Assembly: GCA_017436865.1 (NCBI GenBank)
Contig: JAFSCH010000050.1
Span: forward strand, 1 to 43,348
Source: Lachnospiraceae bacterium
GTDB taxonomy: Bacteria; Bacillota; Clostridia; Lachnospirales; Lachnospiraceae
Length of the DNA: 43,348 bases
Reading direction: 5' to 3'
The position numbers were made by a program, and so were the translations under genes. A model generated the notes under the pieces. It was not told the DNA's origin and searched no databases. It saw only the letters and a list, made by a program, of their open reading frames with translations. Positions 1 to 43,348 of the stretch are shown one piece after another (position 1 is the first letter of the stretch; the number at the start of each line of letters is the position of its first letter).

Positions 1-196
1 TTGCGCTAGGAAGGATGATATCTTATTCGCAGAAAGTGTTCAATTCTATTCGTAAATAATTGGGTTTTACCAAAAAATCTGAACAGCAAAGTGTTCAGAT
101 TTAAATGTTAATCACTGTTCACTTTTAATTGTAAATCAACATCTAATAATGGCTCAAAAAAGGTTGAAAATACGGGAGAAAATTTAGTACAGAAAA
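1..196. other. Left edge, no complete gene
   Basis: One plus-strand frame is open from base 3 to a TAA at 57-59 and may be the last 18 codons of a gene entering from the left, but it is too short to identify. The rest holds a hairpin (72-103) and AT-rich sequence. On the minus strand this stretch follows the stop of the SpoIID-like gene. I do not recognise the missing continuation of that protein here. Confidence 0.35.
72..103 (-). terminator. Intrinsic terminator of the SpoIID-like gene
   Basis: Arms AAATCTGAACA (75-85) and TGTTCAGATTT (92-102) pair perfectly around a 6-nt loop. Read on the minus strand the stem is followed by a run of six T, so it ends transcripts coming from the gene at 197-901. 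Confidence 0.7.
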
Positions 197-901
197 CTAT
201 TGATTCCGGTACCATTCCGTATATACCCTATTCAGGGTGAATGACATTATGGCAAGCGTATTTGCGTAAATCGTGGATTCCGGCCATGTGGCATAGATTT
301 CGGAGGATACAACATTTTTAATATAGTCAGCATAGCGAACATAGTAATTTGGTGCAGTAGAATCCTGCGGAACACCGTCATGAACCACAACATATTCCGG
401 TAAAACGACACGACTAAGAACGATTTCGCCGGATTCGTCCATAGGTTTGATTTCTGCTTCAGGAATTTTTGCAGGATAGTCACCGTATAGAGTATGGTCA
501 GGAATGACAATAGGACTTTCCTGTCCGCCAAGGTCAACAGGACGCATGGAGATTGGCTGTACAGCAGTTACGTCAGGAAGTAGTTCGGTTCCAGACACTG
601 TGACGGATTCATAGCCAGGAGCGGTAACAGTGATATTATATTCAGAATAAGGCATTGGTTGCCCTGGTTCTGCGCTGTAAGTAGGATTTGGTGTGGGGAG
701 AGCAATGTTTCTTGTCTGTCCTGAATCATTAGTGGTGGCAGTTTCGACAACGCTTTCAGGATCACCGGTTAGACTGATGGTGATGGAAGCATTTTGAATT
801 GGAAGCAATCCTTGTGTGGAAGTTACATTGATGGTCAGATTACCTGTATATGGAGAGTTAGCAGATTCATTTTGAGCTGATGAAATTTGTGATTTGGACA
901 T
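197..901 (-). CDS. Truncated regulatory-like/SpoIID-like surface protein
   Basis: This encodes 234 residues. About residues 19-125 look like carboxypeptidase-regulatory-type beta-sandwich repeats (GNLTINVTSTQG, PYSEYNITVTAPGYESVTV). Residues near 190-230 (YIKNVVSSEIYATWPEST, then NRVYTEWYRNQ) resemble the beginning of the SpoIID/LytB-like domain of larger Lachnospiraceae proteins that act on or bind the cell wall. The protein stops where that domain should continue, so it is probably a 3'-truncated remnant or a short variant. The ATG sits directly against the U-run of a strong terminator and has no Shine-Dalgarno sequence, so translation from this start is doubtful. No signal peptide is visible. 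Function unproven. Confidence 0.55.
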   Translation of the reverse strand: MSKSQISSAQNESANSPYTGNLTINVTSTQGLLPIQNASITISLTGDPESVVETATTNDSGQTRNIALPTPNPTYSAEPGQPMPYSEYNITVTAPGYESVTVSGTELLPDVTAVQPISMRPVDLGGQESPIVIPDHTLYGDYPAKIPEAEIKPMDESGEIVLSRVVLPEYVVVHDGVPQDSTAPNYYVRYADYIKNVVSSEIYATWPESTIYANTLAIMSFTLNRVYTEWYRNQ

Positions 902-948
902 AAAAAACCCCGTATATATTTTTTACTAATATATGCGGGGAATTTTTT
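902..948. terminator. Bidirectional terminator touching a start codon
   Basis: Twelve base pairs (908-919 with 929-940, core CCCCG/CGGGG, one G-T wobble) are flanked by A6 on the left and T-rich sequence on the right, so it can terminate in both directions. On the minus strand it ends the 979-1392 transcript, and its T6 run is followed at once by the ATG at 901. Confidence 0.75.
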
Positions 949-978
949 GTGGTGCACTCAAAGTCGTGTAAAAATACA

Positions 979-1392
979 TTAAATTGTCTGATTGATCGTA
1001 GTGGATGTTGCTGTCTGTGTTTTGCTACCATTGCTGTCATAGGTGGCAGCAGTGGATTTTGTCTTTTCGCTGGTAAGCAACTCATCTAATATTTTATTAG
1101 AAACTTTAGATTCCTTTTTCTCTTTGCTCAATAACTCATCTAATACCTTATTTTTGATTTTTGGACCGGATTCATTGTCTTTTGAGGATTCGGTCTTTTT
1201 ATCAGAAGAGGTTTCGTCAGAAGATTTCATTGTTTTATAGTAGGAGTCCATTAATCTGTGATAGGAGCCGCTTTTAATTAGTGCAGCATCGCCTAGGGAA
1301 CTATAAATTCCGGTAAATGCAGATTTTGGATTGCCAAGTGACGTATTAAAAAAGCTGTTAATCGAACTGGAAGTCCATGAAATATTTGTCAT
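979..1392 (-). CDS. Hypothetical Ser/Lys-rich protein with an internal repeat
   Basis: This encodes 137 residues with a good ribosome binding site (GGAGTGATTCAATATG). The N-terminal half (SAFTGIYSSLGDAALIKSG, then YHRLMDSYYK) recalls short Lachnospiraceae proteins of unknown function. The C-terminal half is low complexity and contains two copies of a helical motif, NKVLDELLSKEKK and NKILDELLTSEK. There is no signal peptide or membrane segment. It lies downstream of typA in the same direction but is separated from it by that gene's terminator. I do not recognise its function. Confidence 0.65.
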   Translation of the reverse strand: MTNISWTSSSINSFFNTSLGNPKSAFTGIYSSLGDAALIKSGSYHRLMDSYYKTMKSSDETSSDKKTESSKDNESGPKIKNKVLDELLSKEKKESKVSNKILDELLTSEKTKSTAATYDSNGSKTQTATSTTINQTI

Positions 1393-1506
1393 ATTGAATC
1401 ACTCCTTTGATTATAGATAAAGATACAGATCCTTCTGTGTATAATACTGGTTTTCATAAAGATTATCGGCAGTAAATTACAAAAACTTTATAGTTTTAGT
1501 AGAACA

Positions 1507-1549
1507 AAAAAACATCAACTGTTTTTTTGATAGAACAGTTGATGTTTTA
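1507..1549 (-). terminator. typA terminator
   Basis: Arms AACATCAACTGTT (1511-1523) and AACAGTTGATGTT (1534-1546) form a 13-bp stem. On the minus strand it is followed by a T-run, directly downstream of the typA stop. Confidence 0.85.
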
Positions 1550-1566
1550 GGTTATATAAAATTACT

Positions 1567-3396
1567 TTATTTCTTAAATCCAGCTCTCTTTCTAAGTGTG
1601 GGATCAAGAATCTTCTTACGAATTCTTAAGGTAGTAGGAGTAACTTCAAGTAATTCATCTGTATCGATGAAGTCAAGAGCCTGCTCGAGACTTAAGATTC
1701 TAGGTGGTGTTAAACGGAGCGCTTCATCAGCACTGGAAGAACGAGTATTGGTAAGCTGTTTTTTCTTGCAAACATTGATTTCAATGTCTTCTGCTTTACC
1801 AGTTTGTCCAACAATCATACCGGAGTAAACCTTTTCACCAGGTCCGATAAAGAGAGTACCACGCTCCTGAGCATTATAAAGACCATAAGTAATCGCTTCA
1901 CCTGCTTCGAAAGCAATTAGAGAGCCCTGCTTACGATACTGAATCTCGCCCTTGAATGGTCCATAGCCGTCAAAACTTGTATTTAAGATACCATTACCCT
2001 TTGTATCGGTCATGAATTCGCCACGATAACCGATTAAACCTCTGGATGGGATAGAGAACTCAAGTCTTGAGTAACCGCCGTTTGCCATACCCATATTCTG
2101 AAGCTCGCCCTTTCTTTGGCTTAACTTTTCGATAACAGCACCGGAGAATTCTTCTGGAACATCAATATAAGCAAGTTCCATTGGTTCAAGCTTTTTGCCG
2201 TTTTCATCTTCTTTATATAATACCTCAGCTTTACTTACAGCAAATTCGAAGCCTTCACGTCTCATATTTTCGATTAAAACAGATAAGTGAAGTTCACCAC
2301 GTCCGGAAACCTTGAAGGAATCAGCATTTTCTGTTTCTTCAACACGAAGGGAAACGTCAGTGTTAAGCTCGCGGAACAATCTTTCACGAAGATGGCGGCT
2401 AGTTACAAACTTTCCTTCCTGTCCGGCAAGAGGAGAGTCATTTACGATAAAGTTCATTGCAATTGTAGGCTCACTAATCTTTTGGAATGGAATTGGTTCA
2501 ACATGTTCAACGGAACAGAGGGTGTCACCAATATGAATATCCGCAATACCAGAAATAGCAACGATAGCACCAATACCGGCTTCTTTTACTTCTACTTTAT
2601 CTAATCCGTCGTATTCATATAATTTACTAACTTTTACTTTCTTCTGCTTGTCAGGCTCATGGTGATTACAAAGAATTACGTCCTGATTTACTCTGATTAC
2701 GCCGTTATCAACCTTACCAACACCGATACGACCAACATACTCATTATAATCTATGGTACTAATCAATACCTGTGTGCCTGCTTCAGGGTCTCCTTCTGGA
2801 GCTGGAATATAATCAAGGATTGTCTCGAATAATGGAGTCATATCACTACCCATTTCACTCTCATCAAGAGAAGCAATACCAGATTTTGCAGAGGCAAAAA
2901 TAAATGGACAATCAAGCTGGGTATCGTCTGCATCAAGTTCGAGGAATAATTCCAAGACTTCATCAACAACTTCCAAAGCTCTTGCTTCTGGACGGTCAAT
3001 TTTATTGATACATACGATAACAGGGAGCTTTAATTCCAATGCTTTTTTCAAAACAAACTTAGTCTGAGGCATAGCACCTTCAAATGCATCTACAACGAGA
3101 ATAACACCGTTTACCATTTTCAGAACTCGTTCTACTTCTCCGCCAAAATCAGCGTGTCCAGGAGTATCTATAATATTAATCTTGGTTCCTTTGTACATAA
3201 CTGCTGTGTTTTTTGCAAGAATTGTGATTCCACGTTCACGCTCGATGTCATTAGAGTCCATGACACGTTCTGCGACTTCCTGATTTTCACGGAATACACC
3301 ACTCTGTTTTAACAGTTCATCAACGAGAGTTGTCTTACCATGGTCTACATGGGCAATAATAGCTACGTTTCTGACGTCTTCTCTTTTTTGTTTCAT
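1567..3396 (-). CDS. typA: Translational GTPase TypA/BipA
   Basis: This 609-residue ribosome-associated GTPase of the EF-G superfamily acts in stress and low-temperature ribosome assembly. All G motifs are visible: G1 AHVDHGKTT (residues 15-23), G2 RGIT, G3 DTPGHADF, and G4 NKID. They are followed by the EF-Tu-like beta-barrel, two EF-G-like alpha/beta domains and a basic TypA C-terminus ([16 protein letters not shown]). Length is normal for the family. I chose the start at 3396 because GGAGG lies 6 nt upstream; the longer reading frame to 3408 adds four residues without support. It is monocistronic, with its own promoter (3453-3481) and terminator (1507-1549). Confidence 0.97.
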
Positions 3397-3452
3397 AAGA
3401 ACCTCCATTTATATAGTATGAATAAAATAATTACCTTTTTTCAAACTTTAAC

Positions 3453-3481
3453 AGTATAGCATTTGAACAGGGCTTTTGCAA
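3453..3481 (-). promoter_or_regulatory. typA promoter
   Basis: On the minus strand TTGCAA (3476-3481) is followed after 17 bp by TATACT (3453-3458), about 55 bp before the typA start. Confidence 0.75.
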
Positions 3482-3815
3482 TGACATTCAGAAGATTTGT
3501 GATTACTGTACACAGATATCATTTTATAAGATGTTTAGGGAGGCATAATTCCGAAATAGGAGGGAGAATCATGACGAAATAAGGAGAAAAAATGCGGGAA
3601 AAGTTGGAAAGATAATAAAAATGGATAAATAGCACGAACGGTTTTTGAAAGAATAATAAAAATTTTTGAATAACTCTTTTGGGAAAGGAATATAAATGTA
3701 ATACATACAAGAAAAAATCGTAATTTACGTTTTTTATGGTATTAGCGATAAAGTCGTATACCTACTGAACAGTTACAAAAAATTCTTAGTTATGCATAAG
3801 AAGGGAGAACATATT
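3482..3815. other. Intergenic region between typA and the ssb-like gene
   Basis: No convincing gene is present. A minus-strand 63-codon frame (3519-3710) has no ribosome binding site and an aromatic-rich composition typical of translated AT-rich DNA. CTGAACAGTTAC at 3765-3776 is identical to the inverted terminal sequence of the 132-bp element at 12276 and 41933 and may be a relic of another copy. A promoter for the downstream gene must lie here, but no candidate is strong. Confidence 0.4.
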
Positions 3816-4454
3816 ATGACAGATAAGGTTATTGAAAACAATCAGGTAACAGTGATGGGAGAAATCGTAAGTGATTTTTCATTCAGCCATGAAATTTTTG
3901 GAGAAGGTTTTTATATGGTAGATATTCGTGTAGCAAGACTTTCTGACTCTATGGATATTATACCGGTGATGGTATCTGAAAGACTGATTGATGTAACAGA
4001 GGACTATAAGGGCTATTATGTAGTGATTAGCGGGCAGTTCCGTTCTTACAACAGACATGAGGAAAGAAAAAATAAGCTGGTATTGTCTGTGTTTGCTAGA
4101 GAAATTGAATTTGTGGAAGAGATTGGTGACAGTGTGAAAACCAATCAGATATTCTTAGACGGCTATATCTGTAAAGAGCCTGTGTATCGAAAAACGCCAC
4201 TTGGTAGAGAGATTGCAGACTTACTGCTTGCAGTAAACAGACCATATGGAAAGTCAGATTATATTCCATGTATCTGCTGGGGAAGAAATGCAAGATATGC
4301 TTCCGGATTTGAAGTAGGGGAGAGATGTCTTGTATGGGGGAGGATTCAGTCTAGAGAATATATGAAGAAACTCTCAGAAGAAGATTTGGAAAAGAGAGTC
4401 GCTTATGAGGTGTCGGTAAGCAAGCTTGAGCTTCCAGAGGAGGAACTTGTATAA
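3816..4454 (+). CDS. Single-stranded DNA-binding protein, double OB-fold
   Basis: This encodes 212 residues. Two OB-fold-like units can be seen: residues about 8-105 (QVTVMGEIVSDFSFSHEIFG) and about 112-190 (QIFLDGYICKEPVYRKTPLG, then NRPYGKSDYIPCICWGRNAR). The second has the clear signature of SSB-type folds. The arrangement fits the accessory ssDNA-binding proteins annotated in Lachnospiraceae rather than the canonical Ssb, because the acidic-phenylalanine C-terminal tail is absent. The start at 3816 is chosen because AAGGGAG lies 8 nt upstream. The ATG at 3792 has no such site. Confidence 0.8.
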   Translation: MTDKVIENNQVTVMGEIVSDFSFSHEIFGEGFYMVDIRVARLSDSMDIIPVMVSERLIDVTEDYKGYYVVISGQFRSYNRHEERKNKLVLSVFAREIEFVEEIGDSVKTNQIFLDGYICKEPVYRKTPLGREIADLLLAVNRPYGKSDYIPCICWGRNARYASGFEVGERCLVWGRIQSREYMKKLSEEDLEKRVAYEVSVSKLELPEEELV

Positions 4455-4651
4455 GGTATCTGCTATGTGTGGCTATGAAGGTATGTGGTAGTTACATATA
4501 AGTTGCAATAAAAAGGACTCTGTGCTATCATGTTTGCGTATGTGTTGTGAGTTATGCAGATTCTAAAATGGGTTTGCATCTGTTTACATACCATATGTGG
4601 AGTGGACAGTAACACTGATTGCGCAAACATGCACATGGATGGAGGATAAAT

Positions 4652-5143
4652 ATGGAGCAGGGAGTTGTACAGATTTATAGCGGGGAAGGGCATGGGAAAT
4701 CTGCAGCAGCACTGGGAAGAGCTATTCAAGTAGCAAGCAGTGGGAAAAATGTTGTAATTATTAATTTCTTAAAGGGTATTCAGAATGAGGAGATTTTAAA
4801 ACGTCTGGAGCCTGAAATTAAGATTTTCCGATTTGAAAAAAGTGAAGAGGAGTTTTTTAATCTATCAGAGGAAAGACAAAAGGAAGAGATTTCTAATATT
4901 AAGAATGGTCTGAATTTTGCGAAGAAAGTATTGACAACTGGAGAATGCGCTCTCTTGATTCTTGATGAGGTATTAGGGTTAGTTGATAATGGAATTATTT
5001 CTGTAGATGATTTAAAACATATTGTTGATGCTAAATCAGATGACGTTAGTATTATTATGACGGGTATTCATTTAGAGGATGGTATCTGCGAGCTTGCAGA
5101 TGAGATTTCTAAAATTGAAGCTATGAATTATAAGATTTTTTAA
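4652..5143 (+). CDS. Cob(I)alamin adenosyltransferase (BtuR/CobO family)
   Basis: This encodes 163 residues. The P-loop GEGHGKSAAALG (residues 11-22) near the N-terminus is typical of BtuR/CobO/CobP-type ATP:corrinoid adenosyltransferases, which transfer the adenosyl group of ATP to cobalt(I) corrinoids. The Walker-B-like LLILDEVLG and the NFLKG motif also fit. It is slightly shorter than CobO of Proteobacteria. The start at 4652 follows GGAGG by 6 nt. It is isolated from other corrinoid genes and precedes the dapA leader. Confidence 0.85.
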   Translation: MEQGVVQIYSGEGHGKSAAALGRAIQVASSGKNVVIINFLKGIQNEEILKRLEPEIKIFRFEKSEEEFFNLSEERQKEEISNIKNGLNFAKKVLTTGECALLILDEVLGLVDNGIISVDDLKHIVDAKSDDVSIIMTGIHLEDGICELADEISKIEAMNYKIF

Positions 5144-5146
5144 GAC

Positions 5147-5175
5147 TTGACATAGTATATGTCGTGTGCTATCAT
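5147..5175 (+). promoter_or_regulatory. dapA leader promoter
   Basis: A perfect TTGACA (5147-5152) is followed after 17 bp by TATCAT (5170-5175). Transcription would start just before the lysine riboswitch. Confidence 0.85.
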
Positions 5176-5201
5176 GAATTAACATTATAAATTAATATTA
5201 A

Positions 5202-5365
5202 TGATAGAGGTTGCGTTTTTTATTAGTACGTTTTACGAAGTGGTAGGTACTGATGACTAAAAGGGAAAGGAAAAGACGCCGAAAGAAAAGATTGCCTACA
5301 AGTCTTTGTCTTGGGCATGCAGTTAAGAGCTGTATGACTGTCATCGTTTCGATGGGGAGCTATCA
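5202..5365 (+). ncRNA. Lysine riboswitch (L-box) upstream of dapA
   Basis: The closing stem TGATAG (5202-5207)/CTATCA (5360-5365) encloses sequence motifs typical of the L-box: GATAGAGGTTGCG at the 5' side, GGGAAAGG followed by GACGCCGAAAG in the middle, and GCAGTT followed by ACTGTCATCG at the 3' side. It is followed by an intrinsic terminator at 5398-5430 and then dapA. Lysine binding is expected to favour the terminator and shut off lysine synthesis. The identification rests on sequence motifs and context; I could not run a covariance search. Confidence 0.88.
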
Positions 5366-5397
5366 GATTATGCATGAAGCATATATAGGAGTATACG

Positions 5398-5430
5398 CCG
5401 ACCGTCTATAAAAAGAAGGTCGGTTTTTTA
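5398..5430 (+). terminator. Riboswitch-controlled terminator
   Basis: CCGACC (5398-5403) and GGTCGG (5418-5423) form the stem, followed by six T. It lies between the lysine aptamer and dapA and is the likely expression platform. Confidence 0.85.
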
Positions 5431-5464
5431 TTTCATTTATTATTTATTACAGGAGGAGAAGACG

Positions 5465-6349
5465 ATGGCTATTTTTACAGGTGCTGGTGTTGCAATTGTT
5501 ACACCGATGAAGGAAAACGGAGAAGTAAATTATGAGGCATTTGCAAAGTTAATTGATTTTCAAATTGAGAATAGCACAGATGCGATTATTGTATGTGGAA
5601 CAACAGGAGAGGCTTCTACTTTAAGCCATGAAGAGCATTTAGCTGTGATTAAATACTGTGTGGAAAAGGTTGCAGGAAGAGTTCCGGTTATCGCAGGAAC
5701 TGGCTCTAACTGTACAGAAACAGCGATTTATTTATCTCAGGAAGCTGAAAAGTCTGGTGTAGATGGACTTTTGGTTGTAACACCATATTACAATAAGGCA
5801 ACTCAGAATGGTCTTTATGAGCACTTTAAGTTAATTGCAGATGCAGTTAAGGTTCCTGTGATTTTATATAATGTACCAAGCAGAACAGGCTGCAATATCA
5901 CTCCTGAGACAGTAGTACGTCTTTGCAAAGAGGTAGAGAATATCGTAGGTGTGAAGGAAGCAAGTGGTAATATTTCACAGGTAGCAAAGCTTATGCATTT
6001 GGCAAATGGTGGTGTAGATGTATATTCTGGAAATGATGATCAGATCGTTCCAGTTCTGTCGCTTGGTGGAAAGGGTGTTATCTCTGTTCTTTCTAATGTA
6101 GCACCACAGCAGACACATGACATTTGTGAATATTATTTCAAGGGTGAAGCAGAGAAGAGTATGCAGGAACAGCTTAGAGCAATTCCACTTTGTGATGCAT
6201 TATTCTGTGAAGTAAATCCGATTCCTGTTAAGAAGGGTGTGAACTTATTAGGACTGGAAGCAGGTCCATTGAGAAGACCTCTTACTGAGATGGAAGATGC
6301 GAATGCGGCAAAGCTTGAAAAGGCAATGAAGGAATACGGTATCTTATAA
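5465..6349 (+). CDS. dapA: 4-hydroxy-tetrahydrodipicolinate synthase
   Basis: This 294-residue cytoplasmic TIM-barrel enzyme condenses pyruvate with aspartate semialdehyde, the first committed step to lysine and diaminopimelate. Motifs: CGTTGEASTL near residues 42-51 (substrate-binding threonines), VTPYYNK with the catalytic tyrosine, LYNVPSRTG, and GVKEASG with the Schiff-base lysine. Length is standard. The ribosome binding site AGGAGGAG lies upstream of the ATG. It is the first gene of a two-gene operon with dapB, 37 bp downstream, under the lysine riboswitch. Confidence 0.97.
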   Translation: MAIFTGAGVAIVTPMKENGEVNYEAFAKLIDFQIENSTDAIIVCGTTGEASTLSHEEHLAVIKYCVEKVAGRVPVIAGTGSNCTETAIYLSQEAEKSGVDGLLVVTPYYNKATQNGLYEHFKLIADAVKVPVILYNVPSRTGCNITPETVVRLCKEVENIVGVKEASGNISQVAKLMHLANGGVDVYSGNDDQIVPVLSLGGKGVISVLSNVAPQQTHDICEYYFKGEAEKSMQEQLRAIPLCDALFCEVNPIPVKKGVNLLGLEAGPLRRPLTEMEDANAAKLEKAMKEYGIL

Positions 6350-6386
6350 GACAATATACGTTAGGCAGAGTGTAAGGAGGTACAAT

Positions 6387-7142
6387 ATGATAAAGGTTAT
6401 TATGCATGGTTGTAATGGTAAGATGGGACAGACTATTACTGGTATTATTGCAGAGGATGCTGATGTTGAAATTGTAGCTGGTGTTGATGTTTCACATCAT
6501 ATTCAAAATACTTATCCGGTATTCTCTCATATTAGAGAGTGTGATGTAGAGGCAGATGTTGTCATTGATTTTGGCGCAGCTGTTGCGATAGATGGTTTGC
6601 TTGAGTATTGTGTTGAGAAGCAGGTTCCATGTGTACTTTGTACAACGGGTTTGTCCAATGAGCAGCTTGTAGCGGTAGAAGAATCTGCGAAAAAGGTTGC
6701 AATTTTAAAATCTGCAAATATGTCATTGGGCGTAAATATATTATTGAAGCTTTTAAAGGATGCGGCAGCAGTGCTTGCTCCGGCAGGTTTTGACATTGAA
6801 ATTGTTGAGAAGCATCATAATTTAAAGATAGATGCACCAAGTGGAACAGCGCTTGCACTGGCAGATTCTATTAATGAAGAATTTGACAATTCTTATGAAT
6901 ATGTATATGACAGAAGTCAGGTTCGTGAGAAGAGAGGTACCAAAGAAATTGGTATCAGTGCTGTCAGAGGTGGTACTATTGTTGGTGACCATGATGTTAT
7001 CTTTGCAGGAATTGATGAAGTGATTACTTTCTCACACAGAGCATATTCTAAGGCTGTATTTGGTAAGGGAGCTGTTCAGGCAGCAAAGTTCCTTGCAGGA
7101 AAACCGGCTGGAAGATATGAGATGAGTGATGTCATTGGATAA
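6387..7142 (+). CDS. dapB: 4-hydroxy-tetrahydrodipicolinate reductase
   Basis: This 251-residue NAD(P)H-dependent enzyme carries out the second step of the diaminopimelate/lysine pathway. The N-terminal nucleotide-binding motif GCNGKMGQ, the conserved CTTGLS, and the catalytic signature EKHHNLKIDAPSGTA are all present. TAAGGAGG precedes the ATG by a normal distance. It is co-transcribed with dapA and followed by a terminator at 7158-7188. Confidence 0.97.
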   Translation: MIKVIMHGCNGKMGQTITGIIAEDADVEIVAGVDVSHHIQNTYPVFSHIRECDVEADVVIDFGAAVAIDGLLEYCVEKQVPCVLCTTGLSNEQLVAVEESAKKVAILKSANMSLGVNILLKLLKDAAAVLAPAGFDIEIVEKHHNLKIDAPSGTALALADSINEEFDNSYEYVYDRSQVREKRGTKEIGISAVRGGTIVGDHDVIFAGIDEVITFSHRAYSKAVFGKGAVQAAKFLAGKPAGRYEMSDVIG

Positions 7143-7157
7143 GAAAGATAGATAAGA

Positions 7158-7188
7158 AAACGAGCAGGTTTTTGCCTGCTCTTTGTTC
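7158..7188 (+). terminator. dapAB terminator
   Basis: GAGCAGG (7162-7168) pairs with CCTGCTC (7175-7181) around a T-rich loop, followed by TTTGTT. Confidence 0.85.
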
Positions 7189-7225
7189 AATATTAGGAAA
7201 TTGCTGTAACATAGTGGTAGTTAAT

Positions 7226-7280
7226 AAAGAATTTACGAAGTAAATTCTTTGAGTGATTGCCGCTGGGCAATCACTTTTTT
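7226..7280 (+). terminator. Double hairpin leader ending in a terminator before hisA
   Basis: A first hairpin AAGAATTTAC/GTAAATTCTT (7228-7249) is followed after two bases by AGTGATTGCC/GGGCAATCACT (7252-7274) and a run of six T. The T-run ends 25 nt before the hisA start, so the pair may be an attenuator. It could also simply insulate hisA from dapAB read-through. Confidence 0.7.
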
Positions 7281-7304
7281 ACTTTATAGGAGCTAGGAGG
7301 ATGT

Positions 7305-8081
7305 ATGGAATTTCGACCATGTATAGATATTCATAATGGACAAGTGAAGCAGATAGTAGGTGGCTCGCTTACTGATAAAAATGACCACGCACAGGAGAAT
7401 TTTGTAGCAACTAAGGATGCTGACTATTATGCTAAACTCTATCAAGAAAGAGGTATTAAAGGTGGTCATATTATTCTTTTAAATCCGGTAACAAGTGAAT
7501 ATTATGAAGCCACAAAGAAGCAGGCATTAAAAGCATTGGCGGCTTACCCAGGTGGAATGCAGATTGGGGGCGGTATTAATGATACAAATGCCAAGGAATA
7601 TCTGGATGCTGGAGCATCTCATGTGATTGTAACATCTTATGTTTTCAAGGATGGAAAAATTCATATGGAGAATTTGGAAAAATTGTATCGGAATGTAGGA
7701 AAAGAACATTTGGTATTGGACTTAAGTTGTCGCTATCGGGATGGAGCGTATTATATTGTAACAGATCGTTGGCAGAAATTTACAGACGAGAAAGTGGATG
7801 AAAAGACTTTGAATATGCTGATGCATTATTGTGATGAGTTTTTAATTCATGCAGTAGATGTTGAAGGAAAGGCTCAGGGAATCGAGGGACGCTTAGTAGA
7901 ACAGCTTGGAAAATGGAATAAGTTACCGATTACTTATGCGGGGGGAGTTCATTCCTATGAAGATATAGATGAATTGAAAAGACTTGGTAATGCAAAAATT
8001 CATGTTACAATAGGAAGTGCACTTGATATTTTTGGTGGAAAGCTGGATTTTGATACCGTTGTTGATAGGATAAAAAAATAG
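7305..8081 (+). CDS. hisA: HisA, eukaryotic/HIS6-type isomerase
   Basis: This 258-residue protein is phosphoribosylformimino-5-aminoimidazole carboxamide ribotide isomerase of histidine synthesis. The sequence resembles the HIS6 branch of fungi and plants rather than classic bacterial HisA: RPCIDIHNGQVKQIVGG at the N-terminus, GGHIILLNP, QIGGGIND, and ITYAGGVHSYEDI with a C-terminal phosphate-binding TIGSALDIFGG. No other his gene is next to it. The in-frame ATG at 7305 is chosen; the ATG at 7301 is in another frame. TAGGAGG lies just upstream. The gene is flanked by terminators on both sides and is monocistronic. Confidence 0.9.
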   Translation: MEFRPCIDIHNGQVKQIVGGSLTDKNDHAQENFVATKDADYYAKLYQERGIKGGHIILLNPVTSEYYEATKKQALKALAAYPGGMQIGGGINDTNAKEYLDAGASHVIVTSYVFKDGKIHMENLEKLYRNVGKEHLVLDLSCRYRDGAYYIVTDRWQKFTDEKVDEKTLNMLMHYCDEFLIHAVDVEGKAQGIEGRLVEQLGKWNKLPITYAGGVHSYEDIDELKRLGNAKIHVTIGSALDIFGGKLDFDTVVDRIKK

Positions 8082-8090
8082 AGGAACATA

Positions 8091-8125
8091 AAAAAGACTA
8101 CACACATAGGTGTGTAGCCTTTTTA
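8091..8125. terminator. Bidirectional terminator after hisA
   Basis: CTACACA (8098-8104) pairs with TGTGTAG (8111-8117), with A5 before and T5 after the stem. Confidence 0.8.
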
Positions 8126-8233
8126 ATTCCCCTCATAGTACATCTTAATCCCGTAAAACAATAGCTGACTTCAATTTATTAATAATATAAAGAAAGGCAC
8201 ATCGAAACTAGATTAAATGAGCTATAAGCAGGC

Positions 8234-8434
8234 TTATAACTTGGTTACGTTTACTGCCTGAGGTCCTTTTTCTCCATTTACAACTTCAAATTCTACATTA
8301 GCACCTTCGTCTAAAGATTTGAAGCCTTCCATGAGAAGTCCTGAATAATGTACGAATACATCATTTCCTGCTTCGTCAGAGATAAAACCGTAACCCTTCT
8401 GGTTGTTAAACCACTTAACTGTACCTTTGTTCAT
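8234..8434 (-). CDS. Cold-shock protein, CspA family
   Basis: This encodes 66 residues, a single cold-shock OB-fold with both RNA-binding motifs: KGYGFI (RNP1) and VFVHYSGL (RNP2). It is an RNA chaperone that melts mRNA structure. The start at 8434 follows GGAGG by 6 nt; the longer frame to 8473 is unsupported. A promoter lies 50-75 bp upstream and leaves a short leader. The gene is transcribed against hisA. Confidence 0.95.
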
Positions 8435-8482
8435 TTTGCTACCTCCAAATAAATTAAATATTGTGTGTACCACAACATATAT

Positions 8483-8511
8483 AGAATACCACAGAGTATC
8501 AGAAAAGTAAA
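8483..8511 (-). promoter_or_regulatory. csp promoter
   Basis: On the minus strand TTTACT (8506-8511), a 17-bp spacer, then TATTCT (8483-8488). Confidence 0.7.
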
Positions 8512-8648
8512 TAATTTATGTAAACTTTTCGAACTTTTCTGCAAATTTCTTTTGCACAAAAAGATTATTTGTTGCGAAAAGTATACATAAAACATTGTGA
8601 AGATATTATATTGTGTGCTAAAATAGTGAATATGTGGAGGTGTACGGG

Positions 8649-9293
8649 TTGGAACTATTAAAAAAAATGGATAAACAAAAAATGGTTATTGCAGTAGGAA
8701 TAGGAATCGGGTTGTTATTTTTTTCTGCTATGATTTATTGTTACTATTTGACAAACCATGTGATTAATATTAGTGAGAAGAACAAGGAGCTTAGTGTAGA
8801 ACTGGAAGAGGTGACTGCACAAAGAGATTTATTATCGAGTGAGAACGAAGAATTAAAGGAAAAAGTTTTGATTCTCAGTGATACAGTAAACAGTAAGATT
8901 AAGGAAGAAGAGGAAGTGGCAAAAGTATTTATTCCTACAGGTTTTCCACTAAAAGGAACTGCAACTTATAATGAAGAAAACAAAATATTAGAAGAACAAC
9001 CATATGCAGAGTTTGAGGCAACACAAGGAACTATTGTTATTGCAACGGCAGAAGGGACAGTTTCATCCATCGCAGGAGATGCAGCAGCAGGATATATAAT
9101 TATGGTGGATCATGGAAATGGATACTTTTCTATATACAGGAATGGATCAAAGCCGAAGGTTGAGGTTGGAGAAACTGTAACAACGGAAACAGAATTGTAT
9201 GAGATAGAAAATGGTAATGAAACGTTAGGTTATCAGATTATTGAAAATAATATGTATATTGATCCATTGAGTATGATGGAAATCTATGGATAA
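8649..9293 (+). CDS. Membrane-anchored coiled-coil protein with a degenerate M23-like domain
   Basis: This encodes 214 residues. After a short basic N-terminus there is one membrane segment (about residues 13-33, VIAVGIGIGLLFFSAMIYC), then a coiled coil (about 38-85, rich in E/K/L), then a beta-rich domain resembling LytM/peptidase M23 (IVIATAEGTVSSIAGDAAAG followed by IIMVDHGNGYFSIYRNG). The zinc ligands expected in active M23 enzymes (an HxxxD motif and a downstream HxH) are not visible. It is therefore probably a non-catalytic EnvC/NlpD-like activator or scaffold outside the membrane. The TTG at 8649 is chosen because GGAGG lies 8 nt upstream. It converges on yerC. Confidence 0.75.
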   Translation: MELLKKMDKQKMVIAVGIGIGLLFFSAMIYCYYLTNHVINISEKNKELSVELEEVTAQRDLLSSENEELKEKVLILSDTVNSKIKEEEEVAKVFIPTGFPLKGTATYNEENKILEEQPYAEFEATQGTIVIATAEGTVSSIAGDAAAGYIIMVDHGNGYFSIYRNGSKPKVEVGETVTTETELYEIENGNETLGYQIIENNMYIDPLSMMEIYG

Positions 9294-9311
9294 TAGAAAT
9301 CTGTAGATAGG

Positions 9312-9379
9312 AATAAATAGAAAAGTGGTTGTGAAAAATTTGATTTCTCATTTTTTTCACAGCCACTTTTCTATTTATT
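9312..9379. terminator. Long bidirectional terminator between convergent genes
   Basis: AATAAATAGAAAAGTGGTTG and its complement (CAGCCACTTTTCTATTTATT) form a stem of about 20 bp with one G-T wobble and A/T runs in the inner part. It separates the M23-like gene from yerC. Confidence 0.85.
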
Positions 9380-9387
9380 GGTGTATG

Positions 9388-9711
9388 TTATTCGGTTTCT
9401 TTAGAATGTATATTTTCGTTGCTCATGGCAGCTAAACGTTCAAAGATTAATTCATAGCCGTCACTTCCATAATTTAGAGAACGGTTTACACGACTAATAG
9501 TAGCAGTAGAAGCTCCGGTTTTTTCAGCAATTTCTAAATAAGTTTTATGATCTCGAAGCATGGTTGCAACTTCAAAACGCTGTGATAAGGATAAAAGCTC
9601 GTTAACGGTACATAAATCTTCAAAAAAGTTATAGCATTCTTCCTTTGTCTGGAGACAGAGGATAGCATCTAAAAGATGATCCACGGCTGCTGTTTTAATT
9701 TTTTTATTCAT
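9388..9711 (-). CDS. YerC/YecD family TrpR-related DNA-binding protein
   Basis: This encodes 107 residues. It matches the short TrpR-like family: an N-terminal helical part (LLDAILCLQTKEECYNFFEDL), LSQRFEVATML, then the helix-turn-helix TYLEIAEKTGASTATISRVNR. Family members bind DNA, but the target is unknown in most species. The ribosome binding site is weak (TTGGATATTAG). It is divergent from the DUF1836 gene, with both promoters in the 218-bp spacer. Confidence 0.88.
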   Translation of the reverse strand: MNKKIKTAAVDHLLDAILCLQTKEECYNFFEDLCTVNELLSLSQRFEVATMLRDHKTYLEIAEKTGASTATISRVNRSLNYGSDGYELIFERLAAMSNENIHSKETE

Positions 9712-9789
9712 TTCTAATATCCAAGCCTTTCTATATTTATACGTAATTCATTCAATGCTTTCACGCGGTAAAACTTCACAGTTTTAAAT

Positions 9790-9818
9790 ATTTTAGCATA
9801 AGAATTGGAAAAAGTAAA
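9790..9818 (-). promoter_or_regulatory. yerC promoter
   Basis: On the minus strand TTTACT (9813-9818), a 17-bp spacer, then TAAAAT (9790-9795). Confidence 0.7.
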
Positions 9819-9842
9819 CGTATAAAAATATAATCTTGAGAC

Positions 9843-9871
9843 TTGATATGTAGTTTTGAATACTATATACT
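9843..9871 (+). promoter_or_regulatory. Promoter of the DUF1836 gene
   Basis: TTGATA (9843-9848), a 17-bp spacer, and TATACT (9866-9871). Confidence 0.75.
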
Positions 9872-9929
9872 ATGAAGGAAGAGAATTTTTGTGTAGACTA
9901 TTAGACGAAGAAGAAAGGTAGAGAATTAC

Positions 9930-10544
9930 ATGCATATAGATACCAAGGATTTGTTGAATAGTATTTTGGCGAGTTTGGACAGAATAGACTATATTAAGGC
10001 AATGGACATTCCTAATATAGATTTATATATGGATCAAGTGACGACATTTATGGATAACAGATTGCGAAAGGGAGTAAGATACCCTGAGCAGGATAAAGTT
10101 ATGACAAAAACCATGATAAATAATTATGCCAAAAATGATTTGTTGCCTCCACCTAATAAAAAGAAGTATTCTAAGGAACATATTTTGGTGTTGATTTTTA
10201 TTTATTACTATAAAGGATTCTTGTCAATCGGTGATATTCAGACTTTATTACAGCCGATAACGGAGAAGTATTTCCAAACAGAAAAGGATTTTAACATAGA
10301 AGATATTTATGAAGAAGTGTTTCAGTTTCAAGAAGAACAGATAGAAGTGTTAAAAAAAGATGTTATGGATAAATATGAGAAAGCAGCAGAAACCTTTTCA
10401 AATGTACAGGAAGAGGAACAGGAATTTTTAAAGAAATTTTCGTTTATCTGTTTGTTGGGATTTGATGTATATGTGAAGAAAATGTTGATTGAGAAGTTGA
10501 TTGATGATTTAAAAAACACAGGAGAGGATAAGAAGAAAGGGTGA
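9930..10544 (+). CDS. DUF1836 domain-containing protein
   Basis: This encodes 204 residues. The central part (RYPEQDKVMTKTMINNYAKN, then LPPPNKKKYSKEHILVLIFI) is the hallmark of DUF1836, a helical family whose N-terminal region looks like a MerR-type winged helix (short helix-turn-helix then KKKYSKEHI). A regulatory role is likely but unproven. The C-terminus is charged and helical. The ribosome binding site is AGAAAGGTAG. It has its own promoter, and the next gene starts 76 bp downstream from another. Confidence 0.85.
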   Translation: MHIDTKDLLNSILASLDRIDYIKAMDIPNIDLYMDQVTTFMDNRLRKGVRYPEQDKVMTKTMINNYAKNDLLPPPNKKKYSKEHILVLIFIYYYKGFLSIGDIQTLLQPITEKYFQTEKDFNIEDIYEEVFQFQEEQIEVLKKDVMDKYEKAAETFSNVQEEEQEFLKKFSFICLLGFDVYVKKMLIEKLIDDLKNTGEDKKKG

Positions 10545-10560
10545 AAATAACTGATAATGG

Positions 10561-10589
10561 TTGAAATAAACTGTTAATTATACTATACT
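10561..10589 (+). promoter_or_regulatory. Promoter of the gene at 10621
   Basis: TTGAAA (10561-10566), a 17-bp spacer, and TATACT (10584-10589). Confidence 0.75.
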
Positions 10590-10620
10590 AAAGAAGTATA
10601 AGTGTGAAAGGAGGCAGTTT

Positions 10621-10998
10621 ATGACTATTTCGGGGATTTCCGCTTTTTCGGGAATGGGACAATATAAAATATCATCCATACATGGTAATCCATACAGTAT
10701 GAGTCCGATACGGGAAATAGGAGAGCAGGCAACAGGAGGAGGGAAACCTCTTGTAATTGCATCAGCAGAGAAAAAGGATGATTTGTATGTAAAGGATTTT
10801 GGAGAACTGGAGAAAACAACCAGTACAGTCGTTGGAGATTTTGCGGAGATTCTAGAAATCGAAGAAGCGATGACGGATGAAATGGCAGAACAGCAGACTG
10901 CCAGCTATGCAAAATATTTAAATGATACGATAGGTATGATGGGATTTCAGAATCGTTTAAGGAATCAGTTAGCAGGTGTAGGATTTATGCCATTTTAA
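10621..10998 (+). CDS. Hypothetical protein, 125 aa
   Basis: It has a strong ribosome binding site (AAAGGAGG) and its own promoter and terminator, so it is a real gene. The N-terminal third is Gly/Ser-rich (SGISAFSGMGQYKIS). The middle and C-terminus are acidic and helical (FAEILEIEEAMTDEMAEQ), ending in NRLRNQLAGVGFMPF. There is no signal peptide or transmembrane segment. I do not recognise the family. Confidence 0.7.
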   Translation: MTISGISAFSGMGQYKISSIHGNPYSMSPIREIGEQATGGGKPLVIASAEKKDDLYVKDFGELEKTTSTVVGDFAEILEIEEAMTDEMAEQQTASYAKYLNDTIGMMGFQNRLRNQLAGVGFMPF

Positions 10999-11015
10999 AT
11001 GGGTAGATAGGACAA

Positions 11016-11048
11016 AAGACACAGGGTATCAATTCTGTGTCTTTTTTG
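11016..11048 (+). terminator. Terminator of the gene at 10621
   Basis: AAGACACAG (11016-11024) pairs with CTGTGTCTT (11035-11043), followed by T-rich sequence. Confidence 0.85.
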
Positions 11049-11083
11049 CGCAAAATATTTCTATAAAAATAATAGTCAGACTA

Positions 11084-11112
11084 TTTACAATATTAGATTT
11101 AATTGTTAAAAT
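11084..11112 (+). promoter_or_regulatory. Promoter of the small-RNA candidate
   Basis: TTTACA (11084-11089), a 17-bp spacer, and TAAAAT (11107-11112). No open reading frame follows before the terminator at 11232-11261. Confidence 0.7.
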
Positions 11113-11118
11113 AATTAT

Positions 11119-11266
11119 AGAAATTAATTATGTAATCTTTGATTGGGGAGTCAAGAGATAATTAATTTGGGAATGAATGTGCGCAACCTTCATTTATTTG
11201 TGTAAAAGGGAATTCGCAGTAGCATCTATGCAAAAAAGACCACGGGGCTGTGGTCTTTTTTCGTGT
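11119..11266 (+). ncRNA. Candidate orphan small RNA, about 145 nt
   Basis: The unit has its own promoter and ends in a strong terminator (AAAAAAGACCAC/GTGGTCTTTTTT, 11232-11261). Its 5' half folds into a long hairpin: AAATTAATTAT (11121-11131) pairs with ATAATTAATTT (11158-11168), and the inner part pairs further (ATCTTTGA with TCAAGAGAT, with one bulge) around a GGGG loop. A second small hairpin is possible at AATGAA/TTCATT. I see no coding sequence and do not match it to a known riboswitch. It could be a trans-acting RNA or a leader for the L,D-transpeptidase, but that gene has its own promoter downstream. Confidence 0.55.
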
Positions 11267-11279
11267 GATAGGAAATTGC

Positions 11280-11308
11280 TTTACAGAAGGATTTTTTTTC
11301 AGTACAAT
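11280..11308 (+). promoter_or_regulatory. L,D-transpeptidase promoter
   Basis: TTTACA (11280-11285), a 17-bp spacer, and TACAAT (11303-11308). Confidence 0.7.
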
Positions 11309-11380
11309 AAAATAATGGTGTGTTTAGATTAGCGTGAATGTTGAATATGAAAGAATAAAAATTTGGTAGGAGGAAAGAAG

Positions 11381-12268
11381 ATGTACAGAGTATTGAAATT
11401 ATTGAAAAAAATAGTTTTATGCGGAAGTATTTTCGTAATGAGTATAGTGTTTAGCTTGCATTTTGAAATGAGTGTACATGCAGAAGAAGAAAGTCCGCGT
11501 TATGAGATAAGGGTAAATAGAGCTGCAAACTGTGTGACTGTGTATGAGAAGGATGAAAATGGTGCTTATACAGTTCCTGTAAAAGCGATGCCTTGTTCCT
11601 GCGGTATCCAATTGGATTATACCCCATTAGGAATATTTTCAACAAGTGACTATTATGAGTGGCGTTTAATGGTAGATAACACGTATGGACAGTATGCGGT
11701 ACGCTTTGTGAATCGAATTCTTTTCCATTCTGTACCATATTTGTCAGATGCACCTGATACTTTGGTGGCAGAGGAATATAATAAACTTGGTGAACCTGCA
11801 TCACATGGTTGTGTCAGACTGACTGCGAACGATTCTAAGTGGATATATGATAATTGTGAAAAAGGAACAACGGTTATTGTTTATGATGATAAAGAAAATC
11901 CGGGACCGTTGGGAAAACCTTCTGCTATGAAGATTTCGTCAGATCACCCATATAAAAATTGGGATCCAACAGATATTACAAAGGAAGAGAATCCTTGGAA
12001 GAATGATTTGCCTCGTCTTTATTTGACAAGAGATATGGGGGATGGGGTTATTTATGTTCCTGTTGGAGCAACTCAGGAGGAGTTGAAGGCAGCAATTGGT
12101 CTTCGTAATGCACAAGGATTGCCATACGGTGGAGAAGCATATCAGATTTATGTGAATGGTACATACGATTTAAATACATTTGGTGCGTACAAAGTAAGGG
12201 TAACAGGAATTGATGCCATTGGTCGTATGATAGAGCAGGAAATGATGCTAGCAGTTGTGTATATGTAA
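11381..12268 (+). CDS. Secreted L,D-transpeptidase (YkuD family)
   Basis: This encodes 295 residues. An N-terminal signal peptide (LLKKIVLCGSIFVMSIVFSL) is probably cleaved after VHA. The YkuD domain follows, with the catalytic motif PASHGCVRLT (cysteine near residue 145) and an upstream HSVPY histidine. Such enzymes form 3-3 cross-links in peptidoglycan or attach proteins to it. The C-terminal 100 residues resemble a small beta-sandwich (YEIRV-like strands, GAYKVRVTGIDAIGR). The start at 11381 follows AGGAGG by 9 nt. A 132-bp repeat element begins 8 bp after the stop codon, and its target duplication overlaps the last base of that stop. Confidence 0.92.
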   Translation: MYRVLKLLKKIVLCGSIFVMSIVFSLHFEMSVHAEEESPRYEIRVNRAANCVTVYEKDENGAYTVPVKAMPCSCGIQLDYTPLGIFSTSDYYEWRLMVDNTYGQYAVRFVNRILFHSVPYLSDAPDTLVAEEYNKLGEPASHGCVRLTANDSKWIYDNCEKGTTVIVYDDKENPGPLGKPSAMKISSDHPYKNWDPTDITKEENPWKNDLPRLYLTRDMGDGVIYVPVGATQEELKAAIGLRNAQGLPYGGEAYQIYVNGTYDLNTFGAYKVRVTGIDAIGRMIEQEMMLAVVYM

Positions 12269-12415
12269 AAAGGTAGTAACTGTTCATTAGGCATGCGCAT
12301 TTACTGCGGATGCCGTGAGAAAGCATAAATCTAGAAAACAAAAATCTCATTGCAAAGCAATTTAGAATAGATTTTTGCACGTAACTATGAAGGTACTGAA
12401 TAGTTACAAAAGGTA
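12268..12415 (+). mobile_element. 132-bp MITE-like element, copy A, with 8-bp target duplications
   Basis: The element spans 12276-12407. It begins GTAACTGTTCA and ends TGAATAGTTAC, imperfect inverted terminal repeats. It is flanked by AAAAGGTA at 12268-12275 and at 12408-12415, an exact 8-bp duplication. It encodes nothing and contains three hairpins: GGCAT-CGC/GCG-ATGCC, AAAAATCT-ATTGC/GCAAT-AGATTTTT, and GTAACTAT/ATAGTTAC. A second full copy of identical length is at 41933-42064. Confidence 0.88.
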
Positions 12416-12459
12416 TAATAATAGTCAAGTTGCTGTCGTGGGAAGAGCATCGGAAAAGG

Positions 12460-12488
12460 TTTACTCAGTAGGAAAAATAGATTATACT
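12460..12488 (+). promoter_or_regulatory. Promoter of the gene at 12533
   Basis: TTTACT (12460-12465), a 17-bp spacer, and TATACT (12483-12488). Confidence 0.7.
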
Positions 12489-12532
12489 TATAGAAGTAAG
12501 TAGTGAGAACATAGTTGTGAAAGGGAGTTAAG

Positions 12533-12952
12533 ATGAGTAAGAATATTGGTAAGAAGTTAGCAGATTTAACTAATCCGACATTTAGTTCGATTAGTGTAAA
12601 TACGGTTTTATATGATATTGTAAAAGAAGAAAAGGGCTTTGGAATTAGAACTTTGCGATGTGTGCTTGTAAATGGATCAGAGGTTACGGTAAGTACATTA
12701 GATTCTAGTGTTACGATCAAATATCATGAGTCTCTTTTCAATAAACAGTTCTTTTTGAGCTATAATAAAGCATTGGATGCATTACATGAAGCGATGAATA
12801 TTAGCATTAGTATAAATAGAGAACAGATGGCGAAGCTGGCTAAGAAGTATTTGAAAGAATGTGGTGACAATGCAGAAAGAAGTGTAGAGTATAAGAAGGG
12901 CGTAAAAGAAGGTCTAGATGGGTTCATAGAGTTTCTATTTCAAAATCCATAA
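12533..12952 (+). CDS. Hypothetical protein, 139 aa
   Basis: AAAGGGAG lies 8 nt before the ATG and a good promoter lies upstream, so this is probably a real gene. The N-terminal half is a predicted beta-rich segment (LRCVLVNGSEVTVSTLDSSV). The C-terminal half is helical and charged (REQMAKLAKKYLKECGDN). There are no membrane segments. I do not recognise the family. It is followed by a dispersed repeat whose hairpin probably serves as its terminator. Confidence 0.65.
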   Translation: MSKNIGKKLADLTNPTFSSISVNTVLYDIVKEEKGFGIRTLRCVLVNGSEVTVSTLDSSVTIKYHESLFNKQFFLSYNKALDALHEAMNISISINREQMAKLAKKYLKECGDNAERSVEYKKGVKEGLDGFIEFLFQNP

Positions 12953-13030
12953 CTTATACTTTGAATAAATATAGTAAAAATATGGAAGAGAGTGGTAAAG
13001 TATTATCACTTTCTTTTTTGAGTAGTAGGA

Positions 13031-13173
13031 ATAAAAAGGCTACATCAATGATTCGTTTATTGATGTAGCCTTTTATACTATTTCATTTGATTCCAATGGA
13101 CTTTACCTCGTTTCATAAATTTACGCTGATAAAATTTTTTTCGAAATTAATATGGCACCTTATTTAGTTATGG
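13031..13173 (-). repeat. Dispersed repeat 2, copy 1 (about 143 bp)
   Basis: Near-identical to 38234-38379. A 12-bp hairpin, GGCTACATCAAT/ATTGATGTAGCC, lies at one end with T5 on the minus strand. It is followed by about 95 bp of conserved sequence. On the minus strand both copies encode a 12-residue micro-ORF at the same place (13078-13116 here), ending KVHWNQMK. I recall this C-terminus from very short DUF6783-type ORFs dispersed in Lachnospiraceae genomes. I see no clear inverted ends or target duplication. Confidence 0.75.
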
Positions 13174-13360
13174 ACAATTGAACGATTGTTAATTAAAAGG
13201 AAATAAAATTAACTGGTATTCAATATGGAAAAATGGAGTAAACTTCGAGAAAATAATGAAAATGTAATGGAATTTTTAAATGTATGAGGTATACTTTTCT
13301 TATATTATGTAATGTTGCAAAGAGAGGAAGTACTGTTTAACAGTATGGAGGGATGAAAAT
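13174..13360 (+). other. AT-rich gap before the 92-aa gene
   Basis: Only a 20-codon frame (13225-13287) is present, without convincing support. No strong promoter is visible. Confidence 0.4.
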
Positions 13361-13639
13361 ATGTGGACAGTAAAACAATTGCAGGAAGCAGACTATGGGT
13401 GTGAAGAAAGAATGCCAGGAGAACCTTTAAAAACTGTGGTTGTGCTTGAAGCAGATGATGGGAGAATATGTCAGTTTGAAGTTGCGGATGACTGGTTGAT
13501 TAAGCAAGAAATTGAAGAAGGGGATGAATGGCCTGAGGACATTGATGAAGCAGATTCATTAGCTGAGCAAATAGCGATTCAAAATGAATGCATGAACAGT
13601 TACTTTGAATCGTTATCGCAGCTAGAAGAGTATGAATAA
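13361..13639 (+). CDS. Hypothetical acidic protein, 92 aa, of the DUF4317 module
   Basis: This encodes 92 residues, strongly acidic, starting MWTVKQLQEADYGCEERMPG. It has GGAGG before the ATG and ends 26 bp before the DUF4317 start. A broken paralogue lies at 32566-32837 and a shorter relic at about 18794-18852. The recurrence next to DUF4317-type genes suggests a functional pair. I do not know its biochemical role. Confidence 0.75.
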   Translation: MWTVKQLQEADYGCEERMPGEPLKTVVVLEADDGRICQFEVADDWLIKQEIEEGDEWPEDIDEADSLAEQIAIQNECMNSYFESLSQLEEYE

Positions 13640-13664
13640 GAAGATACAAGAAGGGAATTTGAAA

Positions 13665-14276
13665 ATGATTAACCGTGAAGACATGTTGGAATTGACACGA
13701 AGGATGACAGCAACACGTTCTCATTTAGTAAGGCTTGCAGGTGCTTATATGGATGAAGAAGGCTATCTCGATGGGAATTTTAATATCAATTTTTTGAATT
13801 TAAAAGGGGAAGAGAGAAAGCGTTGTTTGAATATAGCAAAAGCAATTCCTTTTTCAGAGACAAATGAAGAATTGGTTTCTTATAAGATTCCAGGAATTAA
13901 GTCAGGGAGTATCTGGCAGTTATTATATGCTTTGCGAGATTGTGAACTTAAAAACGATGCGTTGCTTCTGAATCTGTATGAATTGATTGCAGAAAAGTAT
14001 CCTACAGGGAAACCGTACGCAATCTATGTCTATTATGGGGCGTATGATGTACCAATTAAGGGAGCGGATAAGGAACGGTTGGATGAATCAGAAGAGGTTT
14101 ACCGATATTTGGTTGTTGCGATTGCACCTACGGATGAGGAACAAGTAGCAGAGCTTCCACAAGCAGGATTTTTGTATCCGGCATTTTCGGATAGAAGTAC
14201 GGATACGGCACATGTGAATGTATATCAAAAGGCTGGATTTGATGGAAGTGCATTGCTAGAAGTGCTTGGTTTGTAA
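13665..14276 (+). CDS. DUF4317 family protein, shorter than usual
   Basis: This encodes 203 residues. The sequence (MLELTRRMTATRSHLVRLAG, DGNFNINFLNLKGEERKRCL, YALRDCELKNDALLLNLYEL, YYGAYDVPIKGADKERLDES) matches the N-terminal part of DUF4317, a Clostridia family of unknown function. From memory other members are about twice this length, so the C-terminal half seems to be missing. The start at 13665 follows AGAAGGGA. The frame to 13632 overlaps the preceding gene and has no ribosome binding site. A fragment of a paralogue lies at 40860-41034 with mainly synonymous differences. Confidence 0.8.
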   Translation: MINREDMLELTRRMTATRSHLVRLAGAYMDEEGYLDGNFNINFLNLKGEERKRCLNIAKAIPFSETNEELVSYKIPGIKSGSIWQLLYALRDCELKNDALLLNLYELIAEKYPTGKPYAIYVYYGAYDVPIKGADKERLDESEEVYRYLVVAIAPTDEEQVAELPQAGFLYPAFSDRSTDTAHVNVYQKAGFDGSALLEVLGL

Positions 14277-14439
14277 ATTGGTTTATTTGTCACATTATTC
14301 TCATTTGGCAGAGGTGGAAGTTGTAGATGAAATGCTGGCTATACTAAGTGACAGGAACGAGATTATGCGTAAAAAGGAAGCAGAGCACGCACAGGAAAAG
14401 ATGAAGGAGCTTTATAGGTTTGGATTAGATATAGAGTGA
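14277..14439 (+). pseudogene. Fragment of the 94-aa hypothetical gene
   Basis: This stretch is closely similar to the last half of the intact gene at 41097-41381 (VEVVDEMLAILSDRN, MRKKEAEHAQEKM, ELYRFGLDIE). It lacks the start and has a 1-nt frameshift near 14288. It directly abuts the DUF4317 stop, which suggests a deletion removed the end of one gene and the beginning of the other. Confidence 0.8.
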
Positions 14440-14457
14440 AGTAATGGAGGTAAGCAA

Positions 14458-15615
14458 ATGAAACTATTGCATTTGGGTGATTTACATTTGGGGAAATCGC
14501 TTGGAGAGTTTGACTTAATTGAGGATCAAAAGTATATTCTCGATCAGATTTTAAAGTTAATTGATAAGGAATCGGTTGATGCAGTTTTAATCGCAGGGGA
14601 TGTTTATGATAAATCTATCCCTAGTGAGGCTGCAACCAGATTATTGGATACATTTTTAAGTCAACTGGCAGCAAAGAATGTAAAAACTTTTATGATTAGC
14701 GGTAACCATGATTCGGATGATAGATTGAATTATGGAAGCAAGCTTTTTGTAAGTAATCAGATTTATATTTCTGCCGTATATGATGGACATCTGAATCAGT
14801 ATGTAATCAATGACGGTGAAACAGAAGTGCATGTTTATTTGCTTCCGTTTGTGAAGGCATCACAGGTGAAACATCATTTTCCAGAGTCAGAGATCGCAAC
14901 ATATGAGGATGCTGTTAGAGTTATTATTGATACAGCTGATATTAATAAAGAGAAATGCAATATTTTGGTGGCGCATCAGTTCGTGGCAGGTAAAGGTGAA
15001 GATCCTGCGTTAGGAGGTTCTGAGGGGGCAGGAACACAAAGTGTAGGACTGGTCGAAAAGATTGGATATAACTGTTTTGATAAGTTTGACTATGTTGCAC
15101 TAGGGCATATCCATTCGCCGCAAAGAGTTGGAAGGGATGAAGTACGATATTCAGGATCTCCATTGAAGTATTCCTTAAGTGAAGTAAACAATGAGAAATC
15201 AGTTCCGGTTATAACGATTAGCGGAAAGAAGGATATTTGCATTGATCTCTTTCCTTTAAAGCCAATGCGTAACATGAGACATATTAAGGGAAAAATGGAA
15301 GAACTGTTGAATAAAGCTAATGTGAAAGCACCGGAAGATTTTATTTATGCCACATTAACGGATGAGGATATAATCAATGATGCAATGGGGATTTTTCAGC
15401 AGACGTATCCGAATACGGTAAAGATTGATTATGATAACTCTCACACAAGAGAAATAGAACAGGTAGATATTTCAAAAATAGCACAGAATAAATCGTTCTC
15501 TGAGCTAATTAGTGATTTTTATAGACTTATGTATCAATGCGAAATCAGTGATGAAGAAATGGATATTATGAGGATGGTAGCAAGAGAGGCAGGTGTTATT
15601 CATGAAGCCAATTAA
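14458..15615 (+). CDS. sbcD: Exonuclease SbcCD, subunit D
   Basis: This 385-residue Mre11-family nuclease subunit works with SbcC to cut hairpins and process DNA ends. Metallophosphatase motifs appear in order: GDLHLG (residues 7-12), GDVYDK (about 46-51), SGNHD (about 82-86), AHQF and ALGHIHSPQ. GGAGG precedes the ATG by 7 nt. Its stop overlaps the sbcC start by 14 bp, so the two are translationally coupled. Confidence 0.96.
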   Translation: MKLLHLGDLHLGKSLGEFDLIEDQKYILDQILKLIDKESVDAVLIAGDVYDKSIPSEAATRLLDTFLSQLAAKNVKTFMISGNHDSDDRLNYGSKLFVSNQIYISAVYDGHLNQYVINDGETEVHVYLLPFVKASQVKHHFPESEIATYEDAVRVIIDTADINKEKCNILVAHQFVAGKGEDPALGGSEGAGTQSVGLVEKIGYNCFDKFDYVALGHIHSPQRVGRDEVRYSGSPLKYSLSEVNNEKSVPVITISGKKDICIDLFPLKPMRNMRHIKGKMEELLNKANVKAPEDFIYATLTDEDIINDAMGIFQQTYPNTVKIDYDNSHTREIEQVDISKIAQNKSFSELISDFYRLMYQCEISDEEMDIMRMVAREAGVIHEAN

Positions 15616-18600
15616 ACTCATTATTAGTGCGTTTGGACCATATGCTGGTGAGATGCCAGAGATTAATTTTGAACAGTTTGAGAATAAGGGATTATTTCTG
15701 ATATCGGGTGATACAGGAGCAGGTAAGACCACTATTTTTGATGCTATTTGTTTTGCATTATATGGAACAACGAGTGGAATGTATCGAGATACTAAGAATC
15801 TTAGAAGTGAGTATGCAAAAGAAAATGTAAGTAGCTTTGTTGATTTCTATTTTTCACACCAGGGTAGAGAATATCATGTGTGGAGACAGCCTTCGTATGA
15901 AAGAAAAAAACAAAAGGGCGGAGATGGCTTTATTACCGAAAAAGAAAAAGCAGTTTTATATATAGAAGGCGAGTCACCGATAGAAGGTCTTACGCAGGTA
16001 AATAATGCAGTGAAAGAGTTGTTGCGCATTGATGAAAAGCAATTTAAACAGATTGCAATGATAGCACAAGGTGAATTTTGGGATTTGCTTAATACAAAGA
16101 CAGAGCGGAGAACAGAGATTCTGCGAACAATCTTTATGACAAATGGGTATAAAAATATTGAGTATAAATTAAAGGATCGTATGGATTCCAATAATGGAAA
16201 AAGGATAAATGCGGAAAATAGTATTGTTCAGTATTTTGATGATGTAAAAGCGGATGAAAATGACGAACTATTAGACAATCTTGTAGAATTTCAGACAAAC
16301 GCAAAGCAATCTGGAAGCGCGTGGAATCTTGATGAGTTATTGAATATTCTAGAAGCAATCATAGAATCAGATCATAAGAGAGAAAAATCAATAAAAGAAG
16401 AGCTTAAAAAGGCAGAAGAAGAACTCAATAAGAATAAAGAGGCACTTGCTACAGCAGAAACGAATAATAAGTTTATTGAAAGGTTAGTTATGCTGGAGAA
16501 AGAGCAGGTAACCTTAAATGAACAAAAGAAAGAAATAGATGAATGGGAAGCTACCTTAAAGAGACAGAAAGCAGCGACACATGAAGTGAATCCATCATAT
16601 ATTGCTTGGAATAAAAAAAGTAGTGAGATTACAGGGACTGAGAAACAAATTCTTCAAAAGAATGATGAAAAAACTTTGGCTAAAAAACAAGTTGAAGCTA
16701 CGAGCAAGGAATGTACTATAGCTGAAAAACGCAAGCCTGACTTGGATGAACTAAAAAAAGTAATTAATAAGATTATGGAAGAGGAAACGAAGTATCAGCA
16801 ACGCGATGCATTGACCAAGAAACTTGCTGAGTTAGAAGAAGCAAAGAAGATGATTAGTGAAGACGAAACCAGACTCAATGCTTCCGAAAAGGAATTGAAA
16901 GAGCAGATAAAAGCGTTAAAACAAATCGTAGCGGATTTAAAAGAAAAGCCTAGTGAATTGCTTAAGCTATGCGCAGAGGGTAAAGAGTTAGCTAATCTTG
17001 ACAGTGATATCAAGGGTATTCTTGAAAGTCAGATGGATGAGAGAGTCAAGCGGCAAAAGGCATTAGTAAGTAAACAAAAAAAGTTTAAAACATCTTTTGA
17101 AGCATATGAAAAAGCGAATGCTGAGCGTATACAAACGGAGAAGATGATTGAAAGTAGCAGAGCAGGAATTTTGGCTGAAGGTTTGAAAGAGGGCGAAAAG
17201 TGTCCGGTATGTGGTTCTTTACATCATCCGGAATTGGCAAAACTTACGAATCGTTCTGTTACAGAGGAGGAATTTAAAGCTTTAAAAGAACGAGAAGATA
17301 AATTACAAGAAGCAAAGTCTACGGATTATACGGCAGCGGAAAAGGCAAAAACAGCCCTTGAAGATTATGAAGAGCATATGAGAATCGCAATTTTAGATTG
17401 CTTGGACAATAGTATTCTTGACATGGAGTCTGATGGAAAGAATCTTGATGAACTTATTGTTGTATTGAAATCTGCAAATGATGTTATAACAGAAAAAATA
17501 AAAGAAAATACAATATTACAGAATTCTATGAAACAGGATTGCAAAATGCTCGAAAAATCAGAAAAAGACCTAGAAGAAGCTTCCGGAGTAAAGACTGAAA
17601 AGCTGGAAGCTGATAAGGAAAGATTGTCTTTCAGAAAGAATGATACCGAGGCAGCAATTACAGAGAGCAAAGCTACTCTAAAAACACTTAACGAATTGAG
17701 TTATGCAGATTGGCATGAAGCGTGTAAGGAGAAGGAAAAAGCTCAGACTCAACTAAAAGAAATCAATGATAGTATAGAGGCTGCTATGAATGCAAAAATG
17801 CAAGCTGAAAGGAAACAAACTACAATAGAAGCGGAGATCAAGACGTTAGAGGCAAGCTTGAAAGTACAGCAAGATGATGAAAAGATATTAAAGACAATTT
17901 TAGATAATAAGCTTACATCTCAAAAGTTTGAAGATATCGAAGAAATGCTTGGTTTTGTGATTTCAGAAGAAGATATTTCTAAGATAGAGGGCAAAATTAA
18001 TCGATATAAACAAGCGGTATCAACAAATCAGACGCAGCTTATGCAAGCAAAGGCCGATGCTGAGGGAAAAACGATGGTTGATATAGCATCTCTTAGAGTG
18101 GTATGTGATGAACAGACGATTCATGTGAATAACATCAGAAAGACGGAAAATATTGTTGTAAACAGAATTGCAAATAATACAGATAAACAGAAAAATATAA
18201 TAGCTCAACGTGATGATTTGGAAAAATCTCGTAAAGAGTATACTATTTGTAAGAGACTGTATGAATTGGTTCGAGGCACAACAGGTAGTGGCAAGATTAC
18301 ATTGGAACAGTATATTCAGGCAGCTGGTTTTGATGGAATCATTGCTGCTGCAAACAGACGATTACAGCCGATGAGTGACGGTCAATATGAACTGTATCGT
18401 CAGGAAGATTCATTAGGAAAGAAGAGCAATAATTTCCTTGATCTGGAAGTATTAGATAACTATACGGGACACAGAAGACCTGTAGGTAATCTTTCAGGAG
18501 GTGAAAGCTTTAAGGCATCATTGAGTTTGGCACTAGGACTTTCTGATACCGTTTCATCAAATCTTGGTGGTGTTCAGATGGATGCCCTGTTTGTAGATGA

Positions 18601-18787
18601 AGGCTTTGGTACGCTTGATAGAAAGTCTATTGATAGTGCAATGGATATTTTGATTAATCTTTCAGGCTCAAATAAACTGGTTGGTGTTATTAGCCATAGA
18701 GAAGAGCTCATTGAGAATATTCCGCAACAGATACATGTTAAGAAGACGAAAGATGGAAGTCAGCTTGATATAGATATGGGAGTTTAG
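15602..18787 (+). CDS. sbcC: Exonuclease SbcCD, subunit C
   Basis: This 1061-residue Rad50-like SMC ATPase carries Walker A GDTGAGKTT near residue 37, the zinc-hook CPVCGS near 534 between two long coiled coils, the signature NLSGGESFKASLSLALG, and Walker B MDALFVDEGFGTLD. The start at 15602 (MKPIKLIISAFGPYAG) matches family N-termini; a GTG at 15593 would add three residues. It overlaps sbcD. Confidence 0.96.
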   Translation: MKPIKLIISAFGPYAGEMPEINFEQFENKGLFLISGDTGAGKTTIFDAICFALYGTTSGMYRDTKNLRSEYAKENVSSFVDFYFSHQGREYHVWRQPSYERKKQKGGDGFITEKEKAVLYIEGESPIEGLTQVNNAVKELLRIDEKQFKQIAMIAQGEFWDLLNTKTERRTEILRTIFMTNGYKNIEYKLKDRMDSNNGKRINAENSIVQYFDDVKADENDELLDNLVEFQTNAKQSGSAWNLDELLNILEAIIESDHKREKSIKEELKKAEEELNKNKEALATAETNNKFIERLVMLEKEQVTLNEQKKEIDEWEATLKRQKAATHEVNPSYIAWNKKSSEITGTEKQILQKNDEKTLAKKQVEATSKECTIAEKRKPDLDELKKVINKIMEEETKYQQRDALTKKLAELEEAKKMISEDETRLNASEKELKEQIKALKQIVADLKEKPSELLKLCAEGKELANLDSDIKGILESQMDERVKRQKALVSKQKKFKTSFEAYEKANAERIQTEKMIESSRAGILAEGLKEGEKCPVCGSLHHPELAKLTNRSVTEEEFKALKEREDKLQEAKSTDYTAAEKAKTALEDYEEHMRIAILDCLDNSILDMESDGKNLDELIVVLKSANDVITEKIKENTILQNSMKQDCKMLEKSEKDLEEASGVKTEKLEADKERLSFRKNDTEAAITESKATLKTLNELSYADWHEACKEKEKAQTQLKEINDSIEAAMNAKMQAERKQTTIEAEIKTLEASLKVQQDDEKILKTILDNKLTSQKFEDIEEMLGFVISEEDISKIEGKINRYKQAVSTNQTQLMQAKADAEGKTMVDIASLRVVCDEQTIHVNNIRKTENIVVNRIANNTDKQKNIIAQRDDLEKSRKEYTICKRLYELVRGTTGSGKITLEQYIQAAGFDGIIAAANRRLQPMSDGQYELYRQEDSLGKKSNNFLDLEVLDNYTGHRRPVGNLSGGESFKASLSLALGLSDTVSSNLGGVQMDALFVDEGFGTLDRKSIDSAMDILINLSGSNKLVGVISHREELIENIPQQIHVKKTKDGSQLDIDMGV

Positions 18788-19119
18788 AGAAGCGAGTATG
18801 TCAGGTTGAAGTTGCTGATGGTGGTTTACCAATCAAGAAATGGAAGGATAGTACAATAGTGGATAAAGAATAGTTAAGATATTCTGGGTAATAGTCATGC
18901 AAAGGTCAGCTGCTCATCTAAAAAAAGAACAGTTGTTTGTGGTGATTATTGGACACCTAATAATCTACAATTGGAATCAAGATAAGGAAAAACTTATTTT
19001 GGTTCCAATTTTTTTATTTTACGTGAAAGGCTAGTTGAAGTGGCTACTCTCAATGCACGGAGTATGAATTCCTAGAAGAAGTACTATGGAGTCAGGGAAA
19101 AGGAATTAGCAAAGAGAGA
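18788..19119 (+). other. Gap after sbcC with a gene relic and a terminator
   Basis: 18794-18852 encodes a relic of the 92-aa gene at 13361 (CQVEVADGG, then LPIKKWK, against CQFEVADDW and LIKQE). AATTGGAATCAAGATAAG at about 18969 pairs with CTTATTTTGGTTCCAATT and is followed by a T7 run ending near 19016; it is a likely terminator of sbcDC. Nothing else was recognised. Confidence 0.6.
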
Positions 19120-19158
19120 AATTAAAAAGTACCGTAAATTGAATTACGATACTTTTTT
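19120..19158. terminator. Bidirectional terminator before the cas locus; 3' end of the crRNA-like RNA
   Basis: AAAAAGTACCGTAA (19124-19137) and TTACGATACTTTTT (19144-19157) form a stem with one mismatch. Both strands read T-runs, so it can end plus-strand transcripts and the minus-strand RNA that starts near 19213. Confidence 0.8.
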
Positions 19159-19213
19159 GAATATATTTTAATTATTATTTCAATCCACATCTCTTGGGAC
19201 ACTAAGAGATGAC
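19120..19213 (-). ncRNA. Candidate crRNA-like, cas-repressing RNA (CreR type)
   Basis: A single CRISPR-repeat-like hairpin lies at 19177-19213 on the minus strand: CATCTCTT, an 8-nt loop, AAGAGATG, then TGGATTGAAAT, identical to the last 11 nt of the array repeats (the handle left by Cas5c processing). It is followed by a pseudo-spacer starting AATAATTAAAATATATTC, which runs into the terminator. The pseudo-spacer's first 17 nt match 16 of 17 bases of 19247-19263 in the cas promoter, beside a TTC PAM. A promoter upstream would start the RNA at the hairpin. Such RNAs are known to guide type I effectors to repress cas genes without cleavage. I infer the same here; no expression data are available. 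Confidence 0.82.
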
Positions 19214-19219
19214 ACAGCT

Positions 19220-19248
19220 ATTTTATCATAATGAGTAGTCGCGTTCAA
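19220..19248 (-). promoter_or_regulatory. Promoter of the crRNA-like RNA
   Basis: On the minus strand TTGAAC (19243-19248), a 17-bp spacer, and TAAAAT (19220-19225) place the start near 19213, exactly at the repeat-like hairpin. The -35 box overlaps the TTC PAM and first bases of the cas-promoter target, so effector binding could also repress this RNA. Confidence 0.72.
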
Positions 19249-19270
19249 TAAATAAAATATATTTGACATG
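19244..19270 (+). promoter_or_regulatory. Pseudo-protospacer in the cas promoter
   Basis: TTC (19244-19246) is followed by AATAAATAAAATATATT (19247-19263), which matches the pseudo-spacer at 16 of 17 positions. The mismatch is at position 6, and the next one at 18. Both are positions that type I crRNAs do not pair. The match runs up to the -35 box. Confidence 0.8.
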
Positions 19271-19291
19271 TTATAGGATGAGTAGTAACAT
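19263..19291 (+). promoter_or_regulatory. cas operon promoter
   Basis: A perfect TTGACA (19263-19268), a 17-bp spacer, and TAACAT (19286-19291). A direct repeat ATGAGTAGT at 19231 and 19278 brackets the region and could be a protein-binding site. Confidence 0.75.
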
Positions 19292-19321
19292 ATAAATGTA
19301 GTGACAAAGGAGACTAAAAAC

Positions 19322-21748
19322 ATGAATTGTATAGCACATTTGGCGATTAAAGATGGAGAAAGAATAGAACAATATTTAGAAGAACACTGTAGTCAGGTTG
19401 CAAAGTATGCAGGAGAAAGTTTGAAAAATATAGGATTTTATAATGTGGCGTATTTGAGTGGAGCGTTGCACGATATGGGGAAGGCAACCCAGAGTTTTGA
19501 CGAATATATAGAGAAAGCTTTTCGAGGAGAAAACCCTACAAAGGGCTCAGTGATTCATAGTTATACAGGTGTAGTATATATTCTGGAGAAATATCATAAT
19601 GAGGGGAGTTATGAAAAATTAACTAGTGAGATAATCGGTTATGCAATAGGAGCACATCACGGATTGTTTGATTGTATTGATTTATATGGATGTAATGGAT
19701 TTGATAAGCGATTAATGAAAGATAAATCGGAAATCTGTTATGAAGAAGCAGTCGATAATTTTTTCAGTGGAGTATTAGCTGAAAAAGAAATAGAAGAGTA
19801 TTTTAGGAAAGCAGTAGATGAAATAAAAAGTTTTTGTGATAGATGTGTTAAGAGTATTTCCGTGGAGAAAAAAGAAAAAAATCAGGTAATGGATTTTCAA
19901 ATCGGATTTTTAGCTAGATTAGTAACTTCAGCGGTAATCTATGGTGATAGAAGAGATACTCGTGAGTTTATGCAAGGTAGCGTAGAGAATGTGCAAGATT
20001 TTAGTGTAGAGAAGAATAAATGGATGGAAATAACAGAGCCTTTTGAGAAAAAGATAAAACTATTTTCTGCAAAAACAGAATTAAATAAAGTGCGTCATAA
20101 AATATCAAATCAATGTTTTGATTTTGCAAAAAGAGAAACAGGAATATATCGATTGAATGTACCAACAGGCGCAGGAAAAACATTATCAACTTTACGGTAT
20201 GCATTAGAACATGCCAAAGTATATGGAAAAAAAAGAATTATATTTATTATCCCATTGCTTAGTGTTATCGATCAAAACGCAAAAGTATTTCACGAGTATC
20301 TGGGAAATAGTGGTAACATTCTTGAGCATCATTCTAATGTAATTAGAGAAAGAACAGAGGCCGACGAAAAAGAAAATGAGTATAATGATGGATATTTGCA
20401 AGAAGATTGGAATGGTTATCCTATCATTATATCTACCCTAGTGCAATTATTGGAAATATTGTTTGCGCACAAAACATCAACAATTAGCAGGTTACAAGCA
20501 TTAAGTGACAGTGTTATCGTGTTTGATGAAATACAATCTCTACCAAAGAAAACAACAGAGATGTTTAATGTTGCAATGAACTTCTTAAAAACGCATTGTA
20601 ATACCACCATTATACTATCCTCAGCAACACAGCCTTGCTTAGAAACAGTAGAGTGGCCAATAGAATTAGCAGATAATCCGGATATGGTCAAATTATCCGA
20701 GAGTGAGTTAGAGGTGTTTAATAGAGCAGAAATTATAGATAAGATTACGCCGTATGGGATGTCTGATGATGAATTAGAAGAATTTTGTGAAGAATTGATT
20801 AGAGATACTAGTTCATTGTTAGTTATCTGTAACACCAAAAAAGAGGCAAGAGATCTGTTTTGCAGATTAAATGATAAAGGAAATGAGAACTGCGAGGTGT
20901 TTCATCTTTCAACAGCTATGTGTCAAGCACATAGAGTAAATGTGCTGGTTGATATACAGAGAAAATTAGATACAGTGCAGAAGAAACCACAGGAAAGCAA
21001 AAAAATAATTTGTGTTGCAACACAGATGGTTGAAGCGGGAATTGATTTTTCATTTCAGTGTGTGGTTCGTTTGCTCGCAGGTTTGGATAATCTGACGCAA
21101 GCAGCTGGTAGATGTAACAGAAGTAACGAATATTTGGAAAAAGGAAAAGTATATTTTGTAAGACTGCAAAATGAATATTTAAGTAAGCTAACAGAGATTA
21201 AGGTAGCACAAGAGAGTGCGGCGGAAGTATTACAAAAGAAAGATTTGCTATATAAGGAAAATATCATCGGAGAGCAAGCTATCAATTCATTTTATAAAGG
21301 TGTTTTTGCTACCTTAAGAAAGGAAATAAAATATCCGATGCCGGATGATACAAAATATTCTTTATCAAGGTTGCTTGGAAATCAATTGAAAGAAAATGCC
21401 AGCTACTATATGACGCAACCTTTTAAGACAGTAGCAAGTAAGTTTAAAGTATTCGATGATGAAACCGTGGATGTTATTGTACCGTATGGTAATGGTATTG
21501 ACATTATACAGAGGCTGCAAAGCATAGATAACTACAGAGAGGAGATAGGGGAATTAAAAGAAATTATTAAGGCTGCAAAACCGTACACAATAAGTGTTTA
21601 TAATCATCAATTAAAGAAATTATCGGAGTATGGTTGGCTAGAGGAATTTTTTGAAGGAAAGATTTTGGTATTAAGTGAAGAAATGTACTCTGAAAAATAT
21701 GGACTAAAGCAAATGGTTCAGCAGAGTGTAGAAAATTATATTTTTTAA
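19322..21748 (+). CDS. cas3: CRISPR-associated helicase-nuclease Cas3 (type I-C)
   Basis: This 808-residue protein degrades DNA bound by the type I-C Cascade. The HD nuclease domain is N-terminal (LHDMGK near residue 48; GAHHG near 112). The SF2 helicase follows: motif I VPTGAGKT near 279, motif II VFDEIQSL near 400, SSATQP, VATQMVEAGIDFSF and QAAGRCNR. The start at 19322 follows AAAGGAGA by 7 nt; the GTG at 19301 lacks a site. First gene of the cas operon; its stop overlaps an upstream in-frame ATG of cas5c. Confidence 0.96.
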   Translation: MNCIAHLAIKDGERIEQYLEEHCSQVAKYAGESLKNIGFYNVAYLSGALHDMGKATQSFDEYIEKAFRGENPTKGSVIHSYTGVVYILEKYHNEGSYEKLTSEIIGYAIGAHHGLFDCIDLYGCNGFDKRLMKDKSEICYEEAVDNFFSGVLAEKEIEEYFRKAVDEIKSFCDRCVKSISVEKKEKNQVMDFQIGFLARLVTSAVIYGDRRDTREFMQGSVENVQDFSVEKNKWMEITEPFEKKIKLFSAKTELNKVRHKISNQCFDFAKRETGIYRLNVPTGAGKTLSTLRYALEHAKVYGKKRIIFIIPLLSVIDQNAKVFHEYLGNSGNILEHHSNVIRERTEADEKENEYNDGYLQEDWNGYPIIISTLVQLLEILFAHKTSTISRLQALSDSVIVFDEIQSLPKKTTEMFNVAMNFLKTHCNTTIILSSATQPCLETVEWPIELADNPDMVKLSESELEVFNRAEIIDKITPYGMSDDELEEFCEELIRDTSSLLVICNTKKEARDLFCRLNDKGNENCEVFHLSTAMCQAHRVNVLVDIQRKLDTVQKKPQESKKIICVATQMVEAGIDFSFQCVVRLLAGLDNLTQAAGRCNRSNEYLEKGKVYFVRLQNEYLSKLTEIKVAQESAAEVLQKKDLLYKENIIGEQAINSFYKGVFATLRKEIKYPMPDDTKYSLSRLLGNQLKENASYYMTQPFKTVASKFKVFDDETVDVIVPYGNGIDIIQRLQSIDNYREEIGELKEIIKAAKPYTISVYNHQLKKLSEYGWLEEFFEGKILVLSEEMYSEKYGLKQMVQQSVENYIF

Positions 21749-21762
21749 TGGAGGTGATGACA

Positions 21763-22488
21763 GTGATACACAGAAATTCAGTTGAGTTTGAGGTTTATGG
21801 AGATTATGGGTTGTTTTCAGAACCAGTGACTAGAGTTGGGGGCGAAAAATGCTCAAGTCAAGTACCAAGTTATGAAGCTATAAAAGGAATACTTCATAGT
21901 ATTTATTGGAAACCAACGATAATCTGGATTGTAGATGAAATTCGCGTTATGAATCCAATTCAAACAGAAACGAAAGGAATCCGACCAATCAAGTATTATA
22001 AGGATGGTAATGATTTATCTTATTATACATATTTGCGTGATTGCAGATATCAAGTAAGAGCACATTTTATATGGAATAAAAATCGACCAGAACTGGAATG
22101 TGATAGAAATGAGCACAAGCATCATAATATTGCTAAACGAATGATAGAAAGAGGTGGAAGACGTGATGTTTTCTTAGGTACACGTGAGTGTCAAGGGTAT
22201 GTAAAGCCATGTGTATTCGGAGAGGGCAAAGGATTTTATGATGACATCGAAGAGCTGGGATTTGGAATGACATATCATGGTATCACTTATGCAGATGAGG
22301 CGTATTCAGAAGATACAAAAGGGAAGATGTCTGTACGATTTTGGCGTGCTGAAATGAAGAAAGGTGTGATTTCTTTTATTCCACCATGGGAGTGCATACA
22401 CAGACCGATTCGTGAAATGAATGTAAAAGCATTTGGAGAGGCACATAATAATATTAGCTTTGACAAGGAGGAAGAGGTGATAGACTAA
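21763..22488 (+). CDS. cas5c: Cas5c (Cas5d), type I-C crRNA endonuclease
   Basis: This encodes 241 residues. In type I-C, which has no Cas6, Cas5c cuts the repeat RNA below its hairpin and keeps the handle bound. The N-terminal VEFEVYGDYGLFSEPVTRVG (RAMP fold), GILHSIYWKP, and the EHKHHNIAKRMIERGGRRDV stretch holding candidate catalytic Lys-His residues fit the family. GTG at 21763 is chosen because GGAGG lies 8 nt upstream; in-frame ATGs at 21748 and 21757 overlap that site. It ends directly at the cas8c start. Confidence 0.93.
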   Translation: MIHRNSVEFEVYGDYGLFSEPVTRVGGEKCSSQVPSYEAIKGILHSIYWKPTIIWIVDEIRVMNPIQTETKGIRPIKYYKDGNDLSYYTYLRDCRYQVRAHFIWNKNRPELECDRNEHKHHNIAKRMIERGGRRDVFLGTRECQGYVKPCVFGEGKGFYDDIEELGFGMTYHGITYADEAYSEDTKGKMSVRFWRAEMKKGVISFIPPWECIHRPIREMNVKAFGEAHNNISFDKEEEVID

Positions 22489-24342
22489 ATGTCATGGATG
22501 AAACAGTTATATCTTACGTATGATGAAATAGCAAAGCGAGATGATGAGGATAATGTATTAACACCGCTGGCGCATCAATATGCGAAAGCTCAGCTAGAAG
22601 TCCTTTTGCAGGAAAATGGCGAACTGGTAACTATTAATATTGTGGATAAGGATGCTGCCAGAACCTTGATTCCGGTTACAGAGGCTTCTAGCGGAAGGAG
22701 TTCAGGTGTTGCGCCTCATGCACTATGTGATACGTTAGCTTATGTTGTGAAAGATTTTTCGAAACATTGCAAAAGTGAAAAAGACAAGAATATGGCAGAT
22801 AAGAAGTATGAAGCATATATTCAGAATCTTAAAAAATGGTGTGAATCAGATTATTCTCATATTAAGGTTAGAGCAATCTACCAGTATTTAACAAGTGGAG
22901 AAATGTTAAGTGATTTGATAAAAACGGATATTATTCATTTGGATGATATGGGATTATATCAAGATGAAAAAATAGCCGGACAATCATATGAGAAGTCACT
23001 TGTTAGATTTAAGGTAATTATGCATGATTTGAATAGTAGTCTGGGCGATGGAATCGATATGTCTCTGATAAATTCATATATTGAATTTTATCAGGCAAAT
23101 CAAGATGGTAGAAGAGATATTTGCTATTTTTCAGGACTTGAGAAAGTAATATCGGACAATCATCCAAAGGGTGTAGTCCCGATAGCTGGAAATGCAAAAC
23201 TGGTATCGGCTAATGACAGTAGTGGATATACTTTTAGAGGCAGATTTCGTGATGCGCAACAGGCAAGTGCTTTAAGTTATGACGCGTCACAGAAGATTCA
23301 CAGTGCCTTGGCTTGGCTGGTTAAGAATCAAGGGGAAACAATAGGAACGAAGGATACACGAACTTTCGTCTGCTGGAATCCGCAGGGTAAGAAGACGATA
23401 CCACTCTTTGATGATATATATGGTATTGAGGAAGATGAAGAAGAATGCGTTGATATAGATTATGGAAGAAAGTTCAGAAATACACTAAAAGGATATAAAG
23501 ATCAGTTTGCTGAGGATGAAAATATTCTAGTGATGGGATTAGAAGCGGCGACAGCAGGACGTCTATCCATTACATACTATAACGAGTTTTCAGCTAGAGA
23601 ATTCTGGGACAGAATTGAGCAATGGTATGATACTTGTAAGTGGAATTATTTTGATTACAAAAAAAAGAAAAATAAAGAACGTTCACCGACATTTAAACAA
23701 ATTGCACAGTGTGCCTTCGGAACAGAGAAAGGAAGTTTTATTGATGTCAGCGATAAGGTTTTAAAAGAGCAATCGCAACGCTTGATGAGGTGCATGCTTG
23801 AAGATGGAAAGATTCCTTTAGATATTGTAAATGCGTTGGTAAACAGGGCATCTACGCCTACAGCATATTCATATTATAACAGGGAATATTTGTTATCAAC
23901 AACGTGTGCAGTTATCAAGAAATATTATTTTGACAAGAAAGGAGAAAAAGTTTCGATGAAGTTAGATTTAAATAATACGGACAGAAGTTATTTGTTTGGT
24001 CGTTTATTGGCAATTTATGATCACGCAGAAAGAATCACATATGACAATTTGGGAGAACGTGATACAAATGCAGTCAGACTACAAAGTGCATTTGTAAATC
24101 ATCCTATGCAGACGTGGCTGGTTTTAGAGGAGGTAATGAATCCATACTATAAAAAATTAGGCGCAAAAAGAAGTGGATATTTTAAAACTATGATAAGCGA
24201 AATTGTTACAATGATACAAAATGGTGATGTGGCTGAGTTAAATAAGAGATTAAAGGAAACATATTTGCTGGGTTATTATTTACAACGAGCAGAATTGTAT
24301 AAGAAAAACGATGAAAAGCAGGAGGTAGAGGATAATGAGTAA
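22489..24342 (+). CDS. cas8c: Cas8c (Csd1), large Cascade subunit
   Basis: This 617-residue large subunit of type I-C Cascade recognises the PAM and recruits Cas3. Family features: the N-terminal MKQLYLTYDEIAKR, VTEASSGRSSGVAPHALCDT, CYFSGLEKVISDNHPKGVVP, ARSTPTAY-like NRASTPTAYSYYNREYLLST, and NHPMQTW followed by YYKKLGAKRSGYF near the C-terminus. A separate internal start in the C-terminal part of cas8c is known to yield the small subunit Cas11c in type I-C; I could not locate that start with confidence. It overlaps cas7 by 8 bp. Confidence 0.95.
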   Translation: MSWMKQLYLTYDEIAKRDDEDNVLTPLAHQYAKAQLEVLLQENGELVTINIVDKDAARTLIPVTEASSGRSSGVAPHALCDTLAYVVKDFSKHCKSEKDKNMADKKYEAYIQNLKKWCESDYSHIKVRAIYQYLTSGEMLSDLIKTDIIHLDDMGLYQDEKIAGQSYEKSLVRFKVIMHDLNSSLGDGIDMSLINSYIEFYQANQDGRRDICYFSGLEKVISDNHPKGVVPIAGNAKLVSANDSSGYTFRGRFRDAQQASALSYDASQKIHSALAWLVKNQGETIGTKDTRTFVCWNPQGKKTIPLFDDIYGIEEDEEECVDIDYGRKFRNTLKGYKDQFAEDENILVMGLEAATAGRLSITYYNEFSAREFWDRIEQWYDTCKWNYFDYKKKKNKERSPTFKQIAQCAFGTEKGSFIDVSDKVLKEQSQRLMRCMLEDGKIPLDIVNALVNRASTPTAYSYYNREYLLSTTCAVIKKYYFDKKGEKVSMKLDLNNTDRSYLFGRLLAIYDHAERITYDNLGERDTNAVRLQSAFVNHPMQTWLVLEEVMNPYYKKLGAKRSGYFKTMISEIVTMIQNGDVAELNKRLKETYLLGYYLQRAELYKKNDEKQEVEDNE

Positions 24343-25189
24343 CTTACAGAATAAGATTGATTTTGTAGTATTGGTAAAGGTGGAAAATGCGAATCCGAAT
24401 GGTGATCCGTTGAATGGAAACAGACCGAGAACAACATATAGTGGTAATGGAGAAATTTCCGATGTATGTATTAAGAGAAAAATCAGAAATCGTTTGCAGG
24501 ATATGGGAGAGAATCTGTTTGTACAATCGTCAGAAAGAAGTGACGATGGATATACATCATTAAGCGAGCGTGCTTCAAAGACTATTACATCTTATAAAGA
24601 TAATGATGATTATGCAAAGCAAGCATGCGAAAAGTGGATTGATGTAAGAAGCTTTGGACAAGTATTTGCATTTAAGTCATCGGATAAAAAGGAAAGTGTT
24701 TCGGTAGGAGTACGAGGACCGGTTTCTGTTCATCAGGCAATTAGTTGTTCACCGGTTGATATTAACAGTATGCAGATAACCAAGAGTGTTAATAGTGAAC
24801 CGACAAAGGATGGAAAGAAAACTTCAGATACAATGGGTACGAAGCATTATGTTGATTTCGGACTGTATAAAATAAAGGGATCTATCAATGTACAACAGGC
24901 TGAAAAAACAGGATTTTCGGAGGGGGATGCGGAGAAGATAAAAGAGGCATTACGAACCTTATTTATCAATGATTCTTCAGCAGCGAGACCAGATGGAAGT
25001 ATGGAAGTAGTAAAAATATATTGGTGGAAACATAATAATAAGATTGGACAGTATTCAGCGGCAAAAGTACATGATTCTGTCAAGGTAACACTAAAAGAAG
25101 ATGTCGCTGTGCCAAGTAGTGTAGACGATTATGTGATTACGGTGGAAGAATTAACTGATTTGGCTCCAGAGGTAATAGAAGGAATATAA
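24335..25189 (+). CDS. cas7c: Cas7c (Csd2), Cascade backbone
   Basis: This 284-residue protein forms the helical filament that holds the crRNA spacer. The Cas7 signature VKVENANPNGDPLNGNRPRT at the N-terminus and CIKRKIRNRL are clear. VRGPVSVHQAISCSPVDINS and TMGTKHYVDFGLYKIKGSIN are typical of Csd2. The start codon lies inside the end of cas8c, showing translational coupling. Confidence 0.96.
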   Translation: MSNLQNKIDFVVLVKVENANPNGDPLNGNRPRTTYSGNGEISDVCIKRKIRNRLQDMGENLFVQSSERSDDGYTSLSERASKTITSYKDNDDYAKQACEKWIDVRSFGQVFAFKSSDKKESVSVGVRGPVSVHQAISCSPVDINSMQITKSVNSEPTKDGKKTSDTMGTKHYVDFGLYKIKGSINVQQAEKTGFSEGDAEKIKEALRTLFINDSSAARPDGSMEVVKIYWWKHNNKIGQYSAAKVHDSVKVTLKEDVAVPSSVDDYVITVEELTDLAPEVIEGI

Positions 25190-25192
25190 TTT

Positions 25193-25846
25193 ATGAGTGA
25201 ATCAGAAGAGTATTTAATGCTTTCGGGAATTCAACATTTTGCATATTGCAGGAGACAATGGGCTTTAATACATATAGAGCAACAGTGGTCAGAAAATGAA
25301 AGAACAGTTGATGGAAAATTATTTCACAAGGTTGCTCATGATGCAGAAGCGATAGAAAAACGAGGCGAGATTATAATTACCAGAGGACTTCGTATAAAAT
25401 CGGAGATTTATAAGGTTTCTGGAATTTGTGATGTTGTTGAGTTTCACAAAGCTGAAGATGGCATAACCCTTCATAAGTATGAAGGGTTATGGAAGCCTTA
25501 TCCGATAGAATATAAGAAGGGAAAACCGAAAGAAAATAATGCAGATGAACTTCAACTGTGCGGTCAGGCAATGTGCTTAGAAGAAATGTTATTGTGTGAT
25601 ATTCCTTCGGGGAGCTTGTTTTATGGAGAAACACGAAGAAGAAAGAATGTTGAATTCACAATAGAACTGCGAGAACAGGTTAAAGTGATGTTGGAAGAAA
25701 TGCAAGAATTGTGGAAAAGAGGTCATACTCCCAAGGTAAAACCGCAAAAAGGATGCAATGCATGTTCTTTAAAGGATATTTGCGTTCCAAAGTTACAAAA
25801 TACTTCTGTTACATCATATATAAATGAAAGACTAAAGGGAATATAA
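25193..25846 (+). CDS. cas4: Cas4 exonuclease, spacer acquisition
   Basis: This 217-residue RecB-like nuclease has an iron-sulphur cluster and selects PAM-containing prespacers for Cas1-Cas2. One cluster cysteine lies in FAYCRRQWALIHIEQQW near the N-terminus and three in CNACSLKDICVP near the C-terminus. The nuclease core is visible as HKVAHD, GICDVVEF and YPIEYKKGKPKE (conserved Asp, Glu, Lys). The gene starts 3 bp after cas7 and ends 1 bp before cas1. Confidence 0.95.
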   Translation: MSESEEYLMLSGIQHFAYCRRQWALIHIEQQWSENERTVDGKLFHKVAHDAEAIEKRGEIIITRGLRIKSEIYKVSGICDVVEFHKAEDGITLHKYEGLWKPYPIEYKKGKPKENNADELQLCGQAMCLEEMLLCDIPSGSLFYGETRRRKNVEFTIELREQVKVMLEEMQELWKRGHTPKVKPQKGCNACSLKDICVPKLQNTSVTSYINERLKGI

Positions 25847-25847
25847 A

Positions 25848-26879
25848 ATGCGAAAACTTTTAAATACTTTATTTATTACCAGTGAAAAGGCTTTTCTATC
25901 GCTTCAAGGGGAAACAGTTTATGTGGAAATAGATAAGAAGAAAGTAGGGCAATTTCCATTGCATACGTTGGAAGGTATTATTTGTTTTTCTTATAATGGA
26001 GCAACACCAGCATTTATGGGAGCTTGTGCAGAGAGAAATGTTAATTTGTCTTTTTTTACACCGCATGGAAAGTTCTTGTGTAGAGTAGTAGGAGAGAGCT
26101 GCGGAAATGTATTGCTTCGTAAGCAGCAATATAGGATATCGGATAATATGGACGAAAGTTGCAAAGTAGCAAGAAACTTTATACTGGGTAAGGTATATAA
26201 CTCTAGATGGAGTATTGATAGGACTGTTCGTGACCATGAATTGCGTATTGATGTAGAAAAGTGTAAAGATGTTATAAAATATTTGAATGATGCAATGATT
26301 AAAATAAAAGATACAGGGAATTTGGATTCGCTGCGTGGCATGGAAGGTGAGAGTGCCTCTTTGTACTTTAGTGTTTTTGATGATTTGATATTAAATCAAA
26401 AAGAAACGTTTAAATTTAAAGGTAGAACGAGGCGCCCGCCACTTGATGAAGTTAATGCAATGTTATCATTTGGATATACTTTATTAACGAATGATTGTGC
26501 AAAAGCATTAGAGGGAGTTGGGATAGATTCTTATGTAGGATTTATGCATCGTGATCGTCCTGGACGAAAGTCATTGGCTTTAGATTTGATGGAAGAATTA
26601 CGTCCTGTATTAGTGGATAGATTTGTACTGACATTAATAAATAATCGACAAATAAAAGGACAACATTTTAGAACATCAGAAAGTAATGCAATTGAGTTTA
26701 CGGATGAAGGTAAAAAGATATTTTTAACTGCGTGGCAGGAGCACAAGCGTGAGGAATTTAAGCATCCTTACCTTAATGAAAAAGTAAATTGGGGCTTGTT
26801 GCCTCATATTCAAGCATTGTTGTTAGCGAGATTTATTCGTGGAGATATTGAGGAATATCCACCTTTTCTATGGAAGTGA
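25848..26879 (+). CDS. cas1: Cas1 integrase, type I-C
   Basis: This 343-residue protein is the catalytic subunit of the spacer integrase. Typical features: the N-terminal beta domain (LFITSEKAFLSLQGETVYVE), GMEGESASLYF with the metal-binding glutamate, YVGFMHRDRPGRKSLALDLM with the catalytic histidine and an aspartate, and RPVLVDRF. Length is standard for type I-C. It belongs to the cas operon with 1-bp and 7-bp gaps on either side. Confidence 0.97.
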   Translation: MRKLLNTLFITSEKAFLSLQGETVYVEIDKKKVGQFPLHTLEGIICFSYNGATPAFMGACAERNVNLSFFTPHGKFLCRVVGESCGNVLLRKQQYRISDNMDESCKVARNFILGKVYNSRWSIDRTVRDHELRIDVEKCKDVIKYLNDAMIKIKDTGNLDSLRGMEGESASLYFSVFDDLILNQKETFKFKGRTRRPPLDEVNAMLSFGYTLLTNDCAKALEGVGIDSYVGFMHRDRPGRKSLALDLMEELRPVLVDRFVLTLINNRQIKGQHFRTSESNAIEFTDEGKKIFLTAWQEHKREEFKHPYLNEKVNWGLLPHIQALLLARFIRGDIEEYPPFLWK

Positions 26880-26886
26880 GGTTAAA

Positions 26887-27177
26887 ATGCTGGTTTTGAT
26901 TACCTATGATGTAAATACAGAGGATGCAAAAGGAAGAACGCGTTTGCGTAAGGTTGCAAAACAATGTGTTAATTATGGACAGCGAGTCCAAAATTCGGTA
27001 TTTGAATGTATTTTGGATATGGCACAAGCAAAAATGTTAAAAGCATCCTTGTTAGAAATTATTGATACTAACAAGGATAGCTTGAGATTTTATTATCTTG
27101 GAAATAGCTATCAAAACAAAATTGAACATTTTGGTATAAAAGAAACCTTTCATCAAGAGGGAACGCTTATATTATAG
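26887..27177 (+). CDS. cas2: Cas2, integrase subunit
   Basis: This 96-residue ferredoxin-like homodimer bridges Cas1 dimers. MLVLITYDVNTEDAKGRTRL with the conserved aspartate, GQRVQNSVFECILD and the C-terminal YYLGNSYQNKIEHFG are characteristic of the I-C type. The start at 26887 is the first ATG fitting the family N-terminus; a frame to 26839 only overlaps cas1. Last gene of the operon. Confidence 0.95.
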   Translation: MLVLITYDVNTEDAKGRTRLRKVAKQCVNYGQRVQNSVFECILDMAQAKMLKASLLEIIDTNKDSLRFYYLGNSYQNKIEHFGIKETFHQEGTLIL

Positions 27178-27351
27178 TAGTGCGAAGTGTAAGTACACAC
27201 AAAAGGATATGTAGGTTCGCACCGAAAGTTGTGTTAAAATGTGAAAAAATAAAATGTTCATGATAGTATTTGCTTATGTTAAAAACTATGTATGTGTACA
27301 TGGTGATGCGAATTGACCAATTTTAGTAGTGAATGATTGGTTAAATTTGCT
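27178..27351 (+). promoter_or_regulatory. CRISPR leader
   Basis: 174 AT-rich bases lie between cas2 and the first repeat. GTGCGAA at about 27180 and TTCGCAC at about 27215 form an inverted repeat like those in other I-C leaders. Next to the array, AATTGACCAAT (27311-27321) faces ATTGGTTAAATT (27336-27347), a second inverted repeat that may position the integrase. TAAAAT near 27235 is a possible -10 box. Confidence 0.75.
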
Positions 27352-28973
27352 GTCTCTTCCTACGCGGAAGAGTGGATTGAAATAATCATTTGCTGTGTAG
27401 TGGTAACACCTATATTAGTCTCTTCCTACGCGGAAGAGTGGATTGAAATTATTTTTCCTTAACTCTATAACAGGACATTTACAGTCTCTTCCTACGCGGA
27501 AGAGTGGATTGAAATGTTATATACTGGGTTTAGGTTTACCGTTTAATTTTGTCTCTTCCTACGCGGAAGAGTGGATTGAAATAAGAAAAGGCAAGCAACA
27601 GAATCATGTATACTTTGTCTCTTCCTACGCGGAAGAGTGGATTGAAATTTACAATGCTACGGAAACAAACAGCGGTGCAGATACGTCTCTTCCTACGCGG
27701 AAGAGTGGATTGAAATGATTAAAGGATATGATGAGGTTATAGCTGAGATGTCTCTTCCTACGCGGAAGAGTGGATTGAAATTATCGGCATACACAGCCCA
27801 CACACCGCGCGGAAAAGTCTCTTCCTACGCGGAAGAGTGGATTGAAATATCTGTTGCAATACCTACATATTCAACGATTACTGTCTCTTCCTACGCGGAA
27901 GAGTGGATTGAAATTTTGCTCGGATGTGAGAAAATCAATCTTCTTTTGGTCTCTTCCTACGCGGAAGAGTGGATTGAAATACTCAGTGTATCAACGTTTT
28001 CGCCCAACGTATCAACGTCTCTTCCTACGCGGAAGAGTGGATTGAAATTTTGTAACGAATAAAGATTTTAATGCATACGATGTCTCTTCCTACGCGGAAG
28101 AGTGGATTGAAATTGTCCTAGATATATACAATTTTATTCGTAAATGTGTCTCTTCCTACGCGGAAGAGTGGATTGAAATATCAATATAACTACCGTCATA
28201 GTCGCTCGGGATTGTCTCTTCCTACGCGGAAGAGTGGATTGAAATCAAAATCTACCGACATAGATTTATTTACAGACGAGTGTCTATCCTACGCGGAAGA
28301 GTGGATTGAAATAAACTCTTTGAAGCAAGTATATGTCGCTAAAGTCGTCTCTTCCTACGCGGAAGAGTGGATTGAAATTTCGATATTCCTAAATCCCGCT
28401 CATAGCTCGCGGGGTCTCTTCCTACGCGGAAGAGTGGATTGAAATAACCCTAGTATCTTTCCCAACTACATGAAGAGTGTCTCTTCCTACGCGGAAGAGT
28501 GGATTGAAATACCATTGCAACAAGTCCGTATGATTGTGTTTTCGTCTCTTCCTACGCGGAAGAGTGGATTGAAATTTGCCGTTTTCGTTGAGTTCTCCGG
28601 TCTCGGAATCTGTCTCTTCCTACGCGGAAGAGTGGATTGAAATAATGGTTTTCCTCAAATCATAACTATCAAGGGCGGTCTCTTCCTACGCGGAAGAGTG
28701 GATTGAAATATCAGGAGTGAACAATGTCACACCTCAGCCGAATGTCTCTTCCTACGCGGAAGAGTGGATTGAAATCGTTCAAACGGAAAGAAAGGGAAAA
28801 AAATGAAAAGGTCTCTTCCTACGCGGAAGAGTGGATTGAAATAGACATTGTAAAGCGTTGAATTGTAATAATTACGGTCTCTTCCTACGCGGAAGAGTGG
28901 ATTGAAATAAGTGTGAATATGGCTTACATCATGGCAGCAGAGTCTCTTCCTACGCGGAAGAGTGGATTGAAAT
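27352..28973 (+). CRISPR. Type I-C CRISPR array, 25 repeats and 24 spacers
   Basis: The repeats are 32 bp: GTCTCTTCCTACGCGG followed by AAGAGTGGATTGAAAT. CTCTTCC and GGAAGAG form the stem for Cas5c, and TGGATTGAAAT is the 11-nt handle. By my reading the repeats start at 27352, 27418, 27484, 27551, 27617, 27685, 27750, 27817, 27883, 27949, 28017, 28082, 28148, 28214, 28282, 28347, 28414, 28479, 28544, 28612, 28678, 28744, 28811, 28877 and 28942. Spacers are 33-36 nt and all different. Only repeat 15 (28282-28312) is altered: 31 bp, with a damaged 5' stem arm. The leader and cas2 side is the young end. Confidence 0.98.
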
Positions 28974-29132
28974 ATTGCATGTATGTGGTGAAGATATCCG
29001 TGTGGATAAACAAGTATAACATTCGTGAGAAGGAGCTTTTGAAAAATTTGAAATTCAGAAAGTAACAGTTAAATTTCTCGGGCTTGATGCAAGGCAGGAT
29101 AGAATATACTTATGATATGATGCATTTGATTA
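28974..29132 (+). other. Trailer side of the array
   Basis: No gene or further repeat is recognised in these 159 bases between the last repeat and the Fic fragment. Confidence 0.4.
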
Positions 29133-29276
29133 ATGTTTTATAAATATTTATTTGGCGATATTTATGAATGGGCAGGAACTTTCCGTAACGAAAATTTATA
29201 TAAAAGCGAGAGAGTTCTTTCTGGTGGTTCAGCAGAAGCTGCGCCGGCCTTGGCAGAAAGAATCAATGAATTATAG
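29133..29276 (+). pseudogene. Chimeric Fic/DUF89 fragment
   Basis: This 47-codon open frame begins FYKYLFGDIYEWAGTFRNEN, the N-terminal part of a Fic domain of a different subfamily from the Fic gene at 30126. It then switches to GSAEAAPALAERINEL. That second part is almost identical at the DNA level to 31756-31806 inside the DUF89 gene. The catalytic Fic motif is absent. It is a decayed junction of two genes. Confidence 0.7.
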
Positions 29277-29335
29277 TAGAGATGGAAAATGGTGTTTGGA
29301 GGTCTGAACTCTAGAGGGTAATACAAGATGAAAAG

Positions 29336-29366
29336 TACGAAAGCAGCCTATTAGGCTGCTTTTAAC
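29336..29366 (+). terminator. Hairpin terminator
   Basis: AAAGCAGCC and GGCTGCTTT pair around a 5-nt loop (29340-29363), with T's after the stem and A's before it. It may work in both directions between converging remnants. Confidence 0.65.
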
Positions 29367-29384
29367 TTGAATAACGATCGATAT

Positions 29385-29660
29385 TTATTTAGCTACATCA
29401 CTTGCAAACTTTGTATTAACCAAGTCGGTATAAGGTACAGAATATTATAATTTGCCAGCTTGCATTAGAATATTCTGCAGTAGCATGTGGTTTGAACTCT
29501 ACAGTAAACTCTGCGTATCCAGCGTCTCCCTCTTTTGCACTGGAAAAGGCAGCAGCCGTAGAGTCAAAATCAATACTGGTATCAATAGTTAGGTCTGGGT
29601 TTGTTGCAGATGAGTGTACGAAATACGCCTGAAAAATTTGTGGAGAACTTAAAATGTCAT
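29385..29660 (-). pseudogene. Frameshifted remnant, unknown protein
   Basis: The minus strand is open for about 75 codons (SPQIFQAYFVHSSATNPDLT, FDSTAAAFSSAKEGDAGYAE, then FTVEFKPHATAEYSNASWQI). It continues in another frame as PYTDLVNTKFASDVAK before a stop at 29385. There is no start codon with a ribosome binding site, and one frameshift near 29440. The composition resembles a beta-rich structural or surface protein; I cannot name it. Confidence 0.5.
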
Positions 29661-29739
29661 GATTTCTGACACTTGATGTTGTATATTTCTTTCATTAAGA
29701 GTATAGTATATAGTGATTGATGAAAGGAGAGAGATTAAT

Positions 29740-30051
29740 ATGAATGAAAGATTAAAGCAAGTGCGTAAGAGTTTAAAACTTTCTCAAGAATTTGTAGCGA
29801 CACAATTGGGGATGACCAGGACAACAATAGTTGCTATCGAGGCTGGTACACGTAAAGTAACTACTGATGAACTGACTAAGTTTTCAGAACTTTATGGTGT
29901 AACTACTGATGAATTATTATATGGAGATGTATCTGAAGAGAATGAAGTCAGAGCATTTGCAAGAATTTTTTCAGAGCTCTCCGATATAGACAAAAAGGAA
30001 ATTATGAATTTGATAAATTTCAAGCGTAGATATAGAGAGACGATGAGTTGA
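29740..30051 (+). CDS. XRE-family transcriptional regulator
   Basis: This encodes 103 residues. The N-terminal helix-turn-helix is classic: LKQVRKSLKLSQEFVATQLG, MTRTTIVAIEAGTRKVTTDE, LTKFSELYGVTTDELLYG. The C-terminal helical tail (FARIFSELSDIDKKEIMNLI) may contact a partner. AAAGGAGAG lies upstream of the ATG at 29740. It is followed after 74 bp by a Fic gene and could be its antitoxin or repressor. Confidence 0.9.
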   Translation: MNERLKQVRKSLKLSQEFVATQLGMTRTTIVAIEAGTRKVTTDELTKFSELYGVTTDELLYGDVSEENEVRAFARIFSELSDIDKKEIMNLINFKRRYRETMS

Positions 30052-30125
30052 GAAATATTATCAAGTTAATTGATTGAATGGATTTGTTAAAAAATATCAT
30101 TAGCATATTTAGGAAGGGAAGAATT

Positions 30126-30731
30126 ATGGCTTTAGAAAATAAATTTGGAATTACAGACTCTGTCGAATTGGCAAAGACAGAGGAAAAAGTAAGTAAAAAG
30201 AGAGCTATTGAGCTTTTTGAAAGCGGATATTTAAATAGCCTTGAAGCCGGAACTTTTAAAACACTTGCTGAAATACACAAATACTTATTTGAGCAAATCT
30301 ATGATTTCGCTGGAAAAGTAAGAACTGTGAATATTGCAAAAGGAAATTTCAGATTTGCTCCAGTTATGTATTTGCAGGCAGCATTAGAAGGTGTTGAGAA
30401 AATGCCTCAGTCAACTTTTGATGAAATTATAGAAAAGTATGTTGAAATGAACATTGCACATCCGTTCCGTGAAGGGAATGGTCGAAGTACAAGAATTTGG
30501 CTGGACTTAATATTGAAAAAAGAATTAGGGGTTGTAATTGATTGGAGCTTGGTTGACAAAGATGATTATTTAATGGCAATGGAGCGAAGCCCCATAAAAG
30601 ATGTAGAAATCAAACACACATTAAAACAGGCTTTGACTGATAAGATTGATGATAGAGAAGTTTATATGAAAGGCATCGACCATAGCTATTATTATGAAGG
30701 TTACACTATATATAAAACAAAGGAGTTGTGA
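30126..30731 (+). CDS. Fic-domain protein (nucleotidyl transferase)
   Basis: This encodes 201 residues. The catalytic motif HPFREGNGRSTR near residues 112-123 fits HxFx(D/E)GNGRxxR. The Fic core starts at AEIHKYLFEQIYDFAGKVRT. Such enzymes usually attach AMP to target proteins, and many act as toxins. A clear (S/T)xxxE(G/N) inhibitory helix is not obvious in either terminus, so control may be by a separate partner. The start at 30126 follows GGAAGGGA by 5 nt. It overlaps the frame of the PARG gene at 30728-30731, suggesting an operon. Confidence 0.9.
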   Translation: MALENKFGITDSVELAKTEEKVSKKRAIELFESGYLNSLEAGTFKTLAEIHKYLFEQIYDFAGKVRTVNIAKGNFRFAPVMYLQAALEGVEKMPQSTFDEIIEKYVEMNIAHPFREGNGRSTRIWLDLILKKELGVVIDWSLVDKDDYLMAMERSPIKDVEIKHTLKQALTDKIDDREVYMKGIDHSYYYEGYTIYKTKEL

Positions 30732-30739
30732 TATGGAAA

Positions 30740-31597
30740 ATGTATGATAAAAGAACAAGAAATATTGAGATATTTCAGGATACAGAACGACAGTGTAAAA
30801 CAAGCGAAAAGCTTGCGGCAGCAATAGCAAGTTCCAATGAGAAACAATATATTGTGCAGGAAAGTGATACGGTTAAGGTTGAATCTGGACATAGATTTTC
30901 AGAACCGGCAAAAGTAACTGTTTCGAAGAAGAGAAGTCTTGAAGCAGCAGGGGCATATAAAGGGGAGAAGGTGTGTGTACATAATTTTGCTTCTGCCACC
31001 AATCCGGGTGGAGGTGTGACACATGGCTCAAGTGCACAGGAGGAAGCTATTTGCCGTTGCAGTACTTTGTATTTTAGTATATCAGAACCGGATATAGTGA
31101 AAGGATTTCATAACAGACATCGTCAGATGTTGAAAGCAGATAAAATGGATGCAACATATAACGATGATTGTATCTATACGCCGGAAGTAGTGGTATTCAA
31201 AACAGACACAGATACACCGGAGCTTTTGGATGAGACAGACTGGTATCAGGTTGATGTAATTACATGTGCCGCACCAAATCTGAGAGAAAGACCAAGTAAT
31301 CCGATGAATCCGGATAGCGGGAAAGGGTCTGTGAGAATGAAGGATAAAGACTTAAAATCGTTGCATGAGAAGCGAATGAGACGCATTCTTGATATAGCGA
31401 AGAAAGAAAAGGAAGATGTAGTTATTCTGGGAGCGTTTGGATGTGGCGCATTTTCGAATTCACCGTATGTTGTTTCAGAAGCGATGGTGGCAGTAATAAA
31501 AGAATATTTGTATGATTTTAAAGTGATTGAGTTTGCGGTTTATTGCACGCCGAGAGATATGGAGAATTATGAGGTGTTTAGCAGGAGACTGAAATAG
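30740..31597 (+). CDS. TIGR02452 family, bacterial PARG-like macrodomain
   Basis: This encodes 285 residues. The signature FASATNPGGGVTHGSSAQEE (about residues 82-101) is the GGG...QEE catalytic loop of microbial poly(ADP-ribose) glycohydrolases. ADP-ribose-binding elements CAAPNLRERP and ILGAFGCGAFSNSP follow. Expected activity is removal of ADP-ribose from proteins or cleavage of its polymers. The ATG at 30740 is chosen; an in-frame GTG at 30728 lies too close to the AGGAG at 30721. It sits between Fic and DUF89 genes. Confidence 0.88.
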   Translation: MYDKRTRNIEIFQDTERQCKTSEKLAAAIASSNEKQYIVQESDTVKVESGHRFSEPAKVTVSKKRSLEAAGAYKGEKVCVHNFASATNPGGGVTHGSSAQEEAICRCSTLYFSISEPDIVKGFHNRHRQMLKADKMDATYNDDCIYTPEVVVFKTDTDTPELLDETDWYQVDVITCAAPNLRERPSNPMNPDSGKGSVRMKDKDLKSLHEKRMRRILDIAKKEKEDVVILGAFGCGAFSNSPYVVSEAMVAVIKEYLYDFKVIEFAVYCTPRDMENYEVFSRRLK

Positions 31598-31631
31598 AAG
31601 AGTATATGCGGAATATAGAGTGGAGGCATAA

Positions 31632-32519
31632 ATGACAGTAAATACGATGTGTATATCTTGCTTATTATCTAAGCAGGAAAAGATAATATCAGATTATTTA
31701 GATGCAAATAGGAAGGCGAAGTATATAGAACAGGTACAGGAAATACTAGATAACTATGGTTCATCAGAATCTGCGCCTGCCTTGGCAGAAAGAATCAATC
31801 AATTATATCGTTCTTTTTGGGGAGAAGAGGAAGATTACACAGAGATAAAACATAAGTATAATCAGCTGCTTTTGCCAAAGGAGAGCGAAATCTGGTTTAG
31901 GATTAAGCAAGCTGATGATTGTATAAAAGAATGTATTAAGTATGTTAGTGCCGGTAATTATATTGATTTTTCGGCAGTAGAAAATGTAAATGAGCAGACT
32001 CTCGATACACTATTAGACAGAGCTAAGAAGGAAAGTGTGCCAGAGGATGAGTATGTGCATTTTAGAAACGATTTGGAGCAGGCATCCAGATTAGTGTATC
32101 TTACCGATAATTGTGGAGAAATTGTGTTGGACAAACTATTTATCAAATGCTTACAGAAGTGTTATCCAGAACTGCAAATTATTGTGGTGGTGCGTGGAGA
32201 AGCCGTAATAAACGATGCAACGCTGGAAGATGCAAAGGAAGTAGGATTAACAGATATGGTAACCTGTATTGGCAATGGAAATGCTGCATCGGGTACCGTA
32301 TTAAAGAGAGTGAGTCCGGAAGTGGAGCAATTACTTAAGAGAGCAGATGTGATTATTTCAAAAGGACAGGGTAATTTTGAAAGCTTATTCGAAGAAGGAT
32401 TAAATCCATATTATATATTTTTGTGTAAGTGTGAATTGTTTGTACATAGATTTGGCTTGCAGAAATATGAATCCGTATTTGTGCGTGAAGAGCGAACCAA
32501 AACAATGATAAGCGGATAA
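31632..32519 (+). CDS. DUF89 / ARMT1-like metal-dependent phosphatase
   Basis: This encodes 295 residues. DUF89 motifs: N-terminal CISCLLSKQE with paired cysteines, YLTDNCGEIVLDKLFI near 155 (metal-binding Asp-Asn), VVVRGEAVINDATLEDAKEV, and IISKGQGNFESLFEEG near 240. Family members are metabolite-repair phosphatases acting on sugar phosphates. GGAGG precedes the ATG. It follows the PARG gene by 34 bp in the same direction. A piece of it is duplicated in the fragment at 29133. Confidence 0.9.
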   Translation: MTVNTMCISCLLSKQEKIISDYLDANRKAKYIEQVQEILDNYGSSESAPALAERINQLYRSFWGEEEDYTEIKHKYNQLLLPKESEIWFRIKQADDCIKECIKYVSAGNYIDFSAVENVNEQTLDTLLDRAKKESVPEDEYVHFRNDLEQASRLVYLTDNCGEIVLDKLFIKCLQKCYPELQIIVVVRGEAVINDATLEDAKEVGLTDMVTCIGNGNAASGTVLKRVSPEVEQLLKRADVIISKGQGNFESLFEEGLNPYYIFLCKCELFVHRFGLQKYESVFVREERTKTMISG

Positions 32520-32565
32520 ATATGGATGATTGATGTGGGAAAGAAGAAATGAGAGGCTAGACGAT

Positions 32566-32837
32566 ATGTGGACAGTAAAACAATTACAAGAAGCAGACTA
32601 TGGCTGTGAAGAAAGAATGCCAGGGGAACCATTAAAGACATTGGTTGTACTGGAATCAGATGATGGGAGAGTATGCCAATTTGAGGTTGCTGACGGTTGA
32701 CCAAGCAAGAAATCGAAGAGGGAGACGAATGGCCGGAGGATATTGATAAAGTAGATACATTAGCTGAGCAAATATCCATTCAAAATGAATGTATGAATCG
32801 TTATTTTGACTCGTTAGCGCAACTGGAGGAGGATTAA
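32566..32837 (+). pseudogene. Frameshifted paralogue of the 92-aa gene
   Basis: It matches the gene at 13361-13639 over its whole length (WTVKQLQEADYGCEERMPGE, then QFEVADG). A 4-nt deletion at about 32693 shifts the frame and gives an immediate TGA. After it the original frame continues to a TAA at 32835-32837. Without the DUF4317 partner next to it, it is a dead copy. Confidence 0.85.
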
Positions 32838-32962
32838 TACAAATTTGAGGGCTATTATTTAAATACTAAATTGTGTGATGTATAAGTGTAACAATTGTGA
32901 ATTATAACTTTATGATATAGACAAAATATGATATGATTTGTCTATAAAAATGGAGGTGTGGT

Positions 32963-33250
32963 ATGAAAGCTTTATAGGAAAAAATTAGACCATCAGCAGA
33001 TTTAAGAAATCATTATAATGAAATATCTAAACAGTGTAGAGAAGATAAAACGGCGGTAATTATAACTGTCAATGGCAGAGGTGATACCGTTTCTCTTGGT
33101 TATGAGGAATATAATCGTATGAAAGCGAGAATAGAGCTTCTAGAGATTCTTGCAGAAGCTGAAGAAGATGTTAATGCCGGAAGAGTTGCACCTATGGAAG
33201 ATACATTTATGAATTTACGCGCAATACTAAAGGAGAAGTATAATGGCTAA
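32963..33250 (+). pseudogene. Phd/YefM-type antitoxin with an amber codon at position 5
   Basis: GGAGGTG precedes the ATG at 32963. The frame reads M-K-A-L, then TAG at 32975-32977, and then is open for 90 more codons (EKIRPSADLRNHYNEISKQC, TAVIITVNGRGDTVSLGYEE). This is a typical Phd/YefM antitoxin of normal length. The only later ATG codons are past the DNA-binding part. The end overlaps the toxin start by 8 bp, the usual coupling. It is either inactivated, read through at low level, or affected by a sequencing error. Confidence 0.82.
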
Positions 33251-33563
33251 CTATACTGTAGCGAGAACTGACACAGCGGATGCTTTAATTCATAAGATTA
33301 TTCTTGATATTGCTGAGAAGTTTGGAGTAGAGGTAGCTTTGGAAAAATTGGAGAAGCTGGAAGAACAAATTATGTTATTGGCAGATAATCCTCATATAGG
33401 TACATTACCTCGCTATATGGTTCTACGAAGACAGGGCTATAAAGTACTGATAACGGAAAAAGATTTGGTGTTTTATAAGATTGATGAAAAACAAAAGGTA
33501 GTTACAGTATATGCAGTAGTTGATCAAAGACAAGATTATTTAAATATAATAAGAGGATTATAA
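33243..33563 (+). CDS. RelE/ParE-family toxin
   Basis: This 106-residue toxin resembles type II RelE/ParE proteins: MANYTVARTDTADALIHKII at the N-terminus, LADNPHIGTLP in the middle, and YKVLITEKDLVFYKIDEKQK then VVDQRQDYLNIIRGL at the end. AAAGGAG lies before the ATG, inside the antitoxin. The frame is intact although the antitoxin carries an early stop. Confidence 0.85.
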   Translation: MANYTVARTDTADALIHKIILDIAEKFGVEVALEKLEKLEEQIMLLADNPHIGTLPRYMVLRRQGYKVLITEKDLVFYKIDEKQKVVTVYAVVDQRQDYLNIIRGL

Positions 33564-33607
33564 AGCGACCGATTTAATAAGTGATAATTTATTAGAAAAT
33601 GATGTAT

Positions 33608-33656
33608 AAATACCAGATGCGATGTTTTTGGAACAGCGTATCTGGTATATTTTGTA
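33608..33656 (+). terminator. Hairpin after the toxin gene
   Basis: ATACCAGATGCG and CGTATCTGGTAT (33610-33649) pair with one wobble around a 15-nt loop, followed by ATTTTG. A likely terminator with a weak T-run. Confidence 0.55.
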
Positions 33657-33749
33657 TAAAGGTATATAAAAAATATACAAAATATACAAGTATAGCTGAT
33701 ATTATAGTTGAGACATATTTGGTACAGCAAGTGAAAAGAGGTCAAAATT

Positions 33750-34311
33750 ATGGCTGAAAATAATAAGCTTAAAATTTTATATATTTTAGATATTATGAAG
33801 AAAACAGATGAGAATCACAATCTTGGCTGGTATATGATAGACCAGGATTTTGAAGATTTCGAACTAAAAATCCTTGCGGATTCTGTTGCGGCAGCCAGAT
33901 TTCTTACCTTAGAAGATTCTAATAAGTTAATCAGGAAAATTAAGAAGCTAGCTACGAAGGATGGAGAAAGCATTATCAAGCTGACAACAAATGTAGATGA
34001 AGCGATAAAGATTGCAGATGCTAAGTTTAAAATAAAGTATGATACTATTATGAGAGCGATAGCTGAACATAAACAGATTCGGTTTCAATATTATGAGCTT
34101 AGTGCAGGAAATAAAAAGGTACTTGAGGAACCGGTAAAGCCTATGAAAGAAGTAGAAGAGTTAAAAAAGTAAGTGATAATCCTGGCTTTTACCAGTGGCT
34201 TGCCGCTTATGGTTCCAATGCCGTGATATAAAGTCCAGAATCTATGAGGCAAAAGTATATTCAATATTTAAAGGAAACAATACAGTGCTATGAATCAGGA
34301 GGAACAGATTG
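33750..34311 (+). pseudogene. WYL-domain regulator with internal deletions
   Basis: The first 140 codons (LKILYILDIMKK, ADSVAAARFLTLEDSNKLIR, YDTIMRAIAEHKQIRFQYYE) match the start, linker and beginning of the WYL domain in WYL-type transcription factors. The winged helix is shortened and the middle of the WYL domain is missing. The reading frame ends at 34172. The C-terminal end of the family then appears in another frame (GFYQWLAAYGSNAVI, a TAA, SPESMRQKYIQYLKETIQCY), closing with TGA at 34309-34311. It is not functional as written. Confidence 0.75.
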
Positions 34312-34941
34312 AGTACCTATATCAAAGTATACAGAGGAAATCAGATTGGCGATATTAAGGTAACTCTTTATTCCGTGGATCATTCTGCTTATGATGCGCA
34401 TATGTTTTTGGTGGAAACGCCTAATAAGGTGATTTTACATACGGGTGACTATCGGTTGCATGGTTACCGCGGAAGCAAAATGATAGAAGTAATCGAAAAG
34501 CTTGTAAAGAAAAATGGCAAAAGAAAAGTGGATGTCCTGATTACAGAAGGAACCATGATGAGCAGAGGTTCTGAAAAGTATTATACAGAAGCTGATATGC
34601 AAAAGGAAATGGTAGGTATCATAACAGAAATATTCTTTTACTCCAATTATATGTGGGATCTGGTTAGAGATAATGGAGAATTTGAAATCAGTAAGACAGA
34701 GAATCAGAAAGAAGAGAAAGAAGCAGGCTTACGAGGTTATAAGGAGATTCAAAAGGGAAAATATAAGCAGATAAAAGGTGTGCTGCTTGCAGATGAAGGA
34801 TTCTATCATCCATTAGTAACCGAGGAGGTAATAAAAACATTAAACGGAAATAAGAAAGAATTGATGCCGATTGAATACATGAGAGCTTCTTATAAAGTAG
34901 ATGAGGGCAGAGAAGTAATTTTAGCGGAACAGAATAAATAA
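34309..34941 (+). pseudogene. Fragment of an MBL-fold RNase J-like protein fused to an unknown tail
   Basis: The frame is 210 codons long, from a TTG at 34309 after AGGAGG. Residues 1-105 match the later part of an RNase J-like MBL domain (YSVDHSAYDAHMFLVETPNK, LHTGDYRLHGYRGSK, TEGTMMSRGSEKYYTEADMQ). The HxHxDH metal site that should lie upstream is absent. From about residue 108 the sequence (FFYSNYMWDLVRDNGEF, KIQKGKYKQ-like lysine-rich stretch, PIEYMRASYKVDEGREV) is unrelated to that family. It is probably a deletion fusion. Confidence 0.65.
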
Positions 34942-35138
34942 GTACCAACAAGTATGAATAGCAGAAATGCCACCTGTTAAAGTGCAACGTCATTTATCCT
35001 GAAAATGCATAATGGATTAGTCTGACAACCGAATAAAAAATAAGTAATAAACCTTGCAATGAGCCAATCAAATTCCTCGTTTCAAGGTCTGTTTTTATCT
35101 TTATCAAATGTGGACCCAGTTTATGTTTTGAATTTTGT
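34942..35138. other. Intergenic stretch
   Basis: ACCTTG near 35055 and CAAGGT near 35083, followed by TGTTTTTA, may be a weak terminator. No gene recognised. Confidence 0.35.
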
Positions 35139-35260
35139 GGCAACTAGTTTGTATATATGTTATAATTGGTTTGGAATGAAAGAAAATTTTGAGTTTGATG
35201 GCAACTAGTTTGTATATATGTTATAATTAGTCTAAAATGAAAGAAAATTTTGAGTTTGAT
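35139..35260 (+). repeat. Tandem 61-bp duplication carrying promoters
   Basis: Two head-to-tail units (35139-35199 and 35200-35260) are identical at 57 of 61 positions. Each contains TGTTATAAT, an extended -10 box with TATAAT at 35161 and 35222, preceded by TGGCAA 17 bp upstream. The preceding 15 bases resemble the unit's end, so the duplication may be older and partly decayed. It lies 62-183 bp upstream of the chemotaxis receptor start. Confidence 0.85.
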
Positions 35261-35321
35261 GGCGAGTAAAAAAAGTAATGAAGGAGAAAAAAGAATATAT
35301 TATACACAAGGAGGCATTACT

Positions 35322-37409
35322 ATGAAATCTATACGAATGAAAATTACTGTTGCAATTGTGATATGTTCGTTGATTACGGCATCTATTATTAGTCTGCTCA
35401 GCATTTCTGATACCAGAGAATTATCCAATGCCGCGGCTGAAAAGGAGTTGGTGCTAACCTGCGAGAATACGGGTGAAGAAATCAATGCCCTGATTTCTAG
35501 AATTGAGCAGTCGGTGGATACGCTAAGCGATATTGCCATGAGAAGGTTGGATTTTCCTAAGTTTAAAAACAATAGTGAGTATGAAAGCAATTATACAAAT
35601 GAACTTTTGGAAGATTTTTATACTTTTGCGGAGCATACGGACGGTGCAATTACTGCTTATATACGTTATAATCCGGAATTTGCGGAACCGACTTCCGGTA
35701 TCTTTTTGACGCGTAATGATACGCAGTCTGCATTTGACAGCGTAACACCAACGGATTTTAGTATGTATGACCCATCTGATGCAACTCATGTAGGCTGGTA
35801 TTACATACCGGTAGTGAACAAGGCACCTCTTTGGATGGATCCGTATTTAAATGCAAATATAAATGTTTATATGATTTCCTATGTGGTTCCGCTTTATGAA
35901 GATGGTACATCTGTTGGAATCATCGGAATGGATATTGATTTTGGTCAGTTGACATCTTTGGTAGATAAAGCGATTGCTTTTGATACAGGATATTCTTTTG
36001 TGGTAAGTTCTACTGGTAGTGTACTGTATCATAAAGAGATTGAGTCAGGTACTGATTTGGCGGAATACAATGGTGGAGAACTGACTTCGGTTAAGAATTT
36101 CGTATTAGATGCTTCCAAGCAAGGAGAGACGTTGCAGTACAGCATCAACGGCGAGGAGAAATATTTGTCTTATGTGGAACTTAAGAATGGCATGAAGCTT
36201 GTATTAACAGCACCTGTAGAGGAAATTACAGCATCTGCAAATGCCCTTTCTGTTCAGATATTGATGTTCCTTGCTATGGGACTCGTGGTTTCTATAGTGC
36301 TTGGAGTTTTGATAGGAAGTACCATTGCAAAACCGATTAAACGAATTACAGAAATTATTAAGCAGACAGCACAGTTGGACTTTCAACGTGCAAAAGACAT
36401 TGACAAATTAATGAAAAAACGTGATGAAACCGGTATTATGGCAAAGGCGGTAAATGAGATGCGTTCCGTCCTGCGTGAGCTGGTAGGAAACATGGAGCGT
36501 GTTAAAGACGATTTGATTGAAAACATGAAGCGTCTGGATGATGTGATGGGAGAAAACAATTCTATTTCAGAGGACAATTCTGCAACTACCCAGGAACTGG
36601 CAGCCGGTATGGAAGAGACTTCCGCCGGTGTAACCATGATTGTAAGCAATATTGACGCAATCCAGACAAATGCAGAAGAAATCCGTGAATTGTCCGAACG
36701 GGAACAGCAGGAATCGAGAGCTATTATGACCAGAGCGAGAGATCTTCGTGATACTACGAGTTCTTCCAATGAGAAAGCAATGGGCATTTATGCAGACATG
36801 AGACAACGTACGGAAGAAGCAATCGAAAAATCTAAAGTTGTTGCAAAGATTAATGAATTGACGGATGATATCCGGAATATTTCTTCCCAGACAAATCTGT
36901 TGGCATTGAATGCCAATATTGAGGCCGCAAGAGCGGGAGAGGCCGGACGTGGTTTTGCTGTGGTTGCAACGGAAATCGGAGCACTGGCTAATCAAACATT
37001 CCGGACTGTAGACGGCATCAACGAGATTGTAAAAGAGGTCAATGAAGCTGTCGTTAATATGACAGAATGCATTCAGGTCATTATGAATTTCCTGGAAGAT
37101 ACTGTAGTTACAGATTATAGTACCTTTGGTCAGGTAGGCGAACGTTACGAAAAGGATGCAGAAAGTTTTGCAGAATCGATGCAGCATATTTATTCTGAGA
37201 TTTCTCAATTGAGTCATAAAATTACACAGATTGTGGATGCAATGGATAATGTAAACCGCACGATTACAGAGTCTGCTGATGGGGTAAATCTGATAGCGGA
37301 GAAATCCGGAGATGCGGTTAAAAAGACATTAGAAGGTTATGAGCATCTGCGAGAAAGTGAGACAAGCCTAAATCTTTTGAAGGAATTAATTGAAAAGTTT
37401 AATGTATAA
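35322..37409 (+). CDS. Methyl-accepting chemotaxis protein, dCache type
   Basis: This 695-residue receptor has a first transmembrane helix (about residues 7-29, [20 protein letters not shown]), a large extracellular domain of about 270 residues with dCache features ([33 protein letters not shown]), a second helix (about 306-328), a HAMP domain ([15 protein letters not shown]), and a long cytoplasmic coiled coil. The conserved signalling tip is [20 protein letters not shown] near 523-542. The start at 35322 follows AAGGAGG by 8 nt; the longer frame to 35250 lacks a site. No other chemotaxis genes are adjacent. Confidence 0.95.
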
Positions 37410-37474
37410 GATACTGTTGGTAGCATAAAACAAGCGAAAGAATAGTGGGATAATGAAAGGAAATTGCTGATGAA

Positions 37475-37918
37475 ATGGAAAATCATCGTTCTGATGTCAT
37501 TGTTATCTTTGCAGGATACCCGGAAAAGATGAAACAGTTCTTAAATAGGAACGAAGGTTTGCGTAGTAGAATTGCATTTCATCTGGATTTTCCGGATTAT
37601 AATGAAACGGAAATGGTGGAGATTTTAAAGCTTATGGTAAGAGAGAAGGGATACCTCTGCAGTGATGTGGCACTTGAAAAATGTCGAGGTATCTTTGCAA
37701 AAGCTGTGTTGCAAGAAGAATTTGGTAATGGTCGTTATGTCAGAAACGTTTTGGAGCAGGCAATGATGAAACAAAGCAGAAGACTTATGAGTGCGATGGC
37801 AGGAAAAAATATTAGTAAGGAACAGATACAGCAGCTATTACCGGAGGACTTTGATGTGGCAGCAGGTAATATAGAGAAAAAGAGGGTGAGAATAGGGTAT
37901 GACTTATGTAATGTCTGA
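37475..37918 (+). pseudogene. C-terminal fragment of a SpoVK/CbbX-like AAA+ ATPase
   Basis: The frame matches only the second half of SpoVK-type AAA+ proteins: HRSDVIVIFAGYPEKMKQFL, NEGLRSRIAFHLDFPDYNET (sensor and arginine region), EFGNGRYVRNVLEQAMMKQS, and a C-terminal helix. The Walker A and B part is missing; the family sequence begins right after an in-frame stop near 37455. It overlaps the following phosphatase fragment by 20 bp. Confidence 0.8.
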
Positions 37919-38225
37919 TATTCATGGGTGTTATGATAAATATGTAGAAATGTTAGCAAAAATAGAATTTTCAACAGAGGATAGGCTATACATCTTAGGG
38001 GATGTGGTGGATCGAGGATCTAATGGTATGAAGGTTTTATTAGATATTGCAAAACATAATAATATCATTTTGTTCATGGGAAATCATGATCAGGAAGCAC
38101 TGTTATTATTATCACAGTTATATAAACTGATAGAAGAAGAGGTGTCTGATGAATTGCTGGAAGTGTATGGCAATTCATTAGGCTGTATATGTCTGGAAAC
38201 AGGAGAAGAGTATTATTCCCAATAA
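37899..38225 (+). pseudogene. Truncated PPP-type metallophosphatase
   Basis: This encodes 108 residues. Motifs of bacterial serine/threonine phosphatases are present: MSDIHGCYDKY, LGDVVDRGSNG and FMGNHDQEAL. The second half with the remaining metal-binding histidines is gone. The reading frame ends 8 bp before dispersed repeat 2 (copy 2), which suggests that the repeat or an associated rearrangement removed it. Confidence 0.78.
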
Positions 38226-38233
38226 TACGAGAT

Positions 38234-38379
38234 ATGAAAAGAGACTACATCAATCATCGATTATATTGATGTAGTCTCTTAAACTATTTCATTTGATTCC
38301 AATGGACTTTACCTCGCTTCATAGATTTACGCTGATAAAATATTTTTCGAAATTAATATGGCACCTTATTCAGTTTTGG
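38234..38379 (-). repeat. Dispersed repeat 2, copy 2 (about 146 bp)
   Basis: Homologous to 13031-13173. The hairpin is GACTACATCAAT/ATTGATGTAGTC, where the other copy has GGC/GCC, a compensated base-pair change. The minus-strand micro-ORF (38284-38322) encodes the same 12 residues, with a synonymous AAG/AAA change. The hairpin followed by TTTTC on the minus strand can terminate the RNA starting near 38595. Confidence 0.78.
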
Positions 38380-38596
38380 TTCATTAATCCTTTTCTTCTT
38401 CGCTTCATATTCTTTGTTTGAATGTTCTTATGATTTTATTTGTACTTATTGTACTTTTTCTTTTCAAAGATAATCATGTTTCAAATCTAATATAAAACGA
38501 ATGCGCTTATGTGTTTGGTGGACTGTACCTCTCTTTCATTAGATTCATCTATATGAAACCCAAGCCAACCTCTCGGCTCTGCGGTCCCTTTTGATA
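38380..38596 (-). ncRNA. Candidate structured leader or noncoding RNA
   Basis: A near-consensus minus-strand promoter lies at 38602-38630. The predicted 5' region is GC-rich within AT-rich DNA: GGGACCGCAGAGCCGAGAGG, then TTGGCTTGGG. It can form AGCC/GGCT, TTCAT/ATGAA and GGAC/GTCC stems. It continues without an open frame to the hairpin of dispersed repeat 2. I do not recognise it as a known riboswitch or SRP/6S RNA. It may be the leader of a gene lost by deletion. Confidence 0.45.
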
Positions 38597-38601
38597 ATTT
38601 G

Positions 38602-38630
38602 AATATATCAGAAAAAGATAAAAATGTCAA
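38602..38630 (-). promoter_or_regulatory. Near-consensus minus-strand promoter without a gene
   Basis: On the minus strand TTGACA (38625-38630), a 17-bp spacer, and TATATT (38602-38607). Confidence 0.75.
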
Positions 38631-38725
38631 TATAAAAACTGAAAAATAATAGGGCAAAAGTAATAATAACTGTTAAAAACCAAGAGGTAAATTTCAAAGA
38701 ATTGCAAAGATAGTTGCGGCAATAA

Positions 38726-38758
38726 ATAGTTGACTAATACAACTATAAGAAGTATAAT
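38726..38758 (+). promoter_or_regulatory. marR promoter with overlapping palindromic operator
   Basis: TTGACT (38730-38735), 17 bp, TATAAT (38753-38758). ATAGTTG (38726-38732) and CAACTAT (38740-38746) are a perfect inverted repeat spaced by 7 bp over the -35 box, as expected for a MarR operator. Autorepression is likely. Confidence 0.8.
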
Positions 38759-38782
38759 GAGAAAACTACTTGAGAGGGAGGA

Positions 38783-39229
38783 ATGGATTTGGACTTAGTA
38801 AAACAATTTCGTGAGTATACACGACAGTTAGAATGTCATTTTGGAAATATCAATAGTGCGGATTGCTGCTGCGGCAGTGTTAATAAAACACAATGTTTTT
38901 TAATTGTTGAGATTGGAAGAAAACCGGGTATATCAGTAAAAGAATTGGCAGAAATTTTACGCATTGATAAAAGTGGTGTAAGTCGTTTGGTAGAAGATTT
39001 AGTGCAGAAAGACTATGTGGAACGTAAGCCATCAACAGAAGACAGGCGTTTTGTCACGCTGCATTTATTGCCCAAAGGGCAAGAAAGATTTGAGAAGATT
39101 GAACATGATATGTATGACAGATTTAAAATGATATTGGAGCAAATACCGGAGCATAAGCGAGAACAAGTAATGGAGTCCTTAAGATTATATAACGAGGCTT
39201 GCATGGCAGTGGAGGATGTGTTGAAATGA
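38783..39229 (+). CDS. MarR-family regulator with a Cys-rich N-terminus
   Basis: This encodes 148 residues. The winged helix is clear: ISVKELAEILRIDKSGVSRL, then VEDLVQKDYVERKPSTEDRR. The N-terminal NSADCCCGSVNKTQCFL has four cysteines and suggests sensing of metal, arsenic or redox state. GGGAGGA at 38776 lies 6 nt before an in-frame TTG at 38789, which may be the true start instead of the ATG. Its end overlaps the start of the C_GCAxxG_C_C remnant. Confidence 0.9.
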   Translation: MDLDLVKQFREYTRQLECHFGNINSADCCCGSVNKTQCFLIVEIGRKPGISVKELAEILRIDKSGVSRLVEDLVQKDYVERKPSTEDRRFVTLHLLPKGQERFEKIEHDMYDRFKMILEQIPEHKREQVMESLRLYNEACMAVEDVLK

Positions 39230-39584
39230 AGTTAGAAAGTAAAGTGGAGAAATCAGCGAACTATTTTAAGAATGGGTTTAATTGTTCTCAGGCGGTATTA
39301 GCAACATTTGCATCGGATTTTGGTTTATCAGAGGAGATGGCACTTAAAGTTGCGACGCAGTTTGGTGGTGGTGCAAGAAAAGGAGAAATGCGTATAAAAT
39401 TGCGGAAGATTTTATGACCCGTTTTATTGAGAAAAAAGGAACCGTCGTATGCAGAGAGCTACTCGGATATGACGTGTCAAAGCCAGAAGATATGGTAAAG
39501 ATAAAGGAAATGGATTTGTTTCATAGTACATGCCCTGAAATGATAAGATGTGCAACAGAAATTGTGGAAGAAATGTTGCAGTGA
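39226..39584 (+). pseudogene. C_GCAxxG_C_C family protein, internally deleted
   Basis: The first frame, KVEKSANYFKNGFNCSQAVL to KVATQFGGGARKGEM, is the N-terminal part of this redox-like family. The end appears in another frame: YKIAEDFMTRFIEKKGTVVC, RELLGYDVSKPEDM, FHSTCPEMIRCATEIVEEML, stop at 39582. The central CGAxxG-type segment that names the family is missing. It was probably co-transcribed with marR. Confidence 0.82.
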
Positions 39585-39662
39585 TAAGTAAAGTACGGAA
39601 AAAAAGTGAGAGGATACCGTTAGGTAGCAGCCTTTTTAGTGACTGCGACAGAGGAGGAGTAT

Positions 39663-40847
39663 ATGTTAACGAGTATTGCAGTTATTTTGTTGTTAGGTTT
39701 ATTAGTGGGGTGGTTGTTTTCAAAGATGAAATTACCAAGTCTGCTAGGAATGATTATAGTTGGAATTGTACTCAGTCCATATTGCCTGAACATGATAGAT
39801 GAATCGATTATTGCAATATCAGCCGATTTGAGGCAGATAGCATTGGTAATTATTTTAACGAGAGCAGGATTATCGCTAAATCTTTCGGACTTGAAGAAAG
39901 TAGGAAGACCAGCGATACTTATGTGTTTTGTTCCGGCATGCGTTGAAATGATTGGAACAATTATTTTTGCGCAGTTGTTATTAGGCGTATCAGCCATAGA
40001 AGCAGCTATTATTGGAAGTGTAATAGCTGCGGTATCTCCTGCCGTAGTTGTGCCAAGAATGATAAAATTGATAGATGAGGGATATGGGAAAGAAAAGAGT
40101 ATTCCACAGTTGATTTTGGCAGGTGCATCCGTAGATGATGTATTTGTAATTGTTGTTTTTACGGCATTTACTACTTTGGCATCAACAGGGAAAATATCTG
40201 TAACAAGTTTTATGCAAATACCGATTTCTATTCTTCTGGGAGTATTGTTAGGAGGAGTAGTTGGAATGCTTCTTGTGTGTTTTTTTAAACGATATCATAT
40301 GCGCGATTCGGTAAAAGTGCTTATCATACTTAGTGTTTCTTTTTTGGTATTGGAAATTCAAAATAGATTAGAAGGTATTGTAACGGTATCGGGATTGCTA
40401 GCCATTATGAGCATGAGTATCATCATGAATCAAAAATATGTTGTGTTGGCAAAAAGACTATCTGTGAAATATAATAAACTATGGATTGGTGCTGAGATAT
40501 TCTTATTTATATTGGTAGGAATTGCAGTTGATATACAGTATGCCTTGAGGGCTGGCATCGTAGTAATTCTATTAGTGTTATTGGCACTGCTTTTCCGCAT
40601 GATAGGAGTTGCATTGTCGCTTACTAAAACGAAATTAAATAAAAAAGAGAGATTATTTTGTGCCATTGCATATACACCCAAAGCAACAGTACAAGCAGCC
40701 ATTGGAACAATACCGCTTGCAATGGGATTAGCATGTGGAGATATAGTTCTGACTGTGGCGGTAGTGTCTATTTTGCTAACAGCACCATTTGGAGCAATAT
40801 GTGTAGACAATTTATATAAGAAATTATTATCAAAGGTAGAGGTATAG
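39663..40847 (+). CDS. Cation/proton antiporter (CPA superfamily)
   Basis: This 394-residue membrane protein has about 12 hydrophobic segments. NhaP/KefB-like features are LTRAGLSLNLSDLKKVGRPA, VIAAVSPAVVVPRMIKLIDE, GASVDDVFVIVVFTAFTTLA with the DD pair in the ion-binding helix, and AYTPKATVQAAIGTIPLAMG. It exchanges Na+ or K+ for H+ across the membrane. The start at 39663 follows GAGGAGG by 5 nt. It comes 78 bp after the decayed C_GCAxxG_C_C gene and may share the marR promoter. Confidence 0.92.
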   Translation: MLTSIAVILLLGLLVGWLFSKMKLPSLLGMIIVGIVLSPYCLNMIDESIIAISADLRQIALVIILTRAGLSLNLSDLKKVGRPAILMCFVPACVEMIGTIIFAQLLLGVSAIEAAIIGSVIAAVSPAVVVPRMIKLIDEGYGKEKSIPQLILAGASVDDVFVIVVFTAFTTLASTGKISVTSFMQIPISILLGVLLGGVVGMLLVCFFKRYHMRDSVKVLIILSVSFLVLEIQNRLEGIVTVSGLLAIMSMSIIMNQKYVVLAKRLSVKYNKLWIGAEIFLFILVGIAVDIQYALRAGIVVILLVLLALLFRMIGVALSLTKTKLNKKERLFCAIAYTPKATVQAAIGTIPLAMGLACGDIVLTVAVVSILLTAPFGAICVDNLYKKLLSKVEV

Positions 40848-40859
40848 AATATAATTTTA

Positions 40860-41034
40860 CGCGAAGATATGTTGGAATTAACACGCAGAATGACAGCAAC
40901 CCGCTCTCATTTGGTGAGACTTGCAGGTGCATATATGGATGAAGAAGGATATGTCGATGGTAATTTTAATATAAATTTTTTGAATCTAAAAGGTGAAGAG
41001 AGAAAGCGGTGCCTAAATATAGCGAAAGCGATTT
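40860..41034 (+). pseudogene. N-terminal fragment of a DUF4317 paralogue
   Basis: It matches codons 4-60 of the gene at 13665 (REDMLELTRRMTATRSHLVR, YMDEEGYVDGNFNINFLNLK) with mostly synonymous changes. It lacks a start with a ribosome binding site, and at the sequence GCGAAAGCGATT it runs into the right half of the 132-bp element. Confidence 0.85.
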
Positions 41035-41079
41035 TATATGGATTTTTGCATCGTAATTATGAAGGTACTGAATAATTAC
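41028..41079 (+). mobile_element. Right half of the 132-bp element, copy C
   Basis: ATGGATTTTTGCA, then GTAATTAT, GAAGGTACTGA and ATAATTAC match the right end of copies A and B. The terminal hairpin keeps pairing through a double change (C to T and G to A). The left half is absent, and the sequence joins the DUF4317 fragment at a shared GCGAA-AGC/GCAATT-like stretch. Confidence 0.75.
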
Positions 41080-41096
41080 GAAAGAGGTAGGAGTTT

Positions 41097-41381
41097 ATGA
41101 AACCAAGAACAGAAATTAGTATGCAACTATATCAGATGATGCTCGAAAGAGGGTATCCGGAAAATCTTTGTGACCTCGTTACAAGGAATCTGAATACAGA
41201 CTATACGGCAACTAGAATGATTGGTTATTTATCACACTATTCTCATTTACCAGAGGTAGAAGTCGTAGATGAGATGCTGGCTATATTAAGTGATAGAAAT
41301 GCAATTATGCGTAAAAAGGAAGCAGAACACGCACAGGAAAAGATGAATGAACTTTATAGATTTGGATTAAATATAGAGTAA
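41097..41381 (+). CDS. Hypothetical protein, 94 aa, of the DUF4317 module
   Basis: GGTAGGAG precedes the ATG. The protein is helical and charged: KPRTEISMQLYQMMLERGYP, DLVTRNLNTDYTATRMIGYL, VEVVDEMLAILSDRN. It is the intact counterpart of the fragment at 14277-14439, again next to a DUF4317 sequence. Function unknown. Confidence 0.75.
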   Translation: MKPRTEISMQLYQMMLERGYPENLCDLVTRNLNTDYTATRMIGYLSHYSHLPEVEVVDEMLAILSDRNAIMRKKEAEHAQEKMNELYRFGLNIE

Positions 41382-41629
41382 TTTATGGTTATGTGAAGTA
41401 TCAGGAATTTTGCGAAGAATTCTATAGTATATGAATAGAATAATTTAATCTCCGTTGTTTAGTTATAGAACGACGGAGATTTTCTGTAAGTGTTAGGAAG
41501 GAGTAACGATGTAAGATGAACATAGAAGCATATAATGTAGGGCACTGAGTCACAGTCTAAAAATGTAAATGTCTGTGATGCATAGAATGAAGAGTGGAAA
41601 AAAATAGATTATGACGAACCTGTACATAT
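41382..41629 (+). other. Intergenic with a terminator at 41446-41485
   Basis: AATCTCCGTTG (41447-41457) and CGACGGAGATT (41471-41481) form a stem with a bulge, followed by TTC. No gene recognised in the rest. Confidence 0.6.
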
Positions 41630-42221
41630 ATGAAAAATTCATTAATTTCTATTTATGCAGACAAGGAATTGCTTGGAAAAATTAATCCAAATGAAATGGA
41701 AAAACGATTAATTCCGCCTGAATTACAGGCAGTGGTAGATATGGCAAAGAAATTACCTCGAGATTATACAAAACAAGAAACAGTAGCTTTAAATAAAGCA
41801 GAATGGACTGCAACACAGGGAGTTCAACTGATTAAGAGAATTCTAGCACGTGGATGGGATGAGAGAAGTATAGCTTTATGGGAAGAACTGCGAAGAATGG
41901 TCTTGATGTATCCTACTGCTAATGTAGAGATTGTAACTGTTCAGCAGGCATGCGCATTTACTGCGTATGCCGTAAGAAAACGTAGATTTGGAAAGTCAAA
42001 ATCCCATTGCGAAGCAATTTTAAATGGATTTTGACACGTAACTATGAAGGTACTGAATAGTTACTAGAGATTTATAATGAGAATGAAATCATCAGAAATC
42101 TTTACGTGACAAGTGGTGTGCCACAAAATGAATATTTATATTCACAATACTCAGATTTTCAAAATGTAGTTATTGATTTTCGAATGGATAAAGTGGCATT
42201 TGAAAAAAGTGGTAGATGTAA
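41630..42221 (+). pseudogene. Unknown gene interrupted by the 132-bp element and truncated at the 3' end
   Basis: The first part encodes MEKRLIPPELQAVVDMAKKL, LNKAEWTATQGVQLIKRILA, RSIALWEELRRMVLMYPTAN and VEI. Removing the element and one 8-bp duplication (140 bp) joins this in frame to YNENEIIRNLYVTSGVPQNE, QYSDFQNVVIDFRMDKVAFE, which is open to 42221. There it meets a fragment of an FAD oxidoreductase in another frame, so the original 3' end is lost. No clear ribosome binding site precedes 41630. I do not recognise the family. Confidence 0.7.
41925..42072 (+). mobile_element. 132-bp MITE-like element, copy B, with 8-bp target duplications
   Basis: The element spans 41933-42064, exactly the length of copy A. 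TAGAGATT at 41925-41932 is repeated at 42065-42072. Ends are GTAACTGTTCAG and CTGAATAGTTAC. The inner hairpin is GTCAAAATCC/GGATTTTGAC against AAAAATCT/AGATTTTT in copy A, so the pairing is preserved despite base changes. Confidence 0.9.
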
Positions 42222-42464
42222 AATAGAAGACCAATTCCGGGAACAGAAGAGTTCTATTCTTGTGACACCTTGCTCTTATCATGTGGATTGATTCCGGAAA
42301 ATGAATTGTCACGTGAGCTTGGGGTAGAGATGAGTCCTGTGACATCAGGTCCATTAGTAAATGAATCATTGGAAACAAATGTGGAAGGTGTATTTGCATG
42401 TGGGAATGTGCTTCATGTACATGACTTGGTGGATTTTGTATCTCAGGAAGCGCAGGCAGCTTAA
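42222..42464 (+). pseudogene. C-terminal fragment of a NAD(P)/FAD-dependent oxidoreductase
   Basis: The frame encodes [36 protein letters not shown], then [20 protein letters not shown] (the G-x-FA-x-GN motif that binds FAD in the C-terminal part). The N-terminal FAD and NAD domains are missing. The family usually sits beside DUF1667 and glycerol-kinase genes; the next fragment fits that. Confidence 0.82.
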
Positions 42465-42483
42465 AAGTTATCCTGATTTGAAA

Positions 42484-42708
42484 CAGATTACAGTAAAAAT
42501 AGTTACTTCGTCGGTAAAGGTAGAAGGTGGTACGTTGGCAGCAGTATCTGTAAAGACAAAAGAAGATATTCCTAAAGGAAAAATTTTTGATTGCGTAACA
42601 GCATTAAAGGATGTGGTCGTGAAAGCACCAGTACATATCGGTGACGTAGTTCTTGCAGATGTAGCTGGAACGGGTGTAGATGTGATTGCGACCAAAAATG
42701 TACTATAG
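42484..42708 (+). pseudogene. C-terminal fragment of a DUF1667 protein
   Basis: VKIVTSSVKVEGGTLAAVSV, KTKEDIPKGKIFDCVTALKD and VVVKAPVHIGDVVLADVAGT then GVDVIATKNVL are the end of DUF1667. The N-terminal cysteine motif is missing. It is fused by deletion to the end of the oxidoreductase fragment, so two adjacent genes of one operon collapsed together. Confidence 0.82.
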
Positions 42709-43248
42709 ATTTGAAAACTATAGATATCAAAATAACGTTATAATATAAACTTAATTAGCCATTTCAGAATGATATACCATGATGAGATGGCTAATTCTAT
42801 TGTTATTACAAGCAAGTATAGAAAAGTATTTTTTGGTTAAAGGTATTAACTAAGAAAAATAAAATCCGATAAATATAGTAACAGGAAGAGCTGGATAGTT
42901 ATAAAATAGCTATCCGGTACATCCTGTTAAAATGATAAAAAATCAAAGTTCTTTAGCTTAAAAGCTACGAAGTACGAATCTGATTGTTAGAATTGCAAAA
43001 GTGAACGTTACAAATAAAGCGGTCAGGGGCGCGAAGGGCATGGTTAGCGTAAAGAAGAGAAAAGGTAAGGTTAATAATGGTAGAGACTAAGTGAAGTGTC
43101 AGAAAATGAAACAATTTTTTCGACACTTTTTATTCTGTACAAAAATGAATATCAATGTTAAAATTAAAATAACTGATAATTAAAATGAATAGTTGCAATA
43201 AGTAGATAAAATTAAAGAAAATTGCAAATTGTTAGAAAGGTGGTATTT
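42709..43248 (+). other. Intergenic region with hairpins, no gene
   Basis: TTAGCCAT and ATGGCTAA (about 42756-42795) form a hairpin. A two-step hairpin lies at 42879-42929: TAACAGGA/TCCTGTTA outside, CTGGATAG/CTATCCGG inside. About 42990-43090 is open in one frame (AKVNVTNKAVRGAKGMVSVK), possibly a remnant of a surface-protein domain. AAGTGTC (43094-43100) pairs with GACACTT (43122-43128), followed by TTT, a terminator. No strong promoter for the next gene was found. Confidence 0.5.
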
Positions 43249-43348
43249 ATGAAGGCGTTTTCATTAAAGATTAAAATTGCATTGTCGTCAGCACTTATAA
43301 TTTTAGTAGGATTTGTGCTTGTATTGCTTGTAACTTTTAATGTTGCAA
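43249..43348 (+). CDS. Start of a membrane protein, probably a second chemotaxis receptor (partial)
   Basis: The ATG follows AGAAAGGTGG. The 33 visible codons give a short basic start (KAFSLKIKI) and a transmembrane helix (ALSSALIILVGFVLVLLVTF). This resembles the N-terminus of methyl-accepting chemotaxis proteins. The gene continues past the window, so the assignment is tentative. Confidence 0.55.
   Translation, partial: MKAFSLKIKIALSSALIILVGFVLVLLVTFNVA

Follow-up and report, generated by a model that had tools for sequence, protein, structure and literature searches.

A probable CreR-type guide RNA beside the cas operon of a clostridial type I-C CRISPR-Cas system

What is a solitary, repeat-like hairpin doing in front of a complete set of cas genes? 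The question is raised by a stretch of 43,348 nucleotides from a Lachnospiraceae bacterium (the window, meaning the whole stretch of DNA analyzed), which contains the full type I-C operon cas3-cas5c-cas8c-cas7-cas4-cas1-cas2 and a CRISPR array. Between sbcC and cas3, on the minus strand, there is an element named here creR. Considering its anatomy, its match to the cas promoter and its occurrence in related loci, creR is very probably a CreR-type regulatory guide RNA of the type I-C system, acting to repress the cas operon. The features of the locus are summarized in Table 1.

Table 1. Coordinates of creR, its target, the cas operon and the CRISPR array in the window
Feature	Position	Strand	Remarks
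creR -35-like box TTGAAC	19243..19248	-	17-bp spacing to the -10; overlaps target PAM (19244-19246)
creR -10-like box TAAAAT	19220..19225	-	spacer to the -35 of 17 bp
creR, predicted crRNA-like RNA	19117..19213	-	both ends predicted; start at first base of GTC (19213), end after terminator-like hairpin
creR repeat-like hairpin	19188..19211	-	8-bp stem, 8-nt loop; arms CATCTCTT (19211-19204) and AAGAGATG (19195-19188)
creR 11-nt 5' handle TGGATTGAAAT	19177..19187	-	identical to handle of the array repeats (25 copies)
creR pseudo-spacer, 17 guide bases matching the cas promoter site	19160..19176	-	mismatch at 6
creR terminator-like hairpin	19124..19157	-	stands where a second repeat would be expected
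Target, PAM TTC (19244-19246) and protospacer (19247-19263)	19244..19263	+	16/17 match to guide; mismatched at 6 and then at 18
Predicted cas operon promoter TTGACA-17-TAACAT	19263..19291	+	-35 19263-19268, -10 19286-19291
cas3	19322..21748	+	Cas3-like_C_2, DEAD, HD
cas5c (Cas5d), I-C crRNA-processing subunit	21748..22488	+	PF09704, E 8.8e-39
cas8c (Csd1)	22489..24342	+	PF09709, E 1.2e-112
cas7 (Csd2)	24335..25189	+	PF05107, E 1e-83
cas4	25193..25846	+	PF01930
cas1	25848..26879	+	PF01867
cas2	26839..27177	+	PF09827; limits of the ORF; Cas2 match from residue 17, true start probably further inside
CRISPR array of 25 repeats with the handle at their end	27352..28973	+	limits are the first to the last repeat found

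Some other features of the window were recorded in passing. The array repeat at 28280-28312 has altered letters at its 5' end. Two near-duplicate stretches (13348-13638 and 32553-32839), separated by 19 kb, are 83-85% alike, and 27 nt of their sequence recur at 18794-18820, just after sbcC. At 35126-35247 there is a tandem 61-nt duplication (89%) with promoter-like letters inside.

An earlier note, made from the sequence alone, had described at 19177-19213 a hairpin with an 8-bp stem and the exact handle of the array, preceded by a promoter of its own that would start the RNA on the hairpin, followed by a pseudo-spacer matching a TTC-preceded site in the cas promoter, and closed by a terminator. 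The hairpin and handle are present as described, and the extent and position of the guide-site match, with TTC before the site, were confirmed. The promoter-like letters are also in place with the spacing claimed, but promoter predictions are weak when taken singly (3 found versus 2.8 expected by shuffling). A terminator-like hairpin does end the putative RNA, with just 3 GC pairs and with the run of T inside the stem; even so, chance alone seldom yields such hairpins (0.1 expected in 611 nt, 2 found). Both types of expression feature, promoter-like and terminator-like, are sequence predictions. The fold of the 97-nt RNA was unusually stable (z = -4.9), with none of 200 shuffles equally stable. 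The handle TGGATTGAAAT alone is not rare, as it occurs at 6 further places of the genome outside the window (reversed control, 2), so that it is the combination of features that counts. No second repeat was found at creR in the window, the best candidate agreeing in 15 of 32 letters, a value equalled by 209 of 500 shuffles. A search of Rfam with 18790-19400 gave no match up to E = 1, and the handle plus guide of the window gave none in viral contigs.

Concerning the target, the last base of the protospacer is also the first base of the -35 box of the predicted cas promoter. The pattern formed by TTY and the 14 non-sixth positions among the first 16 occurs a single time in the 4.2 Mb genome, precisely at the target site, and its reversed control does not occur at all. 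The score of this guide was equalled in none of 124 other cas3 upstream regions. The correspondence of guide and target is well beyond chance.

The occurrence of similar pairs of guide and site was studied in the cas3 upstream regions of other genomes. Cas3 matches were obtained in 33 of 144 relatives, 78 of 397 genomes of the family and 21 of 392 genomes of the order, and from a Cas3 alignment scan of named genomes the best 80 of 430 were taken; a single-protein Cas3 scan of genome contigs yielded no relatives. Before counting, 7 loci without a usable cas3 start, 8 with less than 150 nt upstream, 10 duplicates and the locus identical to the window (L134) were dropped. The survey set, including the matches from the best 80 of 430, comprised 125 distinct upstream regions, with Cas3 profile scores of 507-1139 bits, labeled as type I-C by that score and by the repeat where an array was seen, rather than by Cas8c. 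Weaker Cas3 matches (L017, L018, L020-L030 and L047-L050) stayed outside the 125; L047-L050 were scanned for the handle alone, with no match at up to 1 mismatch.

The handle was found, with at most 1 mismatch, in 31 of the 125 regions (reversed-handle control, 2), corresponding to 7 whole arrays and 24 standalone copies. Two of the handles, those of L095 and L119, lie no more than 17 nt from the cas3 start; they were left out of the site test and not counted as carriers. For 20 of the 22 standalone handles tested, the guide had a site of at least 13/14 in its own region, preceded by TTC (13 cases), TTT (6) or TCC (1). The first handle of L140 was rejected, having given a false internal match; the guide of this locus fits a site when read from the second, duplicated handle, which alone sets a fitting register. 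In L097, of the Spirochaetaceae, a standalone repeat-like element with the handle TGGGTTGAAAC has no matching cas-promoter site (11/14, equalled by 43 of 124 null regions) and was not counted as a carrier. When every TTGAAA tail of a locus was taken as a starting point, L062 (13/14) joined the list; directed at the inside of cas3, this search gave nothing.

The earlier note had expected the hairpin to be conserved in close relatives, and the pseudo-spacer to covary with the promoter site. This was borne out in 22 of the 125 distinct I-C-type loci, each with a creR-type element and a matching site in its own region. All the carriers were among the 76 clostridial regions, with 0 of 47 in other classes and 0 of 2 unplaced; two of the 22, L035 and L037, are near-identical. 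The guides mostly differ from carrier to carrier, each matching the site of its own cas3 upstream region. The guide score was also reached in 1 of 124 other regions for each of L035, L037 and L142, and in none for the remaining genuine cases. With equal weights, null regions reached the score in 1 of 124 for each of L034, L035, L037 and L115, and in 2, 3 and 6 of 124 for L142, L092 and L139, respectively. In L115 the guide has two sites in the upstream region, each of 13/14, which may form a double operator.

In the other 103 regions the element was not found in the stretch searched. Within the Cas3 clade of the window 5 of 8 loci carry it, the non-carriers being L031, L138 and L051, and L040 lacks it though close to the carrier L035. 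Elements with a degenerate handle were looked for in ten non-carriers (L031, L138, L051, L160, L039, L040, L128, L131, L132 and L133), and none was found. A FastTree tree of Cas3 requires 16 or more changes between presence and absence, and does not distinguish gain from loss. Such patchiness, like the degenerate repeat, is what a decayed remnant of an array would also display, that is, one repeat and part of a spacer devoid of function. A relic, however, would hardly keep in 22 loci a matching site with a PAM in the cas upstream region of the same locus, with mostly different guides and with guide and site changing in step; this explanation is given a negligible probability.

The positions that take part in the pairing were tabulated from the 20 pairs whose score was equalled in no more than 3 of 124 null regions; for each, the site had been selected on unmasked positions 1-17. 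L139, whose score is reached by 6 of 124, lies outside this table. Matches were found in 20, 19, 19, 20 and 20 of the 20 pairs at positions 1-5, in 4 at position 6, in 20, 20, 20, 20 and 19 at positions 7-11, in 5 at position 12, in 20, 19, 20, 20 and 14 at positions 13-17, and in 4, 3, 6 and 7 at positions 18-21. The PAMs of these pairs were TTC (13), TTT (5), TCC (1) and TCT (1). A second table, which includes L139 and omits L140, differed by no more than 1 at positions 1-17. As a control of phase, masking of positions 6 and 12 left 10 of the 22 carriers with a perfect match over the other 15 positions, while each of the five other phases left 1 of 22 over 14. Covariation was seen in L034 and L036, whose related guides differ at the pairing positions 10, 11 and 13, with their sites differing in step.

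A partial match between guide and site could also be expected if the RNA regulated the cas leader as an antisense, by duplex formation and without Cas proteins. We know of no RNA-RNA mechanism that leaves such a six-base pattern. Positions 6 and 12 are left out of the match, and a TTC-like PAM stands 5' of it, neither of which RNA pairing would need; the sites are equally divided between the two strands (11 and 11 of 22), and the site of the window is upstream of the predicted cas transcription start. Antisense regulation thus deserves hardly any credence. Judged from the aligned pairs, the pattern is the footprint of type I Cascade pairing and not that of an antisense RNA. In the I-E Cascade, bases 6, 12 and 18 are flipped out in the Cas7 backbone, according to passages of PMC5965380. 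In haloarchaea, the I-B CreA, as described in passages of PMC8501985, represses through pairs 1-5 and 7-11 after TTC, and its positions 6 and 12 can be mutated without effect.

Concerning the architecture of the element, GTC precedes the 5' arm in 22 of 22 carriers. In the outer five positions of the stem, next to GTC and the handle, 104 of 110 cells are paired, and all five positions are paired in 16 of 22 carriers; when the arms were swapped, with GTC re-chosen, the mean was 66.7 and the maximum 87 in 5000 swaps. The letters of the stem covary across the 22 carriers. As these letters differ from one carrier to another, and the loops range from 3 to 36 nt, cutting by Cas5c is not assured. In 7 of 21 carriers, one of them the window, 7-9 nt separate the end of the predicted -10 box from the stem, which would put the start on the repeat; the best-scoring promoter of the remaining carriers has another placement. 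Terminator-like hairpins, by our own rule, were found in 12 of 21. In L151, creR reads toward cas3, with the handle 94 nt before that gene and the site just upstream of a possibly shared promoter. In L034 and L036 the sites lie 229-275 nt before cas3, with long leaders in which inverted repeats seem, by eye, to be present, and which could hold further control or a small gene.

In 18 of 22 carriers no more than 20 nt lie between the target site and a predicted plus-strand -35 box, versus 31% under random placement. The exceptions are L034, L175, L142 and L092, the nearest such box being at 57, 60 and 282 nt in the first three, respectively; in L041 and L092 the site is downstream of the -35. 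Together with the PAM and the free positions 6 and 12, this proximity favors the earlier proposal of a Cascade guided to the cas promoter. The position of the sites bears also on a CreTA-like antitoxin role, in which the guide would repress a toxin rather than the cas genes, making the Cas complex addictive. The RNA would be of the same class, the I-B CreA pairs alike, and the sites of L034, L036, L044 and L143 are more than 200 nt before cas3, with room for a small gene. In the window, however, the predicted cas transcription start is about 24 nt before the ATG of cas3, which leaves no space for a toxin gene driven by the target promoter. This role is extremely unlikely.

The same data touch on whether creR acts on itself, as had been suggested from the overlap of the PAM with the creR -35. 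The target site overlaps the creR promoter in the window and in L130, and is separated from it by 5-23 nt in nine relatives (L159, L175, L034, L036, L058, L140, L116, L139 and L046), but in seven others (L142, L092, L035, L037, L044, L052 and L115) the distance is at least 56 nt. Self-repression is then possible in the window, since the PAM lies inside the creR -35 box, but the arrangement is not conserved. A rival reading has the bound Cascade mainly regulating creR, or helping cas transcription. Besides the overlap in the window, it could invoke L034, where 10 nt separate the site from the creR promoter and 57 nt from the nearest predicted plus-strand -35, and L036, where the two distances are 10 and 8 nt. 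It fits poorly with the seven distant relatives, in five of which (L035, L037, L044, L052 and L115) a predicted cas -35 is no more than 11 nt from the site, and the known cases of CreR and CreA repress. We consider it very unlikely, and repression of the cas operon remains the preferred reading.

CreR RNAs are commonly mini-CRISPRs with two degenerate repeats. The crRNA-like elements and mini-arrays of Shmakov et al. 2023 are reportedly a computationally defined class of standalone repeats adjoining cas genes, with partial complementarity to promoters, in many type I subtypes; creR resembles them on these points, being a standalone repeat by the cas genes with partial promoter complementarity. 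Cas9 is reportedly autoregulated by a natural single-guide RNA (Workman 2021), a likeness in that the effector is directed by a natural guide to the promoter that drives it, but that is a type II system with no relation in RNA or protein.

CreR, as presented in passages of PMC13131331 and PMC12737573 after Liu et al. 2023, is a crRNA-like RNA of the cas locus whose pseudo-spacer is partly complementary to a cas promoter and serves Cas autorepression; it is in print for I-B, I-E and V-A (PMC13131331, in part) and for type I and V-A in general (PMC12737573, in part). The window has in common with it the handle of the cognate system (the exact 11-nt handle of the array), a repeat-like hairpin placed to yield that handle, here with an 8-bp stem, and a partial, seed-anchored match with a PAM at the cognate cas promoter. 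It differs from the printed cases in its subtype, I-C, with no Cas6 and with processing by Cas5c, in having one repeat only plus a terminator-like hairpin, and in a pairing that spans three five-base segments. The CreA of Haloarcula hispanica also has one repeat and a terminator, and CreA shares with creR the degenerate repeat, the PAM TTC and the irrelevance of positions 6 and 12, while Cascade-guided repression would be shared by inference on our side; unlike creR, with about 15 paired bases, CreA represses an RNA toxin through 10 (passages of PMC8501985). Solitary repeat units are known too from the Racr RNA anti-CRISPRs of phages, with RacrIC1 for I-C, which are borne by viruses or plasmids and inhibit Cas assembly (passages of PMC10651486); creR, on the contrary, adjoins the cas operon, between sbcC and cas3, and its guide is directed at the cas promoter. 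No mention of an I-C CreR was found in the titles, abstract openings and passages that made up the literature covered. As the Shmakov elements reportedly span many type I subtypes, creR is best placed within the known CreR kind, as what appears to be its I-C addition: a Cas6-less subtype, one repeat with a terminator-like hairpin, and pairing over three segments.

A course of events can be proposed, in which transcription, processing, loading, the repressive direction and the feedback behavior are what we infer from the locus. The RNA would start on its own repeat-like hairpin and be cut by Cas5c below the stem, giving the 11-nt handle; a handle of this length is left by the I-C Cas5d according to passages of PMC5965380. 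Cas5c, Cas8c and Cas7 would load it, and the loaded Cascade would recognize, where the cas promoter begins with its -35 box, TTC and the three five-base segments (1-5, 7-11 and 13-17), and would keep RNA polymerase off. About 15 pairs would be too few for cleavage by Cas3, so the chromosome would be spared. In passages of PMC10989794, I-B spacers of up to 24 bases gave repression without interference, and in those of PMC8406640, killing by the I-C system of Xanthomonas required at least 27 matching bases after TTC; some 15 pairs at a promoter fit, therefore, binding without cutting. Canonical crRNAs draw on the same pool of Cas proteins, and the loop should therefore keep the Cas level proportional to that of crRNA and give way when Cascade is scarce or blocked. 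Most likely, the immune complex turns down its own production by way of creR.

A broader proposition, for which the chances appear about even, is that the I-C systems of Clostridia carry an undescribed class of one-repeat CreR, repeatedly gained or lost, in which contact is fixed at positions 1-5, 7-11 and 13-17 while 6, 12 and 18 drift. The set would then be a natural record of how the I-C Cascade pairs, with a match length above that of seed-only binding and below that of Cas3 recruitment. In any case, a widespread subtype without Cas6 would join, in Clostridia, those in which Cas expression is controlled by a guide RNA of the system itself, and the 22 guide-target pairs would indicate which positions matter inside the cell. 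A change of cas expression is also predicted in response to native I-C arrays and to I-C anti-CRISPRs, a point of relevance when native I-C systems are employed as tools.
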